Shown here piece by piece: positions 1 through 64,000 of a stretch of 64,000 bases of DNA. Numbering within the stretch: position 1 is the first letter of the stretch; each line of letters starts with the position of its first letter. The translations under genes and the position numbers were made by a program. The notes under the pieces are model-generated. The model had not been told where the DNA came from. It did not search any database and saw nothing but the letters and a program-made list of their open reading frames with translations. This stretch comes from Chryseomicrobium sp. FSL W7-1435 (GTDB lineage Bacteria; Bacillota; Bacilli; Bacillales_A; Planococcaceae), in assembly GCF_038595005.1 (NCBI RefSeq), contig NZ_CP151997.1:1984001-2048000 (forward strand). Reading direction: 5' to 3'.

Positions 1-1574
1 ATCACAAATCCTGAGGATTGGGCATAATCTTGTAATCCGCGTTCATTGTAGCCTCGAAGGTCTTGTATTTGCACTTCACGCACTTCAGGCCCTTTACTAA
101 TTGTAAATGTTAAATCTGTTTCAGCCAGATTGAGTTCTTCACCTGCTTCAGGTTGTTGGGCAATTATAGTACCAACAGGCTCATCAGAAAACTGCTCAGT
201 CTCTGAAACTGACTTAAACTGTTCTTCAACGAGCGGGCGGACTTGCTCGATATTTCTACCTGTGTAATCACTTAGCTCTGAAAGCTCGGGACCTTGAGAA
301 ACATACAACATGATTTCCGTTTCTGGATCTCTCATTCTTCCTGCCTCAGGAGATGATCGTATGACTTGATCAGCTTCAAACTCTACCGAAAACTGCTCTC
401 GCACATCCCCTACGACAAAACCAGATGCCTCCAGCTCTTCCGTTGCTTCTTCAGTAGTCATTCCTGCAACGTCGGGAACTTCTATTTTTGCAGGACGAAA
501 CAAACCAGGAAATGCAAGCACGATGATAAGCGCAAGTACTAGTAAACTACCAATAATAGTAGCAATAATTGTCCCTGTCCTTTTTTTCTTTTTCTTCACT
601 GGAGGAGTTGGACCCATTTGAGGAGTTGGTTTTCTGTCCTCCAATTTGCGTGTTTCTGCAAGTTGATCCAATGGAATCGGTTGTTTGATCACCGGCATTA
701 CTCTCGTTGCATCATTATCGACGCTAGGAACATATTTTTCTTCATTCGAACGATCTGGATCTAAAGAATGGGCGATATGACTATACATCTCTTTCACGCT
801 GACATAACGATCTTCCTGCTTTTTAGCGGTAGCTCGAAGCATAACATTTTCTAGACTTTGAGGAATAGCCGGATTAATCGCGCGCACCGATGGCGTATCT
901 GCTTGAAGATGTTTTAAAGCGATTGAAACTGCGGACTCCCCTTTAAATGGCAGTTGACCCGTTAGCAGTTCAAATAACACAATACCGAGTGCGTAGATAT
1001 CAGACTTTTTAGTAGCAGTCCCACCTCTCGCTTGTTCAGGCGATAAATAATGAACTGTACCAAGTACGGAGTTGGTCTGTGTAAAAGAAGTAGCCGATAA
1101 AGCCATGGCAATACCAAAGTCTGTCACCTTCACATTTCCATTTTCATCTAACAGAATGTTCTGTGGCTTGATGTCTCGGTGAACGATTTGATGATCATGT
1201 GCGTGTTCAATCGCCGAAAGTAGTTGTTTCATGATTTGAACGGTTTTCGCTGGTTGCACTGGGGCATGTTCAGCTATGTACTCTTTCAACGTCTGCCCTT
1301 TTACATGCTCCATGACAATGTAATGGATATCGCCATCTTCTCCGACATCATAAATGGTTACGATGTTGTCGTGGGTAAGAGACGTAACCGATAAAGCTTC
1401 TCGCTGAAATCTTCTATGAAGGTCATCTTCGTTAGAAAAATCATATCGAAGGATTTTTATTGCTACATCCCGGTCTAAAATCATATCATGAGCTTGATAG
1501 ACATTTGACATGCCGCCTCCACCAATATGCTTTTCAAGTTTGTAACGTCCACTAATTCGTTTTCCAATTAACAC
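1..1574 (-). CDS. prkC: PASTA-domain Ser/Thr protein kinase PrkC (3' end beyond window)
   Basis: Membrane Ser/Thr kinase that senses muropeptides/lipid II and phosphorylates cell-wall, translation and germination targets. The GTG start (1572-1574) follows AGGTGA inside the end of stp. The kinase domain spans about residues 10-270, with glycine loop GGGGMSNVY, Lys40 in VAIK and catalytic HRD with Asp134. A proline/lysine-rich linker and KKKKK precede one membrane span at about 326-348. Extracellular PASTA repeats follow (about 352-418 and 420-487, with a third begun) until the sequence runs off the left edge after about 524 codons. It is the partner of the phosphatase 3 bases upstream. Family and role are certain; only the C-terminus is missing. 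Confidence 0.96.
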   Translation of the reverse strand, partial: MLIGKRISGRYKLEKHIGGGGMSNVYQAHDMILDRDVAIKILRYDFSNEDDLHRRFQREALSVTSLTHDNIVTIYDVGEDGDIHYIVMEHVKGQTLKEYIAEHAPVQPAKTVQIMKQLLSAIEHAHDHQIVHRDIKPQNILLDENGNVKVTDFGIAMALSATSFTQTNSVLGTVHYLSPEQARGGTATKKSDIYALGIVLFELLTGQLPFKGESAVSIALKHLQADTPSVRAINPAIPQSLENVMLRATAKKQEDRYVSVKEMYSHIAHSLDPDRSNEEKYVPSVDNDATRVMPVIKQPIPLDQLAETRKLEDRKPTPQMGPTPPVKKKKKRTGTIIATIIGSLLVLALIIVLAFPGLFRPAKIEVPDVAGMTTEEATEELEASGFVVGDVREQFSVEFEADQVIRSSPEAGRMRDPETEIMLYVSQGPELSELSDYTGRNIEQVRPLVEEQFKSVSETEQFSDEPVGTIIAQQPEAGEELNLAETDLTFTISKGPEVREVQIQDLRGYNERGLQDYAQSSGFV

Positions 1575-1576
1575 AG

Positions 1577-2323
1577 CTAGTCACCTGCCTTCAACTGACT
1601 AAGAATGAGCGAAATGTTGTCTTCTCCACCTTGTTCATTTGCCAGAGCTACTAATGTATCTGCTTTGGCTGAGAGCGTTGCATCTTTTTGAATAACATGA
1701 ACCATTTGTTCAGCTGTTACCATATTGCTCAGTCCATCTGAGCACATGACTACATACTCTCCCTCTCGCATCGTTACAGTTAAGATATCTGGATCAATCG
1801 ATAGCTCGGTACCAATAGCTTTCATCAACATGTTTTTACGAGGGTGGGTCCGAGCCTGTTCTTCGTTGATTTCACCTGAATCTAATAGCACATTGACGTA
1901 CGAGTGATCTTTGGTCAAAGGATGAATTTCACCTTTTGAATACAGGTAAACACGACTGTCACCTATGTGAGCAAATGTCACTTTTCGTTCTTGAAAGACA
2001 GCTGCAATTAAAGTTGTCCCCATCCCTTTACAGCTTGGATCTGATTCAGCAATCGTACTGATACGGCTGTTGGCTCCTTCATAAGCCTCTTTCAACCAAG
2101 CTGAAACAGCCTGTGCGTTACTATCAGTCACTAAATCGGATTTTTCAAAACGATCCACGAGAAAACGGACCGCAAGCTCACTTGCTACATCACCAGCATT
2201 ATGACCGCCCATCCCATCGGCAAGAACTGCTAATGTCATGCCTGGTGCAGTTTCAACAACTTGTAAGTAATCTTCGTTTATAGCTCGTTTCTTTCCTATA
2301 TCCGTGCGATGAACAAATTCCAT
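1577..2323 (-). CDS. prpC: PP2C-family protein phosphatase (PrpC/Stp)
   Basis: Metal-dependent Ser/Thr phosphatase that reverses PrkC phosphorylation in the cytoplasm. The 248 residues match the family length. Visible PP2C motifs are RAINEDY near the N-terminus, DGMGGHNAGD (metal-binding Asp), GDSRVYLY, the SDGLSNM segment and GGEDNISLIL near the end. The ATG start follows AGGGGTGACAGG. The gene sits 16 bases after rsmB and 2 bases before prkC, the usual kinase-phosphatase pair. In B. subtilis the rRNA/tRNA methylase gene rlmN lies between rsmB and prpC; it is absent here. Confidence 0.96.
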   Translation of the reverse strand: MEFVHRTDIGKKRAINEDYLQVVETAPGMTLAVLADGMGGHNAGDVASELAVRFLVDRFEKSDLVTDSNAQAVSAWLKEAYEGANSRISTIAESDPSCKGMGTTLIAAVFQERKVTFAHIGDSRVYLYSKGEIHPLTKDHSYVNVLLDSGEINEEQARTHPRKNMLMKAIGTELSIDPDILTVTMREGEYVVMCSDGLSNMVTAEQMVHVIQKDATLSAKADTLVALANEQGGEDNISLILSQLKAGD

Positions 2324-2339
2324 CCTGTCACCCCTTAAA

Positions 2340-3671
2340 TTATCCTTTTTGCAATGCTGCTATATAAAAACCATCACCATCATTATAAGGCAGTACTTGA
2401 AGGCCCGTTGAAACGTTTACTGTTGGTAACTCATTGAAGACTGCTGGTAGCTCGATGGCTTGCATGTCTGAATACTTAGCCAGGAATGCATCGACAACCT
2501 CTTGATTTTCAGTCGCTTCAATCGTACATGTGCTATAAACCACAATTCCACCTGGTGCAAGTAATTTGTAAGCCTCGTCTAAAATGGCTTGTTGAATAGT
2601 CACTAATCGCTCCACGTCACCTTGTTGTTTTGTATACTTCATATCCGGTTTGCGGCGAATGACACCATATCCACTACAAGGAGCATCGACCAAGATTCGG
2701 TCAAATTGCTTGCCATCAAACACTTCACTTGCCTCTCTGGCATCTGCTGCAACCGTTGTGATTCGAGTAAAGCCTAATCGCTCCGCATTCTGGTGAATAA
2801 ACTTCATTTTATGTTCATGAATATCTAGTGCCGTAATTTCCCCAGTATCTTTCAATAATTGCGCAATATGAGTCGTCTTTCCTCCAGGAGCAGCACACAT
2901 ATCGAGCACTGTCATGTCGAGTGAAAGATTTAGAGCGTGGGCAGGCATCATAGAGCTTTCATCTTGAATGGTGATTTGACCTGCTTCAAATAGTGCTGAT
3001 GTAGCGGCAGTCTTGTTAGCTACATGAAGACTTTCTGGTAAAATTCCTTTTCGTACTGTAAATCCTTCTTTTTCTAAAGCTTCAATTGCTTCAGAAACTG
3101 TTAGTTTAGTTGTATTCACTCGAATGGTTTGAGGTGGGGCAACATTGTTTTGACGAGCAATTTGTTCAGCTTTTTCAAAACCATACGTCTCAATCCATCT
3201 AGAAAGCATCCACTCAGGATGACTCGTCTCAATTGAAAGACGTTGAAGTGGATCTTTGATTGTTTCAAATGACGGAGCGCCTTGACGCAAAAATGCACGT
3301 AGAACGCCGTTTACTAAACCTGAAACACCCTTATGTCCATGATGCTTTGCAAGTTGCACTGCTTCATTGACCACGGCATGATTTGGTATACGATCTAAGT
3401 AAACGAGTTGATAGATTGCCATTCGTAAAACCCAACGAACCCAGTTGTCTAATTTCCCTTTTGTAAATGGCTCAAGATAAAAATCCAGTGTCATTTTATT
3501 TTGAAGGGTCCCGTAAGTCAGCTCTGTCATGAGTCCACGATCAACACCTGTTATTTTATGTTGAGTCATGTGTTTTGTAAGAAGTAAATTGCTATATGCT
3601 TGATTTTTGTCTACTTCCATTAAGACGTAAAGAGCGGCATCGCGCGGGTTACCTTGTTGTTTTCTTTTCAT
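2340..3671 (-). CDS. rsmB: 16S rRNA (cytosine-967-C5) methyltransferase RsmB
   Basis: SAM-dependent RNA m5C methyltransferase of the small-subunit rRNA (Sun/RsmB). The N-terminal NusB-like RNA-binding domain covers about residues 1-140. The Rossmann methyltransferase domain follows, with the SAM site MCAAPGGKTTH, motif IV DAPCSGYG and the catalytic cysteine motif STCTIEATENQE. Length 443 is typical. The start ATG overlaps the fmt stop by four bases and follows AGGAGAGCG. It belongs to the priA-def-fmt-rsmB translation/replication operon. Confidence 0.95.
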   Translation of the reverse strand: MKRKQQGNPRDAALYVLMEVDKNQAYSNLLLTKHMTQHKITGVDRGLMTELTYGTLQNKMTLDFYLEPFTKGKLDNWVRWVLRMAIYQLVYLDRIPNHAVVNEAVQLAKHHGHKGVSGLVNGVLRAFLRQGAPSFETIKDPLQRLSIETSHPEWMLSRWIETYGFEKAEQIARQNNVAPPQTIRVNTTKLTVSEAIEALEKEGFTVRKGILPESLHVANKTAATSALFEAGQITIQDESSMMPAHALNLSLDMTVLDMCAAPGGKTTHIAQLLKDTGEITALDIHEHKMKFIHQNAERLGFTRITTVAADAREASEVFDGKQFDRILVDAPCSGYGVIRRKPDMKYTKQQGDVERLVTIQQAILDEAYKLLAPGGIVVYSTCTIEATENQEVVDAFLAKYSDMQAIELPAVFNELPTVNVSTGLQVLPYNDGDGFYIAALQKG

Positions 3672-4606
3672 TCGAATCGCTCTCCTAATGTATACTGTTG
3701 ACCCACTCCACGTAGGAATTCATCAACAGTTAACTTTTTCTTTCCTGATGGTTGTAGTTCTACAAGTTCGAGTGCTTTTCCGTCTCCTGCTTGCACAACA
3801 AATCGTTCATTCGTTTCGATAATTTCTCCTGGTAAAGCAGTTTCTTTACCTTCTACTAATTGGCTTGACCAAATTTTAACGGTTGTGCCATTAAACGTTG
3901 TGTAAGCACCCGGCCAAGGATTCAAACCACGAATTTGATTAAACAAATCGCGAGCTGATTTCGACCAATCTAACTTTTCTTGTTCACGGCTAATATTGCG
4001 AGCAAATGTCACTTCAGACTCTTGTTGCGCTGTTCGTGAATTAGTACCAGCTAGTATAGAGGGAAGTGTCTCTTTTAATAGCTGAGTGCCACTACTACTT
4101 AGTTTATCAAATAAAGACCCGGTAGTATCTGTATCTTCAATAGGTAGTTCAATCTGGGAGATGATATCTCCTGCATCTAATTTTTTGACCATATACATGA
4201 TGGTCACTCCTGTAGTGTCTTCACCATCTATAATAGCTTGGTGGATAGGAGCACCCCCACGGTACTTAGGCAATAAAGAGGCATGAACATTGATAGCCCC
4301 GAATCGAGGAAGAGCTAGCACTTCTTCTGGTAGCAACTGGCCAAATGCAGCAGTGACAATCAAATCAGGCTGCAACTCTTGTAGACGCAACCACTCTGCA
4401 CTGCCTTTCAGTTTCTCTGGTTGAAGAACTTCTATTCCATGTTCCAAAGCCTCCACTTTAACAGGAGGAGGTGTCAGCACTTTTTTTCGCCCTACTGGCC
4501 GATCGGGTTGAGTGACTACTGCAACCACATCATATCCTTCCTCCACTAGCATACGTAGTATAGGACTAGAGAATGCGGGGGTACCCATAAAAACGATGGA
4601 TGTCAT
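3668..4606 (-). CDS. fmt: Methionyl-tRNA formyltransferase
   Basis: Transfers a formyl group from 10-formyl-THF to Met-tRNA(fMet) for translation initiation. The N-terminal formyltransferase domain (about 1-190) has the folate/catalytic signature INVHASLLPKYRGGAPI and QAIIDGEDTTGVTIM. The C-terminal OB-like tRNA-binding domain (about 205-312) carries LNPWPGAY. 312 residues is the usual length. It overlaps def by four bases (ATGA) and rsmB by four bases, so the three are translationally coupled. SD GAAGGTGAAG precedes the ATG. Confidence 0.97.
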   Translation of the reverse strand: MTSIVFMGTPAFSSPILRMLVEEGYDVVAVVTQPDRPVGRKKVLTPPPVKVEALEHGIEVLQPEKLKGSAEWLRLQELQPDLIVTAAFGQLLPEEVLALPRFGAINVHASLLPKYRGGAPIHQAIIDGEDTTGVTIMYMVKKLDAGDIISQIELPIEDTDTTGSLFDKLSSSGTQLLKETLPSILAGTNSRTAQQESEVTFARNISREQEKLDWSKSARDLFNQIRGLNPWPGAYTTFNGTTVKIWSSQLVEGKETALPGEIIETNERFVVQAGDGKALELVELQPSGKKKLTVDEFLRGVGQQYTLGERFE

Positions 4607-5091
4607 TGTTCTTCACCTTCCTCCGTGAACTCATCCGGAGTTACATAACGTAAGATTTTTGAAGTGAATAAAATTCCGTTCAAATGATCGATTTCATGTT
4701 GAATGGCACGGGCCTCGTAATCTTCTGCTTCTAGTTCATACAGATTGCCATCGCGGTCTTCTGCTTCAATTTTCACGTAATAAGGACGTTCCACTTCTCC
4801 GTAAATATCAGGGAAACTTAAGCAGCCTTCCACTTCCACTTCTTTACCACCGATTGCAACGATTTCAGGATTAATCATTTCAATAATTTCTTGCCCTTCA
4901 CCTAAATCTACGATAGCAATTCGTTTGGATACACCAACTTGAGGGGCTGCTAAACCAATCCCATCAGCCGCCATCATCGTCTCATACATATCATCTAATA
5001 GAATTCCTAGCTTCTTATCGAACACTGTAACTTTTTGAGCTGGAGTCGTTAAAATCTCATTAGGGTGTTCTACAATTTTTAAAATCGTCAT
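4603..5091 (-). CDS. def: Peptide deformylase
   Basis: Fe/Zn hydrolase that removes the N-formyl group from nascent proteins, the counterpart of the adjacent fmt. All three deformylase motifs are present: GIGLAAPQVG, EGCLSFP and QHEIDHLNG (metal ligands Cys, His, His). An upstream in-frame codon exists at 5136, inside the end of priA. The ATG at 5091 follows CGAGGAACAAGAA and gives MTILKIVEHPN, the normal family N-terminus, so 162 residues is preferred. Confidence 0.95.
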   Translation of the reverse strand: MTILKIVEHPNEILTTPAQKVTVFDKKLGILLDDMYETMMAADGIGLAAPQVGVSKRIAIVDLGEGQEIIEMINPEIVAIGGKEVEVEGCLSFPDIYGEVERPYYVKIEAEDRDGNLYELEAEDYEARAIQHEIDHLNGILFTSKILRYVTPDEFTEEGEEQ

Positions 5092-5107
5092 TTCTTGTTC
5101 CTCGTTT

Positions 5108-7498
5108 CTATACAATTGTAGACGGATGCAAATCAATTGAAATGCGCACGCCTTGTTTTTCCCAATCTGTTCGAGCCATTTTAAGGAGCTGATGAAGTGA
5201 TGGGATTAAATTAGGATCTTGCTTATATTTCAGCATACATTGGTAACGGTATCTATCTTGAATACGACTGATGGCAGATGCAGTAGGCCCAATGACGGCA
5301 GTAGATGTAGTTAATCGCTCACGAAGCCAATCCGCTGTTTTTGCTGCATAGTCTGCAGTTTGAATAACATCTGGATGACTGATTTGAATGTGAGTCAAAT
5401 AATAAAAAGGAGGATATTGATACGCTTTGCGCATCTGCATTTCTTGACTATAAAACGCTTTATAATCATGGGTCTGCGCACAGACGAGTGCATAATGTTG
5501 TGGATCATACGTTTGGACGATTACGTGCCCTTTTTTCTGATGACGTCCTGCTCGACCACTCACTTGTGTAATCAATTGAAACGTCTTTTCAGCGGCTCGA
5601 AAATCTGCGAGATGAAGAGATGTGTCGGCATTTAACACGCCAACTAATGTCACTTCAGGAAAATCAAGACCTTTGGCAATCATTTGTGTTCCTAGCAATA
5701 TATCGGCTTCCCTCTTCCCGAAATGGTGCAGTATTCGCTCATGTGCGCCTTTCGTTCGAGTCGTGTCAACATCCATACGCAACGTTCTTGCTTCTGGAAA
5801 AAGTTTTGTGAGTTCCTCTTCGACTTTTTGCGTTCCTGTCCCGAAGTATCGAATGTGTTCACTTTCACAGTGAGGACATTGAGCCGGAACCATTTCTTCG
5901 TAACCACAATAATGGCAGCGAAGCGCTTCACCCATTCTGTGATACGTTAATGAAATATCACAGTTTGGACATTGCACAGTTGACCCACAGTCTCTGCAAA
6001 GGACAAATGAAGAAAACCCTCGTTTGTTAAGAAAAAGAACAATTTGTTCATTTTTGTTAAGCCGGTCGCGAATAGCCTCAATTAATTCGATGCTAAACAT
6101 AGAGCGATTGCCGCCCTTCAATTGCTCGCGCATATCAATTAATTCTACAGGAGGTAACTCTTTTGCATTGGCCCGGTTTGGTAATTCTAGTAACGTGTAA
6201 ACCCCTTTTTTAGCCCGTGCATAGGATTCAATCGATGGTGTAGCACTCCCTAAAATCACTGGACACTTGGCATACTGAGCCCGCCATTTAGCTACTTCAC
6301 GTGCATGATAACGCGGTGAATCTTCTTGTTTATACGAAGATTCATGTTCTTCATCTAAAATCACTAAGCCTAAATTTTCAAAAGGAGCAAAAATGGCAGA
6401 CCTCGCTCCTACAACAACACGCACTTCACGACGGTGTATTTTCCGCCATTCATCGTATTTTTCTCCAGCGGATAATCCGCTATGCATGACAGCCACTTGA
6501 TCACCGAAACGCATTTTGAAGCGTGTGACCATCTGTGGAGTCAAAGCAATTTCAGGAACTAACATAATTGCCTCTTTGCCAAGTGCAAGCGCTTCTTCAA
6601 TAGCATGCAAATAAATCTCAGTTTTGCCGCTCCCTGTGATGCCATGCAATAAGAATGTAGTACTCACATCTTGATGCTGTGCTTCTTTAACTTGCTCGAG
6701 CACCTGGAGCTGTGAATCCGTCAGTTCCACCACTTTATCTTTAGAAATATCGGCTAGCAGTGCAATTTCTCGGTAAATTTCTTGTTTTGTTTTTTGAAGG
6801 ATTTCTTTTTCAACTAGTGCCTCTACAACCGAACTAGTTACTTGAAGATGTTGTTGAATATCTTCCATCGTAAATGATTTAATGTCATGTTGTTGAATCC
6901 ACGTTAAAACAGCTTGCTGTTTTTTTGCACCTTTTGTAAGTTCTATAGAAGTTGATAAAACTTGGTAAACGGTCTGTAGTTTCGGTTTTGTTTTTTGACG
7001 AATACGAGTTTCGATTGAAGCATTCCCATCGTCAAGTTGTTGTTTGAGTTCATGAGTCAATTGGTTCTTCTCGATATTAGTAAAATCTACTTCCCCGTCT
7101 CGAGACAACAGTTGTTTCATCGCTTCAGAGAGCAAATCCACACGAACAAACTTACATATTTTTGAATAGTTTGCGCGCAGAGCTGCTGGAATCATGACTT
7201 GCAGGGCATCATTGTAAAAACTCAATGTATCATCTCGTAACCAGTTAGCTAGCTCGAGCATTTCAGTGGTTAATACAGGGTCTACGTCTACAACTGAAGC
7301 AACACTTTTTAACTTATGTAGATCAACAGTTGATGAATCTGCAATGCCAATAACAAATCCTTGCACTTTACGAGGACCAAACGGAACATGGACACGTATT
7401 CCTGGTTTTACAAAAGGTTCGAGTTGAGGAGGGACTGAATAATCAAAGGGTCGATCAATCGCAGCTGTCGAGACATCTACGATAACTTGTGCAATCAC
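5108..7498 (-). CDS. priA: Primosomal replication-restart helicase PriA
   Basis: 3'-to-5' DNA helicase that reloads the replisome at stalled forks and D-loops. The N-terminal DNA-binding region begins VIVDVSTAAIDRPFDYSVP. The helicase core has Walker A GITGSGKTE and Walker B ILDEEH. The zinc module holds paired cysteines (CRDCG, CPNC, CHYCG, CPHC), and the helicase C lobe includes SGRAGR. A GTG at 7505-7507 lies against the SD. The GTG at 7496-7498 is 8 bases after AGGGG and overlaps the coaBC stop as GTGA, so it is the likelier start (796 residues). Confidence 0.95.
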   Translation of the reverse strand: MIAQVIVDVSTAAIDRPFDYSVPPQLEPFVKPGIRVHVPFGPRKVQGFVIGIADSSTVDLHKLKSVASVVDVDPVLTTEMLELANWLRDDTLSFYNDALQVMIPAALRANYSKICKFVRVDLLSEAMKQLLSRDGEVDFTNIEKNQLTHELKQQLDDGNASIETRIRQKTKPKLQTVYQVLSTSIELTKGAKKQQAVLTWIQQHDIKSFTMEDIQQHLQVTSSVVEALVEKEILQKTKQEIYREIALLADISKDKVVELTDSQLQVLEQVKEAQHQDVSTTFLLHGITGSGKTEIYLHAIEEALALGKEAIMLVPEIALTPQMVTRFKMRFGDQVAVMHSGLSAGEKYDEWRKIHRREVRVVVGARSAIFAPFENLGLVILDEEHESSYKQEDSPRYHAREVAKWRAQYAKCPVILGSATPSIESYARAKKGVYTLLELPNRANAKELPPVELIDMREQLKGGNRSMFSIELIEAIRDRLNKNEQIVLFLNKRGFSSFVLCRDCGSTVQCPNCDISLTYHRMGEALRCHYCGYEEMVPAQCPHCESEHIRYFGTGTQKVEEELTKLFPEARTLRMDVDTTRTKGAHERILHHFGKREADILLGTQMIAKGLDFPEVTLVGVLNADTSLHLADFRAAEKTFQLITQVSGRAGRHQKKGHVIVQTYDPQHYALVCAQTHDYKAFYSQEMQMRKAYQYPPFYYLTHIQISHPDVIQTADYAAKTADWLRERLTTSTAVIGPTASAISRIQDRYRYQCMLKYKQDPNLIPSLHQLLKMARTDWEKQGVRISIDLHPSTIV

Positions 7499-8694
7499 GA
7501 ATTCCACCCCTGCTGAAGACTAATAAATTTTAATAGTTCATCCGCTAATTGCGTTTTCGGCATAAGCGGGAAATCTGTTTTTCCTTGCGCAGAGAACACG
7601 ATCACTTTATTTGTTTCCGTGCCAAATCCTGCATCTGGTTGTGTGACATCATTGGCAATAATGTAATCAGCATTCTTTTTTTGACGTTTGGCTTCGGCAT
7701 ATGTTTCCACATCATTTGTTTCAGCAGCAAATCCCACTATGACTTGATGTGCTTTTTTCTTACCTATCGTTGCTAAAATGTCTGATGTACGGTCCATTTC
7801 AATACTACTTTCGCCTTGCTGTTTTTTTATCTTTTGAGTTGCTTGATTTTTAGGTTTGTAATCTGCTACAGCAGCGGTTTTGATCACTAAGTCTGATTGC
7901 TCAAAGTAGGATTCGACCGCTTGTAACATTTCAGCCGCACTTTCAACGTCTACTCTTTTTACCCCAGCAGGTGTCGACAAGCCAACTGGTCCAGCAATTA
8001 GGGTTACATCCGCTCCTAAGTTAGCAGCTGCTTGTGCCATTGCAAATCCCATCTTACCTGTTGAGAAATTGGAAACATAGCGCACAGGGTCAATTCTTTC
8101 TCTAGTAGGACCTGCTGTGACAACGACTAACTTGCCCGTCAGCGGCTGTTTACGCGCATGGCGATTCATTATGAGTTCTGTTATCTTTTCAGGTTCTTCC
8201 AAACGCCCTTTGCCAACGTACCCGCACGCCAAATACCCTTCAGATGGCTCAATGAACCGCACACCTCTTTCATAAAGCGTCTGAATATTAGCTTTTACTG
8301 CCGGGTGATCATACATGTGCACATTCATAGCTGGTGCCATCCACACTTCTTTAGTAGTAGCAAGAAGTGTTGTTGTGATCATATCATCTGCTATCCCATT
8401 AGCGTATTTCCCAATTACATTGGCTGTAGCTGGCGCAACAACTACAAGGTCGGCCCAGTCTGCCAAATCGATATGGGCAATGACACGAGAGTCTTTCTCG
8501 TCAAACGTATCATAATAGACATCATGACGTGACATAGCTTGAAAGGACAGCGGCTGCACAAATTGCATCGCTGAATGAGACATGATGACACGCACTTCAG
8601 CGCCAGCTTGTGTAAGCTTGCTTACTAACGCTACTGCTTTGTAAACAGCTATTCCACCTGTTACACAGAGTAAGATTTTAGTTGAACCATTCAT
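7495..8694 (-). CDS. coaBC: Bifunctional phosphopantothenoylcysteine decarboxylase / phosphopantothenate-cysteine ligase CoaBC
   Basis: Catalyses two steps of coenzyme A synthesis: CTP-dependent joining of cysteine to 4'-phosphopantothenate, then FMN-dependent decarboxylation. The CoaC half (about 1-185) has HIDLADWAD with the active-site His, PAMNVHMYDHP and ACGYVGKGRL. The CoaB half (about 188-399) has TAGPTRERIDPVRY, NFSTGKMG and AAVADYKPK. 399 residues is the usual length. The start follows AAAAGGGG. coaD lies in the same window at 59006-59488. Confidence 0.96.
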   Translation of the reverse strand: MNGSTKILLCVTGGIAVYKAVALVSKLTQAGAEVRVIMSHSAMQFVQPLSFQAMSRHDVYYDTFDEKDSRVIAHIDLADWADLVVVAPATANVIGKYANGIADDMITTTLLATTKEVWMAPAMNVHMYDHPAVKANIQTLYERGVRFIEPSEGYLACGYVGKGRLEEPEKITELIMNRHARKQPLTGKLVVVTAGPTRERIDPVRYVSNFSTGKMGFAMAQAAANLGADVTLIAGPVGLSTPAGVKRVDVESAAEMLQAVESYFEQSDLVIKTAAVADYKPKNQATQKIKKQQGESSIEMDRTSDILATIGKKKAHQVIVGFAAETNDVETYAEAKRQKKNADYIIANDVTQPDAGFGTETNKVIVFSAQGKTDFPLMPKTQLADELLKFISLQQGWNS

Positions 8695-8721
8695 TCGAAA
8701 ATCCCCTTTTATACAGAATGA

Positions 8722-8746
8722 CCTCCCAAAGACATTCTTTGGGAGG
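8722..8746 (-). terminator. Perfect 11-bp hairpin between rpoZ and coaBC
   Basis: Arms cctcccaaaga (8722-8732) and tctttgggagg (8736-8746) pair perfectly around a 3-base loop. On the transcribed minus strand the hairpin is followed by TCATTCTGTATAAAAGGGG, not a U-run, so it is a poor intrinsic terminator. It could attenuate, be an RNA-processing or stability element, or mark a weak transcript boundary ahead of coaBC. Confidence 0.55.
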
Positions 8747-8752
8747 TAGGTT

Positions 8753-8977
8753 TTATACTTCGTCTTCGTATACTACATTTTTGTCGGCTACTTCATTAAT
8801 TAGAACGCCTGTTGCAATTTCCTCAAGTGCTTTACCGACATTTTTATCGGAAACATACTTCACTAGACGCATATTCTTTTCTTCTTGCATTTGGCGTGCA
8901 CGCTTGGACGCGATAGTTACCAACGAGTATTTTGAATCAACTTTCTTTTTTAACGAATCCACAGATGGATATAACAT
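8753..8977 (-). CDS. rpoZ: RNA polymerase omega subunit
   Basis: Small subunit that helps assemble RNA polymerase by holding beta-prime. The 74-residue sequence has the typical [19 protein letters not shown] start and SKRARQM core. The ATG follows the gmk stop directly (TAA then ATG), and its SD GGAGAA lies inside the gmk end, so the two genes are coupled as in other Bacillales. Confidence 0.95.
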
Positions 8978-9660
<683 letters not shown>

Positions 9661-9683
9661 AACGTTTTGAAAGAGGAATTCAA

Positions 9684-11339
9684 ATGGCATTTGATGGATT
9701 ATTTACAGCAGCAGTCACTCACGAACTGCAACAACTTCATAGCGGGAGAATAACTCGCATTCACCAACCGAATTCTCAAGAATTAATGCTCCATATTCGC
9801 GCTGGTGGAAAAAACCATAAATTATTGTTTTCAATTCACCCGTCTTATGCACGTGTGCACCTCACTTATGAATCAATCGATAACCCACCATCCCCTCCCT
9901 TATTTTGCATGATTATGCGCAAACATATTGAAGGAGGCTTTATCGAAAAGATAGAGCAAGTGGAAGCTGATCGAATCATCCAGTTCACGATTCGCAGTAA
10001 AGATGAAATTGGTGATGATACAAGTCGCCTTTTAATCATGGAGATCATGGGTCGACACAGTAACTTGACTCTTGTTAATCAAGAAAATTCAAAAATAGTA
10101 GAAACTATGAAACATTTGCCGCCATCTATGAACTCGTACCGTACGATGATGCCAGGGCAAGACTATATCTATCCACCTAATCAAGAAAAAGAAAATCCTT
10201 TTACTTTAACAACAGACGCGTCACTTCCCACCACTGCAGAGGAGTGGATGGCCACTTATCAAGGAGTAGCAAAACTACATGCAGCTGAATTAGCTTCACT
10301 AAGCCCTGAAGCTGCTTTTGATTTTCTCATGAGCTTTAGTCGTGGTGGCGACCAACCAGGAAGTAGTGAAAGAGATGGAAAAACGCTCTTTTCAGCGTCA
10401 CCACTCACCCATATTTCTGATGATTGGGTTGCCGCAGCTTCTCTTGGACATTTATTGGACCGTGTCTATTACCAAAAAGCTGAACGCGATCGCGTGAAAC
10501 AACAAGCAGGTGATCTTGAACGCTGGCTTATTAATGAACGCAAAAAACTAACTACTAAAAAGAAAAAATTACAAGCTGACTTGACTCGCGCCGAGAACTT
10601 ACAAGAATATCAGAAAAAAGGCGAGTTATTGATGGGGAATCTTCATGCGGTCTCTAAAGGAATGAAGGAAATTGAAGTCATTGATTATTACGATGAGGAT
10701 CAAGGAATGCTTTTAGTGGCATTAGACCCTAAAAAAACGCCTTCTCAGAATGCTCAATCTTACTTCCACCGCTACACGAAAGCGAAAACGGCTCTTCTTG
10801 AAGTGAAGACCCAAATGGACAAGACGGATGCTGAACTCATTTATCTTGATGAGATCATGCGACAACTAGAACAAGCCTCCCCTTCAGATATTGAAGAAAT
10901 TCGTGAAGAATTGATGGATCAAGGATATTTAAAGAAGCGCTCAAAAGCAAAAGCTCGTAAAGAAGTAAAACCAAAACCTGAGGCTTATATTTCTACTGAT
11001 GGCACGCCAATCTCAGTAGGAAAAAACAACAAGCAAAATGATTATTTAACATTCAAACTAGCTAAACGCATGGAAACTTGGCTTCATACAAAAGATATCC
11101 CTGGCTCTCATGTAGTCATTCATACAGATTCACCTTCTGAACAAACGTTGCACGAAGCGGCGGTTCTCGCAGCCTACTTCAGTAAAGCTCGCGAATCATC
11201 AGCTGTGCCGGTCGATTACACAGAAATTCGGCAAGTAAAAAAACCAAATGGTGCAAAGCCCGGGTTTGTGATCTATTTTGAACAAAAGACGTTGTTTGTG
11301 ACACCGGACCAAGAGATAGTAAGGTCTTTGCAGAAATAA
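9684..11339 (+). CDS. rqcH: Ribosome quality-control factor RqcH (NFACT/FbpA family)
   Basis: Binds stalled 50S subunits carrying peptidyl-tRNA and recruits tRNA-Ala for C-terminal alanine tailing; formerly called fibronectin-binding protein FbpA/YloA. The NFACT-N domain (about 1-280) keeps the Asp-Arg pair (Asp96-Arg97 in EADRII) equivalent to the DR motif needed for tailing. A Lys/Glu-rich coiled coil follows (about 280-445). The NFACT-R domain has TPISVGKNNKQND and a TDSPS segment where other family members have His-x-Pro-Gly-Ser-H. Length 551. SD AAAGAGG precedes the ATG. It is the only plus-strand gene in the left 55 kb. Confidence 0.94.
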   Translation: MAFDGLFTAAVTHELQQLHSGRITRIHQPNSQELMLHIRAGGKNHKLLFSIHPSYARVHLTYESIDNPPSPPLFCMIMRKHIEGGFIEKIEQVEADRIIQFTIRSKDEIGDDTSRLLIMEIMGRHSNLTLVNQENSKIVETMKHLPPSMNSYRTMMPGQDYIYPPNQEKENPFTLTTDASLPTTAEEWMATYQGVAKLHAAELASLSPEAAFDFLMSFSRGGDQPGSSERDGKTLFSASPLTHISDDWVAAASLGHLLDRVYYQKAERDRVKQQAGDLERWLINERKKLTTKKKKLQADLTRAENLQEYQKKGELLMGNLHAVSKGMKEIEVIDYYDEDQGMLLVALDPKKTPSQNAQSYFHRYTKAKTALLEVKTQMDKTDAELIYLDEIMRQLEQASPSDIEEIREELMDQGYLKKRSKAKARKEVKPKPEAYISTDGTPISVGKNNKQNDYLTFKLAKRMETWLHTKDIPGSHVVIHTDSPSEQTLHEAAVLAAYFSKARESSAVPVDYTEIRQVKKPNGAKPGFVIYFEQKTLFVTPDQEIVRSLQK

Positions 11340-11360
11340 GGGTGAGCGGTCGTTCATGGG

Positions 11361-11484
11361 ATGAACCTGGATTTTAACTGTACGCAAAGTGGTTTTCATC
11401 GTACCTAATTGGGTTTTATTCGACAAAATTCAGATTTAACTGAACGAAGTCGTTTTATGGAAACTAATTGAAAAAACTTTCGAT
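11361..11484. repeat. Degenerate 19-21-bp tandem repeat, about six units
   Basis: The sequence divides into units ending GTAC, GTAC, CGAC, GAAC, AAAC and CGAT at 11383, 11404, 11424, 11445, 11464 and 11484, of 23 (first, uncertain left edge), 21, 20, 21, 19 and 20 bases. The shared core is roughly AATTGGGTTTTA followed by TCGTAC. Translating the minus strand gives a false protein repeat (units like KTQLGTM, KTTLRTV). It lies between rqcH and the terminator shared with pyrE. Function unknown; no coding support. Confidence 0.6.
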
Positions 11485-11490
11485 AAATTG

Positions 11491-11533
11491 AAAAGGACTG
11501 GGCACGCTCTCCTCGAGCAAACCCAGTCCTTTT
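11491..11533. terminator. Bidirectional terminator of rqcH and the pyr operon
   Basis: Twelve-base arms aaaaggactggg (11491-11502) and cccagtcctttt (11522-11533) pair perfectly around a loop of about 19 bases. U-rich sequence follows on both strands. It lies 2 bases past the pyrE stop and ends the convergent rqcH transcript. Confidence 0.85.
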
Positions 11534-11535
11534 CT

Positions 11536-12149
11536 TTATTTCAAGCTATTGCGCTTCAATTCGGCATGCCAAGATTGAATGAATTCTCGGTCTTCCGTCG
11601 ACAGAGTTGATTCCTCTGTAAGCAATTCATTTAGATTCGTCAATGAATAATAAGGGACGCCAAGTGAGTGGAATGCCGCTTGCGCTTTCGGGAGTTCATA
11701 TGAAAAAATGCTGATGACGCCAAGTACATCCGCCCCTGCTTCTTTCAATGCTTCCACTGCAGTAATACTGCTTCCTCCTGTCGAAATCAAATCTTCGACA
11801 ACGACCACTTTCTGTCCACTGTCCAGTTTACCTTCGATTTGATTGCCCCGTCCATGCTCTTTTGCCTTCGAGCGCACATAGACCATCGGCAATTGCAGAT
11901 TTGTACTGACCCATGCCGCGTGAGGAATTCCAGCAGTAGCTGTTCCTGCTACAACCTGACACTCCGAAAAATGGGTTTGAATCAAACTCGTTAATTCTTC
12001 TGCTACTTCTGCGCGAAGTTTTGGATAGCCCATTAACAAACGATTATCGCAATAAATTGGTGATTGAATACCAGATGCCCAAGTGAAAAGCGGGTCTGTA
12101 GAAAGTTGAACTGCTTGTGCTTCTAATAAGGCATGTGCCGCTTTCGTTG

Positions 12150-12153
<4 letters not shown>
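11536..12153 (-). CDS. pyrE: Orotate phosphoribosyltransferase
   Basis: Transfers the phosphoribosyl group from PRPP to orotate, giving OMP. The PRPP-binding motif [16 protein letters not shown] is clear, as is the catalytic loop [15 protein letters not shown]. The ATG at 12151-12153 overlaps the pyrF stop as ATGA and lies 9 bases after GGAG, so it is preferred over the upstream ATG at 12168, which has no SD. This gives about 205 residues. It is the last gene of the operon. Confidence 0.95.
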
Positions 12154-14519
<2,366 letters not shown>

Positions 14520-14523
<4 letters not shown>

Positions 14524-17500
14524 CTGCGCACCTCCACAGGTTGCATCGTTTCGGTCGTAAATGTCATCGATTCCATGACTCTTAAAATAGCCTCAGCTGT
14601 ATCAAGAGATGTTAAAATTGGCACGCCATTTTCCACTGCTTCTCGTCGTATACGGAAACCATCTCGGGCAGGTTGCTTGCCTTTTGTCAGCGTGTTGACC
14701 ACAAATTGCGCTTTTCCGGATTGGATGACATCCACAAGTGTCTCACCAGCGTCACCGATTTTATTAACGCTTTGTACAGGAATACCCTGTTGTTTAAACG
14801 TTGTGGCTGTTCCTTCAGTTGCTAGTACGCGGAAACCGATAGCATGAAAACGTTTGGCAAGGTTGGCTGCTTCTTGTTTATCTTTATTAGCCACCGTCAT
14901 AAGAACGGTTCCGTAAGGCTGCATGGCCATACCCGCTGCAACTAAACCTTTATATAAGGCCTTCTCAAGCGTTCGATCTTTTCCTAGCACTTCACCCGTC
15001 GATTTCATTTCAGGTCCAAGTGTGATATCTACGCGGCGTAACTTGGCAAAACTAAATACCGGTACTTTTACAAACACTCCTGGCTGGATTGGGGCTAGGC
15101 CTGGCGTGTGACCCATGTCAATTAAGGATTTCCCTAAAATCGCTTTAGTCGCTAAGTTGGCCATTGGAATTCCTGTGATTTTGCTTAAGAATGGCACTGT
15201 GCGACTGGCTCGCGGATTTACCTCAAGGACGTAGATTTCATCACGCGAGATAACGTATTGGATATTTAACAATCCTACCGTTTTAAGCGCTCGTGCTAAT
15301 CGTGTCGTATAGTCAACTAACTGTTCTAAATGTCGTGCGGAGAGGTTTTGTGGTGGATAGACTGCAATCGAATCACCCGAGTGAACTCCTGCTCGCTCGA
15401 TATGCTCCATGATTCCCGGTATAACAACTGATTCACCGTCTGATATGGCATCCACTTCAATTTCTGTCCCCGTTAAATAGCGATCGACAAGCACTGGATG
15501 TTCGGGACTTGCTTGCACAGCGTGCTCCATATAATGCTTCAGTTCCTCTTCGTTATAAACAATCTCCATGGCACGACCACCCAGCACATAAGATGGGCGA
15601 ACCAACACTGGGAAACCTATTACTTTGGCATTTGCTAACGCTTGTTCAACGGATACGGCTGTTTTGCCTTCTGGTTGAGGAATGCCTATTTCACGAAGTA
15701 GCACTTCAAATTTATCTCGATTTTCTGCTCTGTCTAAATCTTCTAAGCTTGTCCCTAAAATTTTCACGCCACGAGCTTCTAATCCTGCTGCTAGATTAAT
15801 AGCCGTTTGTCCTCCGAACTGGACAATGACTCCAAGCGGTTGTTCAAGTTCGACGATGTGCATGACATCTTCTAGCGTTAATGGTTCGAAATAGAGCTTG
15901 TCTGAGATGGAGAAATCTGTGGAAACAGTCTCTGGATTGTTGTTAATAATAATGGCTTCATAACCAGCCTCTTGAATTGCCCAAACCGAATGAACAGTGG
16001 CGTAGTCAAATTCCACTCCTTGCCCAATTCGTATCGGCCCAGAGCCAAGCACGATAACGCTAGGTTTTTCACTGCGGATAGATTCATTTTGTTGTTCGTA
16101 AGTGCCGTAAAAATAAGGCGTCTCTGACTCAAATTCACCTGCACAAGTATCCACCATTTTATAGACGGGAAACATGTTTTGTTCTTTGCGGAAGTCATAT
16201 ACTTGTTGTTCAGTCCAGTTCCAAAGCTTTGCAACTGTGACATCTGCAAACCCCATTCGTTTAGCTTGATATAGTGTTTCACGGTCACCCGGTTGTTCCG
16301 CCAGTATTGCCTCGAAGTCGACGATTCCCTTTAACTTGTAAAGGAAGAATAAATCAATTTGACTCCAGTCATGAATTTGGTCGACGGTCATACCACGGCG
16401 TAGTGCTTCCCCGATGAAGAATAAACGCTCGTCTCCAGCTCGCTTAATACGCTTGATGATCCACTCATCCGTAATCTGATCTGCATTTTTCATCTCTAAG
16501 TGCATGTGGCCAGTTTCAAGTGAACGGATTGATTTTAATATAGCTTCTTCAAATGAGCGCCCTAGAGACATAACCTCTCCCGTTGCCTTCATCTGAGTTC
16601 CGAGATTTCGCTTAGCAGATTCAAACTTATCAAATGGCCAGCGTGGAATTTTCGCCACGATATAGTCAAGTGCAGGCTCAAAACAGGCGTACGTTTTGCC
16701 CGTAACAGGATTCATCATTTCGTCTAGCGTCAAGCCCACTGCAATTTTTGCTGCAAGTTTGGCGATTGGATAGCCTGTAGCCTTTGAAGCAAGTGCCGAT
16801 GAACGACTGACACGTGGGTTTACCTCGATAATGTAATATTGGAAGCTGTCTGGGTCTAGCGCTAACTGAACATTACAGCCCCCTTCAATTTTCAAGGCGC
16901 GTATTATTTTTAAAGAAACGTTGCGTAGCATTTGGTTTTCACGATCCGTTAACGTCTGAGTTGGCGCGACTACAATCGAATCCCCCGTGTGAATCCCTAC
17001 AGGATCAAAGTTTTCCATGTTACAAACAACAATGGCATTGTCAGACGAGTCTCGCATCACTTCGTACTCAATCTCTTTAAAGCCTGCAATAGATTTTTCT
17101 AATAAACATTGCGTTACTGGGCTATACTTCAAGCCGCTGGAAACAATCTCTGCAAGTTCTTGATCGTTGTGGCAAATCCCGCCGCCTGTACCGCCTAATG
17201 TAAAGGCTGGTCGTACAATTACCGGATACCCGATATGCTGCACAAACACTTTTGCTTCGTCTAGATTATGAATAATGGTGCTTTCAGGAACCGGCTCACC
17301 AAGTTCATTCATTAATGTTCGGAATAGATCGCGGTCTTCTGCTTGATGGATGGCATCAAGTTTTGTCCCTAGTATTTCAACATTCAATTCTTCTAAAATC
17401 CCAGAAGCATGAAGCTCTATTGCCATGTTCAAACCTGTTTGACCACCTAGTGTTGGAAGCAGTGCATCTGGTCGCTCTTTGCGAATAATGTTTGAGACGA

Positions 17501-17717
17501 ATTCAAGTGTTAGCGGCTCCATATACACTTTGTCAGCCATTTCTGTGTCAGTCATTATTGTAGCCGGGTTGGAGTTGACAAGTATGACGCGGTAGCCCTC
17601 TTCTCGAAGTGCGATACAGGCTTGAGTACCCGCATAGTCGAATTCAGCAGCTTGTCCAATGACGATGGGACCTGATCCAATTACTAAAATGGTTTTAATG
17701 TCTTGACGTTTAGGCAT
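14520..17717 (-). CDS. carB: Carbamoyl-phosphate synthase large subunit
   Basis: Makes carbamoyl phosphate from bicarbonate, ammonia (from CarA) and two ATP. Two homologous ATP-grasp halves are visible. Their preATP-grasp starts are [20 protein letters not shown] and [20 protein letters not shown], with GGTGGG and GGRAME loops. A C-terminal MGS-like allosteric domain covers about the last 130 residues. 1065 residues is standard. Start overlaps carA by 8 bases with SD GGGGAAACAAC. Confidence 0.97.
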
Positions 17718-18807
17718 GTTGTTTCCCCGCTTTCGTAGTTGGTTGCATCAAGTCAATGAATTGATCAAATAAGTGTACGGAATCTTCTGGTCCAGCTGAA
17801 CCTTCCGGATGGAATTGTACACAAAATACCGGGTACTTCTTGTGCTTTACACCTTCTACTGTCTGGTCATTGAGCGCAATGTGGGTCAGTTCTAGATCTG
17901 TATTTTCAAGCGACTTCATGTCGATTGCATACCCATGATTTTGAGAGGTCAGCTCTGTGCGTCCTGTCGTTAAATCTTTGACTGGATGATTGGCTCCACG
18001 GTGTCCAAACTTTAATTTAAAGCTTGTGGCACCACTTGCCAGTGAAATCAATTGATGTCCAAGACAAACACCGAACATCGGTAATTGAGGAATCAATTGG
18101 CGAACCGTTTCAATAGCTTCTGGAATGTCTGTTGGATCGCCAGGTCCATTAGATAACATCACACCGTCTGGCTGCATCGCTAAAATTTCAGCTGCTGTAG
18201 TGGAGTATGGCACAACCGTCACGTCGCAATTTCGTTTATTGAGTTCACGTAAGATGCCGTGCTTCATACCAAAATCCATAATAACAACACGTGACCCTCT
18301 TCCTGGACTTGGGTAGGGACGAAGTGTAGAGACTCGGGAGACTTCATCGTGCGGTAATGACCAGCCGTTAAGCTCTGCAACAATGCGGTCAATCTCTGGT
18401 TGTTCACCTGCCGCTGTTAACTTCCCGCGTAACGATCCGTGCGTACGAAGTAGCTTCGTCAATTGGCGTGTGTCTATCCCAGAAATACCTGGGACATTAC
18501 GTTGTTCCATAAGCTCTCCAAACGTTCGGTTAGAGCGGAAGTTGGACGGATGTTCCGCCCATTCTCGTACAACAACTCCTGCTAATGTAATGGTCATCGC
18601 TTCAAAGTCTTCTGGATTAATTCCATAATTCCCGATTAGAGGATACGTAAGTGTTAAAATCTGTGCACAGTTAGAGGGATCTGAGATGAATTCTTGATAG
18701 CCCGTCATTCCTGTCGTAAAAATTACTTCACCAATACTTTCCTGTGGTGAACCGAATGCTGTTCCTTCAAATACTGTTCCATCTTCTAAGATTAAATAAC
18801 GTTTCAT
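17710..18807 (-). CDS. carA: Carbamoyl-phosphate synthase small (glutaminase) subunit
   Basis: Hydrolyses glutamine and channels ammonia to CarB. The N-terminal CarA domain begins [15 protein letters not shown]. The class I glutaminase has nucleophile Cys in FGVCLGHQL and the His/Glu pair in [12 protein letters not shown]. An upstream in-frame start at 18828 exists. The ATG at 18805-18807 follows GGAGGGAACAATC and forms ATGA with the pyrC stop, so it is chosen (about 365 residues). Confidence 0.95.
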
Positions 18808-20075
18808 GATTGTTCCCTCCAGACACATTTTCCGTTAAACCATGTTTCCGTTGGCCATCCTTTACAGTTCCAGCCTGCAAATGGCGTGTTGGTGCTTTTT
18901 GAAACAAAAGTCGTTGTATCAATTGCTCTTTCTGCGTTTACATCAATCAGTGTGAATTCTGCTGGTTGATTGAGTTGTAGTTTACCGTACGGCAAGTTAA
19001 AGACATTAGCTGGCTTTGTTGTTAGATAGTCTACAAGCTGTTGCAAAGACCATTTTCCTGTTGCTACAAAATGCGTGTAAAGAAGTGGAAAGGCCGTTTC
19101 TAGACCGACAATCCCAAACGGTGCCTTGTCAAATCCATGTGCCTTTTCTTCAGACGTGTGAGGTGCATGATCGGTCGCAATGCAATCTAGCGTTCCGTCT
19201 TCGAGAGCTGCAAGCAAGGCTTGTCGATCTTCTTTCCCTCGTAGCGGAGGATTCATTTTCCAATTTGCCTCATTTTCAGGAATATCGTCTTCACACAGCA
19301 TTAAATGGTGTGGTGAAACTTCTGCAGTCACATGAATCCCTGCACGTTTGGCATCACGAATGACCCGTACAGACTCTTTTGTACTGACGTGACAGACGTG
19401 GTAGTGTGCTCCTGTCGCTTCTGCCAGCAAAATATCACGCGCGATGTGGACCGCTTCAGATGCTGATAAAATACCCGGTAATTCAAGTTCTTTATTTTTG
19501 ATTCCTTCGTGCATAACACCTCCAAACAACAAGCTGTTGTCTTCACAGTGAGCGACTACTGGAATGGATGCTTTGGCGGCTTGCTGCATCGCTTGATACA
19601 TCATGCCTGCACTTTGTACGCCAACGCCATCATCAGTCAACGCAAACGCTCCGGCTGCTTTTAAGTCTTCCGCATTTGTTAACTCTTTGCCTGCTTCGCG
19701 GATTGTGATAGAACCATAAGGAAGGACACGGACATGGGCTGTATCTTCAATGCGCTTCATCAACCAGCTCATCGTTTCTGTAGTATCGGGTACTGGACGC
19801 GTATTCGGCATGGCACAAAGTGTTGTAAACCCTCCTTTGGCTGCTGCTAATGTTCCACTTTCAATCGTTTCTTTGTGTTCCCCACCCGGTTCGCGCAGGT
19901 GAACATGTATGTCTATCAATCCAGGCAATAGCAATTTTCCTTCACCATCTAAAACTTCGTCCGCATCATTTATCTCTTCAAAAGATACTAGGTGTCCATT
20001 CTCAAGGACCAGGGCTGTGTTTTCAAGTTCCCCTTGTTCATTCAAGCGTTGCAAATTTGTCCACATTTTCTTCAT
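18804..20075 (-). CDS. pyrC: Dihydroorotase (class I)
   Basis: Zinc amidohydrolase that cyclises carbamoyl-aspartate to dihydroorotate. Metal ligands lie in [26 protein letters not shown] and [10 protein letters not shown], and the [10 protein letters not shown] segment is present. 423 residues fits the Bacillus type. ATG after AAGGAGGAAGCGGA, overlapping the pyrB stop by four bases. Confidence 0.96.
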
Positions 20076-20956
20076 TCCGCTTCCTCCTTCAGTAGATGCT
20101 CTAAAATTGCCATTCTCATATAGACGCCATTTTCCATCTGTTTAAAAATCCTTGATTTACTTCCTTCTACGACATCATCGGCAATCTCAACTCCACGATT
20201 GAATGGCGCAGGATGAAGGATGATGGCATGCTCTTGCATAGCATCCATTCGCTGTTTCGTCATTCCGTATAGCGAGTGGTAGTGCTCTTTCGTAAAGGAT
20301 TGATGTTCATCATGGCGCTCATGTTGCACTCGAAGTAACATGACCACATCACTGTTTGGTAAAGCCTCATCCAAGCTGTATAGGACTGGAAACTCTGCTT
20401 GCCACTCTAGAGGGCTAACAAATTGCAAATTTGCTCCGAGACGTGATAATACTTGCACATTGGATCGCGCGACTCGGCTATGCGCCAGATCGCCAACAAT
20501 TGTAATGGTCTTCCCTTGTAAATCTTCGAACTCATCAAGTAGTGTCATCAAATCTAGCAAGCTTTGTGTAGGGTGATTGCCAGTACCGTCCCCGCCATTG
20601 ATAATAACCGGTTTGACTTTTCCTATTAGCGCCTCAAAGTACATATTTTCAGGATGCCGAATGACAAGAACATTTACGCCGATTGCTTCGAGCGTCTTCA
20701 CGGTATCGTATAAGGATTCTCCTTTAGATGCGCTTGAAAAGTTGGCTTCGAATGGTAACACGGTCAAGCCCACTTTTCTTTCAGCCATTTCAAAGCTCAT
20801 TTTGGTTCGCGTGCTTGCCTCAAAAAATAAATTAGCTGCTGTCAGGCCAGTTGGTACTTGACTAGGACTTCCCGCTTTCAGTTGTCTTGCTCGTTTCACT
20901 AATTGGAGAATTTCGTCAGTTGAAAGTTGTTCAATTGTAGTCAATGCTCGCATCAT
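20072..20956 (-). CDS. pyrB: Aspartate carbamoyltransferase catalytic subunit
   Basis: Condenses carbamoyl phosphate with aspartate. The carbamoyl-phosphate motif [16 protein letters not shown], the loop RHPENMYFE, and [11 protein letters not shown] and [12 protein letters not shown] are all present. 294 residues, the B-type without a regulatory subunit. The first ATG lies 6 bases after AAAGGA. Its expression is set by the PyrR attenuator just upstream. Confidence 0.96.
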
Positions 20957-20974
20957 CTCGCATCCTTTCTATAG

Positions 20975-21066
20975 AAAAAACCCTCTCCTAGATGGAAAGG
21001 GTATACAGAAAGACACGTGGCTTGATTGGCCCGTGAATATCCATACCCTTTCTCATCTCTCGGATG
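20975..21066 (-). promoter_or_regulatory. PyrR-dependent transcription attenuator between pyrP and pyrB
   Basis: On the minus strand, the anti-antiterminator loop CATCCGAGAGATG (21054-21066) resembles the PyrR RNA-binding site. The 10-base segment complementary to 21043-21052 can pair perfectly with 20995-21004, giving the antiterminator. The competing terminator has arms at 20980-20988 and 20994-21002 with a 5-base loop and a U6 run. UMP-bound PyrR would stabilise the first stem and allow termination before pyrB. Confidence 0.85.
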
Positions 21067-21077
21067 AAATTAAAAGG

Positions 21078-22352
21078 TTATGATGTAGTTTTGGTTTTCG
21101 GTAAAATTAAATTCAATAACACACCGACTATAGAAGCAAGCGCCATTCCTTCGATGTGGAAGGTCTCTGAAAACTGTACCATTGCTCCACCGATTCCTAG
21201 GATAAGAATAATGGATGAAATGATCAGGTTTCTGGAGTCTCCGAAATCGATTTGGCTATCCACTAACATACGCAGACCGGATGAAGCGATGATCCCAAAC
21301 AACAGAATCGAAATGCCCCCCAGCACGGCTGCTGGAATTGTATCAATCATTGCCATCAACTGTCCGAAGAAGCTGAAGATGATAGCGAAGACCGCTGCTA
21401 GTAAAATCACTGCCACACTAAATACCCGAGTAAGGGCAAGGACTCCAATATTTTCACCATATGTAGTTTTTGGAGGTCCACCAATCAAAGCACTAAAGAA
21501 AGTACCTAATCCATCCCCTAATAAGGATCGGTGTAATCCAGGATTTTCGATATAATTACGATCAACAATCTTACCCAAAACAAGTTGATGACCAATATGC
21601 TCGGATATGGTAACAATCGAGATAGGCACCATGATAAGCAATAGTTGAGTGGTAATTACAAATGGATAATCTACGCCAGGTAACAAGATGTCAGGTACTT
21701 GAAGAAAATTTGCTTCGCGTACTGCTGAAAAATCTACAATGCCTATTGCTAAGGAGTAAAGGTAACCGACGATGATTCCACTAATGATTGGCATTAACGC
21801 AAGCAGACCTCTGAAAAGTAATTGGACAACTATCGCTGTCGTTAATGTGACTAGTGCTGCAGAAAAGTGCAACATGCTGTAAGTGTCACGGGCACCATCT
21901 CCATTTGTGTCGATGTTCATGGCCATATCGACTGCCACCGGAGCTAGCGCAAGCCCAATAACCATAATTACGGGTCCAACAACCACTGGGGGTAATATTT
22001 TCATGAACCAAGCATGGCCCGTTTTCCAAATGACAAGCGCTGTAATTGCATAGACAAGTGAGACGAACATGGCGCCAATCATGGCACTTCCCACGCCACC
22101 TGTTGAAGTCGCTAACATAATAGGTGCAATGAAAGCAAAAGATGACCCTAAGTAAGCAGGTACTTGAAAACGAGTAACGGCTATGAAAATGATTGTTGCA
22201 ATACCACTAGTTAGCAAAGCGATAGCTGGGCTAAGGCCAACAAGCTTAGGTACTAAAATGGTTGCTCCAAACATAGCAAACATATGTTGTAGACTTAGAA
22301 TAATCCACTTTGATAGCTCCGGACGTTCATCAATTCCAATTTCCCTAGACAC
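21078..22352 (-). CDS. pyrP: Uracil permease PyrP (NCS2 family)
   Basis: Proton-coupled uracil importer in the cytoplasmic membrane. The hydrophobic protein has 12-14 predicted spans and NCS2 signatures: ILSLQHMFAMFGATILVP at the N-terminus, the VTISEHIGHQ segment with the substrate Glu, and GGPPKTTYGENIG. A TTG at 22358 abuts the SD. The GTG at 22350-22352 sits 8 bases after GAGG and is the preferred start (424 residues). Only about 16 bases separate it from pyrR, with no attenuator between. Confidence 0.94.
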   Translation of the reverse strand: MSREIGIDERPELSKWIILSLQHMFAMFGATILVPKLVGLSPAIALLTSGIATIIFIAVTRFQVPAYLGSSFAFIAPIMLATSTGGVGSAMIGAMFVSLVYAITALVIWKTGHAWFMKILPPVVVGPVIMVIGLALAPVAVDMAMNIDTNGDGARDTYSMLHFSAALVTLTTAIVVQLLFRGLLALMPIISGIIVGYLYSLAIGIVDFSAVREANFLQVPDILLPGVDYPFVITTQLLLIMVPISIVTISEHIGHQLVLGKIVDRNYIENPGLHRSLLGDGLGTFFSALIGGPPKTTYGENIGVLALTRVFSVAVILLAAVFAIIFSFFGQLMAMIDTIPAAVLGGISILLFGIIASSGLRMLVDSQIDFGDSRNLIISSIILILGIGGAMVQFSETFHIEGMALASIVGVLLNLILPKTKTTS

Positions 22353-22368
22353 AGACAATTCCTCTTTT

Positions 22369-23075
<707 letters not shown>

Positions 23076-23110
23076 ATCTTAGTCAGTATACAAGAAGAAT
23101 TAGCTTATGG

Positions 23111-24022
23111 CTAGTTATTGTTTAATTCAGACAATAACTCTTCAAAAGGAGTTGGCAATGGTGTTTCAAATTCTAGGTACTCACCAGTTGTAGGATGAGT
23201 AAACCCTAAGACACCTGCATGAAGGGCTTGCCCACCAACATCAAGCGTTTTTTTCGGTCCATATTTTGGGTCTCCCACTAATGGATGCCCAATAAACTTC
23301 ATGTGCACACGAATTTGATGTGTGCGTCCTGTCTCTAAACGACACTCTACTAATGTATAAATTCCGCCGAAACGCTCTTTCACTTCAAAATGAGTGACAG
23401 CATGTTTCCCTTTATCTACAACATTCATACTTTGACGATCACGTGTATCACGACCAATCGGTGCATCGACTGTCCCTTTATCATGTGCAATATGACCGTG
23501 CACAAGTGCTGTATATTTACGTGTAACTGTTTTGGCTACAAGCTGATCAACAAGCGATTTATGGGCTTTGTCGTTTTTAGCAACCATTAAAAGTCCACTT
23601 GTATCTTTGTCGATTCGGTGAACGATTCCTGGGCGCATGATACCATTAATGCCCGACAGATCTTTAATCTGGTGCATTAGTCCATTTACCAGTGTCCCAC
23701 TCAAATGACCTGGAGCTGGGTGAACGACCATGCCTTTTGGTTTATTGATGACAGCTACATCTGCATCTTCATAAACGATTTCAAGCTGTAGATCTTCTGA
23801 TTCAATTTCATACTCTTCTGGAGCAGGGATTTGAACGGCCACAACATCGCCTTCTGAAGCTTTGTAATTTGATTTAACAACTTCACCGTTAACAAGAATT
23901 AGTTCTTGTTTCATTAAATTTTGAATTTGTGTACGAGACCAATCAGCGTCTGCACTTATAAGAATCTTATCAAGGCGCTCTCGATGCTGGTCTTTTGTAA
24001 TAATTAGTTCGAACTTTTTCAT
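23111..24022 (-). CDS. rluD: RluA-family 23S rRNA pseudouridine synthase (RluD-like, YlyB)
   Basis: Isomerises uridines in large-subunit rRNA. The N-terminal S4 domain (about 13-75) includes NLMKQELILVNGEVVKSNYK. The catalytic motif VHRIDKDTSGLLMVAKN contains the essential Asp, and RTHQIRVHMKFIGHPLVGD is typical. 303 residues. Starts four bases inside lspA, SD AGGTGAAGAA. The order lspA-rluD-pyrR is as in Bacillus. The exact rRNA target is assigned by family only. Confidence 0.92.
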   Translation of the reverse strand: MKKFELIITKDQHRERLDKILISADADWSRTQIQNLMKQELILVNGEVVKSNYKASEGDVVAVQIPAPEEYEIESEDLQLEIVYEDADVAVINKPKGMVVHPAPGHLSGTLVNGLMHQIKDLSGINGIMRPGIVHRIDKDTSGLLMVAKNDKAHKSLVDQLVAKTVTRKYTALVHGHIAHDKGTVDAPIGRDTRDRQSMNVVDKGKHAVTHFEVKERFGGIYTLVECRLETGRTHQIRVHMKFIGHPLVGDPKYGPKKTLDVGGQALHAGVLGFTHPTTGEYLEFETPLPTPFEELLSELNNN

Positions 24023-24495
24023 TTCTTCACCTTTTTCTGCTTTCTTTCATCTAGTAGGATGAAAATAAAAATAAGTACTACACCTACTGTTAAAGCTGCA
24101 TCCGCAACATTAAAAATAGGAAAATCATAATTGATCACAGGAATAAGGACATCTACAAAGTCCACTACTTCCCCGCGAAACAATCGGTCAATAAAATTAC
24201 CAATTGCCCCACCTAGTAAAATCATCAGACCTAGTTGAAATAAAGGCTGATTTGTAGCGTGTTTATGAAAGTAGTAGATGATACCAATTACTACTACGGT
24301 TGTGACAATAAAAAAGATCCACATTTGTCCTTCAAGCATACCCCATGCTGCTCCGCGATTGCGGTGAGATAAAAGGCCAAGATAAGGGTCCACAAGCGCA
24401 ATGCGCTCCCCTAGTTGCATATGCTGAACGACCAACCATTTAGTCCATTGGTCGACACTAATAATGATGAACGCGATTAAATAGTAAATCCACAC
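24019..24495 (-). CDS. lspA: Lipoprotein signal peptidase (signal peptidase II)
   Basis: Membrane aspartyl protease that cleaves prolipoprotein signal peptides. Four membrane spans are visible. The catalytic Asp pair lies in GNFIDRLFRGEVVDFVD and FNVADAALTVG; SHRNRGAAWGML is the second conserved box. An ATG at 24510 overlaps the SD itself. The GTG at 24493-24495 lies 7 bases after GGAGGG and gives VWIYYLIAFIIISVDQWTKW, aligning with Bacillus LspA starts, so it is preferred (158 residues). Confidence 0.93.
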   Translation of the reverse strand: MWIYYLIAFIIISVDQWTKWLVVQHMQLGERIALVDPYLGLLSHRNRGAAWGMLEGQMWIFFIVTTVVVIGIIYYFHKHATNQPLFQLGLMILLGGAIGNFIDRLFRGEVVDFVDVLIPVINYDFPIFNVADAALTVGVVLIFIFILLDERKQKKVKK

Positions 24496-24561
24496 AGTCA
24501 AACCCTCCATTTACATGTAGTTAAGTGTACCACAATTTTGTATCAATTAGAGAAAAACAAA

Positions 24562-24583
24562 ACCCCTCCCAGATGGGAGAGGT
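24562..24583 (-). terminator. Terminator of ileS
   Basis: Minus-strand stem of about 9-10 bp (arms at 24574-24583 and 24562-24571, one G-U pair) with a short loop, followed by TTTTGTTTTT. It lies 10 bases after the ileS stop, separating ileS from lspA. Confidence 0.8.
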
Positions 24584-24592
24584 CGCATTCAA

Positions 24593-27346
24593 TTAGATCG
24601 AAACAACTGCTGCACATCGCGCACATAATGTAGGGTGATCTGCACTTTCTCCAACTGTTGTAGAAATCGTCCAACAACGCTCACATTTTTCACCTTCAGC
24701 TGAGGTTACGACTACCGCAGAATGGTCTAAAGCAATTGCATCTGCAGGTGCTTCTTCCATTGTTCCAGCTAGTGTAAAGCCAGAAACGATGAACAGTTGT
24801 GCATAATCGATAGAATCATCCATGAACAAGTCTTTCACACTATCTCTAACGAATAACTGTACATGTGCCTCTAAAGATTTACCAATTTTCTTTTCTGCAC
24901 GAGCCATTTCAAGTGCTTTAAGCACATCATCTCGCACATCTAATACTTTTTCCCACTTTGCTACAAGCACATCAGCATCAGCCACTTCAGTAGCTTCTGG
25001 CATGTCTGTCAACTGAACGCTTTCTTGCTGTTCATGCGTCATGAAGCCCCAAAGCTCATCTGCAGTGTGTGGCAAGATAGGTGTTAACAGTTTAACTAGT
25101 GCTACAAGCGCATCATACATCACGGTTTGCATGGCACGACGATCTGGATGATCTGCTTCGTAAATGTAAACAACATCCTTGGCAAGGTCCAGATAGAAGG
25201 CACTCAGCTCTGTAGAGACGAAGTTGTTAATTGTGTGATAAACCGTTGAAAACTCGTAATTTTCATACGAAGTTTTTACTGTATCAATCATTTGTTGTAA
25301 CTTCGCATACATATAACGATCCACTTCACGCATATCTTCAACTGCTACACGGTCTGTCGCAGGATTGAAGTCATGCACATTTCCGTGCAAGAAACGAAGT
25401 GTGTTGCGAATTTTACGGTAGACTTCTGAAACTTGCTTCAAGATAGCATCTGATACCCGAACATCCGCTGTATAGTCGACCGATGCTACCCACAGGCGTA
25501 AAATATCTGCACCTAATTGATTCATTACTTTAGAAGGTACGATGACGTTTCCGACAGATTTACTCATCTTGCGGCCTTCGCCATCCAAAACAAATCCGTG
25601 GCTTAGTAAGCCTTTATACGGCGCATGGCCAAACATAGCCACACTTGTGATGAGAGATGAGTTGAACCAACCGCGGTACTGATCAGAGCCCTCTAAGTAC
25701 AGATCTGCTGGGAACTGAAGGTCTTCTCTTTCAGCGAGCACACCTTGATGCGTTGAGCCGGAATCAAACCATACATCCATGATGTCTAGTTCTTTAGTAA
25801 ATCGTCCAGTAGGACTACCTTTATGCGTGTAACCTTCTGGCAACAAGTCTTTTGCATCCCACTCGAACCAAATATTTGATCCGTGCTCACGGAATAACTC
25901 AGAGACATGTTGAATAGTTTGCTCTTCAATGATCGGTTCTCCATCTTCAGCGTAAAACACTGGGATTGGCACTCCCCACACACGCTGACGCGAGATATTC
26001 CAATCTCCACGATCACGAATCATATTGAACAAGCGCGTCTCTCCCCAAGCCGGAGTGAACTTTGTTTGACGAATCGCCTCTAAAAGCTCAGGACGGAATG
26101 CTTCAACAGATGCAAACCATTGAGTTGTAGCACGGTAGATAATTGGTTTTTTAGTACGCCAGTCATGTGGATACGAGTGAGTAAAGAACGTTAATTTTTC
26201 TAATGCACCTGCTTCATCTAAAGCTTGAGTAATTGGTTTATTTGCTTCATCGTAAAACAGTCCTTCAAATCCTGGTGCTTCAGCAGTCATTACGCCACGA
26301 TCATCGACCGGACATAATACATCTAAGCCATACAGTTTCCCTACATGGAAATCGTCTTCTCCGTGCCCTGGAGCGGTATGGACACAACCTGTACCAGATT
26401 CAGTTGTCACATGCTCCCCTAACATTACCAATGATTCACGGTCATATAGAGGATGCTTCGTAACGATACGGTCGAATTGCTTCCCTTCAAACGTATGCTC
26501 CACTTCATAGGATTCCCATCCTAATACAGTACTCACTTCTTCAAGTAAATCTTTAGCTACGACAAATGACTTGTCATTTGCACGAACCTGCACATAACTA
26601 AAGTCAGGATGTACAGAGATACCAAGGTTTGCTGGAATTGTCCATGGTGTCGTCGTCCAAATGATGAAACGAACACCTTGCTCGAGTACTCCTTTACCAT
26701 CCGTTACTTCAAAGCTTACATAGATAGAAGGAGATTTTTTATCCTTGTATTCGATTTCTGCTTCAGCAAGTGCGGATTCTGATGACGGTGACCAATAAAC
26801 TGGCTTCAATCCTTTATAGATATAGCCTTTTTTAGCCATCTCACCAAACACTTGGATTTGGCGCGCCTCAAACTTAGGTTCAAGAGTCACATAAGGATTG
26901 TCCCAATCGCCAGTTACACCAATACGCTTGAACTGCTCGCGCTGATTGTTGATCTGCTCGTAGGCATATTCTTCACATAGTTTGCGGAATTCTGCTACCG
27001 TCATCTCTTTACGCTTAACGCCTTTGTTTGTAAGAGCTTGTTCAATCGGAAGGCCGTGCGTATCCCAACCAGGTACGTAAGGCGCTTGGAATCCTGACAT
27101 CGATTTGTAACGCACAATCATATCTTTCAATACTTTATTCAACGCATGACCGATATGAAGGTCTCCATTGGCATAAGGAGGTCCATCGTGCAAAATAAAT
27201 TTAGGACGATCTTTTGTGCGCTCTAAGTTCTTTGCATAAATATCTTTTTCTTTCCACATTTCTTGGATCTGAGGCTCTTTAGTTGGAAGACCTCCGCGCA
27301 TGGGAAATTCTGTTTTAGGCATTAATAAGGTATTTTTATACTCCAT
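24593..27346 (-). CDS. ileS: Isoleucyl-tRNA synthetase
   Basis: Class I synthetase charging tRNA-Ile, with editing of valine. HIGH motif at residues 64-67 ([15 protein letters not shown]) and KMSKS in [12 protein letters not shown]. The CP1 editing domain has [13 protein letters not shown] and [12 protein letters not shown]. The C-terminal zinc knuckle has CERCW and CARC. The ATG at 27344-27346 is 7 bases after GGAGAG; a TTG two codons upstream abuts the SD. About 917 residues, bacterial type. Expression is controlled by the T-box leader upstream. Confidence 0.97.
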
Positions 27347-27371
27347 AATCAATCTCTCCTTTTTTAGACAA

Positions 27372-27606
27372 ACAAAAAATCCTCGCCCCTGGACAAAGGG
27401 ACGAAGATTTTCGCGGTACCACCCTAATTGCAGATTGCTCTGCCACTTAGATGACCGTAACGTGGTCGAACGAAGATACTGACACTGGTCACTATCTCGG
27501 CTCTAAAGTGATGGGCTCTAGTCTTGAAAGTAGTCCGGGCTTTCACCAATCCCCGGATCGCTAAGCTTCCCTCAAAACAACCGTCTTTATCGATGCCTTT
27601 TTCTAT
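27372..27606 (-). promoter_or_regulatory. T-box leader (tRNA-Ile sensing) of ileS
   Basis: The minus strand has the T-box sequence AGGGTGGTACCGCG (27412-27425). A terminator follows with 13-base arms (27397-27409 and 27378-27390, three G-U or near pairs) and a U6 run. Stem I region contains CCCATCACTTTAGAG (27501-27515), in which AUC (27510-27512) is the likely isoleucine specifier. Uncharged tRNA-Ile should pair with the specifier and the T-box and favour antitermination. Leader length (about 230 bases) is normal. Confidence 0.93.
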
Positions 27607-27612
27607 GTGCTT

Positions 27613-27641
27613 ATTATAATGACTGTTGTATGTATCGTCAA
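27613..27641 (-). promoter_or_regulatory. sigma-A promoter of the ileS T-box transcript
   Basis: Minus strand -35 TTGACG (27636-27641), 17-base spacer, -10 TATAAT (27613-27618). It sits just past the divIVA stop and launches the T-box leader. Confidence 0.88.
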
Positions 27642-27646
27642 GATGT

Positions 27647-28156
27647 TTAGACTTCTTCTGCTGTAACACGATCAAGCGAAGTTGTATCCACGTCTGTCTC
27701 CATCAAATGGTCCCAATCATCGGTATTAATTAGTTCAAGCTGAGCTTCCACTAACATTTTAAAACGATTGCGGAATACTTTAGATTGCTTCTTAAGCTCT
27801 TCAATTTCAAGTGCTATTTTACGAGCTTTTGTTAACGACTCGTTAAGAATACGATCAGCGTTTTTCTCTGCTTCTTTAACAATGAGCTTCGCTTCTTTTT
27901 GAGAATTGCGACGCACTTCTTCTGCTGCTTCTTGAGCAACAACAATCGATTTTTGAAGGGTTGTTTCAATCGTTGTAAAATGTCCCACACGCTCTGTCGT
28001 CGATTTTAATTGTGATTCTAATTCTTTTTTCTCACGTAATAATGTCTCAAAATCTTTCATAACCTGCTCGAGAAATTCATTGACCTCATCTTCACTATAC
28101 CCGCGAAAGGATTTACTAAAGACCTTTTGGTTAATATCTAAAGGTGTTAATGGCAT
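27647..28156 (-). CDS. divIVA: Cell-division/polarity protein DivIVA
   Basis: Membrane-curvature-sensing coiled-coil protein that marks poles and septa and recruits MinJ and other partners. The N-terminal membrane-binding domain is MPLTPLDINQKVFSKSFRGY. A long heptad coiled coil runs through about residues 25-150, rich in Glu/Lys/Ala. 169 residues fits Bacillales DivIVA. ATG follows AAAGGAGCTG. It closes the ylm cluster before ileS as in Bacillus, with its own promoter. Confidence 0.94.
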   Translation of the reverse strand: MPLTPLDINQKVFSKSFRGYSEDEVNEFLEQVMKDFETLLREKKELESQLKSTTERVGHFTTIETTLQKSIVVAQEAAEEVRRNSQKEAKLIVKEAEKNADRILNESLTKARKIALEIEELKKQSKVFRNRFKMLVEAQLELINTDDWDHLMETDVDTTSLDRVTAEEV

Positions 28157-28190
28157 ATTTACAGCTCCTTTATTAAGTGTCGCTATTAGT

Positions 28191-28218
28191 ATTATACCGT
28201 TGTACCTCTAGGAAATCA
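28191..28218 (-). promoter_or_regulatory. Promoter of divIVA
   Basis: Minus strand -10 TATAAT (28191-28196), 16-base spacer, weak -35 TGATTT (28213-28218). About 35 bases upstream of the divIVA ATG. The -10 is perfect and the -35 poor. Confidence 0.55.
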
Positions 28219-28236
28219 GTAGAATTTCATAAAAAC

Positions 28237-29022
28237 TCAATTTTTTTGCTCTAACTTGGCAAGCTGTAATCGAATTTTTTCTTTTTTAGTACGGCCCTCA
28301 ACCAATCCTACTTGAAAACGTCCGAATGTCCGTAAAGAAATCATATCAGATTCATTGAGCGAAAAAGAGATGTCCTCTACAACAGACCAATTCACTTTTA
28401 CTTTACCGCCCTTTATAAAAGCAGCCGCTTTTTGCCGGGAAATATTCCATGCGGAAGCTAGCACTGTATCAAGGCGCATGGAGCTAACAATATGAAGTTC
28501 CTCCACATATTCCTCTGGTTCATGTAGCAATACTTCAGTTTCTTCAATCGCCTCTACTTGCACCTTCACTTTGCCGATTGACGTTAAATTTGTTTTTACA
28601 TAGTCCAAAATTTCTGCAGCCATTGCAATTTGAACCACACCGTCTTGAAGACGGATATCGCCAAACTTTGAACGGTCTAACCCTAAAGACATCAAAGCCC
28701 CTAAAACATCTGAATGTTTTAACGTCACAAATTTGATGGGATACGTCACTTTTACTAATTGAATTAAGGCATCCTCTTGCAACGGTTCATAATAGGATGG
28801 GGCAACGAGAACTCGTTTGCGTTCACCCTGCTCAAACCCACCAAACTCAAAACCCTGCAAATCACGTTGTTGTGAAAGAGTCTGTAGAATAAAGCGTTGG
28901 CGAGGATCTAAAAAGTCCGTCAGTTTTGGAGCATATCGGTCTTCGACGTCTCGTGTTAAACTGATCATCGCCTCAATAAAGGGCTGCTCTTCTTTTCGAA
29001 AATGTTGAAATATGCTGTCCAT
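28237..29022 (-). CDS. ylmH: S4-domain RNA-binding protein YlmH
   Basis: Cytoplasmic RNA-binding protein; in B. subtilis YlmH binds 50S-peptidyl-tRNA complexes and takes part in ribosome quality control. The N-terminal about 170 residues form the YlmH-specific domain. The S4 fold lies at about 180-245, with MRLDTVLASAWNISRQKAA and FIKGGKVKVNW. 261 residues. SD GGGAGCGG. It is separated from yggT by a hairpin. RqcH, the main RQC factor, lies at 9684-11339. Confidence 0.9.
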   Translation of the reverse strand: MDSIFQHFRKEEQPFIEAMISLTRDVEDRYAPKLTDFLDPRQRFILQTLSQQRDLQGFEFGGFEQGERKRVLVAPSYYEPLQEDALIQLVKVTYPIKFVTLKHSDVLGALMSLGLDRSKFGDIRLQDGVVQIAMAAEILDYVKTNLTSIGKVKVQVEAIEETEVLLHEPEEYVEELHIVSSMRLDTVLASAWNISRQKAAAFIKGGKVKVNWSVVEDISFSLNESDMISLRTFGRFQVGLVEGRTKKEKIRLQLAKLEQKN

Positions 29023-29062
29023 AATCGTCCGCTCCCGTACGTATAATTGATAAGTTGAAAAT

Positions 29063-29090
29063 CGCCCCAGAGCTACTAGCTCATGGGGCG
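29063..29090 (-). terminator. Hairpin between yggT and ylmH, probable partial terminator
   Basis: Arms cgcccca (29063-29069) and tggggcg (29084-29090), extended inside by agct pairs after a mismatch. On the minus strand it is followed by ATTTTC, a short U-run. It probably ends part of the ylmC-yggT transcription ahead of ylmH. Confidence 0.6.
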
Positions 29091-29102
29091 CTTCAATTTT
29101 TA

Positions 29103-29372
29103 TTAAATTAACCAGAAAATAACTTGTCTAACTCCAGTATGAGCAATTTGCAAAGCGAAAATTGCAATGATTGGTGACAAATCAATCACACCAATTGGTG
29201 GAATAATTCGTCGGAAAATAGATAGATAGGGTTCAACTGCTGCCGCTAAAAATTGACCGATAGCCGATTGTTGCAGGCTCGGTATCCATGATAATAAAAT
29301 ATAGCCAATAATCATGAATACATATATTTGAACCAATAAAGCTATAATTCCTAAAAGTAATGATACTGTCAT
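29103..29372 (-). CDS. ylmG: YggT-family membrane protein (YlmG)
   Basis: Small integral membrane protein of unknown biochemical role, conserved beside sepF in Firmicutes, cyanobacteria and plastids, and linked to division or membrane organisation. Two hydrophobic spans flank a short polar loop with YLSIFRRIIPPIGVIDLSPI, the YggT signature. The ATG at 29370-29372 is 11 bases after AAGGAG; a TTG three codons upstream is only 2 bases away. About 89 residues. Confidence 0.88.
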   Translation of the reverse strand: MTVSLLLGIIALLVQIYVFMIIGYILLSWIPSLQQSAIGQFLAAAVEPYLSIFRRIIPPIGVIDLSPIIAIFALQIAHTGVRQVIFWLI

Positions 29373-29391
29373 GAAAGGCAATTCTCCTTAC

Positions 29392-29850
29392 TTATTGATG
29401 TTCATCGTAGTAGTAGTCAGAGATTGCTCCATCTACTTCAATAGTATCTGGTGCGCAAAGAAAGATGTCTGTACCAATGCGCTGAATATCTCCACCTAAA
29501 GCGTACACTGTTCCGCTTAAAAAGTCGATAATTCTGATTCCTTGTTCTTTGTCAATTCGTTGAAGATTGACAATAACCGCACGTTTTCCTTTTAAATGCT
29601 CTGAGATATCTTGAGCCTCTGCGTAAACACGAGGTTCAATCAAAATTACTTTTGAAGACTTTTGTACATTTTGAATGCTCACCAATTGAGGTGTGGCTGC
29701 TGCTGAAGCACTAGAAATTTTTCGGTCACGCATCGATTTAACGGGTTGTTGTTTCGGACGTTCTTCTTGTTGTTCAGGTTTAGATTTTGATTGCATCTCT
29801 TGCTCCTCTTCTTCATCCATATCAAAGAATGTATTGAACCATTTTTTCAT
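29392..29850 (-). CDS. sepF: Cell-division protein SepF
   Basis: FtsZ-bundling membrane anchor for the Z-ring. The N-terminal amphipathic helix [11 protein letters not shown] is followed by an acidic/Gln-rich linker (about 12-55). The SepF fold follows (about 60-140) with [30 protein letters not shown] and [18 protein letters not shown]. 152 residues. SD AAGGAG. Located as usual between ylmE and yggT. Confidence 0.95.
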
Positions 29851-29854
29851 CGTC

Positions 29855-30532
29855 TCACTCCTTTAAGCTTCCTACTAGTGCTGTTCCGATTCTTACATAA
29901 GTGGCGCCTTCTTCAACAGCAATTTCATAATCGTCCGACATCCCCATGGAAAGTTCAGTGAATGATTCCCCCACTACCTTTTCAGCAATAAGGTCATCCC
30001 GTAATTCACGCAACGTTTTGAATTGGATTCTAATAGCCTCTGGTGAAGCATTAAGTGGTGCCATTGTCATGAAACCAACTGGCACGATACGGTCCATTTC
30101 TTTAATAGCATTTATGAAATCCTGTACTTCTTGCATAGGTAATCCATGCTTAGACTCTTCCCCAGATACATTCACTTGAATAAAGCAGCGAACTGGTTGA
30201 GATGCTCTCTTTTGAATTTCAGTTGCTAAACTCATACGGTCTAACGAGTGGAGATAATTAATGTGATCGATCACATCACGAACTTTACGCGTCTGCAAGG
30301 ATCCAATGAAATGCCAAGAGATTTTTTTGTCTAAGGCCTCTACTTTTTCTAAAAAGCTTTGTGGTCGATTTTCTCCCAAGTGAAGAAGTCCAGACTCTAT
30401 CACAGTTTGTGTTTTTTCTATAGATAATTGTTTTGTTACTGCAATCACTTGAACAGAATTAGCACTTGCAGCTGAACGTTCTTTAGCAAGTTTAATTTTA
30501 TCCTGTATTTGTTGAATTTGTAATTGAATCAT
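29855..30532 (-). CDS. ylmE: PLP homeostasis protein YlmE (YggS/PROSC family)
   Basis: Pyridoxal-phosphate-binding TIM-barrel protein of the YggS/PLPBP family, involved in vitamin B6 and amino-acid homeostasis. The PLP lysine lies in [30 protein letters not shown] and [16 protein letters not shown] are family boxes. A TTG at 30574 extends the frame, but the ATG at 30532 gives [10 protein letters not shown], which fits family starts (226 residues). In Bacillus ylmD lies just upstream; it is missing here. Confidence 0.93.
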
Positions 30533-30585
30533 AGACGTTCCCAACTTTGCAATGTGTTTTGTTAATTGTACCAATCCCTAGGCGT

Positions 30586-30819
30586 TTAATCAATGCCGGT
30601 CAATCTTATAAAGATGAAGTCTGACCCTACTGATGTAATATCCGTTACTTGCACGATTCTTTCCGATGAAACTTTTTGAAACATTTTAGTCGTTTTCCCG
30701 ACCACATATCCTTCGATTTTCCCCGTGTCTTTATTAATGACGGCATCTTCAATATAGCCAATGACGGTCCCACTCGTTTGTTCAAGAAGCATTTTTTGCT
30801 GTAGCTGTGAAAAATACAT
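30586..30819 (-). CDS. ylmC: PRC-barrel protein YlmC/YmxH
   Basis: 77-residue single PRC-barrel domain of the YlmC/YmxH sporulation-associated family; molecular role unknown. The barrel signature runs through GTVIGYIEDAVINKDTGKI and GYVVGKTT. ATG follows GAGGTGACTAT. It comes right after the sigG terminator and before ylmE, as in Bacillus, so it probably starts a separate transcript from sigG. Confidence 0.85.
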   Translation of the reverse strand: MYFSQLQQKMLLEQTSGTVIGYIEDAVINKDTGKIEGYVVGKTTKMFQKVSSERIVQVTDITSVGSDFIFIRLTGID

Positions 30820-30867
30820 ATAGTCACCTCACAACAGTCTATGTCACTCACCCAACAAACAACACAA

Positions 30868-30890
30868 AACCCGCCAGGAAATGGCGGGTT
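30868..30890 (-). terminator. Terminator of the spoIIG/sigG transcript
   Basis: Minus strand AACCCGCC, loop ATTTCCT, GGCGGGTT (arms 30883-30890 and 30868-30875), then TTGTGTTG. The sigG stop codon lies at the base of the stem. Confidence 0.85.
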
Positions 30891-31662
30891 AAAGGTCACT
30901 TTGTAATAGTGTGTAGGCACTTTTCTCAAGCCGAGAAACTTGTGCTTGTGAAAGATTGAAGCGAGTTGCAAGTTCAACTTGTGTGGCCCCATGAAAAATA
31001 CGTTGTTGAAGGATTTGTAACTGACGACTACTCAGGTGCTTAAGTCTCTCTTTTAATAACATGAAGGTTGTCCACAAGTCCTCTGAGGTATTGTTATCTT
31101 TCAATTGGTCCATAAAGTAAACGGACTCTCCTGAATCTTGATGCAAAGGCTCATGTAGTGACATCGGTTCATGAAGGGCATCAAGGGCAAACAATACATC
31201 TTCCTCTTTTCTTTCTAGGCGGGCAGCAATGTCTTTGATTGTAGGTTCGTAGCCAAATTCCCGAATCAACTCTTCCCTGGCGGTCAGTGCTTGATACGCG
31301 ATGTCTCTCAAGGACCGTGCTATACGCAATGGATGTTTTTCTCGTAAATGCCGTTTCATTTCTCCAATGATCATAGGAACTGCATACGTTGAAAAACGTA
31401 CTTGATGCTTTAAGTCGAAATTTTGAATGGCTTTGATCAAACCAACACAGCCTACTTGAAAGAGATCTTCTGGAGATTCTCCTCTTCCTGCAAAACGCTG
31501 GACGAGACTCAAAACTAGTCTAAGATTTCCAAGCACCAGCTCTTCCTTTGCAGCTAGATCTCCCACTTGATATTGTTTGAAATAAACCATCATTTGTTGG
31601 TGAGTGAGCACTGGTAGTGTAGCTGTATCAATACCTGCAATTGTTACTTTAACTCCAGACAC
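30889..31662 (-). CDS. sigG: RNA polymerase sporulation sigma factor sigma-G (divergent)
   Basis: Late forespore sigma factor. Region 2 is clear: NLRLVLSLVQRFAGRGESPEDLFQVG and FSTYAVPMIIGEMKRHL. Region 3 has RSLRDIAYQAL and region 4.2 has ATQVELATRFNLSQAQVSRLEKSA. The sigma-G-type ITIAGIDTATLPVLT start supports sigG over sigF. Compared with B. subtilis from memory, regions 3-4 are much changed and the tail is short. GTG at 31662 is 8 bases after AGGAG; the GTG at 31671 touches the SD. About 257 residues. It follows sigE as in Bacillus. Confidence 0.88.
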   Translation of the reverse strand: MSGVKVTIAGIDTATLPVLTHQQMMVYFKQYQVGDLAAKEELVLGNLRLVLSLVQRFAGRGESPEDLFQVGCVGLIKAIQNFDLKHQVRFSTYAVPMIIGEMKRHLREKHPLRIARSLRDIAYQALTAREELIREFGYEPTIKDIAARLERKEEDVLFALDALHEPMSLHEPLHQDSGESVYFMDQLKDNNTSEDLWTTFMLLKERLKHLSSRQLQILQQRIFHGATQVELATRFNLSQAQVSRLEKSAYTLLQSDL

Positions 31663-31694
31663 ATGAACCACTCCTGCTAGTTAGTCATACAAAC

Positions 31695-31722
31695 AGTGTG
31701 GTCGTTGTTTTGAAATTTATGC
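31695..31722 (-). promoter_or_regulatory. Candidate sigma-F/sigma-G promoter of sigG
   Basis: Minus strand GCATA (31718-31722), 14-base spacer, GACCACACT (31695-31703). This resembles forespore promoters (G-H-A-T-R, then GG-N2-A-N3-T) with one mismatch in the -10. It lies about 35-60 bases before the sigG start, where a sigma-F promoter occurs in Bacillus. Confidence 0.4.
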
Positions 31723-31741
31723 GTCCTCTAAAATTGCCAGA

Positions 31742-32443
31742 TTATCCCGAAACTTTCAAAGCTGATTGTAGGCGGTAGATAATTTTCTTTTCAAGTCTTG
31801 AAATGTAAGATTGGGAAATTCCTAAATGATCTGCGACTTCTTTCTGAGTCATCTCTTCTCCACCCGTTAAGCCATAGCGACATTCCATAATATATTTTTC
31901 TCGATCCGTGAGATTTAATATAGCTTGAAAGATTTGCTGTTGGTTGAGCTTCCGTTCCACATCATCCACTACTATCTCTTCACTTGTCCCTAGGATATCA
32001 GACAATAATAACTCATTGCCGTCTGCATCTGAATTTAGTGGCTCGTCGAACGATACTTCTGTTTTTTGTTTGTTTGTCTTCCGAAGATGCATGAGAATTT
32101 CATTTTCTATACAGCGAGATGCATAGGTTGCCAATTTAATGTTTTTCTCTGCATTAAACGTTTCCACTGCCTTAATGAGCCCGATAGAACCAATACTAAT
32201 CAGATCTTCCATATTTGTTTTTGTATTATCAAAACGCTTTGCAATATACACTACTAAGCGTAAATTATGTTCAATTAATAAATCTCTAGCATGGCCATCA
32301 CCTTGTTTGGCAAGTTGCACCAGGGCAGCTTCCCGTTCACGAGTCAGGGGTGTCGGCAGCGAGTCAGATTGACCAATGTAAAATACTTTCTGCTTGAATA
32401 GTTTAGCAACTAGCCATGTTATCCCTCTTTTTAACCAGTTCAT
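31742..32443 (-). CDS. sigE: Sporulation sigma factor sigma-E (pro-form)
   Basis: Early mother-cell sigma factor, made as an inactive membrane-associated precursor. Region 2 has [22 protein letters not shown] and [18 protein letters not shown]; region 4 has [20 protein letters not shown]. The N-terminal amphipathic leader is about 21 residues, with likely cleavage between Phe21 and Tyr22 (KVFYIG, aligned with EVYYIG). The B. subtilis leader is 27 residues. 233 residues in all; SD AAGGAGGAAACGG. Cleaved by the product of the gene just upstream. Confidence 0.95.
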
Positions 32444-32454
32444 CCGTTTCCTCC

Positions 32455-33147
32455 TTAATTATAAATAAAGTTGTGTAAAAGAATATCTGATTCGAAAGGC
32501 AGAGTAGTTTTCGCAATAGGAGCTAAATAACAAGGTGGGAGTGGTTTACCTTGGCAATAAATCGGAACTAATGGCTTCACAAGAGTAAAGGATTCTCCTT
32601 TCGCTACTGTTGCCGTTGCCACTTGGCGCCAAGATTGTTGAAACATATGGGGATGCTCGGCTACAACTTCTTGTCTAATAAAGTGAACAGGCAATGACGA
32701 GAGTGGCTCCCTACATAAGTTTCCGCTGTCCCAATAAGCTTTGAGCTGCAAGTTACCTACTTTTATCTCATGGACGTGTTGAAAGGCGTGAGAAGAAATA
32801 AATAAACTTCTGCCTATTCGAACTACTAGCAATAAGGTGAGTAAAACAAAACTTGTCATCATTATAGAAGAGCTAGCTAATTGGACACATCCACCAATGA
32901 TTAAAGTTACGAGGCATACGATAAGAATATATTTACCAATCAATTGTGCATTTCCTTTCATTTGCACGACGATGACAATGCCCATTCCTACTAAACTGAG
33001 TAAGGGCCACCAAAAGAAAGATATAGATAACAGAACTAGTAACATACTTTGAAAGCCTGATAGTTCAAGTAATAGAAGTTTGGCTGTTGCTCGAAGTGTT
33101 GTATAGGTCAGTAGACTATTGAGTACAACCATCCATTCAATGTACAC
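32455..33147 (-). CDS. spoIIGA: Compact sporulation protease SpoIIGA (pro-sigma-E processing)
   Basis: Membrane aspartyl protease that activates pro-sigma-E in the mother cell. The N-terminal half (about 1-115) has five hydrophobic spans. The C-terminal half holds the catalytic motif [12 protein letters not shown], with Asp140 equivalent to the DSGN Asp of Bacillus. 230 residues, against about 309 in B. subtilis; the C-terminal protease region is much shortened and sequence similarity is low. GTG start after GGGAGGGGAAACG. Position before sigE and the DSGN motif together make the call. Confidence 0.85.
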
Positions 33148-33170
33148 CGTTTCCCCTCCCTTCTTTGCCT

Positions 33171-33204
33171 ACTTTACAGGACCTTGGAGAAAAAGTTTGT
33201 CGGA
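33171..33204 (-). promoter_or_regulatory. Candidate spoIIG promoter with Spo0A box
   Basis: Plus-strand TTTGTCGGA (33196-33204) differs from the Spo0A box TTTGTCGAA at one base. On the minus strand it overlaps a -35-like CCGACA (33198-33203), followed after an unusually long 21-base spacer by TAAAGT (33171-33176). The long spacer and the 0A box over the -35 repeat the known design of the B. subtilis spoIIG promoter. Confidence 0.5.
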
Positions 33205-33237
33205 CTAGTGAGGCGTTTTTATTTATTTGACGACAAA

Positions 33238-33265
33238 AAGCCCCATCTCTTTTGAGACGGGGCTT
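33238..33265 (-). terminator. Terminator of ftsAZ
   Basis: Minus strand 12-base arms (33254-33265 and 33238-33249, one G-U pair) with an AAAA loop, then TTTTTG. It lies 11 bases after the ftsZ stop and ends the division cluster before spoIIGA. Confidence 0.88.
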
Positions 33266-33276
33266 CCTTGTTTAAA

Positions 33277-34431
33277 TTAACGACGGTTGCGATTACGCAA
33301 GAATGTCGGAATATCTAAAGCATCTTCTTCTTTAAAAGATGGCTGTTGTGGACGTTGCTCTTGAACTGGCTCTTCTTCATAACGCGTTTCGCGTTGTGGA
33401 GTTGCTGATGGAGGTGGTGTTGCAGCTGGACGCTTAGCACCGCCACCTGTCATACGTGGTTGACGCTGAACAAGGATCTCTTCGTTAAATCCAGTCGCAA
33501 TCACAGTAACAACAATTTGATCATCTAGGTCATCATTGATAACCGATCCGAAAATCATATTCACTTCTTCATCAGAAGCAGAAGCGACAATATCAGCAGC
33601 TTCTTGCACTTCAAATAGTGACAGATTCGAACCACCAGTAATATTCATTAACACACCTTTAGCTCCATCAATAGACGTTTCAAGAAGTGGACTTGAGATT
33701 GCTTTTTTAGCTGCTTCAGCTGCGCGGTTTTCACCTGAAGCGATACCGATTCCCATAAGGGCTGAACCTTTGTTAGACATAATTGTTTTTACATCAGCAA
33801 AATCAAGGTTGATTAATCCTGGTACAGCGATCAAATCAGAGATACCTTGTACACCTTGACGTAAAACATTATCCGCTTCACGGAAGGCTTCAAGCATTGG
33901 TGTATTTTTATCAACGATTTCAAGAAGACGATCATTTGGAATAACGATTAAAGTATCGACAGCTTCCTTCATCATAGAAATACCACCAATTGCTTGTGTA
34001 GAACGTTTGCGTCCTTCAAATGTGAATGGACGTGTAACAACACCAACAGTCAATGCACCTAGTTCTTTTGCAATTTGTGCAATTACTGGTGCAGCACCTG
34101 TACCTGTACCTCCGCCCATTCCAGCAGTGACAAATACCATATCTGCTCCACGTAGAGCTTCTTCAATCTGCTCTTTGCTTTCTTCAGCAGCTTTGCGACC
34201 GACTTCAGGATTAGCTCCTGCGCCTAGACCACGTGTTAACTTACCACCAATTTGTAGCTTGACAGGTGCTCTTGACATATTCAATGCTTGCGCATCTGTG
34301 TTGACTGCAATAAAATCGACACCTTGTACCCCATGTTCGATCATTCGGTTAACAGCATTGTTACCGCCGCCGCCAACTCCAATTACTTTGATAATTGCTA
34401 AAGATTCATCATTTGTTTCAAAATGTAACAT
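33277..34431 (-). CDS. ftsZ: Tubulin-like division GTPase FtsZ
   Basis: Polymerises into the Z-ring. The GTP signature GGGTGTG is at residues 106-112, with [15 protein letters not shown] at the N-terminus and T7 loop [12 protein letters not shown] Pro/Gln/Arg-rich variable linker (about 320-370) leads to the conserved tail [13 protein letters not shown] that binds FtsA, SepF and EzrA. 384 residues. SD TAGGAGG before the ATG. Second of the ftsA-ftsZ pair. Confidence 0.98.
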
Positions 34432-34464
34432 GCAATTGCCTCCTATGTTAGATTGCCGATTCAG

Positions 34465-35766
34465 TTATTCGAAAAACCGGTCAAAAAATTGCTTAACTTT
34501 CGTCATGCCACTTTCTTTCGGCTCGTCATTCGACTCATCAGTTGATTTTGTTTTTACTTTTTGTTTTGTTTTTGGTTTCATGGCTGTATCTTGACGAGCA
34601 GCTACTGCGCTTGATGTAGTATTCGACAATCCATAGTATAAATCCTCTTTGTAAATGTATTGAATTAAACCAATTGCCGTCGAGAATTGTGGCTCACGTA
34701 CGCCAATATAATCAGGTGTGTAAATGCGCACACGCGTTTGTAACACATGACGGGCAAGTTGTGATAGTCCCTCGAGTTTAGCGACTCCCCCACTTAATAC
34801 AATACCACCTGGAAGATCTCTTACACCAATACGGTATAATTCTTCCATGATCATCTCAAACAATTCTTCTAAACGGACCCCAATGATTTCAGCAATATAC
34901 TTTTGAGAGTACTGCTCTTTCATGTCCGCACCGATTACAGGTACTTCAAAAAGTTCATCATCTGAAGCGTCGTCATAGAATGCATGTCCATATTGACGTT
35001 TAATCTGCTCTGCATGTTCCGTAGGTGTTTTCAGAACAATACTTAAATCTTTGGTAATGTGGTCTCCACCAACTGGAAGCGCGGTAGTATGCGTTAAATG
35101 GCCATCACGGAAAACCGAGATAGTCGTCGCTCCTCCACCAATGTCAATGTACGCTGTACCGTGATTGCGTTCATCTTCACTCAGCGCAAATTGCCCAGCT
35201 GCAAGTGGTTGTAAGTAGATTTCTCGAATCTGAAGTCCTGCACGTTCTACACATCGCAGGAGATTATGTAAAATCGTTTTTGACGTCGTAATCATGTTGG
35301 CATCTACTTCAAGTCTAGTGCCAATCATGCCACGTGGATCACTAATCTCTTCAACACCATCTAGTACATATTGTACGGGAATGATATTCAGATACTCTCG
35401 CTCTGGTGGGATAGACATCACTTTAGCTGAATCCAAGACCCGTTCTAAATCTTTTCCTGTAACTTCTTTGTCTTCTGATTGAACGGCTACGACGCCCTTC
35501 ACGTAATGAATAGAAGCTTGATTTGCAGGAATGCCAAGAACGACTTCTCGAATCTCCATTCCAGCCATACGTTCTGCCTCTTGAATAGCTTTTTTGATTG
35601 ATTGAACAGTAGCATCAATGTCAACGATTGCTCCTTTACGGATTCCTGTCGACTTTGCATTACCTACTCCGATAATATGAATAATTTGATTGTTAATTTC
35701 TCCGATGACCACTTTTATGGATGAAGATCCGATATCAAGTGATACATACAATTCTGATGAATTCAA
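34465..35766 (-). CDS. ftsA: Actin-like division protein FtsA
   Basis: Membrane tether for FtsZ. ATPase core with LYVSLDIGSSSIKVVIGE (phosphate 1), AYIDIGGGATTISVF (phosphate 2) and LSGGVAKLEG (adenosine). The C-terminal amphipathic helix is GMTKVKQFFDRFFE. A far-upstream ATG at 35802 reads through the SD. The TTG at 35764-35766 is 9 bases after AGGAGG and yields (M)NSSELYVSLDIG, the family start. About 433 residues with an extended Lys/Asp/Glu linker before the tail. Confidence 0.95.
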   Translation of the reverse strand: MNSSELYVSLDIGSSSIKVVIGEINNQIIHIIGVGNAKSTGIRKGAIVDIDATVQSIKKAIQEAERMAGMEIREVVLGIPANQASIHYVKGVVAVQSEDKEVTGKDLERVLDSAKVMSIPPEREYLNIIPVQYVLDGVEEISDPRGMIGTRLEVDANMITTSKTILHNLLRCVERAGLQIREIYLQPLAAGQFALSEDERNHGTAYIDIGGGATTISVFRDGHLTHTTALPVGGDHITKDLSIVLKTPTEHAEQIKRQYGHAFYDDASDDELFEVPVIGADMKEQYSQKYIAEIIGVRLEELFEMIMEELYRIGVRDLPGGIVLSGGVAKLEGLSQLARHVLQTRVRIYTPDYIGVREPQFSTAIGLIQYIYKEDLYYGLSNTTSSAVAARQDTAMKPKTKQKVKTKSTDESNDEPKESGMTKVKQFFDRFFE

Positions 35767-35800
35767 ATTGTGGCACCTCCTAAAAAGGTATATACTTCTC

Positions 35801-35829
35801 ATTTTAGAGTAAAGACCTTGTAAAGTCTA
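35801..35829 (-). promoter_or_regulatory. Candidate ftsA promoter
   Basis: Minus strand TAGACT (35824-35829), 17-base spacer, TAAAAT (35801-35806), in the 91-base gap between sbp and ftsA. Reasonable but not strong; B. subtilis also has promoters in front of ftsA. Confidence 0.4.
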
Positions 35830-35857
35830 AATGTTTCTTACTAGTCAAACAATTATT

Positions 35858-36214
35858 TTATTTGGCGGTTGCATTTTTTTCTGAAAACCGTGATAAAAGA
35901 ATGCGGCGAATGACCGCGATGTTTTGGAATAAACGGACCCCAAAAGCAAAAATAGCTGCCAAATACAGATCAACACCTAAGTGGACTCCTAAAAATGCAA
36001 GAGCTGCTGCTAACGAGATGTTGAAGAAAAAACCTGAAACAAATACTTTGTCATCATAAACCTGTTGCAATTGGGCGCGAATCCCACCGAACAACGTGTC
36101 AAGCGCTGCCAAAACAGCTATTGAAAGATAGTTTTCATAGGCAGTGGGTATTTGAAAATCCGTCATAAAACCGAGCGAGATGCCCAGTAGTAAACCGAGT
36201 AAAGGCAACCACAT
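35858..36214 (-). CDS. sbp: Small basic membrane protein Sbp (DUF1290)
   Basis: Four-span membrane protein of unknown function, conserved upstream of ftsA in Firmicutes. Hydrophobic segments are at about residues 1-20, 28-45, 58-77 and 80-98. A basic tail follows (VIRRILLSRFSEKN). ATG at 36214 (MWLPLLGLLLG) follows AAGGAGAGTAACC and is preferred over the upstream start at 36235. 118 residues. Confidence 0.88.
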   Translation of the reverse strand: MWLPLLGLLLGISLGFMTDFQIPTAYENYLSIAVLAALDTLFGGIRAQLQQVYDDKVFVSGFFFNISLAAALAFLGVHLGVDLYLAAIFAFGVRLFQNIAVIRRILLSRFSEKNATAK

Positions 36215-36216
36215 GG

Positions 36217-36939
36217 TTACTCTCCTTCCTTCCATTCTGATAAGTGCGTGACAGTTACCGGTTGGTCATAACCAGAAATAACTAGCTCATCCAGCGCCTC
36301 CGTCATTTCAAGCTCGTAGTTATCTAAATAAAAATCATCCGCAAGACCACTTGCTTGAACTTGAGCGAGTAACCGTTCCGTACTTTCAACAGAGTCTGTT
36401 GCTATTTTTATTTCGAAAGGAGCAGATTGAATGGGAAGCGTATTGACTGTCGTTCGACCATTGATTGTGCGGATAGCGCTATTATAAATTAATCGCTTAC
36501 CGTCAATTTCAATAGCCCGTGCTTGAAAATGATTCATTTCGTTTACAAAACGCACAAGTAAATCAGGAGAAACTGGATTGATCGTTAGTCCAAATGCCAT
36601 CGCCTCTTCTGAGGGTTTGACGGTAATGATAACCCCCGCCCCCTGATACTCATCCAGCCCAATCTCATGTCTAAGTTGCTCGATAGTTTGTTCGACTAGT
36701 CGTTCAGGACGTTCACTTTCAGAAGTCTCATATTTCTCCGCTGTCTGTTCGGCTTCCCGAATGCGGCTCAACAATTCCGAATGATACTCCGTCTCTGCCG
36801 CTAATTCTTTGCGAATTTCCCAGACATCTCGTGTATCCCTCTGTTCAGGATTTTGAATGGTATTGTACTGAACGGAGAGCATAAATCCAATTACAAAGAG
36901 AATGATGGTAAACCGTGAAATTCCTTTTTTCATACGCAT
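36217..36939 (-). CDS. ylxX: DUF881 division-cluster protein YlxX
   Basis: Single-span membrane protein with an extracellular coiled coil and a DUF881 domain; exact function unknown, syntenic with division genes. TM at about 8-27, coiled coil about 45-85 (WEIRKELAAETEYHSELL), then DUF881 with GAGVIITVKPSEEAM, RAIEIDGKRLIYNSAIR and PFEIKIATDS. Several ATGs cluster at 36939-36960; 36939 gives MRMKKGISRFT with suitable SD (AAAGGAG) distance. Paralogue of the next gene upstream. Confidence 0.82.
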   Translation of the reverse strand: MRMKKGISRFTIILFVIGFMLSVQYNTIQNPEQRDTRDVWEIRKELAAETEYHSELLSRIREAEQTAEKYETSESERPERLVEQTIEQLRHEIGLDEYQGAGVIITVKPSEEAMAFGLTINPVSPDLLVRFVNEMNHFQARAIEIDGKRLIYNSAIRTINGRTTVNTLPIQSAPFEIKIATDSVESTERLLAQVQASGLADDFYLDNYELEMTEALDELVISGYDQPVTVTHLSEWKEGE

Positions 36940-36949
36940 CATCGCTCCT

Positions 36950-37654
36950 TTATTCTGCATGCTCAGAGTTCATCACGAGTTCATTCAATTTTTGGGTCTC
37001 GATACGAATCTGTTGGCCACGCAATTGATCTAATATTCCTCCAGGCAATTCAACAGCTTCCGCCAGGGTCGTAGAGTTCCCAATCGCTTCAATTACAAAT
37101 GGCGCTGGAAATGTTTCACCGTCTATTGTAATCACTGGTCCCGTACATCTGATGTAACTGGTCTCGTGAATACGTTTTCCATTCACACTGACGGCTTCTG
37201 CTCCGGCTATCTTCAATTCATTGATCACCATGTAGACATGACCTTCGTGCACAATATAATCATTGGGATTCACTTGATTGGGATCATACTCACCGTCTTG
37301 CAACTCTACTCGATAACCTGATCCAGTGACATCGACTTCTCCAGTCAGCAGACGCAAAGCCTCCGCTGTCTTTACCAGTTCTTCTAGAGAGGATGTATTT
37401 GCTCCGGCTTGCTGTTCAAATTCACGAATTTTAGTTTGAACACTTTGTAATTCTTCTGAAAGTTCTTTATTGCGTTCTTTTTGAGCAATCAATTCCTGTC
37501 TTACACTTTCTGTTTGACCGTATGTGGCCGAATCAAGTTCAGATTCTGCGCGCTTTTGAGAGAGGCTGAAACTAAAGGCCAAAATGAAGCCAAGTGTCAA
37601 ACTAACAAGCGACAGCAAAATCTTCCCTCTATTCGACTTCTTCTTGTTGTTCAT
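36950..37654 (-). CDS. ylxW: DUF881 division-cluster protein YlxW
   Basis: Single-span membrane protein with an extracellular coiled coil (about 45-85, QELIAQKERNKELSEEL) and a DUF881 domain having GSGYRVELQDGEYDP, NELKIAGAEAVSVNGKRIH and PFVIEAIGN. Function unknown. The start is uncertain: ATG at 37654 keeps a positively charged N-terminus before the TM but has a weak SD. A TTG 12 codons on follows AGAGGG but would lose the basic leader. It overlaps divIB by about 26 bases. Confidence 0.82.
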   Translation of the reverse strand: MNNKKKSNRGKILLSLVSLTLGFILAFSFSLSQKRAESELDSATYGQTESVRQELIAQKERNKELSEELQSVQTKIREFEQQAGANTSSLEELVKTAEALRLLTGEVDVTGSGYRVELQDGEYDPNQVNPNDYIVHEGHVYMVINELKIAGAEAVSVNGKRIHETSYIRCTGPVITIDGETFPAPFVIEAIGNSTTLAEAVELPGGILDQLRGQQIRIETQKLNELVMNSEHAE

Positions 37655-38420
37655 CAATTACCAGCTCTTCTCCCTTTCCGCCGTATATGCTGTCATAACT
37701 CTCAAAAAATGTTCCGACCTCCATGTCGACAATGCCTTTTTGTCCAATAGGAATTTGTTGCAGAACCGCTGGATAGTAAGACAGTTTTTCTGAAAAATCG
37801 AGAGCGCTTACTATTACCGTGTTGCCATCATTCATAAATAACGTGACAAGGTTAGGGTCAGAATCACTTGGAGTAGACGTTACTTCAGAAACTAACATCC
37901 GTATTTGTTGTGTCAGCTCCCCTAATTCCTTCACTATTCTGCTTTCCACTTGCGTTTCTTCGAACTCTTCAATCGCCGGTCCAAACGTACTTCCTGCCAA
38001 ATTAGAGGCGACTTGTTCTCCATTTTCAAGAATTAGCAGTGTCTCCTCAGAAGTCCGAAAACCTATAGGCTCAAACTCGGTGACGGTAATAACTACTTCA
38101 GACCAGCGCTTCCTAACTACCGTGACAGACTCGATGGCAGGATGCTCCGTAATCTTTTGTTCGATCGCCGATGCTCGAAATGACCACAATGACTCTTCTT
38201 TTTGCAAAGTGGACAAAGTCTCAACTTCTTCATGCGCCGTCACTTGTGTTCCTTGAATAGTGAGCACTTGAATTTTACTTATAGAAGATTGTAAGTAGAG
38301 TACTAGAAAAAGAGCCGTGAAAAAAAGAAACAGAAGAATAGAAAAGGTGAGTGTCATTCTACGTTTTCTTCTTTTTCGTAGTGCTGGAATGCGATCTTCG
38401 ATGTCAATTAGTTTTTCCAT
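37629..38420 (-). CDS. divIB: Septum-formation protein DivIB (FtsQ)
   Basis: Bitopic divisome protein forming a complex with FtsL and DivIC that controls septal synthases. Basic cytosolic tail with ALRKRRKRRM, TM at about 22-43, then a POTRA domain (SKIQVLTIQGTQVTAHEEV onward) and a beta domain with RKRWSEVVITVTEFEPIGF. The open frame extends far upstream through spoVE in another frame. ATG at 38420 follows GGGAGGCAGAAGA and gives 263 residues. murG and murB, usually just upstream, are absent. Confidence 0.92.
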   Translation of the reverse strand: MEKLIDIEDRIPALRKRRKRRMTLTFSILLFLFFTALFLVLYLQSSISKIQVLTIQGTQVTAHEEVETLSTLQKEESLWSFRASAIEQKITEHPAIESVTVVRKRWSEVVITVTEFEPIGFRTSEETLLILENGEQVASNLAGSTFGPAIEEFEETQVESRIVKELGELTQQIRMLVSEVTSTPSDSDPNLVTLFMNDGNTVIVSALDFSEKLSYYPAVLQQIPIGQKGIVDMEVGTFFESYDSIYGGKGEELVIDEQQEEVE

Positions 38421-39490
38421 TCTTCTGCCTCCCTTCCTTGTTTGTAGATAGCGATGATCAAACCTGTCACAACCCAACAACTTACCAATGACGAACCTCC
38501 GTAACTTATAAACGGAAGTGTTACACCCGTAACGGGAAGCAAACCTGTCACGACACCTAGATTTACTGAGGTTTGAATGAGAAGCAATAAAGCCAGTGCA
38601 GCAATTTGAATTCCATACACCGTTTGTAAGTGATAGCTTGCTAATGTATACGCACTTCTGCCCCACAGTACATAACAAAAACAAATACAGGCCGCCATCA
38701 GCCAACCGCTTTCCTCGATAATCAACGAAAAGATAAAATCATTTTGAGGTTCAGGAAGATACAATAGCTTTTGTCTTGAATTGCCAAATCCCCATCCTGT
38801 AAATCCCGCAGGACCTATAGCCAACAAGGACTGAATTGCTTGAAAACCTGCACCTAACGGATCTTCCCATGGGTCTAAAAACGCCGTTATCCTTTTTAAC
38901 CTGTAGGGTGCCGTGGCTATTAACGCTACAAGACCAAGAACAGCTGAGACGATGCCAAGCAGTATTAAGCGCATGGAGAGCCCTGTGACAAACAATAAAG
39001 CACAGTAGGTAGCGACTAATAAAAAAGTTGACCCAAAATCTGGCTGCAGCATGAACAGTGTGCTAGGAATACCCAGAACGATTAACTGCTTGATGAGTGG
39101 TGTTTTAAAAGACAGTAAATGTGACAGGAATAAAAGAGTAGTTACTTTTGTAAGTTCGGCAGGCTGAAAATAGAAACCGGCTAGTGTAATCCAACCACGT
39201 GCACCATTTCGTACAACGCTCAACCCAGGTAACCAGACAGTTAAGGCTACCAGCAGTCCCGCAAAATAGAGGAAGACAACTGTACGATAGTCTAATTTTA
39301 TTAGCTGCACGACTTTAAATAACACAATTGCAAGCACTGCAAAAATACTCTGCTTGATCCAAAATGGCAAACTGTTCGGGTAATGAACGGCGGACCAATA
39401 ACTGCTAGCACTGGCAATATAAAAAATGCCAAGACATGTTAATAGTCCGCTGACAAAGCCAATTGTTCGCTTTGCTTGTTCAAATTGCAC
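38408..39490 (-). CDS. spoVE: SEDS-family glycosyltransferase SpoVE/FtsW-like
   Basis: Polytopic lipid II polymerase (about 10 spans) that works with a class B PBP. SEDS motifs: NGARGWITLAGFYFQPAELTK, LQPDFGSTFLLV, LPEPQNDFIFSLIIEESGW and LPFISYGGSS. Its place after murD and near spoVD matches spoVE, and a vegetative FtsW is expected elsewhere; sequence alone cannot exclude that it is FtsW. GTG start after AAGGGATGAAGCT. 360 residues. Confidence 0.88.
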   Translation of the reverse strand: MQFEQAKRTIGFVSGLLTCLGIFYIASASSYWSAVHYPNSLPFWIKQSIFAVLAIVLFKVVQLIKLDYRTVVFLYFAGLLVALTVWLPGLSVVRNGARGWITLAGFYFQPAELTKVTTLLFLSHLLSFKTPLIKQLIVLGIPSTLFMLQPDFGSTFLLVATYCALLFVTGLSMRLILLGIVSAVLGLVALIATAPYRLKRITAFLDPWEDPLGAGFQAIQSLLAIGPAGFTGWGFGNSRQKLLYLPEPQNDFIFSLIIEESGWLMAACICFCYVLWGRSAYTLASYHLQTVYGIQIAALALLLLIQTSVNLGVVTGLLPVTGVTLPFISYGGSSLVSCWVVTGLIIAIYKQGREAEEWKN

Positions 39491-39494
39491 AGCT

Positions 39495-40853
39495 TCATCC
39501 CTTCGTTTCTAAATCCTTAAACAATCGTAAAAATTCATCGCCACGAATTTCAAAGCTCTCGTATTGATCCCAACTTGCAGAAGCAGGCGATAATAACAAG
39601 ACGTCATTTGGCTCAGATAGTTCAATTGACTTCTCAAATGCCGCTGTCAATGTAGGGAAAGAATAGGCCTGTACATTATGAAGCTCTGCAAATTGTTGAA
39701 GGCGCGGTGCCGTCTCTCCAAAATGACAAATCGCTTTAATCGTCGGAAGATAGGGAATTAACTCATCGAATGAGTGATTACGTTCTTTACCACCAGCTAA
39801 AAGAATAACAGGGCGTGAAAACCCTTCTAAAGCACTCTTGGTAGCCAAAGCATTTGTTGCCTTCGAGTCGTTATAGAAAAGACGTCCTTGCCACTCGCCC
39901 GCGTATTGCGTTCTGTGTTTGACACCAGCAAAGCTTGCTACGGTTGCTCGAATTTGTTCCAGTGGAGCACCTACTAACAATGCCGCTGCTGTCGCTGCTA
40001 ATACATTCTCAAGATTGTGCTTTCCAGGCAGTCTTATTTCATCACGTTTATAAAGCGCTTCCCCTTTCCAATACACCCACTCTGCATCTGCACTGATACC
40101 TTCAGACTGTCGGCTAGACACGAAGAATGGCACTGGAGTCGCGTTAAGTGACTTCACGCGTTGTGCTAATAAAGGCTGTTCGGCATTGTAAATAAGCAAG
40201 TCTTGCTCCGTTTGATTTTTAGCAATTGCTAATTTTGCTTCGATGTATTCATCGAGGTCTGTGTGGTAGTCCAGGTGTGCCTCATAAATATTAGTAATAA
40301 TTGCAATCGAAGGTTTTAATTTTACAGTACCCATGAGCTGAAACGATGACAGTTCTGTTACGATTACATTATTTTTTGTTGCATCCTTGGCTACAGTAGT
40401 TGCAACCGTGCCAATATTCCCAGCAACTAGTGGCTCTAAAGGACCTTTTTCAAGCATCTCGCAAAGTAATGTCGTTGTTGTCGTCTTTCCATTTGAACCT
40501 GTAATTCCGATCATTGGTGCTTCACTAATTCGGTAAGCTAATTCAATTTCTGTCCAAATAGGTATTTCTCTTTTAATCGCTTCTTGTAAGACCGGATTAT
40601 TGTAAGGAATCCCAGGATTTTTGACAATTAGACTAAAGCCTTCATCGAGCAAATTTTCTGGGTGACTTCCACAAATAACGGTCATCCCCTGTTTTAACAA
40701 CTCTTGCGCTTGCGTATTTTCTTCAAATGGTTTGGAATCATTTACTGTGACGAATGCTCCGAGTTCATGAAGCATTTCAGCGGCAGCTGTCCCACTTTTA
40801 GCAAGACCTAAAACAAGTACTTTTTGATGGTAAAGTTCTTTTACTGTTTTCAT
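39495..40853 (-). CDS. murD: UDP-N-acetylmuramoyl-L-alanine--D-glutamate ligase
   Basis: Cytoplasmic ligase adding D-Glu to UDP-MurNAc-L-Ala. N-terminal Rossmann [20 protein letters not shown]-binding [19 protein letters not shown], and LSSFQL, HLDYH and HNLENVLAA boxes. The frame is open further upstream inside mraY. ATG at 40853 overlaps the mraY stop as ATGA and gives 452 residues ([11 protein letters not shown]). Confidence 0.96.
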
Positions 40854-41824
40854 CCCATGACCTCCAACACTAGCACTGCGAAAGCCGCAACAAAGCCGAC
40901 TGTCCAAAATACGTATACTACTTTTTGTTCTGACCAACCTGATAGTTCAAAATGGTGATGAATCGGGCTCATTTTAAAGATCCGTTTCCCTCTTGTTTTG
41001 AAACTTATCACTTGAAGAATTACGGAAGCTGTTTCTATAACGAAGATGACTCCAACAAAAAGGAGAAGGAGTTCAAGCTTCAAAATAATCGATAACATAG
41101 CGAGGGCTCCACCTAGTGCAAGTGAGCCTGTATCACCCATAAATACTTTTGCAGGATTCTTGTTAAACAGTAAAAATCCTAATAATGCACCTGTAACGGC
41201 AAAGGCAAAAATAGCTGCATCATTTTGGTTGTAGAGAACAGCAAAAATTCCAAATGTGGCAAATGCAATAGAAGCTGTACCGCTGACCAGGCCATCTAAT
41301 CCGTCCGTTAGATTCACTGCATTCGAGAAACCAACCAACCAAAATACGATAAATGCAACATAGAAAATTCCAAAGTCAATTGACCAAGTTGTGAAAGGAA
41401 TCGTAATAGCCGTATCGAAAGGACCTAATTGCAGTAAGAAGTAGGCAACAATCGCAATCAGAATTTGTCCAAGTAACTTTTGCAGGGATGTCAGTCCAAG
41501 ATTGCGTTTCATAACTACTTTAATAAAATCATCTAAAAAACCAAGTACTCCAAAACCAACAAGCACTAGTAGTAGAACAACTGTCTGTGTTGTGATCATT
41601 TCGAAAAAGTACGAAATTAAAAGTGTAGTCAGTGCAATGGATACTAAGAAGATAAGTCCACCCATGGTTGGTGTCCCAGTTTTTTTCTGATGGGACTGTG
41701 GACCTTCTTCTCGAATACTCTGACCGAATTTCATTCGACGAAGATAGGGAATAAATAGAGGTGCAAGTACTGCTGTAATAGCAAAACCGAGTGCGATTGT
41801 TGCGACAATTAATACGAGTGACAT
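40850..41824 (-). CDS. mraY: Phospho-N-acetylmuramoyl-pentapeptide transferase
   Basis: Membrane enzyme producing lipid I from UDP-MurNAc-pentapeptide and undecaprenyl phosphate. Ten spans. Catalytic boxes: [19 protein letters not shown] (Asp-Asp), [24 protein letters not shown] and [14 protein letters not shown]. 324 residues, SD AAAGGAGCTTCACT. Directly follows spoVD; the murE gene that lies between them in Bacillus is missing. Confidence 0.97.
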
Positions 41825-41840
41825 AGTGAAGCTCCTTTAG

Positions 41841-43730
41841 TTAATCAGTATAGAGATGGATCAGATAAGGTGGTTTTGCCAACTCCCCATCTTTAGGCAG
41901 TTGATCAATTATCTTTGTACCATCGCCATGCCAAATCAGTTTAAATTCATGTAGTTGTTGTGTGATGTCTTGTTTTGTTTGTCCCACGAGTAGGGGAACT
42001 TTTTTTTCCGGCATATCATCCCATGCCAATTCTTTTTCATGAATGCGTGGGGAGTCTTCAGCAATCGCTTCAAACAATTCACCCACTATTGGCGCCGCTA
42101 TAGTTCCACCAAATTGACTGGGACCTTGCGGTGCATCAATTGCAATATAAATTAAGTATTCGGGTTCGTCGACAGGAGCAAACCCAATAAACGAGACAAT
42201 GTACTCTCCGTCAATATACTTCCCATTCTCCACTTTTTGCGCGGTTCCCGTCTTCCCACCAATTGAAGTATAAGAGCGGTAGGCCTTATTACCAGAGCCA
42301 TGGGCAACAACTTCTCCTAATGCAAGTCGAACCTGCTCTGATGTTCCTTCCGATATCACACGCCGAAGAATCGTAGGAAAATTTTCAGCGACCGTTTCTC
42401 GAGTGCTTGGATCGACTGTTTTTGAAACAAGATAAGGTTTTACAAGATATCCTCCATTAATGGCAGCTGCAATTGCTGTCACTTGTTGAATCGGAGTAAC
42501 GGCAATCCCTTGTCCAAAAGCAGTCGTTGCTTGTTCAAGAGGACCCCAGCTGTTTTTCGAGAAGAGAATCCCGTTTTGCTCCCCTGCCAGACCAGATTGT
42601 GTAGATGAACCAAAACCAAAATCCACAATATAGTCATGCAATTTGTCGGGACCTAAGCGTTCACCGAGTTCCATGAATCCAGGGTTACAAGAATTCTCTA
42701 CTACCTCCATAAACGTCTGCGAACCGTGCCCTTCACGCTTCCAGCAACGCAAGCGATGCCCCGCCACCATGCGATAACCTGGATCATGAAAGTGGTGATC
42801 GTGTAAATCAACTAACCCCTCTTCCAAGGCCGCACTGAGCGTGATGATTTTAAATGTTGACCCCGGTTCAAATGTCATCGTGACTGGCAAGTTTTTGTAG
42901 ATGACATCGGCACTCTCTTTGTGAAAGTTACCGGGATCAAATGTAGGCAATGAAGCTAACGCCAATAATTCACCTGTCTGTGGCTGCATGACAATTCCGA
43001 CAGCCTGTTTGGCATCATACGTCTCCATTGCTTGTTGCAATTTGCCCTCAAGCAGTTGTTGAATGGTGCGATCAATCGTTAACTGAAGATGATACCCACG
43101 TTGTCCAGAATTCCATTGATCGTAAAAGTGGTTCATACGATTTCCTTTGGCGTCGGTATACATTTCTAGACTGCCATCTTCCCCAGTTAATACAGAGTCG
43201 TACATATACTCCAGTCCAGCCAGACCTTGGCCGTCTGCTCCTACGAAACCAACGACTGGTGCTAGCATTTTAGAATAAGGATAGGCTCGTTTAAAATCAA
43301 TGGTCACATACAGACCTTCATACCCTTTTGTTTGTAAATCCACTAATTGCTCTTGTGTCAGAGCAGCAGCTGTTTTGCGCAGCTCATTCAAAAAACTTTT
43401 GCGTGTCACTTCTTTTCGAATAACGGAATCCGGCAAACCTGATAATTTTTGCAGTTCCTCGATCAAGGCATCTGGAGAATCCAACTGCCCTGGCATGACA
43501 TAAAGAGTAGGTTTCAGTTCATTTGTTACTAAAATCGCTTCATTCCGATCAATAATCATGCCTCTCTCAGTAACTTGAGGTAATTGACGATTCCAACTGT
43601 CATAGGCTTTATCCGTCAACAAGTCATATTGCCAAATTTGAATATACAGCACTTTGAGCAGAATGGCTAGAAAGACTAGTAATACACTACCAACGAGAAA
43701 TTTGGTACGTCCTGCTAAGAGTCTTGGTAT
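41841..43730 (-). CDS. spoVD: Sporulation class B penicillin-binding protein SpoVD (apparent AUA start)
   Basis: Transpeptidase for spore cortex, partner of SpoVE. TM at about residues 9-30, PBP dimer domain, transpeptidase with SxxK Ser291-Lys294 (EPGSTFK), SxN in NSCNPGF and KTGTAQ; one C-terminal PASTA repeat (KKVPLLVGQTKQDI). Two cysteines 19 apart (RCWK and SCNP, Cys329 and Cys348) match the redox pair of B. subtilis SpoVD. No in-frame ATG/GTG/TTG precedes the TM segment. AGGAGG is 7 bases before ATA at 43728-43730, giving 629 residues with the active-site serine within three positions of B. subtilis. The first canonical codon, GTG at 43652, would remove the membrane anchor and has no SD. 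Confidence 0.85.
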   Translation of the reverse strand: MPRLLAGRTKFLVGSVLLVFLAILLKVLYIQIWQYDLLTDKAYDSWNRQLPQVTERGMIIDRNEAILVTNELKPTLYVMPGQLDSPDALIEELQKLSGLPDSVIRKEVTRKSFLNELRKTAAALTQEQLVDLQTKGYEGLYVTIDFKRAYPYSKMLAPVVGFVGADGQGLAGLEYMYDSVLTGEDGSLEMYTDAKGNRMNHFYDQWNSGQRGYHLQLTIDRTIQQLLEGKLQQAMETYDAKQAVGIVMQPQTGELLALASLPTFDPGNFHKESADVIYKNLPVTMTFEPGSTFKIITLSAALEEGLVDLHDHHFHDPGYRMVAGHRLRCWKREGHGSQTFMEVVENSCNPGFMELGERLGPDKLHDYIVDFGFGSSTQSGLAGEQNGILFSKNSWGPLEQATTAFGQGIAVTPIQQVTAIAAAINGGYLVKPYLVSKTVDPSTRETVAENFPTILRRVISEGTSEQVRLALGEVVAHGSGNKAYRSYTSIGGKTGTAQKVENGKYIDGEYIVSFIGFAPVDEPEYLIYIAIDAPQGPSQFGGTIAAPIVGELFEAIAEDSPRIHEKELAWDDMPEKKVPLLVGQTKQDITQQLHEFKLIWHGDGTKIIDQLPKDGELAKPPYLIHLYTD

Positions 43731-43770
43731 AAAATAACCTCCTGCCCTACTTTATGACAAGGAGAGAAGG

Positions 43771-45984
43771 TTATTCCCCTTCAACTGGCTCTTCTACAGG
43801 TTCACCTTCCATTTCAATCGGTTCATTGTTATAGACTTCTTCGGGATTTCCAAGTTCAATCACGATTGGTGCATCCGCCGTTGCAGTAGATCCTGCTGTA
43901 ATACTCTGACGAACAACGAAACCAGTACCAGTAACTTCAATAGGAAGACCTGTGAATTCTTTAAAAATCATCACTTCACGAGAAGACCACCCTGTCATGT
44001 CAGGCAAAATGATATCGCCTTCAGCTTTCAAGAATACTTTTGTGCCTGTGATGAGTGTTGTATCACCTTCAGGGAACTGCTGAGATACTTTGCCTTGTTG
44101 ACCTACTGGAATGACTTCAAGTCCTTGCGCCTGCAAACTAGATTGAACTTCACTGACTTCTTGTCCTTGATAGTTTTTCACTTCAACAATTTGTCGTTCT
44201 GTTGATTCATTCGGTAAAATATTCATATACTTAAGAGCGTTTTCAGTTACGTAGTTGAAAATATATGAAGTCGGGTCAGACCCCACTTCGCTTGCTTCAA
44301 TTTTTGGTTTATGGACAGCCACATAGACGATTAATTCAGGATCTTCTACAGGTGCCATTCCTAAAAATGAATACAAGAATAACTGACGACCCCAGAGATA
44401 ATTGCCGTTCGGGTCAGGTATTTGAGCAGTACCCGTTTTACCAGCTGAAGTGTAAGAGTCTAGTTTGAACTTTTGCGCCGTTCCTTTTTCACTTGTCACG
44501 GTACTCGCTAGAATATCTTTCACTTGATTGGCCGTTGCAGCAGAGATTGGTGAATCTTTTGTTACAGGCTCATGATTTAATAATTCTTCACCGGTGTTCG
44601 GGTCGATGATTTTATCTATAATAAACGGTTGGTACATGGTCCCCTCATTAGCGATAGCCGTCATCCCTTGCACGAGCTGTAGCGGCGTAACAGTCGTTCC
44701 TTGACCGTACGTAGTTGTAAGTCGATTTATCGGGTAGCGATCACTAATGATTCCCGTTGCTTCCCCTGGTAAATCAATTCCGGTCTTTTCTCCAAAACCG
44801 AATTCCTTGATGTAATTAATAAACGTTTCGTCCCCTAGTTTTTCGAGCAAGTAAGCCATCGAAACATTCGAAGAACGTTGGAAACCTTCTAGATAAGTGA
44901 TGGTTCCCCACCCATCCACATTGTGGTCATAAATAGTACGGTCAAGAAGTTTATACGAACCGGATTTATACCAGGCGTTAGGATCCCACTTACCTTCTTC
45001 AATAGCAGCTGCCAGTGTAAAGATCTTCATGGTTGAACCTGGCTCAATTGTATTCTCCACACTTTCATTTAACCAGTTCGTCGTAAGTCCTTCACGAGTA
45101 TTAGGGTCAAATGTAGGTCGCTGAGTCATTGCTAAGATTTCACCAGTGTCTGCTTTTACAACTAGTGCTGTTATTTTTTCAGGTTCATACATTTCTTGAA
45201 CATCTGAAACTGCTTCTTCTAAGAAATTTTGAATGGTTCTATCATTTGTAAGCAAAACGTCTGCTCCATGCTTCGGTTCAGTAATCAATTTATCCGAAGA
45301 TGGCAGCAACAACCCACCACGGTCTGTCTGGTATTCAAGAGTTCCTGGCGTTCCCGTTAATAACTCGTCATAAATGCGTTCAAGACCCATTTTTCCAACC
45401 AAACGACTTCTACTGTCTTCTAAGTCTTCTTTAATCGCAAATCCAATAAGATGTGACGCAAAACGGCCATTTGTATAGAGACGCTTCAGATCTTTCTCGA
45501 ACTCAATCCCCGGAAGATTTAGTGCATCGATTTCTTTCATTTCTTGGTTAGAAATGTCGCGACCTTGTGCACCAAACTCTACCTGATAGCGTTCATTATC
45601 GATTCCATTTTGAAGAACCGTGGCAATTTCTTCTTTTGTCAGATCAAGATGCTCACTTAATTGTTGAGCGGTTGTTTCCACATCTAAAACGTGACGAGGG
45701 TCATAGGCGTGAGCTGTAGCTTCTTCACTTACGACTGCATAAATTTTATAGCTCAGCGTGTCTTCCGCTATGACCTGTCCGTTTCGATCTTGAATGGTTC
45801 CTCGGTGGGCTTCTAGTAGTTGTGAACGGCTATATTTATCTTCTGCACGTTGCTGCAATACTTCCCCATTTACTTCTCCCGTGACTTGAATGTAGATAAA
45901 TCTACCTAATAATAGGAAAAAGAGCCCTCCATAAAGTAAAAACAGTAGGAAGGCTCCCCATCGAAAACGCACTTTTTTGTTCAT
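43771..45984 (-). CDS. pbpB: Division transpeptidase PBP 2B
   Basis: Essential septal class B PBP. Basic cytosolic tail, TM at about 11-33, dimerisation domain (to about 240), transpeptidase domain with SxxK Ser317-Lys320 (EPGSTMK), SSNVSMAYLLEKLG (SxN) and AGKTGTAQIP (KTG). Two C-terminal PASTA repeats (about 600-720) and an acidic tail. 737 residues. Overlaps ftsL as ATGA. With the neighbouring SpoVD it forms the usual vegetative/sporulation pair. Confidence 0.96.
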   Translation of the reverse strand: MNKKVRFRWGAFLLFLLYGGLFFLLLGRFIYIQVTGEVNGEVLQQRAEDKYSRSQLLEAHRGTIQDRNGQVIAEDTLSYKIYAVVSEEATAHAYDPRHVLDVETTAQQLSEHLDLTKEEIATVLQNGIDNERYQVEFGAQGRDISNQEMKEIDALNLPGIEFEKDLKRLYTNGRFASHLIGFAIKEDLEDSRSRLVGKMGLERIYDELLTGTPGTLEYQTDRGGLLLPSSDKLITEPKHGADVLLTNDRTIQNFLEEAVSDVQEMYEPEKITALVVKADTGEILAMTQRPTFDPNTREGLTTNWLNESVENTIEPGSTMKIFTLAAAIEEGKWDPNAWYKSGSYKLLDRTIYDHNVDGWGTITYLEGFQRSSNVSMAYLLEKLGDETFINYIKEFGFGEKTGIDLPGEATGIISDRYPINRLTTTYGQGTTVTPLQLVQGMTAIANEGTMYQPFIIDKIIDPNTGEELLNHEPVTKDSPISAATANQVKDILASTVTSEKGTAQKFKLDSYTSAGKTGTAQIPDPNGNYLWGRQLFLYSFLGMAPVEDPELIVYVAVHKPKIEASEVGSDPTSYIFNYVTENALKYMNILPNESTERQIVEVKNYQGQEVSEVQSSLQAQGLEVIPVGQQGKVSQQFPEGDTTLITGTKVFLKAEGDIILPDMTGWSSREVMIFKEFTGLPIEVTGTGFVVRQSITAGSTATADAPIVIELGNPEEVYNNEPIEMEGEPVEEPVEGE

Positions 45985-46340
45985 TCACCAGACACAACCT
46001 TCACATTTTTCTCATTTAATGTTAAGCCTAGTTCTTTTGCTTTCAGCCAGATGCGTTCATAGCTTGAAAGTTCTGCAACTTGGATTTCAAGGTCTGTGTT
46101 ATCACGGTTAACGGTATCAATTTGACGCTCCATTTGTTGTATAGCCACATCCACCGCTCGAACTTCTGAGTGTGTTTGTACGATGAAGACCATCAAAATC
46201 GCGCATGTTGCCACAAATACTGCTAGCAACATTTTTTCCCCCTTTGAAATTATCTGCTTTCGTTTGACAGGGGTTGGATATGTATGAGGTACGGTAGGAT
46301 TCTGCGGTTGTGGTTGGTTTTGATACTGTCGTAGCGCCAT
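45981..46340 (-). CDS. ftsL: Cell-division protein FtsL
   Basis: Short bitopic divisome protein. Gln/Pro-rich cytosolic tail (1-35), one TM (about 37-56), extracellular leucine-zipper-like coiled coil (about 60-110: IQQMERQIDTVNRDNTDLEI). 119 residues. SD AAGGGAG; ATG directly follows the rsmH stop. Assigned by size, topology and position. Confidence 0.9.
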   Translation of the reverse strand: MALRQYQNQPQPQNPTVPHTYPTPVKRKQIISKGEKMLLAVFVATCAILMVFIVQTHSEVRAVDVAIQQMERQIDTVNRDNTDLEIQVAELSSYERIWLKAKELGLTLNEKNVKVVSGE

Positions 46341-47291
46341 TTAAAAACTCCCTTTCTCGTCAATTTTTTCAAGGATACGTAGCTTAGCAGATCGTGAACG
46401 ATTGTTTTCAGCCAGTTCTTGTTCACTTGGCAGGATTGGTTTTCGAGTCACCAGTTTAAATTTAGGTTGCAGTTCTGGTGGGATCATTGGTAAATTCGGT
46501 GGAAGCTCTGGCAAACTAGCAGATTCCTTGAACATCGTCTTCACTAAGCGATCTTCAAGTGAATGGAATGTGATCACTGCGATTCGACCGTTTGGTTTCA
46601 ACAACTTCATAGCTTCTTCTAAAGAATCTTCCGCAGCACCTAACTCATCATTGACTGCAATTCGAATCGCTTGGAAGATCCTTTTTGCAGGATGTCCACC
46701 TGTTCTTCTTGCTGCAGCAGGGATGCCTCGTTTGATTAAATCGACCAAATCGAATGTAGTTTCAATCGGTTGTTGAACTCGAGCTCGTTCAATCTCTCTC
46801 GCAACTTGCTTAGAGAATTTTTCTTCTCCGTAACGGAAAAAGATTTTAACTAATTTTTCATAGGGCCAATCATTGACAACGTGATAGGCTGTTAATTCAC
46901 TACTTTGATCCATGCGCATATCAAGTGGTGCATCGTGGTTGTAACTAAAACCACGTTCAGGTGTATCCAGTTGTGGAGATGACACGCCTAAATCATAAAG
47001 TAGGCCGTCCACTTCCGTGACACCGACTTTAAGTAACTCTTCTTGTAAATACCGAAAGTTTGAATGAATAAAGGTAACGCGATCTATGTAGGGTGCTAAT
47101 TTGTCTTTAGCATTTTCTAGTGCAGTTGTGTCTTGATCAAAACAATACAGGTGACCTTCGGGACCTAGTTGTTTGACTAAATATTCACTGTGGCCAGCGC
47201 CACCAAGTGTGCAATCTACGTATTTACCATCTGGTCGAATCGCCAAACCATCGACTGTTTCTGTAAGTAATACGGTTGTATGGTTGAACAA
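46341..47291 (-). CDS. rsmH: 16S rRNA (cytosine-1402-N4) methyltransferase RsmH (MraW)
   Basis: SAM methyltransferase of 16S rRNA C1402. SAM motif [47 protein letters not shown] and [16 protein letters not shown] at 47300 abuts the SD. The TTG at 47289-47291 is 8 bases after AAGGAG and gives (M)[15 protein letters not shown], matching family starts (316 residues). Confidence 0.95.
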
Positions 47292-47312
47292 ACGATTCAC
47301 TCCTTCGGTCTA

Positions 47313-47744
47313 TCAAATATTAAAATCGATCATGTTCTCAGCAATTTCATTAAATGACTCTTCAGATTCTTCAGCATAGCCTTCCCAAGCATCCTTCGCC
47401 CAAATTTCAAAGCGACTAGAGACGCCTAGCACGACACATTCTTTCTCCATGTTTGCATAGTCACGAAGATTAGCAGGTAGCATAATGCGCCCTTGCTTAT
47501 CAATCTCCACTTCCGTAGCACCTGAAAAGAAGAATCGTGTGAATGCACGAGCATCTTTCTTTGTCATGGGGAGCTGTTTTAATTTTTCTTCGAGTTTTCG
47601 CCATTCATCCATAGGGTAGCCAAATAGGCAGTTATCTAGTCCGCGTGTGATAACAAAGTTGCCTTCCAAGTGCTCGCGAAACTTTGCAGGCACTATCAAG
47701 CGTCCTTTTGCATCGAGCGAATGCTGATATTCTCCCATGAACAT
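47313..47744 (-). CDS. mraZ: Transcriptional regulator MraZ
   Basis: Oligomeric DNA-binding regulator of the dcw cluster, with two SpoVT/AbrB-like halves. Each half holds a DxxGR box: [17 protein letters not shown] and [16 protein letters not shown]. An in-frame GTG at 47753 precedes it, but ATG at 47744 ([14 protein letters not shown]) follows GGGGTGAGTAGC and matches the family (143 residues). First gene of the division cluster, with its own operator upstream. Confidence 0.96.
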
Positions 47745-47769
47745 GCTACTCACCCCACTTTATGAACTA

Positions 47770-47798
47770 AACATACCACAATCCCCCACTTTCCTCCA
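47770..47798 (-). promoter_or_regulatory. MraZ operator over the mraZ promoter
   Basis: On the minus strand three TGG(A/G/T) motifs begin exactly 10 bases apart (first T at 47798, 47788 and 47778): TGGAG-N5-TGGGG-N5-TGGTA. This is the known MraZ DNA-binding repeat. The last repeat runs into an extended -10 TG-G-TATGTT (47770-47775), so MraZ binding would block transcription of mraZ and the genes after it. Confidence 0.75.
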
Positions 47799-47918
47799 CC
47801 AATTTTCTAGAAAGTAATCAAAAAAATTCAAAAGTACTAGATAACTTGCTAGTGAACCGATTTTGGCGGACTTTTGTAATCACGAAAAAGCAATTGACTA
47901 TTTCTAAACCCACAAAAA

Positions 47919-47937
47919 AAGCCGCCATAGGCGACTT
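47919..47937 (-). terminator. Terminator of bshC
   Basis: Minus strand AAGTCGCC, loop TAT, GGCGGCTT, then TTTTTGTG. The bshC stop codon overlaps the stem. The remaining about 115 bases to the MraZ operator hold only AT-rich sequence with small palindromes (such as ttttctagaaag) and nothing I can name. Confidence 0.85.
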
Positions 47938-49555
47938 AATTCATATGCACAACATAGTGCTCTGCTGTTAATTTATAAGGCACTTCTACTAAACGATCAA
48001 TCACTTCAAAACCATACTTGTTAAGGTAAGCAAGTGGTGAATAAATTCTTTCTTGAAGAGACCCTGCAGGTACTAATTCATTTTCAACTGCTTTGTAGGC
48101 AGCCACATGTGAATCAAAACGTCTCATGTAGACATCCTCAATTTGTTGTTCTAGGAAAGTGAACTGACGTTTGTGAAGCGCTTTGTTTTTTTCAAGAAGT
48201 GGGTCCAGTGAAATATCTTCTTGCTGCAAAACAGATGTCAAATCTTGATATTTATGTTCCAACCACTCGTTCATCTGCTTGATTTCTGAAACAATCGATT
48301 TGTCTTTTTGTTGATCAATAAATTCATGCATAAGTGTTGGAATAGAACCGTTCCAAGCGTCTTCAAGAGTAACACCTAAGTCTTTCATTTTCTGTTCAAT
48401 AGAAAGTGGAAGAACAGTGATACTGAATCGAGGCGTGACGATTGGCATTTTCAAATCAACTGCCGCAAAGGCATCCTTCAAGAGTGCCCAATACGCAATT
48501 TCACCAGGACCTCCAATAAAGCTATGCACAGGAAATAAAAATTGCTGCATCAACGGTCGCGTGACAACATTATGACTAATAACAGATGGATTCTCTTCAA
48601 CTTCATGTAATAATTGTTGTGCTGTCCAATTTTGGTTTAATTCCTTATTAGCAAATCCTGTTTCAGTCGCCTCTAGTAAATATCTATGGTCATCTTTCAC
48701 ATAAAATAAATGGGCATTTTCTAAGCGACACTGAATCGGAAACCCGTATCCTTCTTCTGCAAGCATCTGTTCTGTGTGATAGACCGCTTGACGAACTTTT
48801 TCATTGCGCTCAATTAGCAATTTAGTGAAAGGTTTTCCTAGTTCTCGCATGGCATGATCTGAAGAATTTACAAATAACAGTCCATATCGAGCAAAGAAAT
48901 GTTGAAATGCATGCAAGAAGTACTCTTTATAGGAGTTATGTTCATCCAAAAGTTCAATTAAGAAAGTCCAAAGTTCTTTTGTGTAAGGGGTTTCTGGTAG
49001 TTCATGAAATGCTTGGCTCAGTAAACCCTTCATTTCTGCTTGATCGATTTGTCGATTGGCTACCATTTCTGTTGAAAGTTGTTCCACACTAAGCGAAAGC
49101 TTGGAGACGTCTCGGTTTTTTTCAATGAAGAAGTGATTTACTTCTAAAATGTCGTGGTCTTCGCCAGCCATCCAAAAAATAGGCACAACCGGTTTTCCAG
49201 AAGTTTCAGTCATCTGCTTAGCAAGATGAATAGCGGTTACTGCTTTATGGATCGAATAAATGGGTCCCGTTAGCAGACCAGTCTGTTGACCAGCAATTGT
49301 AACAGAAGCACCTTCAGCTAATAGTTGTAGATTCTTTGTTTGTTGATTGCTTAGAGTTACAGACTTCATGCCTTCGCGAATAGTAGCAACCATCTGCTCT
49401 CTACGCTCTGCTGGATAAGACAGTTCTTCAAACCGTTTCGTCCAGTCGTTATTGTCCCAGCTATACGTAAAATACTGATCTAAGCTGGAGAAATTTGAAG
49501 TATATGTAGAATAAAAATCCGAAGCTTTTGGCTGTGGATGTGTGGTTACGTTCAT
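47936..49555 (-). CDS. bshC: Putative bacillithiol-forming cysteine ligase BshC
   Basis: Last step of bacillithiol synthesis, adding cysteine to GlcN-malate. Rossmann-like core with VTIAGQQTGLLTGPIYSIHK, PVVPIFWMAGEDHDILEVNH and PVHSFIGGPGEIAYWALLKD, then a C-terminal coiled coil (about 380-470). 539 residues fits BshC/YllA. SD AGAGGTGTCC. The position just before mraZ is conserved in Bacillales. The family is sure; the ligase chemistry rests on genetics in other species. Confidence 0.93.
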   Translation of the reverse strand: MNVTTHPQPKASDFYSTYTSNFSSLDQYFTYSWDNNDWTKRFEELSYPAERREQMVATIREGMKSVTLSNQQTKNLQLLAEGASVTIAGQQTGLLTGPIYSIHKAVTAIHLAKQMTETSGKPVVPIFWMAGEDHDILEVNHFFIEKNRDVSKLSLSVEQLSTEMVANRQIDQAEMKGLLSQAFHELPETPYTKELWTFLIELLDEHNSYKEYFLHAFQHFFARYGLLFVNSSDHAMRELGKPFTKLLIERNEKVRQAVYHTEQMLAEEGYGFPIQCRLENAHLFYVKDDHRYLLEATETGFANKELNQNWTAQQLLHEVEENPSVISHNVVTRPLMQQFLFPVHSFIGGPGEIAYWALLKDAFAAVDLKMPIVTPRFSITVLPLSIEQKMKDLGVTLEDAWNGSIPTLMHEFIDQQKDKSIVSEIKQMNEWLEHKYQDLTSVLQQEDISLDPLLEKNKALHKRQFTFLEQQIEDVYMRRFDSHVAAYKAVENELVPAGSLQERIYSPLAYLNKYGFEVIDRLVEVPYKLTAEHYVVHMN

Positions 49556-49618
49556 AAGGACACCTCTTCTGAGTTCAATACGTATACGAGTATAGCAAAA
49601 GATTATCTCTAATTAAAA

Positions 49619-50008
49619 CTATCCGCTTACATAAAGAGAAATAGATCGGTACAACCCTATCAGCCAACCTAAGAAATAGAGAATGGAAAGTACTAAAAAA
49701 TAAATACGCCATAGGATTCGAAAAACGATACTTGGTCCCACATCGCTCTTATTTTTCCATAATACAAGGATAAAAATAATGGCAATAAACAATAAGAATA
49801 ACAACAAGTTTGTAAAAGCATTGGGAACACCTAGCCAGTCAAAAAGAAGAGCGACTGCAAAAAACAAAACAATCGTAGTACTGTCAGCAGCCAGCCTAGT
49901 CCTCTTCTTCTTTCGGACTCTCGCAGCCTTTGCAACAAACCATACACTTAAAAAAACAAGAACAGGGAACAAAATTAAAATGCTAAGGACGCTCTGTATG
50001 GTTCTCAC
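49619..50008 (-). CDS. DUF3397 family membrane protein
   Basis: Four-span hydrophobic protein of unknown function, found between panE and bshC in many Bacillales. Spans at about residues 5-25, 44-62, 66-84 and 95-122; a short Lys/Arg-rich loop (RVRKKKRTR) follows span 1. The only canonical early codon is GTG at 50006-50008, which directly abuts the SD AAAAGGAG. Three codons on, an ATA (49997-49999) sits 8 bases after the SD, a normal spacing. Overlaps panE by about 26 bases. Confidence 0.75.
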   Translation of the reverse strand: MRTIQSVLSILILFPVLVFLSVWFVAKAARVRKKKRTRLAADSTTIVLFFAVALLFDWLGVPNAFTNLLLFLLFIAIIFILVLWKNKSDVGPSIVFRILWRIYFLVLSILYFLGWLIGLYRSISLYVSG

Positions 50009-50846
50009 TCCTTTTAGATTGAATCAGTTGGAATAAATATGAGGTGATGGGCAAATACCTATTGGCCTTCTCTGCGCGCTCGATTAAAGGAAGTAGAATT
50101 GCTGAAGCTTCTGTTTGAGAGCCCTGCAAAACATCTTTACGCATAGAGGATGAATTTAGTCGGGTACGTTTAATTAGCTCAAATACTTCGTCTAAAGTGA
50201 CGTGTTGCTCGACTTCTGGAAATGCCATATGTAACTCATCATAATGAGAGATGACCGCACGTTGCAAGTCTTGGTTAGACCACAGCTCTCCGTTCGGCAC
50301 ATCGACTAATGCCGTCAATGGGTTGATGAGCGTATTTAAAATCGCTTTGCGAAAGAGAATATCTTCGATTTTGTCTTCCCAAATCAAAGCAGGAGCGAGT
50401 TCATTTAAACTGTGACGAAATTTTTCATTTCCTCCAAAACGTATGGTTCCTTCTCCCATGTGCATCAGCATATCTCCCTCTAATAGAGCTCCATGATCCA
50501 CACTACCATATAAAACGCGAGAACAATCAAGGGTTTGTTCCACTTGATCTTTAATTAGTCCATTTTGTAGAAATAGTATGGGACAAGTAACTGCCATCAA
50601 TTGCGAGAGGATTCCATTCAAATGATAGGTCTTCGTTGCGACGATGACTAAGTTCATCTGTGCAATCAACTCCCAATCAGTCGTTAATTTGAAAGCGACT
50701 AACTGCACTTCGCCAGCAGTAGTTTGAAACAATACAGGGCCTTCTTTAGGACTTCTGACAATCAGTGTGACATCATGCCCTTTGTCTTCTAACACTTTGG
50801 CGGTTAAAAGCCCGACTGCACCCGCTCCAATTATAGCAATTTTCAC
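49983..50846 (-). CDS. panE: 2-Dehydropantoate 2-reductase (ketopantoate reductase)
   Basis: NADPH-dependent reduction of ketopantoate to pantoate for coenzyme A. N-terminal Rossmann motif IAIIGAGAVGLLTAKVL, catalytic Lys in LFRKAILNTLINPLTAL and LNSSSMRKDVLQGSQTEA with the conserved Asp/Glu region. 287 residues. GTG start 7 bases after AGGAGG. Equivalent to ylbQ, which is also just before the bshC-mraZ region in B. subtilis. Confidence 0.9.
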   Translation of the reverse strand: MKIAIIGAGAVGLLTAKVLEDKGHDVTLIVRSPKEGPVLFQTTAGEVQLVAFKLTTDWELIAQMNLVIVATKTYHLNGILSQLMAVTCPILFLQNGLIKDQVEQTLDCSRVLYGSVDHGALLEGDMLMHMGEGTIRFGGNEKFRHSLNELAPALIWEDKIEDILFRKAILNTLINPLTALVDVPNGELWSNQDLQRAVISHYDELHMAFPEVEQHVTLDEVFELIKRTRLNSSSMRKDVLQGSQTEASAILLPLIERAEKANRYLPITSYLFQLIQSKRSENHTERP

Positions 50847-50875
50847 ATGCCCACCTCCTTTAGTGAGAAAAAAGC

Positions 50876-50891
50876 CTACCCCAAGGGGTAG
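50876..50891 (-). terminator. Terminator of the acyl-CoA carboxylase module
   Basis: Minus strand CTACCCC, loop TT, GGGGTAG, then GCTTTTTT. It lies just past the carboxyltransferase stop and 30 bases before panE. Little space remains for a separate panE promoter, so some read-through is likely. Confidence 0.8.
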
Positions 50892-50896
50892 ACCAT

Positions 50897-52435
50897 TTAT
50901 ACAGGAAATACAGGATGCTTACGTGGTGGCGCTGGGATATCCTTTGTTTCATAAAGAGCCAACCGATCTACCAGTTCTTGACGAAGCTGAGACGGGGCGA
51001 TGATTTCATCAACAATCATTTCTGACGCCAGTTTGTAAATATCAATTTCCTTTTTATATTCTGCATGTTTCTCTTGCACATAAGCAAGTCTTTCTTTCGG
51101 ATCTTCAATGGACTCGATTTTATTCGAATAGACGGCATTAACAGCTGCTTCAGGTCCCATTACAGCAATCTGCGCAGTCGGCAGTGCCAAACAGACATCT
51201 GGTTCAAAAGCAGGACCAGCCATTGCATAAAGGCCTGCTCCATACGCTTTGCGTACAACAACAGAGATTTTTGGCACAGTAGCTGAACTCATAGCCGCAA
51301 TTAGTTTTGCACCATGACGGATAATCCCACCACGTTCCACTTTCGTTCCAATCATGAAGCCAGGAACATCAGCTAAGAACAACAATGGAATATGGAATGC
51401 GTCACACAAGGATATAAATTTAGCTCCTTTGTCTGCCGAATCAATAAACAATACGCCGCCTTTAACTTTTGGTTGATTAGCAATTATGCCGACCGGTTTC
51501 CCATCAATTCGCGCCAGTCCTGTAATTAGTTCAGCTGCAAAGAGTTTCTTAATTTCGAAGAAGCTGCCTTCATCAATCAACTGATCAATTGCCTCATACA
51601 TATCGAATGGAGCATTTTGATTTTCAGGAATGATTTCTTCTAGAGAACGTCCAACTTTTGGATTCACTGCCTCAAGTACTGGAGGCTTCTCTAAGAAGTT
51701 TGCGGGAAAGAGCGCTAAGTATGACTTTGCCATTTCAATAGCTTGTTCTTCGCTTTCTGCTAGAACATCCCCACAACCACTCACTGTACAGTGCATGCGG
51801 GCTCCACCCATTTCTTCTAACGTCACTTTCTCTCCGATGACCTTTTCTGCCATACGTGGTGAGCCCAAATACATGGACGCATTGCCATCAACCATGACTA
51901 CGATGTCACAGAATGCCGGAATATAAGCTCCCCCCGCTGCTGATGGTCCAAAGAGCAAGCAGATTTGCGGGATAAACCCTGATAATCTGACTTGATTGTG
52001 GAATATGCGACCCGCTCCACGACGATTAGGGAACATATCTAATTGGTCAGTTATTCGAGCCCCCGCTGAGTCTACTAAATAGAGTAAAGGCAAGCGATTT
52101 TTTTCAGCGACTTCTTGTATACGAATAATTTTTTCAACAGTTCGTGAACCCCATGAACCAGCCTTGACTGTCGAGTCGTTTGCCATCACACAGACCATCT
52201 GACCGCCAACTTTTCCTGTCGCTGTGACCACCCCATCTGCCGGCAAATCTCCCGCTTCTGAATTAGCGAACTTTGCATCTTCTTTATAAACCCCATCATC
52301 AAATAAAAGAGCTAAACGATCGCGCACAAATAATTTACCTTGCTCTTTCATTTTGTCATGGTATTTAGATGCACCCCCTGCAAAAATCGTTGCTACTTTT
52401 TCTTCTAGACGCTCATTGTATGGTTTTGTAACCAT
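50897..52435 (-). CDS. Acyl-CoA carboxyltransferase subunit (YngE/PccB-like)
   Basis: Carboxyltransferase that moves CO2 from biotin to an acyl-CoA (propionyl- or methylcrotonyl-type). Two crotonase-fold halves: MANDSTVKAGSWG, YLVDSAGARITDQ, FGPSAAGGAYIPA and GGARMHCTVSGCGD in the N half; GAKFISLCDAFHIPLLFLAD and KAYGAGLYAMAGPAFEPD in the C half. ATG at 52435 is 8 bases after GGGGG; the ATG at 52441 touches it. 512 residues, close to B. subtilis YngE. The substrate cannot be fixed from sequence. Confidence 0.9.
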   Translation of the reverse strand: MVTKPYNERLEEKVATIFAGGASKYHDKMKEQGKLFVRDRLALLFDDGVYKEDAKFANSEAGDLPADGVVTATGKVGGQMVCVMANDSTVKAGSWGSRTVEKIIRIQEVAEKNRLPLLYLVDSAGARITDQLDMFPNRRGAGRIFHNQVRLSGFIPQICLLFGPSAAGGAYIPAFCDIVVMVDGNASMYLGSPRMAEKVIGEKVTLEEMGGARMHCTVSGCGDVLAESEEQAIEMAKSYLALFPANFLEKPPVLEAVNPKVGRSLEEIIPENQNAPFDMYEAIDQLIDEGSFFEIKKLFAAELITGLARIDGKPVGIIANQPKVKGGVLFIDSADKGAKFISLCDAFHIPLLFLADVPGFMIGTKVERGGIIRHGAKLIAAMSSATVPKISVVVRKAYGAGLYAMAGPAFEPDVCLALPTAQIAVMGPEAAVNAVYSNKIESIEDPKERLAYVQEKHAEYKKEIDIYKLASEMIVDEIIAPSQLRQELVDRLALYETKDIPAPPRKHPVFPV

Positions 52436-52457
52436 GCCCATCTCCCCCTAAGTTGTC

Positions 52458-52670
52458 TTATTCGAAAGTTACGAGAGTATCTCCTTCATTGACAAAATCG
52501 CCTTCAGCAACAAGAATTGTAGCAATTTTACCCGTTTGATCTGATTCAACCGGGATTTCCATTTTCATAGATTCAAGAACAAGTACAACATCCCCTGTTA
52601 CTACTTCTTCTCCAACCGCTTTGTTTAAAGTAAATACTGTACCTGCCATTGATGAAACGAGTGTTTTCAT
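52458..52670 (-). CDS. Short biotin carboxyl carrier protein (YngHB-like)
   Basis: Stand-alone 70-residue biotinyl domain. Biotinylated lysine lies in LESMKMEIPV. The flat beta-barrel has the GTVFTLNKAVGEEV and GDFVNEGDTL repeats. It carries biotin between the biotin carboxylase (four-base overlap upstream) and the carboxyltransferase downstream. Short carriers like this occur with yngH-type carboxylases and are distinct from AccB of fatty-acid synthesis. Confidence 0.93.
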   Translation of the reverse strand: MKTLVSSMAGTVFTLNKAVGEEVVTGDVVLVLESMKMEIPVESDQTGKIATILVAEGDFVNEGDTLVTFE

Positions 52671-54025
52671 TGTGATTCCTCCATTTTTTGTTTTCTATAA
52701 AGATCAATAACGTTCGTAGCATAAACACCCTCTTCAAAAGGTGCGTAGTTTAGGAACGACTGGAAAAAAGCTAAATTTGACTTCACGCCTTGTACATCGA
52801 GTTGCTGCAACGCCACTTTCGCGCGCTCCAGTGCTTGCTCACGACTTTCACCTGATATGATAATCTTTGCAATCATCGGATCATAATAAGGTGTCACGTT
52901 AGTGCCTTCTTCATAACCAGAATCGATTCGAATTCCTTCACCTTCCGGAAAAACAAGTTTCTCAAGTTTTCCAGGTGATGGCATGAAACGGTCCGAATCT
53001 TCTGCATAAAGTCGAAACTCAAGAGCATGACCATGGCTCTCCAAATCTTCTTGGCTTGTGATTGGAAGAGATTGACCCATAACGGTGCGTAATTGCCATT
53101 CAACTAAATCTTGACCGGTAATTAACTCTGTAATGGGATGCTCCACCTGCAACCGCGTATTCATTTCAAGAAAATAAAAGTTTTCTTGTTCGTCCATAAT
53201 GAATTCGACGGTGCCCGCATTTTTATACTGAACAGCTTCAGCTGCTTTTACTGCCGCTGCATATAGCTCTTGTTTCGTTTTTTCTGACAATGCAGGTGAA
53301 GGAGCTTCTTCAATCACTTTTTGGTTTCTTCGTTGAACGGAACAATTGCGCTCATATAAGTGATACACCGAACCGTGCGCATCCCCAAAAATCTGCACTT
53401 CGATATGGCGGGCAGGATCTATAAATTTTTCAACAAATACGGCATCATTGCCAAAATAATTTTTAGCGCGCGTTTTGATACCAGTAAATTGTTGAGCGAG
53501 CGTTTGCTCGTTTTCACATTTGACCATCCCAATACCGCCTCCACCAGCAGAAGCTTTCAGCATGACTGGGTATCCTATTGCGTTTGCAAAAGCAACTGCT
53601 TCTTCTGCTGTGGATAGCCCGACTTCTGTTCCTGGAACCACCGGCACATTCGCTTGCTTCATCGTCTCACGAGAAGCAATCTTGTCACCCATCTTGTCAA
53701 TCGTGTCAGCTGATGGACCGATGAAACGAATACCTGCTTTTTCGATTTCTCGAACAAATTCAGCATTCTCTGATAAAAAGCCATAGCCTGGGTGGATGGC
53801 ATCCACTTGTTCTTGTTTAGCGATTTTTATAATAGCCTCTTTATTTAAATACGATTGATTGACTGGCGCAGGTCCAATCAAATGTGCAACAGTTGCCTGT
53901 TTTACAAATGGCATAGTTGCATCTGCCTCTGAATAGACAGCTACAGTCTCAATCCCCATTTTGTTGCAGGTCCGTATAATGCGGCTTGCGATTTCTCCCC
54001 GATTCGCAATTAAAATACGTTTCAT
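52667..54025 (-). CDS. Biotin carboxylase subunit of acyl-CoA carboxylase (YngH/AccC-like)
   Basis: ATP-grasp enzyme carboxylating biotin. MKRILIANRGEIASRIIRT start, GYGFLSENAEFV, glycine loop KASAGGGGIGM, HIEVQIFGD, and EMNTRLQVEHPITE with catalytic residues. The frame is open 45 codons further upstream, but ATG at 54025 follows GGGGAGAAATGTT and gives 452 residues. Linked genes suggest catabolic (leucine/propionate) rather than fatty-acid-synthesis use. Confidence 0.92.
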   Translation of the reverse strand: MKRILIANRGEIASRIIRTCNKMGIETVAVYSEADATMPFVKQATVAHLIGPAPVNQSYLNKEAIIKIAKQEQVDAIHPGYGFLSENAEFVREIEKAGIRFIGPSADTIDKMGDKIASRETMKQANVPVVPGTEVGLSTAEEAVAFANAIGYPVMLKASAGGGGIGMVKCENEQTLAQQFTGIKTRAKNYFGNDAVFVEKFIDPARHIEVQIFGDAHGSVYHLYERNCSVQRRNQKVIEEAPSPALSEKTKQELYAAAVKAAEAVQYKNAGTVEFIMDEQENFYFLEMNTRLQVEHPITELITGQDLVEWQLRTVMGQSLPITSQEDLESHGHALEFRLYAEDSDRFMPSPGKLEKLVFPEGEGIRIDSGYEEGTNVTPYYDPMIAKIIISGESREQALERAKVALQQLDVQGVKSNLAFFQSFLNYAPFEEGVYATNVIDLYRKQKMEESQ

Positions 54026-54056
54026 AACATTTCTCCCCTTCCCCACACTTTCTAAG

Positions 54057-54114
54057 TCTATACGAAAGATGAAAGCGATTTCAACTATGAATTGACAAAT
54101 TAATTCAAATTGTC
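54057..54114 (-). promoter_or_regulatory. Candidate promoter and operator upstream of the biotin carboxylase gene
   Basis: Minus strand TTGAAA (54079-54084), 16-base spacer, TATAGA (54057-54062). Nine bases upstream of the -35 lies an imperfect 21-base palindrome (54094-54114) with arms GACAA and TTGTC; 16 of 21 positions are symmetric. It could bind a TetR- or GntR-type regulator, but its owner is unknown. Confidence 0.4.
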
Positions 54115-54122
54115 CGCACTTT

Positions 54123-54881
54123 TTATTTTTTGCGGGATAAAAAACGATCGACGGCTTCATGATGGGCAGGTTGTTCCCATAGTTCAGCGCATGTTTTGGC
54201 TTCTTGCATTATGCGATCCAGTACTGCTTTTTCGCGTAGGGGAGCAGTCACTATTTTTTTATAGGCCTTCGCTACACTTGGATGATGTTGTTTCATTTTT
54301 ACTAAAAAGTCTGCTAAAGCTGCCCATTTATCTCCTTCAAACACTTCTGTTGCCCAATTAAGTTTAGCTAATTCGTGCGCAGAAAGTGGCTCTGCTTCTG
54401 TTGTAAATCGAAGTAGTTGATCATAGGCCATCCCTTTCACCTGCAAGAGAGTTGTCCCTCCCCAGCCTGAAGTTATGGCTAAGCGACCTTGAACAAAACC
54501 TGCTTTAGCATCTGTATGAACGAGACGGTAATCACAAGCTGAAGCAATTTCAGCTCCTCCACCAATAGCTGTTCCATTGACTAATGCAATAATCGGTACG
54601 GGTTGTATGGCGAGTTCATAAAGAAGAGTAGCCATGCGTTCGTGAATTTCCCACGCTTGCTGTTCGGTGCGTAAGGAATGAAAGACGCTAAGGTCTCCCC
54701 CGCTACAAAACGCTCGGTTCCCTTCTCCCGTGATGACACCAAAATGAACATCGGGTTTAGCAAGTCTTTCGATAAAGAGTGCGATGCCGTCAATCACTTC
54801 ATGATTGACCGCGTTATGTATTTCTGGTCTTGTAATTTGAAACTGAACGATACCGTCCAATTGAGTGATGCGAAAACTCAT
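54123..54881 (-). CDS. Enoyl-CoA hydratase/isomerase family protein (YngF-like)
   Basis: Crotonase-fold enzyme. The N half has RPEIHNAVNHEVIDGI, the oxyanion loop FCSGGDLSVF and ALVNGTAIGGGAEIASACDY (second oxyanion Gly). A Glu/Asp catalytic pair is not obvious at the usual second position (FVQGRLAITSGWGGTTLL). Start ATG 54881 follows GGGAGGAAATTGG; 252 residues. Lies at the head of the acyl-CoA carboxylase module; methylglutaconyl-CoA hydratase or isomerase are both possible. Confidence 0.82.
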   Translation of the reverse strand: MSFRITQLDGIVQFQITRPEIHNAVNHEVIDGIALFIERLAKPDVHFGVITGEGNRAFCSGGDLSVFHSLRTEQQAWEIHERMATLLYELAIQPVPIIALVNGTAIGGGAEIASACDYRLVHTDAKAGFVQGRLAITSGWGGTTLLQVKGMAYDQLLRFTTEAEPLSAHELAKLNWATEVFEGDKWAALADFLVKMKQHHPSVAKAYKKIVTAPLREKAVLDRIMQEAKTCAELWEQPAHHEAVDRFLSRKK

Positions 54882-54901
54882 CCAATTTCCTCCCATAAAA
54901 A

Positions 54902-54940
54902 AAAGACTACCAAAGAGCCATGGTCTCTCTGGTAGTCTTT
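54902..54940 (-). terminator. Terminator of ylbN-rpmF
   Basis: Perfect 11-base arms aaagactacca (54902-54912) and tggtagtcttt (54930-54940), with further partial pairing inside the 17-base loop, then a U8 run on the minus strand. About 65 bases after rpmF and just before the SD of the enoyl-CoA hydratase gene. Confidence 0.88.
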
Positions 54941-55006
54941 ATTATACGGATAACTCTAAAAGTTATCAGTATTTATGTTCTAAAACAGTGTTGCGCAAAT
55001 ACTGAA

Positions 55007-55180
55007 TTATTTGCTTACAACTTCTTTCCCTTTGTAGTGACCGCATGACTTACATACGCGGTGAGCCAATTTTGCTTCACCACAGTTAGGGCATGCAACC
55101 ATACCTGGTACAGATAGTTTGAAATGCGTACGACGCTTTCTTTTTGCAGTTTTAGAAGTTCTTCTAAATGGTACAGCCAT
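55007..55180 (-). CDS. rpmF: 50S ribosomal protein L32
   Basis: 57-residue zinc-ribbon ribosomal protein: basic N-terminus [19 protein letters not shown] and two CxxC knuckles (CPNCG, CKSCG). A GTG at 55189 lies nearer the SD, but ATG at 55180 is 8 bases after GGAGG and matches the universal start. The zinc-binding (C+) form is encoded. Downstream of ylbN as in most bacteria. Confidence 0.97.
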
Positions 55181-55201
55181 TGATGGCACCTCCTTACAGA
55201 T

Positions 55202-55726
55202 CTAATCGTCTGTTTGATCAAAATACTTAGCTAATTCAGCAAGTCTTGGATCCGTTTTTTGTTCGCCAGCTTCCTTTTCCTTCAGCTCTTCTTCCGTTGC
55301 ATAACTCCAAAAGCTTCCGCCTTCCGGCCTCCGCTCGTCTGCATCTTCTTTAAAAACTTGTAGAGGAATAGTCAAAAGAATCAATTCTTCCAAAACTGGG
55401 TCGGCGTGAATTACGTCTCCTTCAACAGGATGGACATTCTCGCTTTCTGCAGCATGCTCTGACCAATCAAACATTTCTGTTGAATCAATCGAAAATGGAA
55501 ATTCAACATCTTCCCATGTCCTTGAACATGGTAAAATGAGGTGTCCTTCTAACTGAAAGTGGCAAGTTAAACTCGCTGCACCAACTGTGCAACGGGCCTT
55601 TACATGTACGGGTGATACGTGCCGAATCTCAGGATTTCGTTTCATCAGTTCAGGAAGATGAACTTCTTCGTCAATATCCATATGACTGCGACGGTATTTC
55701 GCCAATTGATGAATTGTCCATTTCAT
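55202..55726 (-). CDS. ylbN: YceD/DUF177 protein YlbN
   Basis: Conserved partner of rpmF, needed for 23S rRNA accumulation in other organisms; molecular action unknown. The DUF177 core covers about residues 45-150 with VKARCTVGAASLTCHFQLEG and LPCSRTWEDVEFPF; the tail is acidic. 174 residues. SD GAGGTGATAAACGT. Transcribed with rpmF from a consensus promoter. Confidence 0.9.
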   Translation of the reverse strand: MKWTIHQLAKYRRSHMDIDEEVHLPELMKRNPEIRHVSPVHVKARCTVGAASLTCHFQLEGHLILPCSRTWEDVEFPFSIDSTEMFDWSEHAAESENVHPVEGDVIHADPVLEELILLTIPLQVFKEDADERRPEGGSFWSYATEEELKEKEAGEQKTDPRLAELAKYFDQTDD

Positions 55727-55755
55727 ACGTTTATCACCTCAAGACAACAAAGTTG

Positions 55756-55784
55756 ATTATATAACGTGCAGAAATAGATGTCAA
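55756..55784 (-). promoter_or_regulatory. Consensus sigma-A promoter of ylbN-rpmF
   Basis: Minus strand -35 TTGACA (55779-55784), 17-base spacer, -10 TATAAT (55756-55761): a full consensus match, suited to high ribosomal-protein expression. The -10 is about 30 bases before the ylbN ATG. Confidence 0.92.
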
Positions 55785-55793
55785 GATAATTTC

Positions 55794-55822
55794 TTGTCAC
55801 CTGTTTTCTATGCACGTATACT
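55794..55822 (+). promoter_or_regulatory. sigma-A promoter of tmcAL
   Basis: Plus strand -35 TTGTCA (55794-55799), 17-base spacer, -10 TATACT (55817-55822). It is back to back with the ylbN promoter, 9 bases between the two -35 boxes. Confidence 0.82.
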
Positions 55823-55851
55823 GATACTAGTATACGAAGGAGCGATGAAAA

Positions 55852-57045
55852 TTGAAAGCGACAGGTGTAGTTGTGGAGCATAATCCTTTTCATAATGGAC
55901 ATTCTTATCATGTTCAACAAGCACTCGAAGTGACAGGTGCAGATGTAGTAATCGCCGTGATGTCAGGAAATTTCCTGCAACGTGGTGAGCCGGCTCTGGT
56001 AGATAAGTGGACGCGCGCTGAAATGTCCTTATCAAGTGGCGTGGATCTTGTCATCGAGTTACCTTACCGCTATGCTACAGCGTCTGCTAAAGAATTTGCA
56101 CAGGGTGCTATCCATCTATTAGATCATTTGAAGTGTGAAACGTTTGTATTTGGAAGTGAACATGGTCGAGTAGAAGATTTTTTAACCACTCATTCGCTTA
56201 TTCACTCCAATCAACAGCGCTACAATCTACAAATCAAAGAGTCGCTCTCTAGTGGCAAGAGCTACCCAATGGCTTTACAGGATGCTTTTCAAAGTCTAAA
56301 TCCAGACAGTGCTAAATCCGTTGATTTGTCTCTACCAAACAATATACTTGGCTTTCATTATGTAGAAGCCGCGTATGATAAAACTATTCAACCGCTCACT
56401 ATTCAACGAATCGGGGCAGGCTATCACGACTTTATCGAAGAAGGACAAGCAATCGCTAGTGCTACCGGTATTCGTCACTCATTATTTGAAACATTGACGA
56501 TTCCTGGAGAACATGTTCCTGTTACTACATACCGATTGTTGCAAAATTGGAATGAAGAGTACCAACAATTTGCTAGCTGGGAGGAATTTTGGCCAACACT
56601 GCGCTATGCTATTTTGTCCAAGACGCCAGAACAGCTGAAACAACATGCAGAAGTCACTGAAGGAATTGAACATGCTATTCACAAACATGCCAAATCCTCT
56701 ACTAGTTATACTCAATTTATGCACAATTTAAAATCAAAACGTTATACCTGGACTAGATTACAACGAATGGTGACACATATTTATACCGGTTTTTTAGAAA
56801 CTCAACGTTCTAGAGAGATGCCGGATGCCATACGTCTTCTTGGTATGACGAAAGCTGGGCAAGCGTATTTAAATCAATATAAAAAGGACTTCTTGCTCCC
56901 ACTTGTTTCTCGTTTAGCTAGCAGTGATTCTCCATTCTTGGCTCATGATAGTCGTTCTTCAGACCTTTATTACTTGGGCTTTTCATCGGCGAAGCTACAC
57001 GATTTAGTTGGAACGGAACATAAAAAACTGCCTCTTAGGATTTAG
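55852..57045 (+). CDS. tmcAL: tRNA(Met) cytidine acetate ligase TmcAL (YlbM)
   Basis: Forms N4-acetylcytidine at the elongator tRNA-Met wobble base using acetate and ATP. The nucleotidyltransferase-like core starts with KATGVVVEHNPFHNGHSYHV (HxGH-type motif HNGH), then MSGNFLQRGEPALVDKW and LPYRYATASAKEFAQGA. 397 residues. TTG start 9 bases after AAGGAG; an out-of-frame ATG sits between. The second residue matches the family's MKA start. Plus-strand gene, convergent with ylbL. Confidence 0.93.
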   Translation: MKATGVVVEHNPFHNGHSYHVQQALEVTGADVVIAVMSGNFLQRGEPALVDKWTRAEMSLSSGVDLVIELPYRYATASAKEFAQGAIHLLDHLKCETFVFGSEHGRVEDFLTTHSLIHSNQQRYNLQIKESLSSGKSYPMALQDAFQSLNPDSAKSVDLSLPNNILGFHYVEAAYDKTIQPLTIQRIGAGYHDFIEEGQAIASATGIRHSLFETLTIPGEHVPVTTYRLLQNWNEEYQQFASWEEFWPTLRYAILSKTPEQLKQHAEVTEGIEHAIHKHAKSSTSYTQFMHNLKSKRYTWTRLQRMVTHIYTGFLETQRSREMPDAIRLLGMTKAGQAYLNQYKKDFLLPLVSRLASSDSPFLAHDSRSSDLYYLGFSSAKLHDLVGTEHKKLPLRI

Positions 57046-57057
57046 GAGGCAGTTTTT
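57023..57057. terminator. Bidirectional terminator containing both tmcAL and ylbL stops
   Basis: Twelve-base arms aaaaactgcctc (57023-57034) and gaggcagttttt (57046-57057) pair perfectly. The tmcAL TAG (57043-57045) and ylbL TAA (complement of 57035-57037) both fall in the 11-base loop. U-runs occur on both strands. Confidence 0.9.
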
Positions 57058-58075
57058 CTAAATAGTCCAGTGCATCATCAATTGTTTTAACAGGTACAAT
57101 TTCAATGTCTAAACCAAGCTCTTCCTTAGCGTCAAGAGCATCTTGATAATTACTTTGTAAATCTGGATTTTGTTCTAATATGTCTGCGGCAATTACATCG
57201 TCTGGCGCAAACATGAAATCCACCTCTTCGTTAGCAGCTGCGACGACTTTTAAGTCGATACCGCCAATGCGACCTACAGTGCCATCCCCCGCTATTTCAC
57301 CAGTACCTGCAATACGGTAACCTTTGGTCAAATCTCCCTCAACAAGTTGATTCATGATTTCAAGCGTGAACATAAGACCTGCAGAAGGCCCACCGATTTC
57401 TTCAGACTGAAATACGACTTCTCGTTCCGTAGTAATCTCTTGATCTTGCTGATACGAAATCCCAACTGCTGGGCGATCCGGCAATTCAGGAATGCTTCCT
57501 AATGTAATGGTCACTTGTTGCTTTTCACCATCTCGGTCAATCGTTAAGTTAATAGTGTCTCCTACGTCTTTTGTTAAAATAAATTCTTGCAGTGCTGTCT
57601 CACTTACATCGGTCGACCCATCAATTGCTTGAATGCGATCACCTGGCTTTAAAATGCCATCTGCCGGGCTTTCTTTCACTACAGAATAAATAAACAATCC
57701 ATTGTTTACAAGTTCATAAGGGTACCCTGTCTTATCATAGGCTACCTGTATAGCATTCAATTGCGAATTCGACATCAATTTTAACTGTCTCACTTCGTAA
57801 GCTTCATCATCTTCATCTTCTCTGCGAATTTGGTTCGCTTTCATGAGATGTTCGGGATCACGCCAAGACTGATATATATAGGTGGCGGGCGTCGCTTTTG
57901 ATAATGCAATGGTTAACAAGCGCAATTCCCCTTCATCCCCACGGTCTTTTGCTTCTACCTCGACTATCGGTGACAGTTCGTATGCGCCACCTGGTTTTGA
58001 AATATAATAATCCAACGGATAAAACAAAAATAATAATGCAGCTAGAATTCCAAATGGTCCTGCCCATCTCTTCAT
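57035..58075 (-). CDS. ylbL: PDZ/Lon-type membrane serine protease YlbL
   Basis: Membrane-anchored extracellular protease; in B. subtilis it degrades the division inhibitor YneA with CtpA. TM at about 8-24. PDZ domain about 120-190 (YSVVKESPADGILKPGDRI). S16 Lon-type protease domain with catalytic Ser231 in GGPSAGL and Lys276 in GIDLKVVAA, the Ser-Lys dyad. 346 residues. It converges with tmcAL, overlapping by 11 bases. Confidence 0.92.
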   Translation of the reverse strand: MKRWAGPFGILAALLFLFYPLDYYISKPGGAYELSPIVEVEAKDRGDEGELRLLTIALSKATPATYIYQSWRDPEHLMKANQIRREDEDDEAYEVRQLKLMSNSQLNAIQVAYDKTGYPYELVNNGLFIYSVVKESPADGILKPGDRIQAIDGSTDVSETALQEFILTKDVGDTINLTIDRDGEKQQVTITLGSIPELPDRPAVGISYQQDQEITTEREVVFQSEEIGGPSAGLMFTLEIMNQLVEGDLTKGYRIAGTGEIAGDGTVGRIGGIDLKVVAAANEEVDFMFAPDDVIAADILEQNPDLQSNYQDALDAKEELGLDIEIVPVKTIDDALDYLEKLPPKS

Positions 58076-58143
58076 CTGTTCTCCTCATTTCCGTTAGCTA
58101 TCTAACTCTAGATGCACTCGTCTCCATTAAAAACTTGTAGGAG

Positions 58144-58983
58144 TTGACTCCCGTTCACCAACTCATCCAATTAAGCTGTTTGATCATGATGGTACTTGGT
58201 CTGTTTTTCCCTGTCGCTTCTTTCGAAGGTGCTACGAGTGGGCTCACCCTGTTTTTGACTGTGCTAGTACCATATCTGCTTCCATTTTTAACATTTTCCA
58301 AGCTATTCATGCACACGGTCACTCGAAAAACTACATCTCCGTCGGCTTTTTGGATGTATTGTTTGGCATCGGTAGGTGGTTATCCTAATGGCGCTTTACT
58401 CGTGAAACAGGCTTATGAGCAAGGGCGATTAAAGTCCCCCGCTTGGTTGCTTGCTGCGTTGCAATTTCCTAGCCCTATGTTTTTAATCGCTTTTGTAGGA
58501 ATTGCGAGTCTTAATGATCGAATGATTGGGATAACGCTTTACTTATTGCTGCATGGTATTAATTTGAGTATATTCATCCTTTGGCTATTACGCAAAAGTT
58601 CAACACTTGAACCTGCTGTTTCCTTGCCACGTCGACCTGCTCAGTCTTTCTTCTTATCCATTTCAGAGACTTTAACAATTATTGCGGTGTCTGTTATTGT
58701 CAGCAGCTCACTCGCTGAAGTGTTGGTTCAAACCTTCGTATTGCCCGATTCATTTGCCGCCATACTTTATGGCGTATTAGAACTGTCAGCTGGTATAGAA
58801 CAATTTGCCGATTTAAATGTACCTCTTTTTTATTACGGTTTGCTGATTGGATTTACAGGTATGAGTATTCATCTCCAAAATTACCTGCTATTACGAGGGT
58901 TAGGAATTTCTTTTGCCCCTTATTGGGCTACACGATTGCTAACGATGCTCGTATTGGGACTCATTCTTTACTGTCTGGCATAA
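58144..58983 (+). CDS. ylbJ: Compact YlbJ-like membrane protein (nucleoside-transporter gate domain)
   Basis: Polytopic membrane protein related to sporulation protein YlbJ, needed for cortex formation in B. subtilis. About 7 spans. Similarity is clearest in TLFLTVLVPYLLPFLTFSKL and SVGGYPNGALLVKQAYEQGR. Only about 279 residues against roughly 400 in Bacillus. The start is uncertain: the TTG at 58144 directly abuts TAGGAG, and an ATG 14 codons on has no SD. Position between ylbL and coaD matches ylbJ. Confidence 0.72.
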   Translation: MTPVHQLIQLSCLIMMVLGLFFPVASFEGATSGLTLFLTVLVPYLLPFLTFSKLFMHTVTRKTTSPSAFWMYCLASVGGYPNGALLVKQAYEQGRLKSPAWLLAALQFPSPMFLIAFVGIASLNDRMIGITLYLLLHGINLSIFILWLLRKSSTLEPAVSLPRRPAQSFFLSISETLTIIAVSVIVSSSLAEVLVQTFVLPDSFAAILYGVLELSAGIEQFADLNVPLFYYGLLIGFTGMSIHLQNYLLLRGLGISFAPYWATRLLTMLVLGLILYCLA

Positions 58984-58987
58984 AAAA

Positions 58988-59005
58988 ATGAAGCACTCGG
59001 CTTCA

Positions 59006-59006
<1 letters not shown>
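58988..59006. terminator. Terminator of coaD (also ends ylbJ)
   Basis: Arms atgaagc (58988-58994) and gcttcat (59000-59006) around a 5-base loop. A U7 run follows on the minus strand; plus-strand follow-on is CATTCTTTT. The coaD stop lies at the base. Confidence 0.75.
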
Positions 59007-60063
<1,057 letters not shown>

Positions 60064-60139
60064 CATCTCCCCCCTTTCCAATTGGTGCGATATTTAGTAA
60101 ATTAACATAAGTAGCTTAAACAAGAAAGGACGTTACACT

Positions 60140-60526
60140 ATGATTCAACGCTTTATTGAGCTTGGTGAAGGATACGGAGATGTATTCGAACTATGTGAAC
60201 TAGCACGTACTAACAAACACCGTATTCACCATGCCTTCATTTTACACGGAACGAAAAATGACAAAAAAAGTGTCTCCTTGGCACTGGCATTAAAACCAGC
60301 TGGAGACGTTCCTTTTATACCCATTTATTGTTGCAGAGAAGGGATCCCGCACCAACTTCCGAAAACAGGCAGGCAGCTTGCATTTGAACAAACGATGGCT
60401 GATTTGGATATTGTTCCTGTGACGCTTGAGGTGAAGCATTCAAGTGAATTTGGTTCAGTAGAGCATTACTACCAGTCGCTAATCGCCATTATGCGGTTGA
60501 ATCACTTGCTACCACCATTATCATAG
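60140..60526 (+). CDS. DUF7147 family protein (old label: methylthioribose kinase)
   Basis: 128-residue protein conserved beside rsmD/ylbG in Bacillales, once mislabelled methylthioribose kinase. Conserved ends are [18 protein letters not shown] and [15 protein letters not shown]; the middle has [14 protein letters not shown]. No kinase motif, TM or signal is present. ATG follows GAAAGGACG. Function unknown. It converges with ylbG, overlapping by 6 bases. Confidence 0.8.
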
Positions 60527-60793
60527 GCCGATTTTGTAATCGTATTCTTTTGCTTTATCAGGCTTTGAGTTCTCGTACTCAGTTTTAATAGAAGGACGTT
60601 CTGAAGGCATTAATTTTTTAACAAACGGTAATTTTAAAAGTTTAGTAGTGACAGTATCTATGTCTTCTTGATTAGTGTAAAGAACCACATATTTTAATTT
60701 ACGAGAAATGTAGTAAACATGGCCATATTTCCGTAAGGTTTTCGCATGTTTTAAATGGTTGACATAAACAATCAGACCTTGTCTTTGAATCAT
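60521..60793 (-). CDS. ylbG: DUF2129 protein YlbG
   Basis: Small cytosolic protein of unknown function. [20 protein letters not shown] and [20 protein letters not shown] are the family core, ending [18 protein letters not shown] at 60793 is 7 bases after GAGG (90 residues); the ATG at 60799 is too close. In Bacillus it is adjacent to ylbF; here a GDPD gene separates them. Confidence 0.88.
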
Positions 60794-60899
60794 TCCCATT
60801 CCTCGCTTTCGGTAGTTGCAGATTTGGTGTATTCATAGTAAGTTAAGTCTACCACAGCAGGGAAAATCTGAAAACTGAATCTAATTGGAGGCTACCCGC

Positions 60900-61808
60900 A
60901 TGACACGTAAACGAACGATTGCTTTATTTGTCGCAGCCGCAGCAGGGACTGCTTGGGCTGGATCTAAAGCACTTTCAAATCCCCAGCCACGTGCAATAAA
61001 GAAAGTTCTATCAACTGAAGCAACCTGCATACTCGCTCATCGCGGAGGATCCAATCTGGCTCCTGAATCCACACTCTTGGCTTTTGAAAAAGCGGCTGAA
61101 TTAGGAGTCCACGGGTTTGAGATTGATTTGCGTATGACGAAGGACGAACACATCATTGTATTTCACGATGATACAGTTGACCGCACTAGTGGACAAACCG
61201 GCAGCATAAGCCAAATGTCTCTTCAAGAAGTGCAAGCAATTGACTTTAGTGAACGCTTTGAAAAACGTGACCTCTTAACTGATGAGGAATTGAAAAAAGC
61301 TAAAATTATTACATTACAAGAATTATTAGAACGTTATCCGTTTCTCTATATCAATATGGACATGAAGGATTCACCCTCCTCTTATGAAGGATCGTTAATG
61401 CCTTCTAGACTTTGGAGGATTTTAGATGAAGCAAATGCTTTAGACCGTGTGGTCGTTACTAGCTTTTATGATGAGCAAATCGATCGCTTCAACTTGTATG
61501 CACAGAACAGAGTTGCCTTAGGGGCTGGAGAAAAAGAAGTTCGAAAAGCTTATGCCGCTTATACTAGTCAGTTTAAACATCTCTATCATCCAAAAGCTGA
61601 CGTCTTTCAACTCCCTGTAAATCATAAATCGATTCGTCTAGATACTCGTGGTTTCATACAATTTCTACATTCACTCAATATCAAAGTACATTATTGGACG
61701 ATTGATGACCCACAACAAATGATACAACTGATTGCTAAAGGGGCAGATGGAATTGTCACAGATAGCCCCGATCTAGCCGTTGAACTCACAGAATTTGGCA
61801 CAAAATAA
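60900..61808 (+). CDS. Glycerophosphodiester phosphodiesterase (GDPD family)
   Basis: Hydrolyses glycerophosphodiesters to glycerol-3-phosphate and alcohol. The N-terminal hydrophobic segment (about 5-26) looks like a signal anchor or uncleaved signal peptide, so it probably acts outside the membrane. Catalytic motifs: LAHRGGSNLAPESTLLAF, HGFEIDLRMTKD (metal Glu/Asp) and VFHDDTVDRTSG. The C-terminal HYWTIDDPQQM and GADGIVTDSPD are typical. ATG at 60900 follows GGAGG by 8 bases. 302 residues. Not at this place in B. subtilis. Confidence 0.9.
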   Translation: MTRKRTIALFVAAAAGTAWAGSKALSNPQPRAIKKVLSTEATCILAHRGGSNLAPESTLLAFEKAAELGVHGFEIDLRMTKDEHIIVFHDDTVDRTSGQTGSISQMSLQEVQAIDFSERFEKRDLLTDEELKKAKIITLQELLERYPFLYINMDMKDSPSSYEGSLMPSRLWRILDEANALDRVVVTSFYDEQIDRFNLYAQNRVALGAGEKEVRKAYAAYTSQFKHLYHPKADVFQLPVNHKSIRLDTRGFIQFLHSLNIKVHYWTIDDPQQMIQLIAKGADGIVTDSPDLAVELTEFGTK

Positions 61809-61829
61809 AAAGCCCCCGAAGGAGCTTTT
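61808..61829. terminator. Bidirectional terminator with UUCG-type loop between GDPD gene and ylbF
   Basis: Arms aaaagcccc (61808-61816) and ggagctttt (61821-61829), one G-U pair when read from either strand. The minus strand has the stable C(UUCG)G loop. Both stop codons overlap its ends. Confidence 0.85.
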
Positions 61830-62277
61830 AAGCAGAACACGCACAGCCAGAGCCAGTGCCGCATCCTGTACTACAAGAACCTGTCGCACTCTGGAAAAAG
61901 GGATTGCTGACAGGTACTTTTATATCATGAGATACAGCGTGCGCAAGTAATAAGCTAAGTTCATCTAATAAATCTTGCACATCATTTTCAGCTGCCTTTA
62001 ACTCCGTCACTTGCGGAATCAGGTCCATCTCACGCTTTTTGACGCGAATCTTAGTATTAATCGATTTATAGTCCGGATGGTACTTCCCGAATCGCTGGAC
62101 TTCTTCATACGTCTCTTTCAGACGTGAAAATTCATGGACTACTCTTGCTACTTCAGGTGTCGAGTAGACATCCTGGTAGGCTTTATGATAGGCTGCAACG
62201 ATTTCAGAAGTCATGATGAACTCATTCAGTTCATCGACATGATCTAAGATGTCGCTCCAGTCAGATGTCATCTGCAT
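61828..62277 (-). CDS. ylbF: YlbF, Y-complex (RNA maturation / Spo0A regulation) subunit
   Basis: Part of the YlbF-YmcA-YaaT complex that guides RNase Y mRNA maturation and supports sporulation, competence and biofilm. Helical core with EVQRFGKYHPDYKSINTKI and the C-terminal cysteine cluster SCSTGCGTGSGCACSA (four Cys, matching the Fe-S ligands of B. subtilis YlbF). Open frame extends upstream, but ATG at 62277 follows GGGAGGGATCATC. 149 residues. Confidence 0.92.
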   Translation of the reverse strand: MQMTSDWSDILDHVDELNEFIMTSEIVAAYHKAYQDVYSTPEVARVVHEFSRLKETYEEVQRFGKYHPDYKSINTKIRVKKREMDLIPQVTELKAAENDVQDLLDELSLLLAHAVSHDIKVPVSNPFFQSATGSCSTGCGTGSGCACSA

Positions 62278-62329
62278 GATGATCCCTCCCATTTCATCAT
62301 ACCAAACTTTAGTAAAGGGGCAAACTATC

Positions 62330-62821
62330 TTGCAATCCACTGAAACCATTCAAAGCTTTTACGAACAAGCTTCAGAAACTGAACAACACCTATTAACCTC
62401 GTTCGTCCAAGGTCTTAAGGATAAACGACAAGGACTTTACACAACTTACATAAATGCAGCCTTTCAGTTTGATATCTCATTCCCTGAAGATACGTGTCGT
62501 GTCGAAATGCCCGTTACCCCTTTGACCGTCAACTCATTTGGCATGCCACATGGCGGTATACTAGCAACTCTGATTGACAACGCGATGGGCTTCCTTGTCA
62601 ATAAAGAGCTACGTCCCGTTGGTAAAGGTGCCGTTACTACAAATTTAACGATTCATTACACGAAGGCAACAACTGATGCTCATGTTTACAGTATTGCTTC
62701 CTACTTGCACAAAGGCCGTCAAACGCTTGTGCTTGAAGGATCGGTTTATGATACACAAGGCACGCGAATAGCTTATGCAACAGGCTCTTTCTTTGTTATT
62801 GATTTACCCACTCCTCAATAA
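62330..62821 (+). CDS. PaaI/YuxO-type hotdog thioesterase
   Basis: Acyl-CoA thioesterase of the hotdog fold. Central helix motif NSFGMPHGGILATLIDNAMG with the HGG box; VTTNLTIHYTKATTD is the following strand pair. The N-terminal about 45 residues are helical. TTG start at 62330-62332 lies 9 bases after AAAGGGG; an ATG far upstream lies inside divergent ylbF. 163 residues. Physiological acyl substrate unknown. Converges with and overlaps the MurE-like gene by 26 bases. Confidence 0.8.
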   Translation: MQSTETIQSFYEQASETEQHLLTSFVQGLKDKRQGLYTTYINAAFQFDISFPEDTCRVEMPVTPLTVNSFGMPHGGILATLIDNAMGFLVNKELRPVGKGAVTTNLTIHYTKATTDAHVYSIASYLHKGRQTLVLEGSVYDTQGTRIAYATGSFFVIDLPTPQ

Positions 62822-64000
62822 CAGAGCGATCAGTGTAAGGAATCTTAACTTCTCTATACTCAATGAAGGGTTCATTGCCTTTACCAGCAATGATAACGAT
62901 ATCTCCTTGTTTACTAGTAGTAAGTGCGTACCAAATTGCGGCTCGTCTGTCTGCCAGGATGAGCGCGCTTGGTGCGCCTTTTTTAATGTCCAACAGTGGC
63001 TGTAAACTGTCTTCAAATCGTGGATTGTCCATTGTGATGATAACCCGGTTGCACTGGATTTCTGCTATTTGCCCTATTACTTCCCTTTTCGCGCGATCTC
63101 TATCTCCCCCACAGCCAATAATTAAAGTTTTACTCCCTTGGAATGAATCCACTAATTTTTGTAAAGCATCAGGCGTGTGAGCAAAATCAATCACTACCCT
63201 TACGTCTCCTATAGTAATTACTTCATAGCGACCTGGCGGAGAGGTTAGCTTTTTTTTCGTGTAGCTGAGTCGCAAAAATTCACAACAACTGACAGCTGTT
63301 GCTTCGTTTAATTTGTGCAAATCTGAAGTTGGTAATACAACAAGAGAATTTTTAGATTTTAGGCCCTGTAAATAAGCAGGTTTTGTGACCACGCAGCAGC
63401 TAGCCAATTGGACAATTTGTTGCTTCACGTCTAAGTAATGGTTGAATGAACCATGGTAGTCCAGGTGATCATGTGACACTTCATGGGCAACTATACAACT
63501 AAACGGAATATTGTTTAGCCGCCCCTCAACAAACCCAATCGAGGAAGCCTCTAACAAAATAATTTCACATCCTGATGCAACAGCTAATTTTGCAGCTTTT
63601 ATTAATTCTAGTAGTGGCAATGTTGTATTTGAGCTAAAGGCCTCTTTAACTTTTTCGCCTTTAATGCGAACTCCTAACGTCCCAATTGTAGCTACAGCAT
63701 AATGATCGGAAAGAAGTTGCTCTAAGTAATAGACAGTAGTTGTTTTGCCGTTAGTTCCCGTTACCCCTACCCAGTGATTAATCGAACGGCAACTAGAGAA
63801 GAAGTAACGTGTGTAATTTTCAATAACTAGTTGGGCATCAGTCACTTGTAACAAGAAGAGCGAAGAATTTTGAAAAGCTAGTTGAACTCCACAACTGGGT
63901 TTCGAGGAAAAATAGTGGGCATTTCTTTCATTAATTAAGATGGCATCTGCTTGATGTTTGGAGTGATCCGACAACGTTTCTAGACTATATGGGATTTCCG
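62796..64000 (-). CDS. Divergent MurE-family ligase (5' end beyond window)
   Basis: Mur ligase related to UDP-MurNAc-tripeptide synthetase. The frame stays open to the right edge (EIPYSLETLSDHSKHQADA), so the N-terminus is missing. P-loop WVGVTGTNGKTTTVYYLEQL, ATIGTLGV, SHDHLDYHGSFNHYLDVKQQ (carbamylated-Lys position kept), FAHTPDALQKLVDSF and DNPRFEDSL (DNPR, meso-diaminopimelate type). Oddities: EASSIGF where MurE has SSH, and GKGNE in place of GKGHE. It is outside the division cluster, which lacks murE. It may be the cell's only MurE or a paralogue. Confidence 0.75.
   Translation of the reverse strand, partial: EIPYSLETLSDHSKHQADAILINERNAHYFSSKPSCGVQLAFQNSSLFLLQVTDAQLVIENYTRYFFSSCRSINHWVGVTGTNGKTTTVYYLEQLLSDHYAVATIGTLGVRIKGEKVKEAFSSNTTLPLLELIKAAKLAVASGCEIILLEASSIGFVEGRLNNIPFSCIVAHEVSHDHLDYHGSFNHYLDVKQQIVQLASCCVVTKPAYLQGLKSKNSLVVLPTSDLHKLNEATAVSCCEFLRLSYTKKKLTSPPGRYEVITIGDVRVVIDFAHTPDALQKLVDSFQGSKTLIIGCGGDRDRAKREVIGQIAEIQCNRVIITMDNPRFEDSLQPLLDIKKGAPSALILADRRAAIWYALTTSKQGDIVIIAGKGNEPFIEYREVKIPYTDRSVIEEWVNQ

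Follow-up and report, generated by a model that had tools for sequence, protein, structure and literature searches.

Where does translation begin in a gene whose reading frame offers no canonical start codon ahead of its membrane anchor? The question is raised by a spoVD-like gene on the minus strand (41841–43730; 629 codons counted from an ATA, stop at 41841–41843) of a 64,000-nucleotide stretch of Chryseomicrobium sp. FSL W7-1435, all of which was analysed and which we call the window. The predicted product is a class B penicillin-binding protein with the Pfam domains PBP_dimer and Transpeptidase and the catalytic motifs STFK, SCN and KTG at residues 291, 347 and 493. Its best NCBIfam match by far is TIGR02214 (spoVD), at 586 bits under a curated cut-off of 688 that three of the five further family SpoVDs scanned also miss (682, 673 and 664; the remaining two reach 701 and 711). 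The location fits SpoVD, an enzyme required for the spore cortex, as well: the gene lies in the dcw cluster, with pbpB (43771–45984, minus strand; a division penicillin-binding protein with PASTA domains, named by place and domains) as its upstream neighbour and mraY (40850–41824, minus strand), which starts with ATG and served as our control gene, on its downstream side. In B. subtilis, murE lies between spoVD and mraY; it is absent from the corresponding gap of the window (41825–41840), and a murE-like C-terminal part is found about 20 kb away, at 62800–63560 on the minus strand (TIGR01085, 205 bits, partial and under the cut-off). Two genes past mraY, at 39490 on the minus strand, stands an ftsW/spoVE-like gene with a predicted GTG start.

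The ATA at 43728–43730 is preceded by an in-frame TAA (43752–43754) seven codons upstream. The intervening codons, AGT AGG GCA GGA GGT TAT TTT, include no NTG or ATN codon (0/7), and ATG, GTG and TTG are absent from the frame all the way from this stop (43754–43752) to a GTG at 43652–43650, codon +26. A Shine-Dalgarno (SD) sequence, AGGAGG, occupies 43738–43743 and leaves a 7-nucleotide spacer to the ATA. The SD score is 20.5 for the ATA versus 7 for the GTG, whose match is weak, and starting at the GTG would leave hardly anything of the hydrophobic anchor, which by eye extends over approximately residues 12–28. These observations bear out what the original prediction had said of the locus: that no ATG, GTG or TTG lies between the in-frame stop and the membrane segment, that a perfect AGGAGG sits 7 bases before the ATA, and that the GTG has no proper SD and would cost the protein its anchor. 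It had also placed the active-site serine within three residues of that of B. subtilis SpoVD, which agrees with position 291 here and Ser294 there, as given in the accessible part of PMC3906833.

Scanning the window for an SD score of at least 17, at a spacing of 5–9, before a codon other than ATG, GTG or TTG that opens at least 100 codons returned 14 rows, 11 of them with an upstream in-frame canonical start. In the row at 63560 the frame reaches the window edge or has a canonical start upstream, and the row at 8712 has no upstream canonical start but carries an ATG six codons on with its own AAAGGGG, leaving spoVD as the sole row of the 14 without a good canonical alternative. Judged by the sequences of its relatives, the start pattern of spoVD is beyond chance. 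Three other ideas about the site were rejected. Two folds of the RNA around the start gave no significant structure (z 0.54 and 1.08), and masking of the SD by RNA structure was dropped for this lack of signal. The promoter spacer contains a pyrimidine-rich run that resembles an anti-SD, a likeness without statistical support. An upstream start, with the isoleucine internal, was discarded wherever the stretch from stop to ATH (ATT, ATA or ATC) has no NTG or ATN codon (G000, the genome of the window, G041 and G065).

The aligned codons of relatives, together with the SD spacing, are the basis for assigning the initiation codon to the ATA. In the other three species of the genus (G001, G002 and G003) spoVD occupies the same place and is broken by internal deletions, frameshifts and stops; its start site is still readable and well conserved. 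AGGAGG is kept with identical spacing in all three, and the site reads CAGGAGGGAATTTT-ATT in G001, CAGGAGGTTATTTT-ATC in G002 and G003, and CAGGAGGTTATTTT-ATA in G000, so that all four members of the genus have ATH at this point and none has ATG. The closest intact SpoVDs, at 52–54% identity, are those of another genus (g4; 19 genomes, 20 copies), where the start codon is ATT in 17 of the 20 copies and ATA in 3, and where ATG does not occur at the aligned site (0/20). All 20 share the layout AAAGGRGA, a variable stretch and ATH, followed by TCN in 18 and then AAR in every copy. The start rule applied to g1 and g4 demanded an ATH 7 nucleotides from the SD and could not have returned an ATG; the absence of ATG is therefore taken from the sequences themselves. 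Alignment of the relatives' starts, which had been suggested as a check, thus gives ATH at the homologous site in both neighbouring genera, in 23 of 23 genomes (4 and 19), and ATG never, so the AUA-start interpretation of the original prediction is supported by the comparison. A sequencing or assembly error, with ATG read as ATA, had been regarded as the main alternative, and a single base would suffice for it, but the three additional genomes of the genus and the 20 g4 copies, none with ATG at the site, contradict it and reduce its probability to almost nothing; they likewise rule out the loss of a start in a single strain.

A start at a downstream canonical codon lacking an SD is scarcely more credible. 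Some ATG, GTG or TTG does occur further in, in every g1–g4 row examined, but its position varies (+6 to +19 in g4, +26 in G000) and the SD score there does not exceed 12, against at least 15.5 at the ATH, in each of 21 rows (G000 and g4). Besides sacrificing the anchor in G000, such a start is at odds with protein-like conservation that reaches back to the ATH. Across the 20 g4 copies, the four codons ahead of the ATH, into which part of the SD falls, have entropies of 0.29/0.77/1.14 at codon positions 1/2/3, compared with 0.57/0.10/0.75 for the six codons that follow it; in this alignment, reading-frame constraint, notably of second positions, is seen to set in at the ATH. There is no ATG, GTG or TTG from the in-frame stop to the ATH in 13 of the 20 g4 copies; the other 7 carry a candidate TTG or GTG start close to the SD, one or two codons ahead of the ATT. 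The ATH proteins make up one side of a branch with an SH-aLRT of 98 in a quickly built tree of 121 SpoVDs that omits the first 40 residues, the placement of G000 being unsure because of its long branch. The parsimonious reading of these sequences is a single AUH start in the common ancestor of the window's genus and g4.

The state of the sister genes raises the possibility of decay, in which an ATG would have been lost as the first lesion and the ATA would be the dead start of a recently formed pseudogene; spoVD is broken in each of the other three genomes of this genus. The window's SpoVD is indeed accelerated: its tip length is 1.06 against a median of 0.033 in the 121-protein tree, and it deviates alone at 9 of 181 otherwise invariant columns (every other row at no more than 1), both figures being inflated because this is the only intact spoVD of its genus. 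We nevertheless take them to reflect genuinely faster change, which means that selection may be weakening. Among sporulation proteins, the scores of SpoIVA and SpoIIE in G000 are below those of relatives. However, all 20 intact g4 copies have ATH, which makes the ATH older than the decay, and the 629-codon frame has stayed open, with its catalytic motifs, over a divergence large enough to have changed most synonymous sites. The dS of pbpB between G000 and its sisters is near saturation (2.9 for G001, 2.4 for G002, not computable for G003), and so long a frame could hardly have lasted from the ancestor of these species without selection. Differences between G000 and the three large clean sister remnants fall mostly at third positions (by codon position, 24/12/71 over 128 codons in G001, 16/6/44 over 60 in G002 and 18/12/35 over 70 in G003). 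Four small pieces of 32–39 codons are less rich in third-position differences (9/7/15, 8/6/15, 13/6/18 and 9/5/17), a 182-codon remnant of G002 with three stops, apparently spanning a frameshift, gives 83/52/110, and the short N-terminal remnants show weaker constraint (dN 0.29 and dS 0.47 over 39 codons in G001; dN 0.26 and dS 0.79 over 37 codons in G003).

Also against decay, SpoIVA, SpoIIE and SigE are still full-length in G000. SpoIVA scores 470 bits, over its cut-off, in a 489-codon frame; SpoIIE scores 279 bits in a 780-codon frame, and SigE 331 bits, where other genera with an intact spoVD give 323–347. For SigE and SpoIIE these scores stay below the curated model cut-offs, which were passed by none of the family genomes examined (61 for SigE, 10 for SpoIIE) and by one control genome each. 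A search of G001, G002 and G003 for SpoIVA, SigE and SpoIIE found fragments or paralogues only. Because it has kept these three proteins and its sisters have not, the window's species looks, by gene content, like the one remaining spore-former of the four. In the sisters (L085–L087) the spoVD and spoIVA remnants are broken, and the search turned up neither SigE nor SpoIIE in intact form; sporulation seems, from these genomes, to be dying out inside one genus. Pure decay is weakened by the g4 starts and by the intact sporulation genes to the point of being improbable, and the accelerated rate still counts in its favour. That the AUA at 43730–43728 is the start of spoVD is, on the comparisons above, very probable.

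Weak starts of spoVD are not confined to these two genera. A spoVD match at E ≤1e-150 was obtained in 193 of 261 family genomes, and start codons were surveyed in 121 copies from 120 of the 193, assigned via conserved N-terminal sequence or SD spacing; the automatic SD-based pick is doubtful in the ATG genera g5, g11, g17, g18 and g19, in one g10 and in G075. The starts were ATG in 60 copies, CTG in 17, ATT in 17, TTG in 16, GTG in 7 and ATA in 4, which makes 61 of 121 non-ATG (21 ATH, 17 CTG, 16 TTG, 7 GTG); the 60 ATG copies were counted against the weak-start reading. In g2, the 27 genomes examined have 17 CTG, 9 TTG and 1 GTG, with no upstream in-frame ATG, GTG or TTG in 12 of the 17 CTG cases, and all six g3 genes examined start with GTG. 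The CTG starts take up a whole branch of g2 (loci such as L094, L097 and L152–L159). As a control, mraY was confirmed by homology in the 600 bases that follow spoVD at 113 of the 121 loci, and in all 113 an ATG with an SD score of at least 10 lies within three codons of the aligned start. A neighbouring ATH outscores this ATG on SD in 6 of the 113, so that the SD score alone is no proof of a start. The eight loci in which mraY was unconfirmed comprise one with 157 bases of downstream sequence and seven with 394–600 bases and no match.

Matches listed in an order-level search for spoVD came from the same family only, and the class, which we take to be Bacilli, was searched for this reason. Other families yielded 87 matching genomes, of which 84 were taken, with GTG in 38, TTG in 23 and ATG in 22, leaving out one ambiguous case called as CTG. 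Non-ATG starts account for 61 of 83 spoVD genes versus 34 of 82 downstream genes (Fisher p 4e-5, ignoring relatedness), a comparison in which the control is noisy and restricted to ATG, GTG and TTG. The class-level picker favours canonical codons and cannot detect AUH or CUG cases; these counts consequently measure GTG and TTG against ATG only. A plasmid collection was also searched and gave no match. On the family and class counts, weak predicted starts of spoVD are widespread, and two lineages have gone beyond GTG and TTG.

Why should a developmental cell-wall gene keep a poor start codon? Upstream of spoVD, at 43749–43776 on the minus strand, lies a candidate promoter, GAATA-N15-CATAAAGT, whose -35-like part overlaps the pbpB stop. 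The corresponding pattern ([GA]AATA or GCATA, 13–17 bases, CATAnnnT, within 130 bases upstream), devised after viewing the loci, recurs at 111 of the 121 family loci, compared with 0.6% of upstream sequences after shuffling; we take it to be a sigma-E-like promoter. Since this predicted promoter overlaps the end of pbpB, spoVD could be transcribed both from its own promoter and by read-through from pbpB. The available part of PMC10693644 places the expression of B. subtilis spoVD in the mother cell, once asymmetric division has taken place.

We propose that the ribosome would start spoVD at AUA 43730–43728, steered by the perfect AGGAGG, and that this AUA would be the species' version of an AUH start (AUU, AUA or AUC) that came from the ancestor of both genera. 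AUH would be a deliberately poor start which limits SpoVD synthesis. The main target may be SpoVD made in vegetative cells from read-through transcripts of the division-wall operon, where pbpB and mraY flank the gene, and during sporulation the gene's own sigma-E-type mother-cell promoter would supply enough mRNA. Less certainly, the start could be tuned by initiation factor IF3, whose own gene apparently starts with AUU. We hold with good confidence that the AUA start is genuine, that it belongs to an AUH class conserved in the clade and that it throttles SpoVD synthesis, and consider it likely, with somewhat more reserve, that AUH has been kept by selection for weak initiation. That read-through is the main reason for the weak start is tentative, a little short of evenly balanced.

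Copies of spoVD for which no mraY was found downstream bear on this last point. TTG is the start of four g13 copies that lack an mraY in the next 394 bases, and ATT that of the second spoVD of G066, which lacks one in the next 600; weak starts kept without a downstream mraY argue against read-through as the only reason. Such spoVD genes, with no mraY found downstream, include L176, L177, L182 and L183 in g13 and L120 in g4, all in genomes with several copies. In the tree, those of g13 fall with g10, as transferred genes might, and have TTG where g10 has ATG. The same extra copies, in keeping TTG or ATT, favour an explanation by stoichiometry, in which a weak start would prevent SpoVD from exceeding SpoVE, or from competing with PBP2B for FtsW, during sporulation. 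A SpoVD–SpoVE pair is described in the accessible parts of PMC3906833 and PMC10693644, and nothing direct speaks against stoichiometry, which sequence alone cannot separate from the read-through throttle; we see it as a possible explanation that stops short of being probable.

Turning back to the proposed throttle, weak starts that hold protein levels down are known elsewhere. The E. coli pcnB gene reportedly has an AUU start whose inefficiency limits expression, as we suggest for spoVD, and unlike spoVD it is said not to be a developmental gene. In S. aureus, AUU and AUA starts with a strong SD reach roughly 10% of the AUG level, and the AUA of ccpN up to 30% in rich medium (accessible text of PMC13009471). 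The same text describes ccpN (AUA) and cvfC1 (AUU) as conserved non-canonical starts with strong SDs, as in spoVD, and the ccpN start as also kept in B. subtilis. These are different genes in another family, whereas spoVD interchanges ATT, ATA and ATC, and has CTG in another genus. Given such reporters and the family- and class-wide bias, the low, regulated SpoVD level put forward in the original prediction appears more plausible by analogy. Streptomyces sigR, like spoVD, has a rare start (GTC), which holds down the amount of protein and on which IF3 acts as a repressor (PMC5472188, in part); it differs in being GUC, in encoding a sigma factor and in having been tested experimentally, whereas for spoVD the evidence is comparative. 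Among 61,358 ancestral AUG starts in 36 triplets of related genomes, the part of PMC5622118 that was available counts two changes to CUG and one to AUU.

A further parallel lies in the same genomes. The gene for IF3, infC, belongs to the genes with AUU, AUC or AUA starts. It begins with ATT or ATC, and IF3 represses non-canonical starts, as stated in the available portion of PMC5472188. An invariant ATT AGC stands behind an SD at the expected infC start in 15 of 15 genomes (L136–L150; G000 and relatives), and if this conserved ATT AGC is the start, infC appears to begin with ATT in all 15. In four g4 genomes the preceding codon is GTT, and the start may thus be one codon past that of an ATT-ATT-AGC reading. 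The two genes are alike in a conserved AUH codon and a strong SD, but infC encodes the factor itself, which permits feedback, whereas spoVD is a developmental cell-wall gene, so that any effect of IF3 on it would be one-way. Whether the spoVD start responds to IF3 in vivo is, by this analogy, a matter on which we would put equal weight on either side. A bolder reading, of a class-wide, long-standing and selected weak start acting as an IF3-gated lock that bars SpoVD from the vegetative division machinery despite the gene's place within a constitutively transcribed division operon, is conceivable from the survey and would at present seem to us rather doubtful; in it, a weak start that is GUG or UUG in most of the families sampled would have been pushed to CUG in one genus and to AUU, AUA or AUC in a pair of genera.

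No report of a non-canonical start of spoVD, or of its AUH and CUG diversity, was found in an open-licence library. Non-canonical regulatory starts are of an already known kind, and spoVD as a member would be new within the open-licence literature searched. Gene callers limited to ATG, GTG and TTG will mis-start SpoVD in the AUH and CUG genera, and in the genome of the window the anchor is lost in this way. Few bacterial genes are known to retain starts other than AUG, GUG or UUG by selection. The persistence of AUH over two genera, and of CUG in another, suggests that in this family weak initiation may be a selected separator of the spore-wall and division machineries.
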